Shown here: positions 1 to 26,392 of the stretch, piece by piece | Layout: each line of letters starts with the position of its first letter | Position numbering within the stretch: position 1 is the first letter of the stretch | Virus record (IMG/VR): IMGVR_UViG_3300032224_000988 | Span: 1-26,392 of that record | From: a virus | Length of the DNA: 26,392 nt | Strand: one strand, 5' to 3' | Notes under the pieces: generated by a model | Told to the model about the DNA's origin: nothing | Databases searched by the model: none | The model's input: the letters and a program-made list of their open reading frames with translations, nothing else | Position numbers and translations under genes: made by a program

Positions 1-110
1 CCTGCGCCACCAGCAGAAAATGATGGTGTTGGCAATTCACCTCTATCCTTAAATAGCTCTTTTAGTGTGTTGCTATTTAATTCTAATGGATTTGTTTTTT
101 TAGCAGCCAT
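1..110 (-). CDS. Partial gene, unknown (N-terminal 36 aa)
   Basis: An open frame starts at the ATG whose complement is at 108-110 and runs off the left edge. The visible protein begins MAAKKTNPLELNSNTLKELF and continues to a Ser/Gly/Ala stretch, with no stop seen. It lies downstream of the fibre gene in the same orientation, so it probably continues the virion operon. No domain can be named from 36 residues. About 66 bases separate it from the fibre gene, a larger gap than elsewhere in this operon. Confidence 0.6.
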   Translation of the reverse strand, partial: MAAKKTNPLELNSNTLKELFKDRGELPTPSFSAGGA

Positions 111-176
111 AGGTTTATTGTTTAACGATTATTGATTGATATATAGCACTATTTGATTTGATTGCTATCTAAAAAT

Positions 177-1172
177 TTATGCAGGTAGATTTACTACATT
201 ATTACTTCCATCAATGCATAGGCGAATAACCCCAGCTCCGGTTGGCGTTGAGAATGTTCCCGTTGTAAGTCTGCAATAAAACAGTTTACCAGACAATGTT
301 CCACCTTCTCCACCAAATGCATGTTCTCCTCCAGTACAGTTTGTAAATGTACCACTTGCAGTTCCATTAGACCCGCCACCAAAACTTAAATCGCCACCAG
401 TACAATTTGTAAATTTTCCGCTTGCTATCTCTTCAGACCCGCCAAAACTATAATCACCGCCAATGCAATTTGTAAATGTACCACTTGCATTCCCTCCACC
501 TCCACTTCCAAAACTTTGAATCCCTCCAACGCAATCAATAAATGTGCCGCTTAAATTAACATTTGCGCCAAAGCAACCCTCTCCACCTATGCAATTTTGG
601 AAAATTTGCAATGGTTTATTATCTGCATTATACACTGCTTGTTCTAAAAATGAAATTCCACTAACTCTTATGTCATTTGCATTGAAGGTCAAATGATAAT
701 ATGTATCTCCCTCTACATCAAATGTACCTTGAATAATAACAGATGGTTTTTTGAATTGTGAACCTAATCCAATAATATCAACAAATTCTGTTTGAAATAC
801 ATAGTATTGACTAAATGTATATAAACCAGGCATTAAAATAAGAGATGCCCTATTTGTTGAAGACTTAGCTGATCCATTCGGAGTTAAAGCAGCAGCTTGT
901 TGGTATTTTGCAATCAAATCATCTCCTGCTTGCGCTATAACATACGCCGATGAGTTAAACCCAGTTCCGGTTGATCCTGTTAACCCAGTAGCTCCAGTAG
1001 CACCTGTTATGCCAGTAGCACCGCCTGGGCTTCCCTGTGGTCCAGTAGAACCAGTAGCCCCAACTGGAGTAAGTGTAATTGCATCCCACGCAAAACCATT
1101 CCACTTCCATGTTTTACCTGCTGCGGAAAATTCTTGATTTAATATTGGGTCATTTGGAAAGTCGATTGGCAT
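177..1172 (-). CDS. Collagen-like tail fibre with Cys-ladder beta-solenoid
   Basis: 331 aa. Residues 1-32 form an N-terminal module (FPNDPILNQEFSAAGKTWKW, then NGFAWDAI) of the type seen at the start of many phage fibres. Residues 38-71 are collagen-like Gly-X-Thr triplets. From about 105 a pectate-lyase-like beta-helix begins (LILMPGLYTF). Residues 190-300 hold five 21-22-residue units of the form TFTNCxGGxxSFGG, each with one Cys at the same place (C194, C214, C236, C257, C279, then C300). This architecture fits a trimeric virion fibre or spike. The fold is inferred from periodicity. It is the last complete gene of the minus-strand operon. The fibre role is likely; the receptor cannot be told. 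Confidence 0.75.
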   Translation of the reverse strand: MPIDFPNDPILNQEFSAAGKTWKWNGFAWDAITLTPVGATGSTGPQGSPGGATGITGATGATGLTGSTGTGFNSSAYVIAQAGDDLIAKYQQAAALTPNGSAKSSTNRASLILMPGLYTFSQYYVFQTEFVDIIGLGSQFKKPSVIIQGTFDVEGDTYYHLTFNANDIRVSGISFLEQAVYNADNKPLQIFQNCIGGEGCFGANVNLSGTFIDCVGGIQSFGSGGGGNASGTFTNCIGGDYSFGGSEEIASGKFTNCTGGDLSFGGGSNGTASGTFTNCTGGEHAFGGEGGTLSGKLFYCRLTTGTFSTPTGAGVIRLCIDGSNNVVNLPA

Positions 1173-1213
1173 ATATTTGTTTTTTGAATTATTATACTAT
1201 TTAAAAATAAAAT

Positions 1214-2518
1214 TCAATTCCATTTATTAAAATAAGGAGAAAGTATTACGTTTGGATTAAATCCACCACCACCTCCAAATATTAAAAATGAAGATGGATT
1301 GCTATTGTTTGGAAATGGTTTTAAAAATATTCTTCCATCAAGTAATTGAACTGGTTGCGTATATCTATCAGGAGCAGAACCGGAAACCGATGATGTTTGT
1401 ATTGCATTATTTACAGTATTCCATACTTGATATTGACCACCAGTAACCCATAATAGTATTCTTCCTTGCGCTTGATTATTTGATTGAGAATCAATCTGTG
1501 GAAGCAAACAAAAAACATTTGGATTATCTATAGTTGATGAATTTGTAATGTTTCCGCCTGGATGTACTAATTTTAAATTATTAGAATCATTAGACATTGC
1601 ATATGCATTTGTAAGCCTTGTTGAGATTATTTTTGTGTAAGTTGTTTCTGGAAACCTAATCAAAGAATTAATTGTATCTGCGGAATATTTTGAACTTGAT
1701 TTAAATAATGGATTATAACTAATTGCTTCAAAAGAAATAGTCCAATTTAATGCATCAATATATACACCTCTATTCATTGATGAGTCAGTTAAAACATAAT
1801 GTGTTTTATTTGTAGAAATTGGTATTTTTTGAAAGTTTAAGATAGATGATTTAAATGTATTTAATGCAGATGCAGTTTGTCCAACAACAGTAATATCCCA
1901 ATAGTCAGATGTAGCTATTCCTGTTTGTGATGTTTTTTGTATTGTAATAGAATTTGATGTTGTTGCTGTTATTGTTCCTATAAATGAATTTGAACCATTA
2001 TTGTCTTGAACATTTACAATTATTCCAGTTGTGTATTTTAATGCACTATCTGAAAGAATTAATGTAAATGTTTGTGGGGATTGGTTTATTTCAAGCGATC
2101 CATTATAAGTTGTTTTTGAAGCTATAATTATTAAATCGCCGCTCCTAACATAAGACCCATTATTTGGATTGATAATTATTGGCCCATTAAATCCTTGTAT
2201 GCCTAAAACATTGCCATCATCAAGTAGACACATTTTATCTAAAAATGTATTATTTGATTTATATGTAAATTGAAGTGTTACTGGATTAAATGTATATAAT
2301 CCTTCAGATCCACTACACAACAAATCTCCGTTACTAAGAGCCACTGAATTTACTGCTGAAGTATTTGAAAAAGGAGATGAAACAAGAGATGCTGTTGGTA
2401 TAAAAGTTTTACCAACATTTTGGTTTATAGCAGCTTGATATTGAGATGTATTTTCAAATGAAAACAATCTCCAATTAATTCCATTTCTTGGAAGGTTTGT
2501 ATTAAATACAAAGCTCAT
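1214..2518 (-). CDS. Virion-associated protein, possible beta-propeller
   Basis: 434 aa, unrecognised as a family. It sits between two collagen-like fibre genes, starting one base past the stop of the upstream fibre gene, so it is almost certainly co-translated with virion components. The sequence is rich in Asn, Ser and Thr with short beta-type segments. It contains propeller-like phrases (ALSNGDLLCSGSEGLYTFNP; CLLDDGNVLGIQGFNGPIII; QLLDGRIFLKPF) that resemble blade repeats, and ends in a Gly-rich segment IFGGGGGFNP. I infer a beta-propeller or beta-sandwich tail protein. There is no catalytic motif and no signal peptide. Confidence 0.6.
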   Translation of the reverse strand: MSFVFNTNLPRNGINWRLFSFENTSQYQAAINQNVGKTFIPTASLVSSPFSNTSAVNSVALSNGDLLCSGSEGLYTFNPVTLQFTYKSNNTFLDKMCLLDDGNVLGIQGFNGPIIINPNNGSYVRSGDLIIIASKTTYNGSLEINQSPQTFTLILSDSALKYTTGIIVNVQDNNGSNSFIGTITATTSNSITIQKTSQTGIATSDYWDITVVGQTASALNTFKSSILNFQKIPISTNKTHYVLTDSSMNRGVYIDALNWTISFEAISYNPLFKSSSKYSADTINSLIRFPETTYTKIISTRLTNAYAMSNDSNNLKLVHPGGNITNSSTIDNPNVFCLLPQIDSQSNNQAQGRILLWVTGGQYQVWNTVNNAIQTSSVSGSAPDRYTQPVQLLDGRIFLKPFPNNSNPSSFLIFGGGGGFNPNVILSPYFNKWN

Positions 2519-2519
2519 T

Positions 2520-4529
<2,010 letters not shown>

Positions 4530-4532
4530 AAT

Positions 4533-5507
4533 TTATCTTCCTGGCCAAAGATTCTCAAATTGCATTGATGCTCTGTCAATGTTTAATCTCCATTGAGAAC
4601 CGCCGCGAACCTCTCGACTTTCTCCGTTTAATAGCTGCAATGCTTTCATAAAAAACATTTCAGACCTATCCAAATCTGCCTCGTCCTCAAATCGAAGTGA
4701 TGTAAGCATATTCTTCAATGCTCCAAGGTTTGAAACGATTACCTCATCTGTATCATACACGCATGGTACAAATCGAATCTTACAAAGAACATCAAGATAT
4801 GTAATTGAAGGTTCTTTGGGGACTGCGTATCTATGATAGCTGGCAGTTGTTTCAGTTGACTCATATGCCCCCACCTTCTCTTCATTTGCTCCATTCACCG
4901 CATACAAGTTAATTCCTCCATTTGTAATTGGTTTTTGGAAAAATGTAATTCTTGAAAATACTTGGTTAATAGTAATGCTTTGATCAACAAGAGTTACGCT
5001 CATAGTTACATCATTGTTATTTTGATCTTTACCTTTAATAACAACTTGATTCATTGCATCACTTGCATTTTCAATTTCAAGTTTAATAGTAAACGTAGAA
5101 AATGTTGGATTTGCAAACGTCACAAACCCATCACCAAGATCATCAAAGAATGTTTCATTGTATCCATATCTCGGCCAATATGAAGCTGTCCACAAATCAG
5201 AAATTGGAGTAAGATATGTAAACCATCCGTTTCGAATTTTAATTGGACCACTTGCAATTCCATTTCCATTATCTTTGTTCCACTTAGCTGCAAGTGCAGA
5301 TGTGAACCTTCTTGGAAGCGTGATTATTCCGCTTGGAGAATAAAACCTAACAGGAAGTATAGTTCCATTCCATTTCCCACTATTGATCAGTCTTTCTTGA
5401 GCAAGATTAAGATATGAGTTAAAACGATCTATGTTCGCTTGGTTGTCAAGCGAAGGAACAATTGAGGCATAGAGTTGTTGCCTCGCTTCTCCAAGTGTTA
5501 TTCTCAT
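4533..5507 (-). CDS. Putative virion structural protein
   Basis: 324 aa. The N-terminus is helical (MRITLGEARQQLYASIVPSL ... YLNLAQERLINSGKWNG), a pattern found in phage virion proteins encoded near tail genes. The middle is beta-rich, and the C-terminus is helical (LRFEDEADLDRSEMFFMKAL). Stop-to-start distances to both neighbours are 2-3 bases, so it belongs to the same translational unit as the fibre. It could be a head-tail adaptor or fibre-attachment protein, but neither role can be shown. There are no enzyme motifs, signal peptide or membrane segment. Confidence is high that it is a gene and moderate that it is structural. Confidence 0.65.
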   Translation of the reverse strand: MRITLGEARQQLYASIVPSLDNQANIDRFNSYLNLAQERLINSGKWNGTILPVRFYSPSGIITLPRRFTSALAAKWNKDNGNGIASGPIKIRNGWFTYLTPISDLWTASYWPRYGYNETFFDDLGDGFVTFANPTFSTFTIKLEIENASDAMNQVVIKGKDQNNNDVTMSVTLVDQSITINQVFSRITFFQKPITNGGINLYAVNGANEEKVGAYESTETTASYHRYAVPKEPSITYLDVLCKIRFVPCVYDTDEVIVSNLGALKNMLTSLRFEDEADLDRSEMFFMKALQLLNGESREVRGGSQWRLNIDRASMQFENLWPGR

Positions 5508-5509
5508 TA

Positions 5510-6148
5510 TTATCTTGGGTTTCTTAATCTATAATTTCTGATATCACGTTGCATTTCTTGTGGAGAACTATATCCAGACATTTTTGCAGTTTGAGATTCT
5601 TTTAATCCATACTCTTTTTCGGTTAAGCCACCTTTCAATCCATATTCTTTTTCAGTTGAGGCATCTCTTAATCCATACTCTTGACCAAGCAATCCACCCT
5701 TCAGTCCATATTCTTTAGCTGTTGAAATATCTCTTAGACCATATTCATTTGCTGTTTCTCCACGTTTAAGTCCTGATCCATATCCGGCTTCTGCCATTGA
5801 CCTTTGTGACGCAGCATTAGCTAATCTCATTGATGCCCCCTCAAGTCCAGACATCGAGCCATAAAAACCATTTTTACCAGGCTGTTCTGTAAATTGATTT
5901 GTACTTGGCAGCATCCCTGTAAATTTAGAAATATCAGGTTCATATTGACCAATCATTTTATTATATGAATCACCTATAGATGGTTGGATGGGTTGATCAG
6001 GCTGATTAGGCTGATTAGGCTGATTAGGCTGATTAGTGGAATATGTTTCGGTTGTATTCCTAAGAGTAATAGGCTTATTAGAAGCGTAAACATTATATGG
6101 CGACCATGTCGCATTATTTTTTTGATTTCCTCGTATTTTTCTTGCCAT
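5510..6148 (-). CDS. Repeat protein with 11-residue EYGL units
   Basis: 212 aa, family not recognised. Residues 40-50 hold four NQP tripeptides encoded by a 9-bp tandem repeat. Residues 135-189 are five consecutive 11-residue units: EYGLRDISTAK, EYGLKGGLLGQ, EYGLRDASTEK, EYGLKGGLTEK and EYGLKESQTAK. They alternate in an A-B-A-B-A pattern, so the DNA also has a 66-bp higher-order period. An 11-residue period is that of a hendecad helix (right-handed coiled coil). The rest is polar, Gly/Ser/Asn-rich and probably flexible. Its operon position suggests a minor virion or scaffold-like protein. Start is the ATG at 6148, with an AT-rich leader and no Shine-Dalgarno. Confidence 0.65.
   Translation of the reverse strand: MARKIRGNQKNNATWSPYNVYASNKPITLRNTTETYSTNQPNQPNQPNQPDQPIQPSIGDSYNKMIGQYEPDISKFTGMLPSTNQFTEQPGKNGFYGSMSGLEGASMRLANAASQRSMAEAGYGSGLKRGETANEYGLRDISTAKEYGLKGGLLGQEYGLRDASTEKEYGLKGGLTEKEYGLKESQTAKMSGYSSPQEMQRDIRNYRLRNPR
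5582..5746 (-). repeat. 33-bp tandem repeat, five units, coding EYGL hendecads
   Basis: Five in-frame 33-bp units encode the 11-residue repeats at residues 135-189 of the 212-aa protein. Units alternate between an RD-type and a KGG-type sequence, giving a 66-bp super-repeat. Unit gain or loss would keep the frame. Confidence 0.8.
6001..6036 (-). repeat. 9-bp tandem repeat (gctgattag x4), coding NQP
   Basis: Four perfect copies of gctgattag lie end to end at 6001, 6010, 6019 and 6028, with a degenerate copy just before them. On the minus strand they encode (NQP)n near the N-terminus of the 212-aa protein. Slippage would change linker length without a frameshift. Confidence 0.85.
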
Positions 6149-6200
6149 AATATTTTTTATAATTCTTTTATATAATATATTTATTTAATCAAGTAAAATG

Positions 6201-6434
6201 TTAACAAGCTTCAGTTGCTATCCATTGTATTGATCCATTGATTGATCCAAGTACATATGTCCCGCTTGATGGGGCTTTTGAAAAGTCTGGTATTGCGGGA
6301 ATACCTTTCCCGTTTACATCTGTTTGCTTTCCTATTGGAATATACTGCCCACCAGAATCAAATGATGCAGGCATTCTTATCTGCATATTTTCAACACTTG
6401 AAGCTTGTTGGTTTCGTGTAACAGAATTATCCAT
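6201..6434 (-). CDS. Small virion-operon protein, 77 aa
   Basis: 77 aa, family not recognised. It begins MDNSVTRNQQASSVENMQIR and ends with SGTYVLGSINGSIQWIATEAC, a beta-type segment common at the ends of small phage structural proteins. Its start codon overlaps the stop of the 974-aa gene by one base (TAATG), which implies translational coupling. A 52-base AT-rich gap follows before the 212-aa gene. I infer a minor virion component; a terminal Cys is the only notable residue. Confidence 0.6.
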   Translation of the reverse strand: MDNSVTRNQQASSVENMQIRMPASFDSGGQYIPIGKQTDVNGKGIPAIPDFSKAPSSGTYVLGSINGSIQWIATEAC

Positions 6435-9358
6435 TATATTTGAGCTACTGTTACTGTTGCCGTAATTGCAGTTACTTTAACAAATCCCCACTTATAAAGT
6501 TCTATTTCTGCATCAATAAGATATTGACCAGGAACAAACTGAGGCGGGTCTGTAGGTGGCAACGTACTTGGATTAACAGATATTGTTGGCTTCTGAATTC
6601 CTTTAGTATCTACAACAGAATTAACTTCATTAATATTGATTGTAATCGCTGGATGTAATGTCTGGGGAACAGTAATTGAATTTGCACTTACGTTTACATC
6701 AAATGACTTTCCTTCTCCAGTAGATGAAGCGAATCCATTTATTCCAACAGATTCAGATAATGAATTAGAATTAGATAGCGACCTTCCTCCTGTAATTAAA
6801 ACAAGGTTTTCTGTTTTTGTTCTAAGATATGGCCACTTTTGGTATGTTTCAGAAAGTGTAATAACTCCACCAGGCGGAACTTCCGGAATCGTTCTTGATC
6901 CAAATTGAGCAAAATTATTTAATATATTAATAACAGAGTCAGAATCTGAAATTCTTCCATTTAGCATTTGAACAAAAAAGATATGTTTAAATCCTTCCAA
7001 ATAACCATCATATCCATTTTCAATTTCAAAATAAATATCACCACCAATTGACCACGATGATTTAGATGAGCCAGAGTTGCTCATATTATATGATCCAGTA
7101 TTTGCGCCTTGAGATATATTGAAATCAGTTCCAGCCCCATAACTGTTAGCCAAATAACAAGTTGCACTTTTAAGTTTATCTGGCAACTTCATTTTAACTT
7201 GTGTTGGAATTTTATAATATTGACTTAACAAGGCTTGACTTACACGATCTATATCAATTTGTTTTTTAAGACTCTTCCATTGGTCTATAGCCTTGTAGTC
7301 TATATTTGACAAATCATCCCAATAGTTAGGATTAATATATTCATTGGGAGATACAATTGTTTCTTTATAGTAAATTCCTATTCCCAATTGCTCATCATAA
7401 TCAACATTAACATTCTCAGGCCACTCGTTTACCTTAACAAACTCTCTTTCAGACTTAGCGTTATCTAATTTATTTATTGAGTCTTTAACTAATAGTAATC
7501 CAATATTAGGATCATTTGTTGGCTCTGTATCTGAATCAACTATTGATTTTTCAACGCTTGCCTCAACCAATCCAAGTTGTGATTCAATAAGCGTATTAGA
7601 AGATAATTTAATTGGCCCAGATGATTGTACTGTTGTTTTTTTTGATTTTGTTGCAGAAATTGGCTCAACATATGATTCAATAATTCCGCTATTTCCATTC
7701 CATGTTAAACTGTCTGGACTTGCTCCATTATTTACAATTGAATCTGTAACATATGTTCTGCCAAGTAACCCAGACGATGCCTTTCCTCCAGCAAGAACAA
7801 CCCTAGCAGGAACTGTAATTGTTGTTTTTTTAGACTTTGCTATATCAATTGGTTCAACTTCACTTGATATTGTATTTACAGAATCTGCATCTGGAGAAGA
7901 ATTAGCGGGAACAATACTTTCATTAACTGTTTCAATTTCTCCTCTTTGATTTATTCTTGTTCCAGAAAGAGTTATGGGTCCACTTGAAGAAATAGTTGTT
8001 TTTTTACTTTTTGCTCCATCAATTGGTTCTATAACTGATGAAACTATACTTTGACTAAGTAAATCTGGACGAGTTCCAGATGGAACGATTTCTTCAATAA
8101 CATTAGTCTGTCCAAGTAATCCATCTTTATTCTGACCTCCTAATAATGATGATGGTCCAGAAGATGTTACTGTAATTTTCCTGCTCCTTACCGAGTCTAT
8201 TGGATCAACTTGAGATGAGATAACTGATAATGACAATGCATCGGCAGAAGAGCCAGCGGCAACAATTCTTTCTGTTGTTGACTTAATTCCAAGTAAACCT
8301 TGTTCGTTTTGATTTCCGGAAAGCGTTGGAGTACTATTCAGTAAAACATTTGTTTTAACAGCCTTACCAGAATCAACTTGATTAACCTCACTTGAAAGAA
8401 TTGTTGAACTTGGTGAATCTGGATTGGTATTTGGAGCAACAATACTTTGTGTTGAAATAACATCGCCGAGCAACTTTCCGTCTTTTGCCTTTTTAGAAAG
8501 ACTGGACGGTCCAGTAGATGTAGTTGTTCTTTTTATAGCCTTTGTTGCTGATGTTTGTTGAACAATTGAAGCAACAACGGATTCGGATAATGCATCAGGT
8601 TCAGTTGATGGGACTACAATATCATCAGTTGTAATTGTTTCTCCAAGTAGCCCTTCTTTTTTTTCTTTTATTCTAAGAGTAGAGTGGCTTTTAACAGACG
8701 ATGTTGTTTTTACCCCCTTGCTTACATCCTCTTGGACAACCTGCGATCCAGTAATAAGAAGCCCGTCAGGATCAGGAGGCGTTCTTGGCAAGACAGTTTG
8801 CGTGTCTATGCTTTCTAAATCGCCACGCTCGTTATATCTTTGAGAAGGAACGACTGGCCCAGGAAGCGTCTCAAAAACCCTTGTTACAGTAATATACTTT
8901 GAATCAAGTGTACCCTCATTCCTTGTTACAGCCTCATCTGTAAGCAAAGCATTAGGAAACATATCGTCTGGAGTTAAGTCTTGTAATGGAAAGTATGTTT
9001 CTCTTGGAACTATATATGTTCTTATGTAAATTGGATGCTCTTGTGATCCAGAACTATACTTAATAGCATAGTTGTAGCTGTCTTGGTTTACTCGATCATT
9101 AGCCCAGATTCGCTTAACCCACTGCCCATCCTCGCTAGATACCTGCTGAAAAACCAACTTATGCTCTGGAAAGCTACCTTGTTGCGATCCATGTGGTACG
9201 CTATCCCACATCGTTCCATACTCCAACTTCTGGTAATCACCCTTCCACGCATTCACTACTTCAGTAATGATTACATCATCTATTACCGGAGTTGGTAGTG
9301 ATTGAATCCCCTTGGCTGGGGCTGGATTCATTGCGTTAGTTGTTTTGATTGGCTGCAT
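6434..9358 (-). CDS. 974-aa virion protein with eight ~59-aa repeats
   Basis: The N-terminal ~155 residues are a unique domain (EVVNAWKGDYQKLEYGTMWD). Residues ~155-640 are about eight tandem repeats of 58-64 aa, with consensus KSKKTT..SSGP..LSG...GLLG.....IVP....PD.LS...SSxVxPID. The conserved Lys falls at 214, 273, 332, 391, 450, 508, 571 and 635, so five spacings are almost exactly 59. Residues ~640-974 are unique, with a Ser/Gly-rich stretch (NTGSYNMSNSGSSKSSWSIG). The size, repeat array and place at the head of the fibre cluster point to an elongated tail or whisker-like structural protein. I do not recognise the family by name. Confidence 0.7.
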   Translation of the reverse strand: MQPIKTTNAMNPAPAKGIQSLPTPVIDDVIITEVVNAWKGDYQKLEYGTMWDSVPHGSQQGSFPEHKLVFQQVSSEDGQWVKRIWANDRVNQDSYNYAIKYSSGSQEHPIYIRTYIVPRETYFPLQDLTPDDMFPNALLTDEAVTRNEGTLDSKYITVTRVFETLPGPVVPSQRYNERGDLESIDTQTVLPRTPPDPDGLLITGSQVVQEDVSKGVKTTSSVKSHSTLRIKEKKEGLLGETITTDDIVVPSTEPDALSESVVASIVQQTSATKAIKRTTTSTGPSSLSKKAKDGKLLGDVISTQSIVAPNTNPDSPSSTILSSEVNQVDSGKAVKTNVLLNSTPTLSGNQNEQGLLGIKSTTERIVAAGSSADALSLSVISSQVDPIDSVRSRKITVTSSGPSSLLGGQNKDGLLGQTNVIEEIVPSGTRPDLLSQSIVSSVIEPIDGAKSKKTTISSSGPITLSGTRINQRGEIETVNESIVPANSSPDADSVNTISSEVEPIDIAKSKKTTITVPARVVLAGGKASSGLLGRTYVTDSIVNNGASPDSLTWNGNSGIIESYVEPISATKSKKTTVQSSGPIKLSSNTLIESQLGLVEASVEKSIVDSDTEPTNDPNIGLLLVKDSINKLDNAKSEREFVKVNEWPENVNVDYDEQLGIGIYYKETIVSPNEYINPNYWDDLSNIDYKAIDQWKSLKKQIDIDRVSQALLSQYYKIPTQVKMKLPDKLKSATCYLANSYGAGTDFNISQGANTGSYNMSNSGSSKSSWSIGGDIYFEIENGYDGYLEGFKHIFFVQMLNGRISDSDSVINILNNFAQFGSRTIPEVPPGGVITLSETYQKWPYLRTKTENLVLITGGRSLSNSNSLSESVGINGFASSTGEGKSFDVNVSANSITVPQTLHPAITININEVNSVVDTKGIQKPTISVNPSTLPPTDPPQFVPGQYLIDAEIELYKWGFVKVTAITATVTVAQI
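7439..8896 (-). repeat. ~177-bp coding repeat array (eight units)
   Basis: DNA encoding the eight ~59-residue repeats of the 974-aa protein. Units are clearly diverged in sequence but nearly constant in length. This suggests old duplication kept by structural constraint rather than recent expansion. Confidence 0.7.
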
Positions 9359-9388
9359 AAAGTATGAAATATATTGTTAACAATTATG

Positions 9389-9655
9389 TTATTCAAGTGT
9401 TTTTTCAACAACCTCCCATTTCCCAATAGGACACCTTTCGGTATTTAAGCGCAATTTAGCCCATGTTGAGCATCCACATTTATTGCATTTACCAGTATTA
9501 TTAAAAGAAGAATTATCCCAAAATTCGCATGATTTACATATTTCTTTCCTTAATTCAAATGTGTCTTTTGTTGCTAATTTAAATCCAGACATAGCCCAAT
9601 TGTTAAATGATATTGCAGCCTTTGCTGGTCTTGTAAAAACAATACTTTCAATCAT
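9389..9655 (-). CDS. Small zinc-ribbon protein
   Basis: 88 aa from the ATG at 9655. Its ATG overlaps the TGA of the upstream Cys-rich gene (ATGA), which decides this start over one eight codons earlier. Cysteines form a zinc-ribbon-like pattern: C40-x2-C43 (ICKSCEFWD), C57-x2-C60 and C62 (GKCNKCGCST), then C75 (TERCPIGKW). Short proteins with C.SC..WD ... G.C..CGC ... CP..KW are common in phage genomes next to virion genes. Their function is unknown. It may bind zinc for stability or protein contact; DNA binding is not shown. Confidence 0.75.
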   Translation of the reverse strand: MIESIVFTRPAKAAISFNNWAMSGFKLATKDTFELRKEICKSCEFWDNSSFNNTGKCNKCGCSTWAKLRLNTERCPIGKWEVVEKTLE

Positions 9656-10116
9656 ATAAAATAAAAACTTGCAGAACAATTGATACTATATGGTCCACCC
9701 CAATATGCATTTGTTGCTTGAAATGGAATTTTTAATTTAAAATGAGTTGTTCCGACCTCTTCGACATCTGGATCAATTGTTCCTTGAACTCCACACGATT
9801 TACAATTTGCGGTTTCATCGCATGACAACGAGCCAATATATCCAAAGTCATCAAAGGAAGCATAAACATCGGCTTTAGGTATTTTCCCCTGTTTACAAAA
9901 ATTTGGGAAAATCCTTGAAACTAATGTTCCGGTTATTTTTTTTCCAGCGCATGATCCTATTCCTGGTGGAAAGCATGGTTGACCAAGCACATTAGGGCAT
10001 TCATCATATCCATGCCTTTCTGAAAATTGTTGGAAGTCTGTGCAGTTGCAACACTCGCAACTAACATTGCCGTTCTGTAATACTACATTTCCATTCTGTA
10101 ACTTAATCGTAGCCAT
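9652..10116 (-). CDS. Cys-rich virion-operon protein, 154 aa
   Basis: 154 aa. It begins with a short duplication (LQNGNVVLQNGNV) followed by SCECCNCTDF and about a dozen further Cys residues. The C-terminus is beta-rich (HFKLKIPFQATNAYWGGPYS). The odd clusters CECCNC, GSCAG, SCDETANCKSCG look like metal-binding or disulphide sites, although no signal peptide is visible. It starts immediately after the GT9-like gene's stop and is coupled to the zinc-ribbon gene by an ATGA overlap. Two adjacent Cys-rich products may form one structure. Family function unknown. Confidence 0.65.
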   Translation of the reverse strand: MATIKLQNGNVVLQNGNVSCECCNCTDFQQFSERHGYDECPNVLGQPCFPPGIGSCAGKKITGTLVSRIFPNFCKQGKIPKADVYASFDDFGYIGSLSCDETANCKSCGVQGTIDPDVEEVGTTHFKLKIPFQATNAYWGGPYSINCSASFYFI

Positions 10117-10980
10117 TTAATATTTTTCTACCAATTGAGTAAGTTGATCTACGCTATACTTTAGTTTTCGTAAATAGCAATCTGCTCGCGCAAGCGCAAT
10201 GCAAATATGCTCATCTTTGGCGCAAAGTGTTTTTCCTTCTATTTTTATCTTATATCCAGACAATGGCTTTTTGTCGGAAACTTGTATACTTTTTTCTGAG
10301 ATAATTGCCTTCAGATTTCCATCATGGCAGTATATCGTATTGTACCGTTCATATATGCAATCAAACGCATACAAGCATGTTTCTACTATGCTTGGGGCGT
10401 GTAGTGCGTTTGCAATGGCGTTAGGTGAACTTTGATTCCCAATGAATAGGGGTGCACCAGATATAGCCTCCGCAACATCGTATAGGTCAATTGTGTGCAA
10501 ATGCTCCACATCTCCGAATTTCTTACAGAAGTCTTCATGCTCTTCTTCATGCCCAACAAACATTATGTCTTCCGCGAATGTATCTACGATTTCCTTCCAT
10601 GGAAAAAACTCACCATGCCACCTTGCTCCACGACTAACTACGATCTTTCCAGATGCGTAGTTGTTCTTTCCAGACTTGATCCACGGCTTGCTCAAATCAA
10701 TCTTAGCACCAACCCACCTTGCTACTCGGTTAGCAATATTGTCTCCATAGACCATCCCCCCATTCCGGTATGTTGAAAGATCAACGTCGATACTCTCACC
10801 TTCATGCTTCTTTACAGCTATCCCCTGCGCCTCTATTAGCCTTGAGAATGCGCCAATCCTATTCACGATTGGTTTAGTCCATGGACGATCATCAACATAA
10901 AGATTCGTTACTCCCAATGCCTGCATAGTTGGCAAAGAATAAATAATATCTCCGATGCAGCCGGAATGAAATGCGTTCAT
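10117..10980 (-). CDS. GT9-like (heptosyltransferase-type) glycosyltransferase
   Basis: 287 aa from the ATG at 10980; an in-frame TTG six codons upstream is a weaker start. The N-terminus HSGCIGDIIYSLPTMQALGV matches the GD-I-SLP-QAL motif of GT9/ADP-heptose transferases. The C-terminal segment LFIGNQSSPNAIANALHAPS matches their nucleotide-sugar-binding motif (FIG.dSg..H.A.A). This implies a GT-B fold transferring a sugar from a nucleotide donor, probably in the cytoplasm. As first gene of the late operon, it may glycosylate virion proteins; modification of host surface sugars is the alternative. Donor unknown. The canonical His after the SSP segment is replaced by Asn. Confidence 0.75.
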   Translation of the reverse strand: MNAFHSGCIGDIIYSLPTMQALGVTNLYVDDRPWTKPIVNRIGAFSRLIEAQGIAVKKHEGESIDVDLSTYRNGGMVYGDNIANRVARWVGAKIDLSKPWIKSGKNNYASGKIVVSRGARWHGEFFPWKEIVDTFAEDIMFVGHEEEHEDFCKKFGDVEHLHTIDLYDVAEAISGAPLFIGNQSSPNAIANALHAPSIVETCLYAFDCIYERYNTIYCHDGNLKAIISEKSIQVSDKKPLSGYKIKIEGKTLCAKDEHICIALARADCYLRKLKYSVDQLTQLVEKY

Positions 10981-11039
10981 GCTTCTATTGTTAAACAATA
11001 CTGAAAGAAATTCAAGTTACTTTTTCTTTCAAGAAATAT

Positions 11040-11065
11040 TTGACTTGTTGAAAAATCTGTATAAT
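11040..11065 (+). promoter_or_regulatory. Sigma-70-like promoter
   Basis: TTGACT at 11040-11045 and a perfect TATAAT at 11060-11065, with a short 14-bp spacer. Transcription would begin near 11072 and meet the terminator at 11129-11167, giving an RNA of about 95 nt unless it reads through. Confidence 0.5.
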
Positions 11066-11102
11066 ATTTTCCACATCTTACTTGAATCGTCGGAGATTTG
11101 AG

Positions 11103-11138
11103 ATGGTAAATTTTCCTCATGGTCAAAGCCCGTCTTGA
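11103..11138 (+). CDS. Candidate 11-aa leader peptide
   Basis: ATG at 11103 encodes MVNFPHGQSPS and stops with TGA at 11136-11138. It is one of few starts here with a good Shine-Dalgarno: GGAG at 11092-11095, seven bases upstream. The stop falls inside the 5' arm of the intrinsic terminator that begins at 11129. A ribosome at the end of this frame would cover the terminator stem, the layout of an attenuator. No regulatory amino-acid run is present, so the controlling signal is unknown. Confidence 0.35.
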   Translation: MVNFPHGQSPS

Positions 11139-11167
11139 TATCCGACTATCAAGGCGGGTTTTTCTTT
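11128..11167 (+). terminator. Intrinsic terminator
   Basis: A 12-bp stem CCCGTCTTGATA / TATCAAGGCGGG (11129-11140 and 11147-11158, one G-U pair), six-base loop tccgac, followed by TTTTT-C-TTT. The U-tract is on the plus strand only. Confidence 0.8.
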
Positions 11168-11560
11168 AGCATGAAGCCTAACGGCAGTTCCCTAAAAGAG
11201 CCTGTAAGATGCTGTATCGGTAAGCGACATATGATCGAGAAAATGGTGACGAGAATTTAATCGCACTCACCAAGAAACGCACATGACTGGAATGATGAAG
11301 CCATGCCAACCAGTCACAATTATCATATCGTTGGATTCAACAATATGATCTTTGAATACACGCCACAGCGATGTGGGCGAAGGTGCTACTAAGGGTGAAT
11401 GTTGAGTGTTGGTGCGGCCCGTTAAAGATAGTAGCATTACTGCTGATAGTGCCATTTGCCGATTCCTATATGGGAGGTTTAATGTCAATTGATGCCCTTC
11501 ATCTACGCAATAGGCGAAGTGCATCCTGAAGCCTTTACCTCAAACCAACTGGGAGATATT
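11168..11560 (+). ncRNA. Candidate structured RNA of unknown family
   Basis: Several perfect or near-perfect inverted repeats are packed together. TGACTGG/CCAGTCA lies at 11284-11290 and 11310-11316. A 12-bp stem with one mismatch spans 11322-11349 (ATCATAT.GTTG gatt CAAC.ATATGAT). CGCCACA-GCGA-TGTGGGCG at 11361-11379 has a GNRA tetraloop and one bulge. TGCTACTA/TAGTAGCA lies at 11384-11391 and 11429-11436. The plus strand is suggested because the tetraloop is GNRA there. It does not match the cores of tmRNA, RNase P or 6S that I can recall. Boundaries are approximate. Confidence 0.35.
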
Positions 11561-11609
11561 AATATACCACATCAAGCATAATATACGATATATCCGATTA
11601 AGATATACC

Positions 11610-11637
11610 TTGTCGGATATAGGAAATATGATATGAT
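11610..11637 (+). promoter_or_regulatory. Promoter abutting the GT4 start codon
   Basis: TTGTCG at 11610-11615, 16-bp spacer, TATGAT at 11632-11637; a second TATGAT overlaps at 11627-11632. The ATG at 11647 is only nine bases past the -10 box, so the 5' leader would be about three bases. Confidence 0.5.
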
Positions 11638-11646
11638 TTTACGGTA

Positions 11647-12768
11647 ATGAAACACACATTTCACGTTTTGGGACTTCCGCATACAGTCTCTTCAAAAGAA
11701 TTCAACGCTTGTGCGTACACGCAAAAAGTAGTAAAATTTGCAAAAATGATGACTGAGCGAGGTCACACAGTTATCCACTATGGACATGAAGACTCTGATC
11801 TACAATGCAGCGAACACGTCACCGTACTTACCAATCACGACTTTCGAGAGAGCTATGGGTCACATGACTGGCGCAAGACCTTTTTTAAGTTCAATACCAA
11901 CGACCATGCGTATCGTAAGTTTTACGACAACGCTATCCGTGAAATATCCGTACGGAAACGGAGTAACGAGTTTATCTTGCCATTCTGGGGTTCTGGCGTA
12001 CGTCCCATATGTGATGCCCACCAAGACCTGATTTGTGTTGAGCCAGGCATTGGATATGCTGGTGGACATTGGGCTAGGTGGAAAGTGTGGGAGAGCTACG
12101 CAATTTATCATGCTTATTGTGGACTGAAGAATGTTGGTCAGTGTAACCAAGATTGGTATGACGTTGTTATTCCAAACTATTTCGATGTCGAAGATTTCGA
12201 CTTCGTGAGCAAGAAAGAAGATTACTTCCTATACCTTGGCCGAGTTTATAATGGAAAGGGAGTAGATGTTGCTATCCAAGCTACAGAAAGAGCAGGGGTT
12301 AAGTTGGTCATTGCTGGACAGAAGGAGGAAGGTTACAAGCTTCCAGACCACGTTGAGTATGTAGGATACGCAGATGTTCCAACGAGAAAAAAGCTCATGT
12401 CTAATGCCAAGGCATCGTTCCTTCCATCCATGTACGTAGAACCATTTGGTGGTGTTCAGATTGAAAACTTGTTGTCAGGCACTCCTACTATCACCACAGA
12501 CTGGGGTAGCTTTGCTGAAAACAACCTACATGGTATCACTGGCTATCGCTGTAGAACGATGGGTGACTTCGTAGATGCTGTTAAAAACATTGATCAGATC
12601 AACCCATACGATTGCCGTAAATTTGGCGAGAACTTCACATTGGAAAAAGTGGCTCCAATGTACGAGAAGTATTTTGATGATGTCATGGATGTCTACACTG
12701 GAAAAGGGTGGTATTCTGATGGAAATGGAATTGAAGCAATGAATAAGTTTTATCCAAGCATTATATGA
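11647..12768 (+). CDS. GT4-family glycosyltransferase
   Basis: 373 aa. The C-terminal half is a clear GT-B, Glycos_transf_1-type domain: FLYLGRVYNGKGVDVAIQAT (start near 194), KLVIAGQ, VEYVGYADVPTRKKLMSNAK, then the E-x7-E motif E265PFGGVQIE273 that holds the nucleotide-sugar. It transfers a sugar from a nucleotide donor to an unknown acceptor, in the cytoplasm or at the inner membrane face. Its TGA overlaps the ATG of the methyltransferase (ATGA), so the two are co-translated. With the GT9-like gene on the other strand it suggests glycan modification of virion, DNA or host surface. No Shine-Dalgarno; likely near-leaderless. Confidence 0.85.
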   Translation: MKHTFHVLGLPHTVSSKEFNACAYTQKVVKFAKMMTERGHTVIHYGHEDSDLQCSEHVTVLTNHDFRESYGSHDWRKTFFKFNTNDHAYRKFYDNAIREISVRKRSNEFILPFWGSGVRPICDAHQDLICVEPGIGYAGGHWARWKVWESYAIYHAYCGLKNVGQCNQDWYDVVIPNYFDVEDFDFVSKKEDYFLYLGRVYNGKGVDVAIQATERAGVKLVIAGQKEEGYKLPDHVEYVGYADVPTRKKLMSNAKASFLPSMYVEPFGGVQIENLLSGTPTITTDWGSFAENNLHGITGYRCRTMGDFVDAVKNIDQINPYDCRKFGENFTLEKVAPMYEKYFDDVMDVYTGKGWYSDGNGIEAMNKFYPSII

Positions 12769-13334
12769 GTGACTACACATTTGAATCGCAATACTGGGGC
12801 GATTGCTGCAATACATTTGACGAAGACCAGAAGCACTATGTCTATGCTCAATACATGGGTCTAAAGCAGGCGGGATACTCGTTTGATGTTGGTGGAAATT
12901 CAATCATTGATATTGGTGGTGGTCCAACATCGATGCTTCTCAAGACAATCAACCTTGGACAACGCGGAACTGTAATCGATCCCTTAAAGTATCCAGACTG
13001 GACATATGCTCGATATGCCGCAAAGGGAATAACGCCCATTGTAATTCGCGGGGAGGATTTAATCATTAAGCACTTTGCCAAAGGATACGATGAAGCGTGG
13101 ATTTATAACTGCCTTCAGCACACAGACGATCCAGAACTAATCATCAAAAACGCACTGAGCGCAGCAAAAACGCTAAGAATCTTTGAATGGGTTAATGTTC
13201 CAGCCCATGATGGGCATCCAATTGAACTAACCAAAGAGAAGTTGGATCAATGGATAGGTAAAGAAGGCCAAACAATTCGTCTTGCAGAAAGGGGATGTTT
13301 TGGTTTAGCATATTTCAACACATACACACAATGA
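12765..13334 (+). CDS. SAM-dependent methyltransferase-like protein
   Basis: 189 aa. Motif I is SIIDIGGGPTSMLL (residues 46-59), followed by an acidic strand end TVIDPLKYPDW and a motif IV-like YDEAWIYNCLQHTDDPELII, the layout of a class I Rossmann methyltransferase of the small-molecule or sugar type. It is short and lacks a recognisable nucleic-acid target domain. Coupled by ATGA overlaps to the GT4 gene before it and the MazG gene after it, it may methylate the sugar that GT4 adds or its acceptor. The substrate is inferred from context only. Confidence 0.75.
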   Translation: MSDYTFESQYWGDCCNTFDEDQKHYVYAQYMGLKQAGYSFDVGGNSIIDIGGGPTSMLLKTINLGQRGTVIDPLKYPDWTYARYAAKGITPIVIRGEDLIIKHFAKGYDEAWIYNCLQHTDDPELIIKNALSAAKTLRIFEWVNVPAHDGHPIELTKEKLDQWIGKEGQTIRLAERGCFGLAYFNTYTQ

Positions 13335-13798
13335 GCAACACAACACCATATCAACAATTCGTAAATTCAATCGTTAAGCCTGGGGATGAAATTATTCGCC
13401 AATTAACCCCACACCAAGCACACCTACTCCATATGGCAGTTGGCGTGTCCGGCGAAGCTGGAGAGCTTCTGGACGCAATTAAGAAGCATTGCGTGTATCA
13501 GAAGCCAATCAACATGGAGAATGTATTGGAGGAAGCTGGAGACATCTTGTTCTATCTTACCGGACTTCTAAATGATCTGGACATCTCTTTAGAGGATTGC
13601 ATCAATGCAAATATAATTAAACTATCCAAACGATACCCTAACGGGAAGTATACGAATGCAGCTGCAATTGCACGGGCAGATAAGAACGATCAATCAGAAG
13701 ACGCAAGGCCACTCGCAAACATTGAGGACGATTTTGGCGATGTGAAAATTGAAACTATTGCCTGCACACTCGAAGAAGAGTGTGAGTCTTTCCAATAG
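13331..13798 (+). CDS. MazG-like nucleotide pyrophosphohydrolase
   Basis: 155 aa from the ATG at 13331, chosen because it overlaps the methyltransferase stop (ATGA); a start 12 codons upstream is less likely. The all-alpha MazG metal site is present: E42-x2-E45 (SGEAGELLDAI) and E68-x2-D71 (LEEAGDILFYL). The family hydrolyses (d)NTPs to monophosphates and pyrophosphate. In phages it may tune nucleotide pools or alarmone levels. The C-terminal ~45 residues (after about 110) are acidic and outside the core domain. Next to dCMP deaminase, nucleotide-pool control is the likely role. Confidence 0.85.
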   Translation: MSNTTPYQQFVNSIVKPGDEIIRQLTPHQAHLLHMAVGVSGEAGELLDAIKKHCVYQKPINMENVLEEAGDILFYLTGLLNDLDISLEDCINANIIKLSKRYPNGKYTNAAAIARADKNDQSEDARPLANIEDDFGDVKIETIACTLEEECESFQ

Positions 13799-13836
13799 CC
13801 GCACATCCAATAATAAAAGACTACGCACATCTAATA

Positions 13837-14349
13837 ATGAACTGGGACGAATATGCTATTGGAATTGCAGAGGCAGTCTCAAATAAAAGCAAAGACCCAT
13901 GGAATAAAGTTGGCGCTGTAATACTTCGGGAAGATCACTCTATAGCTTCTGTCGGATATAATGGATTCCCACAAGGTGTAGAAGAGGACTGGTCTAATCG
14001 AGATGAGCGCAGAAAATACGTTATCCATGCAGAACAAAACGCACTGAGATATATTAAGCCAGGAGAGGGCGAGGCTATCTACTCAACGCTTATGCCATGT
14101 AGCGACTGCATAAAAGCAATTGCTGCATATAAGATAAAAAAAGTTATCTATAGGGATTTATATGTAAATGATTTTTCAGCTATTGAGTTTGCAGAAAAAA
14201 TGGGAATTGAATTAGTTCAGTTCAAAAAACCTAAACTAACCTCTCATTGGGATCATAGCACAAAACCATCTGTGTTTATTGTTAAACAAGAACAGAAGGA
14301 AATCTATCGAGGAACATACCCAAACGGAGAAAAAATACTTGGAATATGA
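13837..14349 (+). CDS. dcd-type (dCMP deaminase): dCMP deaminase (zinc-dependent)
   Basis: 170 aa. The zinc deaminase signature is intact: H64-A-E66 (YVIHAEQNAL) and P87-C88-x2-C91 (LMPCSDCIKAI). An N-terminal helix and the DPWNKVGAVI segment are typical of phage deoxycytidylate deaminases, which turn dCMP into dUMP for dTMP synthesis. It lies 38 bases downstream of the MazG gene. The gap holds two copies of GCACATCyAATAAT (13801 and 13825), the second touching the start codon, and no Shine-Dalgarno. No thymidylate synthase is in the window. Confident family call. Confidence 0.9.
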   Translation: MNWDEYAIGIAEAVSNKSKDPWNKVGAVILREDHSIASVGYNGFPQGVEEDWSNRDERRKYVIHAEQNALRYIKPGEGEAIYSTLMPCSDCIKAIAAYKIKKVIYRDLYVNDFSAIEFAEKMGIELVQFKKPKLTSHWDHSTKPSVFIVKQEQKEIYRGTYPNGEKILGI

Positions 14350-14402
14350 ACGATCAAACTTTTGCAATAATTGTTGCTTTGGCAATTATTGCTTTATGCT
14401 AA
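14346..14402 (+). CDS. Possible 18-aa membrane microprotein
   Basis: ATG overlaps the TGA of dCMP deaminase (ATGA) and encodes MNDQTFAIIVALAIIALC, a single hydrophobic helix. Against it, the frame lies largely in a perfect 10-bp inverted repeat (14364-14373 / 14383-14392), so its content may simply reflect a hairpin. Confidence 0.25.
   Translation: MNDQTFAIIVALAIIALC
14364..14392. terminator. Hairpin between convergent genes
   Basis: GCAATAATTG / CAATTATTGC, a perfect 10-bp stem with a nine-base loop, placed between plus-strand dCMP deaminase and minus-strand small genes. Only TTTA follows, so terminator strength is doubtful. Confidence 0.4.
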
Positions 14403-14457
14403 CTCGCGCCATTTGTTGTGGTGTATAATTGTAATTGCCAACTGTAGGTTTTTTCAT
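14386..14457 (-). CDS. Possible 23-aa microprotein
   Basis: A minus-strand frame from the ATG at 14457 encodes MKKPTVGNYNYTPQQMARVS and three more residues. It lies one base after the stop of the 50-aa gene on the same strand, a spacing that fits an operon. No family is recognised. Confidence 0.3.
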   Translation of the reverse strand: MKKPTVGNYNYTPQQMARVSIKQ

Positions 14458-14458
14458 A

Positions 14459-14611
14459 TTAGTAATTTAGTTTTCCCATTGCGCCTGTCTTGACCTTGCC
14501 AGTTTCACGATTTTTTGTGAATCCATTCTTACCTTGCTGTTGTCCCTTGGTAATTTTCTTGCCGTCTTTGGGTTGATCGTAAAACGCTTTAAGTGAGTTG
14601 TATTTTTTCAT
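14459..14611 (-). CDS. Small basic protein, 50 aa
   Basis: From the ATG at 14611, 50 codons encode a Lys-rich protein starting MKKYNSLKAFYDQPKDGKKI, with a middle GQQQGKNGFTKNRETGKVKT and ending GKLNY. It starts six bases after the stop of the 94-aa gene and shares its orientation. Composition (Lys, Gly, Asn, Gln, no hydrophobic core) resembles small nucleic-acid-associated or packaged phage proteins. That role is an inference; the family is not recognised. Confidence 0.55.
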   Translation of the reverse strand: MKKYNSLKAFYDQPKDGKKITKGQQQGKNGFTKNRETGKVKTGAMGKLNY

Positions 14612-14617
14612 AATATT

Positions 14618-14902
14618 TTAAAAAACAACCTGACCTTCTCCAGGTATATGTCCAATTCCAAATTCAATAAATCTCCTATTTTTATAAGCATTTAACTTTC
14701 TTTGCTTTTCTTCTGGAGACATAAACTTAGATTTATTAGGGTCCATTGCATTATTTCTATCTTCTTCTTCTTGAGCTTGTAGAATTTTTTCACGCGCTAA
14801 AAATTGCTCTGGGTCAATTCCCATTCTATTTGCTGCCTCTTGAATTAAAGAAGATTGCATTCTTTTTTCTCTTGGATTTGCGTATGATATTGATCCTGGC
14901 AT
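14618..14902 (-). CDS. Small charged protein, 94 aa
   Basis: 94 aa, not recognised. The sequence is helical and highly charged (MGIDPEQFLAREKILQAQEE; SPEEKQRKLNAYKNRRFIEF), ending GIGHIPGEGQVVF. It heads a short minus-strand group (94, 50 and perhaps 23 aa) set inside the plus-strand replication region. It diverges from the 81-aa gene with 46 bases between the two start codons. The late virion genes share its orientation, so it could be a displaced late gene. No catalytic or membrane motif. Confidence 0.6.
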   Translation of the reverse strand: MPGSISYANPREKRMQSSLIQEAANRMGIDPEQFLAREKILQAQEEEDRNNAMDPNKSKFMSPEEKQRKLNAYKNRRFIEFGIGHIPGEGQVVF

Positions 14903-14912
14903 AATGTTTTTA

Positions 14913-14940
14913 TTGAAGTTTTTGATATTACTTATATACT
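14913..14940 (+). promoter_or_regulatory. Promoter abutting the 81-aa gene start
   Basis: TTGAAG at 14913-14918, 16-bp spacer, TATACT at 14935-14940. The ATG is at 14949, so the expected transcript has almost no leader. Confidence 0.5.
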
Positions 14941-14948
14941 ATATTTCT

Positions 14949-15194
14949 ATGAGTAAAGAAAAATTGTTTGAATACTATCTACTTAAAAACCCTTCACTTG
15001 TCAATCAACTCATAGACGGGAAAGTTGTATTGTCAGCAAAGGGATTCAAGAAGTTCTTTGATACAACATACGATGTGGCGTATAAAGAAGGAATATACGA
15101 TGAATCGTATACAGACGAGCTTCCACCAAATAGAACAACGTCTCAAGACCCTGATGGTTTAAAAGACCTTTTAAATCTTTTCGGAATGCGTTGA
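14949..15194 (+). CDS. Small phage protein, paralogue of the gene at 25132
   Basis: 81 aa from the ATG at 14949; the promoter at 14913-14940 excludes a start 15 codons upstream. Features: a short helix, NPSLVNQLIDGKVVLSAKGF, KKFFDTTYDVAYKEG, a variable acidic linker, and DLLNLFGM at the end. The gene at 25132-25380 has the same order (NPSF, GMVTLSARGLRKLF, TWDFAYEAG, linker, GLMRRFGMK), so the two are homologous. Such N-P-S ... LSA.G..K.F..T.D.A...G proteins are, from memory, recurrent small phage proteins of unknown function. Its stop codon lies inside the -35 box of the helicase promoter. Confidence 0.75.
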   Translation: MSKEKLFEYYLLKNPSLVNQLIDGKVVLSAKGFKKFFDTTYDVAYKEGIYDESYTDELPPNRTTSQDPDGLKDLLNLFGMR

Positions 15195-15218
15195 CAAGTT
15201 CTGAAGTTTCTGTATAAT
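15191..15218 (+). promoter_or_regulatory. Consensus sigma-70 promoter of the helicase gene
   Basis: Perfect TTGACA (15191-15196), 16-bp spacer and perfect TATAAT (15213-15218). The helicase ATG at 15230 is 11 bases past the -10 box, predicting a leader of about five bases and no Shine-Dalgarno. Confidence 0.8.
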
Positions 15219-15229
15219 CGACCTCGACT

Positions 15230-16501
15230 ATGGAAAAACAACTACCGTCCGATATGGGCGCGGAGCAAGGCTTGCTTTGTTCCTGCATGCAAGACACGCG
15301 AATCATTGGCAAGATTGCCGATATTATTACGCTGGAACACTTTAATTCTCCAGCACACCAAGACATCTGGACTACTTTGGTTAAGATGTATTTCGACAAG
15401 AAACCTATAGACTTGTTAACAATAACATCGGAATTGTGCGCATCCAAACTCCTTGATGGAATTGGTGGCGAGCATTACATCACGCAAATCTACACTGTTG
15501 TTTACTCATCCGCTAACTGGGATGAATATCTCAAGACAGTATCAGACTGCTACCTTCGCCGGAAGATACACTTTGCCGCGAAGAGAATGGCGATAGATGC
15601 GCTTGATAGGACTCAAGACCCAGAAGATATCAAGGAGGCCGCAAGCCGCGAGATAACCGGAATGATGACAACTAAAACAGAGTCTGTCCACATTGCGGAA
15701 GTATTCAATAGCAGGATCACGGCATGGGAAGAAGCTGCAAGAACAGGAGGTGCAATCAACCGAGGGCATGATTCATGTTTTCCAAAGTGGAATATGTCAA
15801 CGAGAGGATTCCGGCCTCAGACTGTACACATCGTAGCCGGACGCGCAAAGCAGGGAAAGACAACAGCAGCACTCCAGATGGTGACTACTCCAGCAATCGA
15901 CAAGAAGGTTCCGATTGGAATCATATCGCTTGAGATGGGCGCTGGTGAACTCGTGGACAAGATTACATCATGCCATGCTCAGATCGGAATGAATGACCTG
16001 CGTGATGGTAAACTTAATCGCGCAGACTTTGCAAAGGTATCAAACTTCATGGCACAAGGAATGAAAGCTCCAATCCACATTGTTGATGAAGCTTCAATGA
16101 CGGTGAATCAATTTAGAGCCAGGGCAAGAAGGCTGGTTGCTGAGAACAAGTGTGAGATTATCATGTTGGACTACGCGCAGCTTGTAACTCCAAGCAACAT
16201 GAAGGAAAGCCGAGAGCGCCAAGTAGCAGAGATTAGCCGCATGACGAAGATTGTAGCAAAAGAGTTGAATGTGTGTGTGGTTCTTCTCGCTCAACTCAAC
16301 GAGGACAACACGATCCGCGAGAGTCGAACATTTGAGATGGACTGCGATAGCCTTACTAAGATTATGCCAGTAGAGGAATCGGATGATCCATACGCATATG
16401 TTCTGCACATAACGCACAACAGAAATGGAACAACTCCAATCATCCCGCTGCGATTCCATAAGCATATGGCTCGATTGGAAGAAAGCGCATCTGAAAAATA
16501 A
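15230..16501 (+). CDS. dnaB-like: DnaB-like replicative helicase
   Basis: 423 aa. An N-terminal DnaB-type helical domain (EQGLLCSCMQD; ITLEHFNSPAHQDIW) is followed by a RecA-like ATPase: Walker A G204RAKQGKT211, IGIISLEMGAGELVDKI, Walker B IIMLDYAQLV (310-319), sensor LLAQLNED (352-359). The enzyme would unwind DNA 5' to 3' at the phage fork as a hexamer. Odd points: the usual P after GR in Walker A is A, QLNR reads QLNE, and the RESG-IEQDAD stretch reads RESRTFEMDCD. It ends with IIPLRFHKHMARLEES, a plausible arginine-finger region. No primase gene is visible. The start is fixed by the adjoining promoter. Confidence 0.88.
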   Translation: MEKQLPSDMGAEQGLLCSCMQDTRIIGKIADIITLEHFNSPAHQDIWTTLVKMYFDKKPIDLLTITSELCASKLLDGIGGEHYITQIYTVVYSSANWDEYLKTVSDCYLRRKIHFAAKRMAIDALDRTQDPEDIKEAASREITGMMTTKTESVHIAEVFNSRITAWEEAARTGGAINRGHDSCFPKWNMSTRGFRPQTVHIVAGRAKQGKTTAALQMVTTPAIDKKVPIGIISLEMGAGELVDKITSCHAQIGMNDLRDGKLNRADFAKVSNFMAQGMKAPIHIVDEASMTVNQFRARARRLVAENKCEIIMLDYAQLVTPSNMKESRERQVAEISRMTKIVAKELNVCVVLLAQLNEDNTIRESRTFEMDCDSLTKIMPVEESDDPYAYVLHITHNRNGTTPIIPLRFHKHMARLEESASEK

Positions 16502-16820
16502 AATTTACATTATTAGAAAACAATCTATATTAGATACATGACAAATAAAGATTTTCCTTGGAGTCGCTGAACGACAACATTTCCATAAGTCGGTGAACGC
16601 CCACCTTAGTTGCCAGTTCCATTAACTGGTGTAAAGGCGTGACAGACCGGAGAGACGGTCCCAATTTGATCTTTGAAAATTTACGGGAAGCATGGAGTCA
16701 TGCAGCTAAGTTGCGAGCTTTGAAGCAACCTTACTTAACTGGAATCAACAGCCAAGCGGCATTACATGGGGCCGATACTGAAACCATGATTGGTAGTAAC
16801 GCACCAACCCGTATTAATTT
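16502..16820 (+). ncRNA. Candidate structured RNA, 5' block
   Basis: No credible protein; this block holds stacked hairpins upstream of a tRNA. GTCG-ctgaa-CGAC is at 16563-16575. AGTCGsTGAACG is repeated at 16562 and 16588 with one mismatch. CCAGTT-ccatt-AACTGG is at 16613-16629 and GACCG-gagaga-CGGTC at 16645-16660. GCATG-gagt-CATGC is at 16690-16703, GTTGC/GCAAC at 16710-16729, and TTGGT/ACCAA at about 16790-16807. Such a density, with a tRNA inside, recalls large ornate phage RNAs (GOLLD or ROOL type), but I cannot match a consensus. Strand is assumed from neighbours. Confidence 0.4.
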
Positions 16821-16897
16821 AGCGGGATCGACAAGTGGCCTAAGTCAGGAGTCTCATAAGCTCCCAATCGTTGGTTCAAATCCAACTCCCGCTACCA
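16821..16897 (+). tRNA. tRNA with CAU anticodon (Met-elongator or Ile2)
   Basis: A full cloverleaf of 77 nt. Acceptor AGCGGGA pairs with TCCCGCT, discriminator A, encoded CCA. Three-pair D stem GAC/GTC; anticodon stem GGAGT/GCTCC with loop CTCATAA (anticodon CAT at 16855-16857). T arm GTTGG-TTCAAAT-CCAAC. The A1-U72 pair rules out an initiator tRNA, which needs a 1-72 mismatch. It may read AUG, or AUA if TilS modifies C34. A protein frame at 16639-16941 that crosses it is an artefact. Confidence 0.92.
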
Positions 16898-17153
16898 ACG
16901 TAACCCACTCTGCCTCTCGCTATGCGATGCACACTAGGTAACATGAATTAACATGTGAGCTTGAAGGACGCTTCAAGGTAGGGTAATATTTAGCAGGCAG
17001 GTGTTCTACTTACTGCCGTCTTTAACCTTCCTCTATTGCGTAGCGGTATGACAGGTGAGCGGCTGGATGGGCGGGGAATGATCCTCCTAGACTCCAGAAA
17101 GCCCACATCTGAAAAGGGGATGCATACTCGTTCCTGCAAAACTTTAAAAAACT
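16898..17153 (+). ncRNA. Candidate structured RNA, 3' block
   Basis: Hairpins continue after the tRNA. ACATG/CATGT is at 16941-16956. CTTGAAG-gacg-CTTCAAG is a perfect 7-bp stem at 16960-16977. GGCAG/CTGCC is at 16996-17017, and TGGGC/GCCCA at 17068-17105 encloses a GGGG/CCTCC region. No protein frame with phage-like content covers them. They may form one molecule with the 5' block and the tRNA, or be processed spacers. Confidence 0.4.
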
Positions 17154-17300
17154 ATGAAACTAAAACACGACGATGATAGGAAAGCCAGAATCAAAGCATT
17201 GAAATCCAAAACTGACGGTGCTGGCAAAGGTGATAGGCCAAGGCCGATTACAAGCAAGTATTGGAATAACTACGACGATATTGACTGGAAGAAGAAATAG
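17154..17300 (+). CDS. Small conserved-type phage protein, 48 aa
   Basis: 48 aa from the ATG at 17154, ending TAG at 17300. It is basic at the N-terminus (MKLKHDDDRKARIKALKSKT) and ends GKGDRPRPITSKYW then NNYDDIDWKKK. The core GKGD-PRP ... YW-NYD-I is a pattern I recall from short proteins in many phage genomes; function unknown. It stands directly downstream of the structured RNA block and 67 bases before the next small basic protein. A promoter-like TTGACT-16-TAGAAT (17281-17308) overlaps its 3' end. Confidence 0.65.
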   Translation: MKLKHDDDRKARIKALKSKTDGAGKGDRPRPITSKYWNNYDDIDWKKK

Positions 17301-17308
17301 TATAGAAT
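17281..17308 (+). promoter_or_regulatory. Possible promoter inside the 3' end of the 48-aa gene
   Basis: TTGACT at 17281-17286, 16-bp spacer, TAGAAT at 17303-17308. The 16-bp spacing matches the other promoters in this arm, but the -10 match is only fair. Confidence 0.35.
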
Positions 17309-17367
17309 AGATATCGTAGAAATGGCGATTTAGTTAAATGCTACTTTCACAAACAACACAAAAAAAT

Positions 17368-17523
17368 ATGACTAAAAAACCACAAGGGCTTTATGCCGCA
17401 ATTAACGCAAAACAAAAACGCATCGCTGCTGGCAGTGGTGAAAAGATGAGGAAGGTTGGAAGCAAGGGCGCTCCTACGGCACAAGCATTCAAACAATCAG
17501 CTAAAACTGCAAAGAAGAAATAA
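17368..17523 (+). CDS. Small basic phage protein, 51 aa
   Basis: 51 aa from the ATG at 17368 (A-rich leader aaaaaaat); an ATG ten codons upstream is possible but adds an unconserved-looking tail. It begins MTKKPQGLYAAINAKQKRIA, continues GSGEKMRKVGSKGAPTAQAF and ends in Lys. From memory, K-KPQGLYA-I-AK-KRI-AGSGEKMRKPGSKGAPT is a frequent small protein of phages, often virion-linked or beside a YGQKG protein as here (18153). It is strongly basic, so DNA contact is possible. The homing endonuclease gene begins two bases after its stop. Confidence 0.75.
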   Translation: MTKKPQGLYAAINAKQKRIAAGSGEKMRKVGSKGAPTAQAFKQSAKTAKKK

Positions 17524-17524
17524 C

Positions 17525-18190
17525 ATGGAAAAAGTAGCGGGTGTATATGAAATTGAAATTGCTGGCTATAAATACTATGGCAGCAGCATCAATGTTTATG
17601 CTCGCAAGCAAAACCATATAACAAAACTGCGATCTGGAATGCATCGCAATTTACGGCTTCAGAGATGTTTTAATAAATATGGAGAAGATGCAATGGCATT
17701 CAAGATACTTGTCATTTGTGATGAGGAATTTGTTCTTGATGAGGAGCAAAAATATTTAGACGAAAATATTGGTAATGATAATTGTTTAAACTTTTGCAAA
17801 AGCGCATCTGCTCCAATGGCTGGAGTTAAATTTTCAGAAGATCATAAAAGAAAAATTGCAGAATCACTATATAGGAATAAATACATATTCACATATAGTG
17901 ATGGTAAAATAGAAGAGTTTAATAGTTTATTACTTGTTTCTGAAAGGTTTGGAGTTTCAAAGAAAGTTGTATCAAAGTGGTTCCAAAGAAAAATATTTGG
18001 TAAAAACAAATGCGTTCTTAAAAAAATGAATGTTATTAAAGCCGAAAAAAATGGAATTGATGAAATTGTTGTATTACCATATGAATTAAAAACGGAGCCT
18101 TGGATTTTAGCTGGAGCAACAAGCAAAACTCAATATTATAGAGAAAAAAGAAATGAAAACAAAACCCGCAACTGGAAAATCATCAGTTAA
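17525..18190 (+). CDS. GIY-YIG homing endonuclease
   Basis: 221 aa from the ATG at 17525; a start 23 codons upstream lies inside the previous gene. The catalytic module is N-terminal: GVYEIEIAGYKYYGSS gives the GVY...YYG pair. An Arg/His helix follows (YARKQNHITKLRSG), then the metal-binding Glu region (FVLDEEQKYLDENIG). A NUMOD3-type DNA-binding motif (GVKFSEDHKRKIAESLYR) and a helix-turn-helix (LLVSERFGVSKKVVSKWF) form the C-terminal half. Such genes cut empty alleles and copy themselves. It is free-standing: no intron is evident. Its last 38 bases overlap the next gene in another frame. It is more AT-rich than its flanks, a sign of transfer. Confidence 0.88.
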   Translation: MEKVAGVYEIEIAGYKYYGSSINVYARKQNHITKLRSGMHRNLRLQRCFNKYGEDAMAFKILVICDEEFVLDEEQKYLDENIGNDNCLNFCKSASAPMAGVKFSEDHKRKIAESLYRNKYIFTYSDGKIEEFNSLLLVSERFGVSKKVVSKWFQRKIFGKNKCVLKKMNVIKAEKNGIDEIVVLPYELKTEPWILAGATSKTQYYREKRNENKTRNWKIIS

Positions 18191-18395
18191 AATAGTAAAC
18201 AATCCAAAGACTGGTAGAACCAACAAGGTTTCTTACGGTCAAAAAGGAGTAAATGTTGACCCTGGGAGCAAACGAGCAAATTCCTACTGCGCGAGGTCTG
18301 CCAAGATCAAGGGTGACTGGAAGAGTGATCCCAATAGTCCCAACAACCTATCTCGCAAAAAATGGAAATGCAGCGGTAGCAAATCCATGAAATGA
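18153..18395 (+). CDS. Conserved-type small phage protein (YGQKG), 80 aa
   Basis: 80 aa. The N-terminal half is basic (MKTKPATGKSSVKIVNNPKT), with GRTNKVSYGQKGVNVDPGSK in the middle. The end is SYCARSAKIKGDW, PNSPNNLSRKKWKCSGSKSM. From memory, GRTK-VRYGQKG ... P-PN-LSRK-W-C is a widespread small phage protein; two Cys bracket its C-terminal part. Its first 38 bases are shared with the homing endonuclease 3' end, implying that the endonuclease inserted between this gene and its usual neighbour at 17368. ATGA coupling links it to the next gene. Function unknown, perhaps virion-associated. Confidence 0.75.
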   Translation: MKTKPATGKSSVKIVNNPKTGRTNKVSYGQKGVNVDPGSKRANSYCARSAKIKGDWKSDPNSPNNLSRKKWKCSGSKSMK

Positions 18396-18601
18396 TCAAA
18401 ACGCCGGAAACCGACCAAGCGATTCTTGATAGTAATGGTCAATGGAGTTTTAGGTTGGCTGATGTTTCACGCATGATGGAACATCAGAGGAATGAGCTAA
18501 TCCGTGCAATTAAGCAAACGCTTAAAAAGAATATGCATTTAGCAGACGGAGATGACTGCACACTCATTGACCTAAAGAATGCGATAAAGAAAATCAAATG
18601 A
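18392..18601 (+). CDS. Small phage protein, 69 aa
   Basis: 69 aa; its ATG overlaps the stop of the YGQKG gene (ATGA). Sequence: MIKTPETDQAILDSNGQWSF, then a helix DVSRMMEHQRNELIRAIKQT and a C-terminal helix. The pattern TD-A---NGQW----DVSR-ME--RNEL is common in short phage proteins with a helical, possibly dimeric, fold. No motif points to an activity. A 92-base spacer with an imperfect long-range stem (TTTTCCCG near 18605 with CGGGGAAA near 18675) separates it from the membrane protein gene. Confidence 0.65.
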   Translation: MIKTPETDQAILDSNGQWSFRLADVSRMMEHQRNELIRAIKQTLKKNMHLADGDDCTLIDLKNAIKKIK

Positions 18602-18693
18602 AACTTTTCCCGTTCCTATGCCGGACGAAAGTGTAGTGGGGCAATGCTTCTGGATTCTGGAGGACTACTACAGCGGGGAAACACTTTAACGAT

Positions 18694-18891
18694 ATGAGTA
18701 ACAAAACAACGATATCACTTAGCGGCAGTTTCTGCAATTACCTAACCCTACTATTCATCGCACTAAAGCTGACAGGAGTAATTGACTGGAGTTGGTGGTT
18801 GGTGCTGTCTCCATTACTGGCTAATTTTGCATTCATATGTTTTATTCTGGGGTGCGTTCTTATCCTAAAAATCATAACAGCAAAATATTGA
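18694..18891 (+). CDS. Small two-helix membrane protein
   Basis: 65 aa. Two hydrophobic segments are visible (YLTLLFIALKLTGVI at about 15-29 and LLANFAFICFILGCVLILKI at about 41-60), separated by a Trp-rich DWSWWLVLSP turn. The L-LTGVI-WSWWWVL-P motif is seen in many small phage membrane proteins. Size and topology resemble a holin or antiholin, but no lysis gene is nearby, so that name is not supported. An intrinsic terminator begins two bases after its stop, so it ends a transcription unit. Confidence 0.7.
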   Translation: MSNKTTISLSGSFCNYLTLLFIALKLTGVIDWSWWLVLSPLLANFAFICFILGCVLILKIITAKY

Positions 18892-18892
18892 T

Positions 18893-18926
18893 GTTAGGTG
18901 AACCCTGCCTTCACCTAACTTTATTT
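18893..18926 (+). terminator. Intrinsic terminator
   Basis: Perfect 10-bp stem GTTAGGTGAA / TTCACCTAAC (18893-18902, 18910-18919), loop ccctgcc, followed by TTTATTT. Confidence 0.85.
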
Positions 18927-18940
18927 AAACATACGCATAA

Positions 18941-19249
18941 ATGACACCATTCCCACAACTCGTAGCCATAGACGAAGCAATAGCCGCCCTATCCCAAGGT
19001 AAAGGCGACCCAGTAAAGATAGCCCAAGCCATGACAGAAGGAATCACATTCCTTGGATCAATCATAGAACAACTCAAGGAAGAGAGAGCAGAACTCATAG
19101 AAGACACAGAAGAGTTAATTGAAAAAGTCGAAGAACTCGAAAGGGACCAAGAAATCATCCTTCAGTTCATGCAAGGCCAAGGAATCGACATGTCCTGGGT
19201 AATCCGCAAAGAATCCAACGATTCAGATACCACTGACAACACCAACTAA
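18941..19249 (+). CDS. Coiled-coil protein, 102 aa
   Basis: 102 aa, family not recognised. Residues about 38-78 form a strong acidic coiled coil (SIIEQLKEERAELIEDTEEL, IEKVEELERDQEIILQF). An N-terminal helical region (QLVAIDEAIAALSQGKGDPV) and a polar tail rich in Asp and Asn flank it. It starts 14 bases after the terminator, with A-rich bases before the ATG and no Shine-Dalgarno. It could be an oligomeric scaffold or spanin-like cytoplasmic coil; no membrane segment is present, which argues against the latter. The 169-base gap before the tRNA holds no evident gene. Confidence 0.6.
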   Translation: MTPFPQLVAIDEAIAALSQGKGDPVKIAQAMTEGITFLGSIIEQLKEERAELIEDTEELIEKVEELERDQEIILQFMQGQGIDMSWVIRKESNDSDTTDNTN

Positions 19250-19418
19250 AATGTATACCTACATTGCGCGAGGATGCCCTATAACGCGTTTTTATCTCCA
19301 TTACATATAAGTCATCTGTTATAGCATAACGACTCAAATTTGATGCATTAAGCAACAAACACGCACTTAACACACCACATAAGCAACATTAACCAGCATA
19401 ACGTATAACCAACCTTAC

Positions 19419-19495
19419 ATCCTCGTAGCTCAATTGGATAGAGTATCGTACTTCTAATTCGATGGTTGCTGGTTCGATCCCAGCCGAGGATGCCA
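19419..19495 (+). tRNA. tRNA-Arg (anticodon UCU)
   Basis: 77-nt cloverleaf. Acceptor ATCCTCG pairs with CGAGGAT, discriminator G, encoded CCA. D stem GCTC/GAGT; anticodon stem TCGTA/TTCGA with a U-U mismatch at the fourth pair (30-40); loop CTTCTAA gives anticodon TCT at 19453-19455. T arm GCTGG-TTCGATC-CCAGC is perfect. It reads AGA and AGG, codons frequent in this AT-rich arm and rare in GC-rich hosts. Seven bases separate it from the next start codon. Confidence 0.92.
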
Positions 19496-19502
19496 CCCCA
19501 CC

Positions 19503-19697
19503 ATGATTCACGAATTCAAAAACCCCATTCCAGTAGTCACCCCACTAGGAGAAGGATACGCCATATACACTCAATCAGGTGGAACCTTTGAGAACGATAT
19601 ATGGACTGTAGTAATCTGTGATGGAGGATCAATAAAACACTTTACTACCGAACAGGTAAGGGTTTACGCAAATGCAACATTCGATATAAGTAAGTAA
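19503..19697 (+). CDS. Conserved-type small phage protein, 64 aa
   Basis: 64 aa beginning MIHEFKNPIPVVTPLGEGYA, then a beta-rich GGTFENDIWTVVICDGG and HFTTEQVRVYANATFDI. From memory, M-H-FKNPIPV-TPLG-GYAIYV-DGGTFENDIWTVVL-DG is a very common short phage protein, likely a small beta-barrel; its role is unknown. It begins seven bases after the encoded CCA of tRNA-Arg, so the two must share a transcript. tRNA 3' processing would leave a nearly leaderless message. Confidence 0.75.
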   Translation: MIHEFKNPIPVVTPLGEGYAIYTQSGGTFENDIWTVVICDGGSIKHFTTEQVRVYANATFDISK

Positions 19698-19800
19698 TTT
19701 TTATATTTTTATTTTTATATTTTTATGTGGGGCTTTGTTTCACGCCCCCACGCTGGCGCGACTCCTCCCCACCCCGCCACCCCTGCCGCCCTCCGCTCTA

Positions 19801-19901
19801 CGCTGTGCCACCCCTACGCTGTGCCACCCCTACTCTCTACGCTGTGGCTGTGGCGCTCCGCTCTTATGTCATCCGTTCCGCTGTGCTGTTACTCCGCTGT
19901 G
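19801..19901. repeat. CGCTGTG repeat cluster
   Basis: CGCTGTG occurs at 19801, 19817, 19840, 19879 and 19895, the first two within a 16-bp tandem repeat containing CTGTGCCACCCCTACG. Further GCTGTG copies follow to 19919. The block is C/T-rich on the plus strand. Confidence 0.6.
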
Positions 19902-20062
19902 CTGTGCTGCTGTGCTGTGTCATTCCATCGGGCTGACCGCTTCACGTTGTATCACGTTGAATTGCAATAGTTTAATTCCATAACTTCTGATAAGATAGGT
20001 AGTAGATAATGGAATGAAGCCCTTTGTTGCAAGTAGCTTGCATTAAGAATGTGCGAGAATGG

Positions 20063-20194
20063 CGATGCAATCGTTTTGATTTAGTGTCCGCTGTGACGCT
20101 ATTGCCAAGAATTGAGCGCCGGATGACAGGCCACCGGATGCGATGCATTGCAAATGGTGAAGGCGAGATGTCCGATGCAATGCCAGGCGATGCA
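20063..20194 (+). repeat. CGATGCA motif cluster
   Basis: Four same-strand copies of CGATGCA at 20063, 20141, 20173 and 20188. They lie 85 to 216 bases upstream of the first sigma-54-type promoter, where activator sites or origin iterons would sit. Confidence 0.45.
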
Positions 20195-20278
20195 CGGGAA
20201 GATTGCCATACGCAATGTGGCAAGTATCGCTGTATAGCGATATAACGATTAATCCCTTTTCTCCTACTCTCTGAAAAC

Positions 20279-20295
20279 TTGGCACACTATTTGCT
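20279..20295 (+). promoter_or_regulatory. Sigma-54-type (-24/-12) promoter, site 1
   Basis: TTGGCACACTATTTGCT has GG and GC elements separated by ten bases, the RpoN spacing. It is preceded by CTGAAAAC, as is site 3. Confidence 0.6.
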
Positions 20296-20409
20296 GCGAT
20301 TCCGTGCAAGTCCTTTGCTTTGCATAGCTTGCAAATAATCCCTCTTTTCTGTTAGGTATTTACTGCCTAGTGCGGCAATTATTGCCTAGAAAAGCGGCAG
20401 CATTTTCCC

Positions 20410-20426
20410 TTGGCATAGAATCTGCT
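20410..20426 (+). promoter_or_regulatory. Sigma-54-type (-24/-12) promoter, site 2
   Basis: TTGGCATAGAATCTGCT keeps GG-N10-GC with TTGGCA and TGCT intact; it is the weakest of the three sites here because C is replaced by T after GGCA. Confidence 0.45.
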
Positions 20427-20470
20427 GCGCAATAATTCGCGTAAAGTATTGGAGAAAATACGCTGAAAAC

Positions 20471-20487
20471 TTGGCACGGCCTTTGCT
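20471..20487 (+). promoter_or_regulatory. Sigma-54-type (-24/-12) promoter, site 3
   Basis: TTGGCACGGCCTTTGCT matches the RpoN consensus TTGGCACG-N4-TTGCT closely. A start near 20498 would give a leader of about 58 bases to the gene at 20556. CTGAAAAC precedes it as at site 1. Confidence 0.7.
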
Positions 20488-20555
20488 GTGTCATATTCGC
20501 CGATTATGGCACATAAAAAATCAAATGAAACAAAAACTTAAACTCTATATATAAC

Positions 20556-20852
20556 ATGAAAACACACAACGAAAATTCCCGTGCCGCTATTCTTTCAAAG
20601 TATCGCGGCCCTACTAACTCAACTGGCTCTCGAATCATTGTATCTTCTCAAAGGAACCGCAAGTCCTTTCCATATCCTTATGAAAAATCCGGTTCAGATT
20701 GTCACACGTGGGCGGTTGAGCGGTATCTTAAAGCGATTCTTGAAGAGGACCGGAAAAGCTATGGCGAAAATGCGACTGGCTGGGGTGAACTGTCAAATTA
20801 TTCATTCGGTCAGCTAAAATCCGGTGAGTATGTCTTTGTCTCTAACATCTAA
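20556..20852 (+). CDS. Small plasmid/phage-type protein (GPTN-GSRI), 98 aa
   Basis: 98 aa. The N-terminal motif AAILSKYRGPTNSTGSRIIV and the ending SFGQLKSGEYVFV match, from memory, a short protein family (KY-GPTN--GSRI-A ... YP ... A--AL ... G-YVFV) spread among plasmids and phages, sometimes near replication or anti-restriction genes. Its function is not established. The middle holds a helix (HTWAVERYLKAILEEDRKSY). It is the first gene downstream of the three sigma-54-type sites, so it probably heads their operon. No Shine-Dalgarno; the leader is A/T/C-rich. Confidence 0.7.
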   Translation: MKTHNENSRAAILSKYRGPTNSTGSRIIVSSQRNRKSFPYPYEKSGSDCHTWAVERYLKAILEEDRKSYGENATGWGELSNYSFGQLKSGEYVFVSNI

Positions 20853-20864
20853 AAAACTAATCAA

Positions 20865-21212
20865 ATGAATAACACATTAATGGAAAAGCTAAACGAAATC
20901 AATCCCCGCTCCGCATGGAAAAAGGGAGTTAAAGAATACGCTCTCGAAATGGTAGAGTCTGCCGAAATTGAGTTGACACCGGAAAACGTGAAAAACGAAT
21001 TACTGAACGGTGCTAAGGATTGGCGAGAATATAGCTATGGAGGATGCTCAGCAATATATAACGCGGACATTGCGGAGAGACTTTGCACTCCCTCAGAGCT
21101 TAAAAAGAAAAAAGGCGGATATTTAGAGCCTAACACGCGGGAAACATGGTTAGATTGCCAAGCTCGCGCATTGTTTCAAGCCTATAGGCTCATCAATCGC
21201 CTTTTAAAATAA
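20865..21212 (+). CDS. Plasmid/phage-type protein, 115 aa
   Basis: 115 aa. The core NGAKDWREYSYGGCSAIYNA, DIAERLCTPSELKKKKGG, then EPNTRETWLDCQARALFQAY matches a family I recall from gut phages and plasmids (A-DW--YS-GGC-LIYD-DIA-RLC-P-E ... P---E-WL--QARAL-QA). It is of unknown function and mostly helical. It starts 12 bases after the previous stop, with an A-rich leader and no Shine-Dalgarno, and is followed by a hairpin and pyrimidine tract. With the 98-aa and 118-aa proteins it forms a set typical of accessory plasmid regions. Confidence 0.7.
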   Translation: MNNTLMEKLNEINPRSAWKKGVKEYALEMVESAEIELTPENVKNELLNGAKDWREYSYGGCSAIYNADIAERLCTPSELKKKKGGYLEPNTRETWLDCQARALFQAYRLINRLLK

Positions 21213-21220
21213 TCCAATAC

Positions 21221-21260
21221 GCGGGATGTTCAATCCGTCCCGCTTTTCTCTTCTCTTCTT
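21221..21260 (+). terminator. Likely intrinsic terminator
   Basis: GCGGGA (21221-21226) pairs with TCCCGC (21238-21243) and is followed by TTTTCTCTTCTCTTCTT. The pyrimidine tract runs straight into the next ATG at 21261, so it could also serve initiation of that gene. Confidence 0.55.
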
Positions 21261-21389
21261 ATGAAAAAACTCCGTTCACTATATTTTAAATATATCTTAG
21301 AAAACACGTCCTATGCATGGGAAGCATTCGCCAATGAATGCGCCCGCCGTGGGTTTGATCCAGAAACCTTAGCAGAATCTTTCCAATGA
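21261..21389 (+). CDS. Small protein, 42 aa
   Basis: 42 aa from the ATG at 21261: MKKLRSLYFKYILENTSYAW, then EAFANECARRGFDPETLAES. It has an amphipathic helix with basic N-terminus; no family recognised. It starts directly after a CT-rich tract instead of a Shine-Dalgarno. Its TGA overlaps the ATG of the next gene (ATGA), the first link of a three-gene coupled chain. The coupling and sensible composition support a real gene. Confidence 0.5.
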   Translation: MKKLRSLYFKYILENTSYAWEAFANECARRGFDPETLAESFQ

Positions 21390-21496
21390 GTAAATTATCC
21401 TCATCTCTCCAGTATAATCGCGCAAAATCCCGCTTCCTCGGTCTTTTGATCACACTCTCTACACTTGGCGCAATCCTGATATTTATTTTTCTATGA
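21386..21496 (+). CDS. Small single-pass membrane protein, 36 aa
   Basis: 36 aa: a polar, basic N-terminus MSKLSSSLQYNRAKSRF, then one membrane helix LGLLITLSTLGAILIFIFL, which suggests N-in topology. It overlaps by ATGA with the gene before and again with the gene after. No family is recognised. Size and topology resemble small phage regulators of membrane enzymes or holin partners, but nothing nearby supports either. Confidence 0.55.
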   Translation: MSKLSSSLQYNRAKSRFLGLLITLSTLGAILIFIFL

Positions 21497-21729
21497 ATAG
21501 GAAAATCGGCTCAAACGATATGCTTCCAAACAATACCCCCGCTCGTGTTGGGAATCGGAGGGGATTCGTTAAAAAATGCGATACGGTTCTTGCTTCCAAT
21601 GGGGGGTTTATTTCCCTTCACACTGTAGTTTTCAACGAAAAGGCGAAAACCCTCACTTGTGGCAAGAAAACATGGGAGAAAATCAATCCCGTTGAAAGTG
21701 AAGTGAACTATTCCTTCATTTTGTTTTAA
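21493..21729 (+). CDS. Small protein, 78 aa
   Basis: 78 aa; the ATG overlaps the membrane gene's stop (ATGA). MNRKIGSNDMLPNNTPARVG is followed by GFVKKCDTVLASNGGFISLH, a beta-rich middle, and a Trp-containing C-terminus (GKKTWEKINPVE). It looks like a small beta-type soluble protein; no family recognised. Two Cys (in KKCDT and LTCGKK) are not in a metal motif. It ends the coupled chain; 33 A-rich bases separate it from the next gene. Confidence 0.5.
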   Translation: MNRKIGSNDMLPNNTPARVGNRRGFVKKCDTVLASNGGFISLHTVVFNEKAKTLTCGKKTWEKINPVESEVNYSFILF

Positions 21730-21762
21730 TTACCAAATAAAAAAATCAAAATTAAATAACAC

Positions 21763-22083
21763 ATGACAAAACATGACGAGATACAGGCGTTAATGGAATT
21801 AGCGCATAAACTAGGTGGAAACTCATACTGCGGACCATGGCTCGAAAGTCAAATCCCGTTCATTGAACATGACATGAGATGCGACATCATGCCCACTGCT
21901 TCATGGAGTGAAACACGCCGATTGCATGATGGAATGCTTAACACCGCACGGGAGCAGGCAAACTACATCATAAAAGATGCAAATGAGAAGGGAGGAAAAA
22001 TCATAAGAGACGCTCAAAAGCACTCGGAAAACACACGCCGAACGCTGGCGAGGGATATCCAACGCGCTCTCGATGCCCTGTAG
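21763..22083 (+). CDS. Helical protein, 106 aa
   Basis: 106 aa. The N-terminal half has the motif LGGNSYCGPWLESQIPFIEH DMR, resembling a small plasmid/phage family with S-GPWL--- P-IE-D-RSD. The C-terminal half is a long helix with repeated Lys/Asp/Glu (ANEKGGKIIRDAQKHSENTR), similar to the II-DA---A segments of peptidoglycan- or DNA-associated coils. The leader is A-rich (ataacac before ATG) with no Shine-Dalgarno. Its stop lies one base before the fourth sigma-54-type site. Function unknown. Confidence 0.55.
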   Translation: MTKHDEIQALMELAHKLGGNSYCGPWLESQIPFIEHDMRCDIMPTASWSETRRLHDGMLNTAREQANYIIKDANEKGGKIIRDAQKHSENTRRTLARDIQRALDAL

Positions 22084-22100
22084 TTGGCACAGGAGATGCT
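22084..22100 (+). promoter_or_regulatory. Sigma-54-type (-24/-12) promoter, site 4
   Basis: TTGGCACAGGAGATGCT keeps TTGGCAC and TGCT with GG-N10-GC, matching the three sites at 20.3-20.5 kb. It lies 101 bases upstream of the ATG at 22202. Confidence 0.5.
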
Positions 22101-22102
22101 AT

Positions 22103-22155
22103 GCATTCCAACACCGCACATTCTACGGAGTGTGCGGCATGGAGTGAATGCTCCA
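22103..22155 (+). promoter_or_regulatory. Alternative hairpins in a 5' leader
   Basis: CCGCACA/TGTGCGG (22114-22120, 22131-22137) sits inside GCATTC/GAATGC (22103-22108, 22146-22151). The 3' arm GAATGC can instead be held in a GGAG-tgaatg-CTCC hairpin, so two structures exclude each other. No U-tract follows. Confidence 0.4.
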
Positions 22156-22201
22156 ATCGTCAAACAATAAACACACACTAAACACACAACAGAATAACAC
22201 T

Positions 22202-22558
22202 ATGCAAACACTAGAAAACATATACACATTTAACACTCGCAACTTTACCGTCAAAGTTGATGCAATGGAGGAAAATTACCCTGACCTTTCATGGGATGAA
22301 ACCGGAGAAGCGCAAATAATGATAGAAAGGGGGGATTGGCTTTGCTTTACGGTTAAAGCAACCCTTTCCTTTCGAGGGATGGAAATTGCGGAAGATTATC
22401 TTGGAAATTGTATCCATGAAAATACACGGGACTTCCGAGACCATTTTGGAATTGCGAAGCTGAAAAACACTAGTTCATATTTCTCGGATATGATTCGCAA
22501 TGTCATAAGAGACGGAAGAAATACACTGGCTCTTATCCCTAAAAACCTTAAAAATTAA
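22202..22558 (+). CDS. Plasmid/phage-type protein (DYLGNCIHE), 118 aa
   Basis: 118 aa from the ATG at 22202; a start 18 codons upstream would translate a CA-rich leader and is rejected. FTVKVDAMEENYPDLSWDET, then WLCFTVKATLSFRGMEIAED, YLGNCIHENTRDFRDHFGIA and YFSDMIRNVIRDGRNTL match, from memory, a family common on plasmids and phages (VRVD---D-DLS-DETGE ... G--V--DYLG-CIYE ... YFSDMVR-AI). Its function is unknown. The leader is CA-rich with no Shine-Dalgarno. The fourth sigma-54-type site precedes it. Confidence 0.7.
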   Translation: MQTLENIYTFNTRNFTVKVDAMEENYPDLSWDETGEAQIMIERGDWLCFTVKATLSFRGMEIAEDYLGNCIHENTRDFRDHFGIAKLKNTSSYFSDMIRNVIRDGRNTLALIPKNLKN

Positions 22559-22586
22559 CAACACGCAAAGCCAGGGGAGAAGTATT

Positions 22587-23126
22587 ATGAGAAAAGTAAC
22601 ATTCGACGGTGGCGTATTCGCTCCAAAATCATTCGCCTTGCACCGCATAACATCACACGCATGGAGCGGCAGATGTTCTGCATGGTATCTCGCAGATGGA
22701 ACACTTGAGGACGCTGAGTGGATTCGATGCGATGGACAGGTTAGAATTATACCTCGATTTAAATACTGGCAGGAGTCCATTACTACAGCCGACTGGTTCA
22801 GCCCCGAGCGGGAAAACATGGTCGTTCTCATTCTCAACACAAAACTTCGCGTCACAGCCCACGCCCTCGTAAGCGTCGGCACCATTAACGAAACTATATG
22901 CCACCCCCGCGAGGTATTCAGGCCAGCCATCGCGCTAAACGCGTATGCTATCTTTGTAATGCACAACCACCCGAGCGGAGATTCAACCCCAAGCGCAGCC
23001 GATTATAGAATCACCCAAAGGCTGAAAGACGGCGCTCACATACTCGGCATTACCCTAATTGATCACCTCGTCATCGGCGATTCAGCTATGTTTTCATTTG
23101 CCGACGCCGGAGTCATCCAAAATTAA
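22587..23126 (+). CDS. radC-like: RadC-like JAMM-domain protein
   Basis: 179 aa. The C-terminal domain (about 65-179) is a RadC-type JAB1/MPN metal domain: a Glu in PERENMVVLILNTK, LVSVGTINETICHPREVFRP, and the metal motif H126NHPSGDSTPSAAD139 (HxH-x10-D). The usual N-terminal helix-hairpin-helix is absent. Instead residues 1-64 carry a separate short module (SAWYLADGTLEDAEWIRCDG). RadC-like proteins are frequent on plasmids and phages; a DNA-repair role is not proven. One of few genes here with a Shine-Dalgarno (AGGGGAG, seven bases before ATG). It marks the end of the intermediate-composition block. Confidence 0.88.
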   Translation: MRKVTFDGGVFAPKSFALHRITSHAWSGRCSAWYLADGTLEDAEWIRCDGQVRIIPRFKYWQESITTADWFSPERENMVVLILNTKLRVTAHALVSVGTINETICHPREVFRPAIALNAYAIFVMHNHPSGDSTPSAADYRITQRLKDGAHILGITLIDHLVIGDSAMFSFADAGVIQN

Positions 23127-23173
23127 GCCGACTATTGACACAAACCAAAAAACCAACCAAACCAACGCACAAA

Positions 23174-23383
23174 ATGAAAACCAAAACATCCGCCCTCACA
23201 GCCCTGATCTCCGCAGAGTTCAACGCCGAACTCAACGCCGCAGGCCTCCGCGTCTGGGGCGACAACTGGGAAGCTCAGTTCACCGACCTTGGCCAAGACC
23301 ACGACACATTCACCGGCGACGTCCCCTCCCAAGTCCACGACCTCGCTGAATGGGACGATGCCAGCACCCGCGAAACTTTTTAG
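23174..23383 (+). CDS. Small acidic protein, 69 aa
   Basis: 69 aa from the ATG at 23174; an in-frame TTG 13 codons upstream would translate the AC-rich leader and is rejected. MKTKTSALTALISAEFNAEL, then NAAGLRVWGDNWEAQFTDLG and an acidic tail. No family recognised. The leader contains ACCAACCAAACCAA eight bases before the ATG; the same 14-mer precedes the next gene. Codons here are clearly GC-rich, marking the shift in composition. Confidence 0.55.
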   Translation: MKTKTSALTALISAEFNAELNAAGLRVWGDNWEAQFTDLGQDHDTFTGDVPSQVHDLAEWDDASTRETF

Positions 23384-23406
23384 ACACCAACCAAACCAAA
23401 CCAAAA

Positions 23407-23649
23407 ATGACACCCGAGCAACTCAACCGCGCCGCCTTCGAAATGGAGGCGGCGCTTGCCCGTCTCGACATTGAGCCCGGCATCACCACGGCAGCCGAGC
23501 TGGCCGCCGACGACGCCGAAATTATGCCCGCCCTGGTGGATGGCCAGCCGGTAATTACCCCCGAGCCTAATTCTGGCATGTCTGAAGGGCGCAAAATTTT
23601 TTTGAGCCGTCGGGCCATGGGAGGTGAAAGTTTTCAGTTTTCAGGTTGA
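23407..23649 (+). CDS. Small protein, 80 aa, C-terminus in repeat DNA
   Basis: 80 aa from the ATG at 23407: MTPEQLNRAAFEMEAALARL, Ala/Asp-rich middle, then GQPVITPEPNSGMSEGRKIF. The last residues (ESFQFSG) and the stop lie in a ttttcagttttcaggttgaa stretch that looks like dispersed intergenic repeat DNA, so the native C-terminus may have been lost. The leader repeats the 14-mer ACCAACCAAACCAA, seven bases before the ATG. No family recognised; mostly helical and acidic. Confidence 0.5.
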   Translation: MTPEQLNRAAFEMEAALARLDIEPGITTAAELAADDAEIMPALVDGQPVITPEPNSGMSEGRKIFLSRRAMGGESFQFSG

Positions 23650-23742
23650 AGTTTGAGTGAAATCCTTACGATAAGGATTTTCAGCAAGCCCTCCGCGTTC
23701 TCCGCGCCTCCGCGTGAGTTTTTTGGGGCGTTGACTGCTGCC
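23630..23742. repeat. Host-type dispersed repeat with palindrome
   Basis: Holds ttttcagttttcagg, a perfect palindrome AAATCCTTA-cga-TAAGGATTT (23660-23680), and ccctccgcgttctccgcgcc followed by tccgcgtgag. The last part resembles the reverse complement of the tail of the 112-bp repeats (acacagagaacacggagg), a chromosomal repeat style. The palindrome may also act as a terminator, though only a short T run follows. Confidence 0.5.
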
Positions 23743-23752
23743 GTGTGGGGGT

Positions 23753-23995
23753 ATGAGCACGGACTGGCTGGAAATTTATAGGGACTACTCGGGGGAGGAG
23801 TTGGAGGCGGAGATTGCTCGCATGAAGCAGGAAGCGACGGTGTATCTCTCGCAGAACATCGCGGACAAGAGCTACCAGAAATCCCTGGACGAGGTGCGCA
23901 ACCGGCTCCATGCGGCGATCCGTGTGCGCAATGAGCGGCGGAATCGGGATGTGCCGAACTGGGGGGTGCCGGACTTCTCGGCTGGGATTCATTGA
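23753..23995 (+). CDS. Small conserved-type phage protein, 80 aa
   Basis: 80 aa: MSTDWLEIYRDYSGEELEAE, IARMKQEATVYLSQNIADKS, YQKSLDEVRNRLHAAIRVRN, ending VPDFSAGIH. The pattern L-IY--Y--EEL--EI--L--------Q-I--KSY---L-E---RL-AA--V-NER ... DFS recurs in small phage proteins, often beside head genes, so a minor assembly role is possible. It has a G-rich stretch (gtggggg) just before the ATG. Here it lies next to repeat DNA without a recognisable head gene. Confidence 0.7.
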   Translation: MSTDWLEIYRDYSGEELEAEIARMKQEATVYLSQNIADKSYQKSLDEVRNRLHAAIRVRNERRNRDVPNWGVPDFSAGIH

Positions 23996-24012
23996 CAGGA
24001 TTTCGGGTGGGT

Positions 24013-24264
24013 ATGGAAAAACAACTGGAAGGTGAGGACAAGGTGCGGATGCTGGAGCGCGAGATGCGGCAGCCGTCTGGCGGCGGGGCGTGTCCGAAGT
24101 GTGGGAATATTAACCACAACCGAGCGCCGGGGCAGGCGGGAGGTAGAGCAACCGCAGGTTGGCCCCGTAGGGGCGAGACTCGCGGGAGCGAGCGAGTCAA
24201 AGGACACAGAGAACACGGAGGGGATCAAGGCGAGGGTAAGGAGACGGCAGAGGCCGTGGAGTAA
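24013..24264 (+). pseudogene. Possible zinc-ribbon gene cut by the 112-bp repeat
   Basis: From the ATG at 24013 the frame encodes MEKQLEGEDKVRMLEREMRQ, then PSGGGACPKCGNI: a helix and the first half of a zinc ribbon (CPKCG). The second Cys pair never appears, because the 112-bp repeat begins at 24110 and the rest of the frame translates repeat DNA. I infer that the repeat replaced the 3' part of a small zinc-ribbon gene. The frame stays open by chance to 24264, overlapping nothing until the dNMP kinase start. It is likely non-functional or altered. Confidence 0.5.
24110..24221. repeat. 112-bp direct repeat, copy 1
   Basis: Aligns without gaps to 26227-26338 (offset 2117) with about eight mismatches, mostly in the last third. 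It starts TTAACCACAACCGAGCGCCG, contains the hairpin GCCCC-gta-GGGGC and ends in the GAACACGGAGG type of chromosomal repeat. Confidence 0.9.
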
Positions 24265-24265
24265 T

Positions 24266-24781
24266 ATGGCTGACCGTCTGTGTGTGTGTGGAGTGGCTGG
24301 CGCTGGCAAGTCGGCTTTGGCGCGGGTGCTGGCGAGGGACTATGGGTATGAGGTGGTGAAGTTTGCGGATCCCCTCAAGGAGATGTTGCGTGTGCTGGGC
24401 TTGGGGGATCGGGAGCTGGAGGGCGACCGGAAGGAAGTGCCGAGCGATCTGCTCTGTGGGCGCACCCCGCGCTGGGCGATGCAACGCCTGGGCACGGAGT
24501 GGGGCCGCGACATGATCGGCGGGTCGCTGTGGGTGCAGGCTTGGCAGCGCAGGGTGAAGGCGGTGCGGACGAGCCGGATCGTGGTGGATGATTGCCGTTT
24601 CCCGAATGAGTTGGCTGCTGCGAGGGAGATGGGCTTTGTGCCGGTGCGGCTATACCGCGAGGAGCGCACGCATTGGGGTGAGCGGCATGTCTCGGAATAC
24701 GCGCTGGATGAGGTGTGGATGCCAGAGTTCCGCAACGATGGGGCGTTGGAGGCGTTGGCGCTCAACATACTGGGGCTATGA
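24266..24781 (+). CDS. Deoxynucleoside monophosphate kinase
   Basis: 171 aa from the ATG at 24266; the longer open frame upstream crosses the repeat and is not credible. P-loop G9VAGAGKS16, then VVKFADPLKEMLRVLGLG, RTPRWAMQRLGTEWGRDMIG and IVVDDCRFPNELAAAREMGF. These match phage T4 gp1-like/dNMP kinase proteins that phosphorylate dNMPs to dNDPs with ATP. It heads a six-gene coupled operon; its TGA overlaps the next ATG. Together with MazG and dCMP deaminase it indicates reshaping of nucleotide pools. GC-rich codons, unlike those two enzymes. Short Shine-Dalgarno GGAG four bases from ATG. Confidence 0.85.
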   Translation: MADRLCVCGVAGAGKSALARVLARDYGYEVVKFADPLKEMLRVLGLGDRELEGDRKEVPSDLLCGRTPRWAMQRLGTEWGRDMIGGSLWVQAWQRRVKAVRTSRIVVDDCRFPNELAAAREMGFVPVRLYREERTHWGERHVSEYALDEVWMPEFRNDGALEALALNILGL

Positions 24782-24966
24782 AAATCGATTTTGAAGTGCG
24801 CTTGGTGCTGTGTGCAAATGGGGTGGCGGTGGGGCCGCGCTTGCACAGGGACAAGCCATTCCCCCGCTATGAGTTGAGCTACCCCGATACGCCGGAGGGG
24901 CGTGAGAATGCCGAGGCCGACTTGGAGCGGATCAAGAAATATGTGGAATCCTATGACCAAAAATAA
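24778..24966 (+). CDS. Small protein, 62 aa
   Basis: 62 aa from the ATG that overlaps the dNMP kinase stop (ATGA). MKIDFEVRLVLCANGVAVGP is a beta-strand pair, followed by RYELSYPDTPEGRENAEADL and a C-terminal helix ERIKKYVESYDQK. It looks like a small alpha/beta protein. I do not know its function. The next gene overlaps its last 14 bases in another frame. Confidence 0.65.
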   Translation: MKIDFEVRLVLCANGVAVGPRLHRDKPFPRYELSYPDTPEGRENAEADLERIKKYVESYDQK

Positions 24967-25135
24967 ACCATCCGTCGATTCGCGATTGCTGTTTTTTAAC
25001 GGATTGCGCGAGAAGTTTGGCAGGCCGCTGCTGCCAGTGCCGCCACCTATCGCGGACGACACGGAGGCCGTCCCTCCACGGCAGATGGGGTTGGCTGAGT
25101 ATATCGCCGTGAAGCGGCGTGGGGAGGCGCGATGA
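24953..25135 (+). CDS. Small protein, 60 aa, with embedded palindromic repeat
   Basis: 60 aa from the ATG at 24953: MTKNKPSVDSRLLFFNGLRE, KFGRPLLPVPPP, then ADDTEAVPP and QMGLAEYIAVKRRGEAR. The DDTEAVPP segment is encoded by a 24-bp GC-rich element (25054-25077) nearly identical to one in the next gene, so it is probably an in-frame insertion into a Pro-rich linker. The flanks look like a normal short helical phage protein; no family recognised. ATGA coupling to the next gene. Confidence 0.6.
   Translation: MTKNKPSVDSRLLFFNGLREKFGRPLLPVPPPIADDTEAVPPRQMGLAEYIAVKRRGEAR
25054..25077. repeat. REP-like GC-rich element, copy 1
   Basis: 24 bp differing by one base from 25293-25316; it contains the palindromic arms GGACGrC and GCCGTCC. 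In frame, it encodes DDTEAVPP. Confidence 0.75.
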
Positions 25136-25380
25136 CTCGGGACGAGTTGTGGCGCAAGTTTGCGGAGCGGAACCCCTCCTTCGATGGCGACGGCATGGTA
25201 ACGCTCTCTGCGCGGGGGCTGCGCAAGCTCTTCCGACAGACCTGGGATTTTGCTTATGAGGCGGGGGCTTCGGACGGCACGGAGGGCAACGCGGACGGCA
25301 CGGAGGCCGTCCCTCCAAGTAGCGTTGGAGATGACAGCATGGTTGAGGGGTTGATGCGAAGGTTTGGAATGAAAAAATGA
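25132..25380 (+). CDS. Small phage protein, paralogue of the gene at 14949
   Basis: 82 aa, ATGA-coupled to both neighbours. MTRDELWRKFAERNPSFDGD, GMVTLSARGLRKLFRQTWDF and AYEAGASDG are followed by a linker and GLMRRFGMKK. The order of motifs equals that of the 81-aa protein at 14949-15194, so they are homologues, now in GC-rich rather than AT-rich DNA. The linker carries a partial and a complete copy of the REP-like element (encoding DGTEGNADGTEAVPP), exactly where the homologue has an unrelated acidic linker. Function unknown; a phage-type family. Confidence 0.75.
   Translation: MTRDELWRKFAERNPSFDGDGMVTLSARGLRKLFRQTWDFAYEAGASDGTEGNADGTEAVPPSSVGDDSMVEGLMRRFGMKK
25272..25316. repeat. REP-like GC-rich element, copies 2 and 3
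   Basis: GGACGGCACGGAGG occurs at 25272-25285 and 25293-25306. The second is complete, forming the palindrome GGACGGC-acggag-GCCGTCC followed by CTCC. Both are in frame inside the 82-aa gene. Confidence 0.8.
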
Positions 25381-25682
25381 AAATCGAAGACGAAATCACG
25401 GAACTCTCCGAGCGGTGGTATGAACTCATCGGTGATGAGCACCATAAGGATCGGGACTGCCACTGGTATATCGAGACGCGGTGGAGCTATGGGTTGCCGC
25501 AGGTGTATGTGGTCGTGCATGAGGGATATACCTTTGAGCGGATCGAGGAGGAATTTCATACCTACGCCGAGGCTCTGGAGGGGTTGAAGGGATACTTGGA
25601 GCGAGCCATCTCCGAGGAAAACGCCGAGCGCGAGGATTCGGATGACCGCGAGGATGACAGCGAAGACGAAGAAGATTTATGA
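25377..25682 (+). CDS. Small acidic phage-type protein, 101 aa
   Basis: 101 aa; ATG overlaps the previous stop (ATGA). MKIEDEITELSERWYELIGD, then EHHKDRDCHWYIETRWSYGL, VYVVVHEGYTFERIEEEF, helix ALEGLKGYLERAI and a very acidic tail (EREDSDDREDDSEDEEDL). From memory, DHHKDRDCHW-I---W-YG----Y-V-H-GYI is a recurrent phage family; the HHKDRDCHW cluster could bind metal. Its acidic tail could mimic DNA. Function unknown. Coupled to the exonuclease after it. Confidence 0.7.
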   Translation: MKIEDEITELSERWYELIGDEHHKDRDCHWYIETRWSYGLPQVYVVVHEGYTFERIEEEFHTYAEALEGLKGYLERAISEENAEREDSDDREDDSEDEEDL

Positions 25683-26224
25683 AAACAAAAATGGTGGTAG
25701 TGGATACGGAAACGGGGGGCTTGCGGGCGGATCGCCATGCGTTGCTCTCGATAGCGGCGGTCGATGCGCAAAGTGGTGAGGCGTTTCACGCTTTGATACG
25801 CCCTTCGGCGGATTGGATCGTGGAGGCGGGAGCCTTGCAGGTCAATGGATTGACTCTGGATTTCCTGCGCGATGCGGGTCGCGCCGAGTCGGTGGTGATG
25901 ACTGATTTCCAGCTCTGGATGGATGCTCGGCGTGGGGCGATGGTGGCTGGCTGTAATGTGGCCTTCGACCTCGGGTTCTTGGACGCTGCGGCGAAGCGGT
26001 GCGGTCTGAAATGGCAGGCTGGCCGTTCGCTGGATCTGCGCGGAGCGGCGTGGCTCGCCTATGAGACGAAGGGGCTGGAACTTGCGCTCGGCAAGGATGG
26101 CAACCCCAAGCTCTCGCTCGACAGCATCGCAGCGGCGCTCGGCTTGAGCCGCGCCAGCGAGAAACATGATGCGCTGGAGGATGCCTTGCTCACGCTGGCG
26201 TGTTTCCGCGAGTTGCTGGGGTGA
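25679..26224 (+). CDS. dnaQ-like: DnaQ-like 3'-5' exonuclease (DEDDh)
   Basis: 181 aa. The exonuclease motifs are present: Exo I D9TE11 (VVVDTETGG), Exo II NVAFD97LGFLD, Exo III H163DALED168, which is the DEDDh type. Length equals a single catalytic domain, as in DNA polymerase III epsilon or RNase T-like proteins. It degrades DNA (or RNA) from the 3' end, for proofreading, repair or end processing; no polymerase is in the window. The ATG overlaps the previous stop (ATGA), so it is the last of the six-gene operon. The second 112-bp repeat begins two bases after its stop. Confidence 0.88.
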   Translation: MKTKMVVVDTETGGLRADRHALLSIAAVDAQSGEAFHALIRPSADWIVEAGALQVNGLTLDFLRDAGRAESVVMTDFQLWMDARRGAMVAGCNVAFDLGFLDAAAKRCGLKWQAGRSLDLRGAAWLAYETKGLELALGKDGNPKLSLDSIAAALGLSRASEKHDALEDALLTLACFRELLG

Positions 26225-26226
26225 AT

Positions 26227-26338
26227 TTAACCACAACCGAGCGCCGTGGCAGGCGGGAGGTAGAGCAACCGCAGGTTGGCCCCGTAGGGGCGAGACGAGC
26301 GGGAGCGAGCGAGTCAAAGAACACGGAGGACACGGAGG
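26227..26338. repeat. 112-bp direct repeat, copy 2
   Basis: Same orientation as copy 1 at 24110-24221, and about 93% identical by hand alignment. It begins just after the exonuclease stop. A frame at 26200-26388 across it is an artefact; the final 54 bases of the window show no other feature. Confidence 0.9.
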
Positions 26339-26392
26339 AAGACTTGGAGGAATTGGGATTGCGGCGGCGCTTGGTTTCGCGCTGGTGATTTC

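Follow-up and report, generated by a model that had tools for sequence, protein, structure and literature searches.

A sigma-54 promoter stays silent unless an activator ATPase acts on it, and the locus described here raises the question of why a phage would carry several such elements in a row and what they might control. The window, by which we mean the whole stretch of DNA analyzed, comes from IMG/VR and is a contig 26,392 bases long. A preliminary description had marked four copies of TTGGCAY-N6-TGCT in it, all on the plus strand, and had read them as RpoN promoters that switch early accessory genes according to host signals or, alternatively, as a repeat bound by a protein of the phage itself. 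On one side of the array is a tRNA-Arg gene (19419-19495), the only match to Rfam in a search for small RNAs, and on the other a block of small genes. Its features are listed below; handles such as G005 or L217 denote related phage contigs.

20279..20295, plus strand: site 1, predicted -24/-12 element TTGGCACACTATTTGCT; predicted start ~20306; aligned sites in G005, G003, G011 and G006
20355..20367, no strand: palindrome 1, GGTATTTACTGCC, degenerate GGCAA-N3-TTGCC, candidate enhancer; in relatives the copies at this place are perfect or nearly so
20374..20386, no strand: palindrome 2, GGCAATTATTGCC, perfect GGCAA-N3-TTGCC, candidate enhancer
20396..20408, no strand: palindrome 3, GGCAGCATTTTCC, degenerate, adjoining site 2, candidate enhancer
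20410..20426, plus strand: site 2, TTGGCATAGAATCTGCT; predicted start ~20437; absent (lost) in G006
20471..20487, plus strand: site 3, TTGGCACGGCCTTTGCT; top sigma-54 score of the window; predicted start ~20498
20556..20852, plus strand: first gene of the accessory operon, 98 aa, phrog_3199, function unknown
20865..21212, plus strand: operon gene, 115 aa, no family match
21493..21729, plus strand: operon gene, 78 aa, no family match
21763..22083, plus strand: operon gene, 106 aa, kept in relatives at 67-80% identity
22084..22100, plus strand: site 4, TTGGCACAGGAGATGCT, putative internal promoter; predicted start ~22111; counterpart TTGGCACACTTCATGCTatgcattcca in L217
22202..22558, plus strand: gene behind site 4, kept in relatives

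The region upstream of site 1 (19980-20250) holds further elements that are conserved in several relatives, namely ATAACTTCYGATAA, TTGCAAGTAGCTTGCA and the hairpin-like TATCGCTGTATAGCGATA.

Resemblance of the four sites to sigma-54 promoters

The four sites, at 20279, 20410, 20471 and 22084, match the motif exactly and are its only matches in the window, as compared with 0.09 expected in the shuffled window, where four were never reached in 100 shuffles. The distance between GG and GC is exactly ten bases in all four, as had been claimed, and the -24 GG and -12 GC of sigma-54 promoters are found both in these and in all 28 of the listed phage sites.

Scoring against known promoters gives a similar picture. 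On a 16-bp core matrix built from 29 ChIP-supported sigma-54 sites of Salmonella (PMC3844500, Table 3), sites 1 to 4 score 19.9, 17.1, 20.5 and 14.8, respectively. The Salmonella sites themselves score 15.1-21.2 on this matrix, so that sites 1-3 fall inside the known range and site 4, the weakest of the four, just under it. Among all 16-mers of the window, site 3 ranks first, site 1 second, site 2 third and site 4 fifth. The comparison with shuffled sequence proposed in the preliminary description came out in favor of the sites: a score of at least 14.8 is reached by five 16-mers of the window, whereas a shuffled window has 0.47, and in none of 300 shuffles did three of them fall within 200 bp on the same strand. 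The one 16-mer outside the array that reaches 14.8, at 999 on the minus strand, is located inside a collagen-like coding repeat. On an 18-bp matrix sites 1 and 2 score 10.4 and 7.6, both under the known range, because G or C follows their TGCT. The stretch CTGAAAAC upstream of sites 1 and 3 is indeed common to both, but it recurs exactly in only one relative; it therefore looks incidental and was ruled out as a conserved element.

Phage lineage and likely host

The DnaB helicase of the window is 88-96% identical to those on other contigs, including three of ~68 kb (G003, G005 and G006), which indicates that the window is a fragment of an uncultivated ~68 kb phage lineage. The family is little known: megablast of the window against 50,697 phage records returned nothing similar, and the portal protein of G005 has no match among the same records. 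The right end of the window (22780-26392) has ~60% GC, compared to 35-45% before it, is missing from the relatives, and includes a phage ORF fused to a Verrucomicrobiota-type RadC domain; it is either a mosaic or an assembly chimera. The small protein encoded before the helicase (14946-15191) has a 33%-identical homolog within this right end (25132-25377, E 1e-14), and the two parts of the window may thus come from related phages.

The host is probably a member of the Verrucomicrobiota. The RadC domain of the GC-rich end has its best relatives in this phylum, Akkermansia phages are among the matches listed for the helicase, and one of the 388 Verrucomicrobiota genomes searched has a distant terminase-portal-helicase set on a contig of 489 kb, the Verrucomicrobiota being the only phylum covered by that search. 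A scan of genomes for the right-end repeat, intended to find the host, gave no match. RpoN is encoded in all 15 genomes tested from this inferred host phylum.

The sigma-54 motif of this phylum resembles that of the phage closely. In 60 genomes of the Akkermansia family, TTGGCAYR-N5-TGCT occurs 273 times versus 50 for the reversed pattern, and the form ending in TGCA 94 times versus 36; the host preference for TGCT over TGCA is matched by the phage sites, which show T without exception. Copies of the host motif are located upstream of rpoN, P-II, glutamine synthetases and glutamate synthase, the domains of which were checked, and site 1 of G003, TTGGCACGCTTCTTGCT, is letter-identical to the site preceding the type III glutamine synthetase in members of the Akkermansia family. 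A cross-phylum analysis gives the consensus as TGGCAC-N5-7-TTGCT and reports autoregulation of rpoN in Verrucomicrobiia (PMC12316311). In one Akkermansia-family genome (L160:1488-1840), glutamine synthetase and glutamate synthase genes are divergent with a sigma-54 site each, and between them lie palindromes of the TTTACA-N4-TGTAAA type, which are possible sites of a nitrogen activator of Verrucomicrobiota.

Conservation of the array among relatives

The related genomes, to which the preliminary description had pointed as a check, carry an array of two or three sites at the same place. The spacing in G005 is that of the window itself (131 and 61 bases), and among distant relatives L193 has three sites and L217 two, together with the counterpart of site 4; a distant relative in G218 shows no array in the 80 kb examined. 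In alignments the sites form conserved islands in variable sequence, and the spacers drift. In G006, site 2 has been lost and a second copy gained beside site 1, which suggests that single sites turn over while the array persists. Across 28 sites from ten phages (the window, G001, G003-G006, G011, L193, L211 and L217), TGGCA, GC and the T following GC are invariant, several of these positions having belonged to the search patterns themselves. An A in place of this T was permitted in the scans and is seen in none of the phage sites. One weaker site in G004, CTGGAATGATTCTTGCT, was excluded from the final count. The two positions following TGGCA are C or T and then G or A, in near host proportions and as in known sites. 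A further match to the motif, which precedes a 355-aa gene (G005:53324 and orthologs), is not counted as a site, since its letters encode the conserved LGMEDAE-stop of the preceding frame.

Position 20 is G in 24 of the 28 phage sites versus 25 of 82 host sites. This is not explained by host sigma-54 preference, and it could stem from a shared ancestry of the sites or from a constraint peculiar to the phages. Such a phage-specific G, the clustering of multiple copies and the partly palindromic core GCA-N7-TGC would all be in keeping with operators for a DNA-binding protein of the phage, either a repressor or the activator of an ordinary promoter, in which case the likeness to sigma-54 promoters would be a resemblance only. 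We consider this unlikely, given that GG and GC are invariant, that GG on its left side and T on its right make the motif asymmetric, that the first T and the T of TGC vary where sigma-54 tolerates change, that the motif is that of host nitrogen promoters, and that no sigma-70-type promoter above chance is found nearby (19400-22700). The alternative of the preliminary description, a repeat bound by a phage protein, thus fits the -24/-12 elements less well than sigma-54 does, yet it is possible for the separate GGCAA-N3-TTGCC palindromes. Its RpoN reading is well supported by the conservation in ten phages, by the column preferences of sigma-54 and by the occurrence of the same motif ahead of rpoN and nitrogen genes in the phylum of the likely host; its further proposal, that the genes are early and are switched by nitrogen, stress or envelope signals, is a conjecture.

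The operon behind the array

The distance from site 3 to the start codon is mostly 33-68 nt, similar to that of host promoters; in the window the leader measures ~58 nt from the predicted start to the ATG at 20556. The first genes themselves differ: phrog_3199 in the window, a member of the GP88 family (PF17338) in G005, to which that of G003 is similar, a different protein in G006 and L217, and yet others in G011 and G004. The first operon gene of the window, used as query against viral contigs, found no relatives. By its sequence, the locus is a fixed promoter array ahead of exchangeable genes. A conserved array of the sigma-54 type before small genes that change rapidly suggests that these genes are probably turned on only upon a host signal; that they are early is our assumption.

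Three tandem sites would seem to exceed the obvious need of one operon, and the array could be imagined as a decoy that titrates host sigma-54 instead of as working promoters. This is very improbable, as each site faces genes from the distance expected of a promoter, and site 4 stands alone as an internal site.

The upstream palindromes

Three tandem GGCAA-N3-TTGCC palindromes lie between sites 1 and 2 and are common to seven phages. With a match threshold of at least 7 of 10 letters, eight phages (G006 included) yield 28 matches, where shuffled sequence gave 5.5 on average and at most 14. Relative to site 2 the palindromes are positioned at ~-55, -35 and -13, with a period of ~20 bp, near two helical turns. 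Measured from the predicted start of site 3, their centers fall at ~-137, -118 and -96, within the classical enhancer distance, the usual range being 70-150 bp (PMC3844500). Most relatives have the tandem palindromes correctly placed upstream; G004 lacks them. By their sequence and position, they are a candidate enhancer for site 3.

A search of 388 Verrucomicrobiota genomes found no exact tandem pair of these palindromes, and the sequence upstream of 59 host sites has none either, hence their binder may be a phage protein. The same two results would suit another arrangement, in which the sites are sigma-54 promoters, a phage repressor or some other regulator uses the palindromes as its operators, and a host activator acts from elsewhere or from solution; palindrome 3 adjoins site 2 and could block it. 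We regard this as a possibility to be taken seriously, although the less probable one, since the position and period of the palindromes suit an enhancer for site 3 and G006 has kept them despite the loss of site 2.

A proposed mechanism

We thus favor, with good but not full confidence, the reading of the sites as -24/-12 promoters for the host sigma-54 polymerase which, with a candidate enhancer, gate an accessory operon. Small accessory genes in a hypervariable operon would be transcribed from the tandem sites 1-3, and the distal part of this operon from site 4. The host polymerase would wait at these promoters as a closed complex, to be opened by an ATP-hydrolyzing enhancer-binding protein, probably one of the host, whose probable binding sites are the three tandem palindromes. 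Neither Sigma54_DBD (PF04552) nor Sigma54_activat (PF00158) has a Pfam match in the window, G001 or the three ~68 kb relatives. The steps that we infer are transcription, what the palindromes do, which protein is the activator, the signal and the host, nitrogen limitation being the leading guess for the signal. We would give even chances to the more specific proposal that the exchangeable operon is gated through host sigma-54 and a three-operator enhancer of the phage's own, the binder of which is phage-encoded or an unrecognized host factor, and that it runs only in a particular host state.

Comparison with known systems

Bacterial sigma-54 promoters (PMC3844500, PMC12316311) share with the phage sites the GG and GC elements ten bases apart, the TTGGCAYR-N5-TGCT motif, the intergenic location and palindromes upstream at ~-70 to -150, which in the phages are candidate activator sites, whereas the phage sites are distinguished by standing two or three in tandem ahead of an exchangeable operon and by the G at position 20. 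The nitrogen and rpoN promoters of Verrucomicrobiota share the 17-mer consensus, including the preference for TGCT, and one identical 17-mer; however, they are single sites without GGCAA-N3-TTGCC palindromes, and the glutamine synthetase and glutamate synthase region of Akkermansia has palindromes of the TTTACA-N4-TGTAAA type instead. In the open-access literature, to which the search was confined, no description of sigma-54 promoter arrays in phages was found. The closest precedent that turned up comes from cyanophages, which use host NtcA sites (PMC3037559); there phage genes are likewise under a host nitrogen-response regulator with many sites per genome, yet NtcA activates sigma-70-type promoters in the classical manner and is not a sigma factor requiring an ATPase, and the phage is a myovirus of cyanobacteria. 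In Salmonella, the Gifsy-1 prophage is tied to RpoN-dependent transcription of the RtcR/RpoN RNA-repair operon (PMC9879122), but there prophage genes influence a host sigma-54 operon, while here the phage carries the promoters itself.

The motif followed by a tail of RTGTCA has 16 matches in IMG/VR and none when reversed (L202-L217). It was set aside as evidence, because several matches outside this phage family lie inside long reading frames or far from genes; some of the matches outside the family may be further phage sigma-54 promoters.

Since sigma-54 promoters are silent without their activator, a phage that uses them would tie part of its program to host physiology with little leak. The array would allow a test of how Verrucomicrobiota phages sense the nitrogen or stress state of their host, and a conserved promoter before changing genes would be a place to seek new phage accessory functions.
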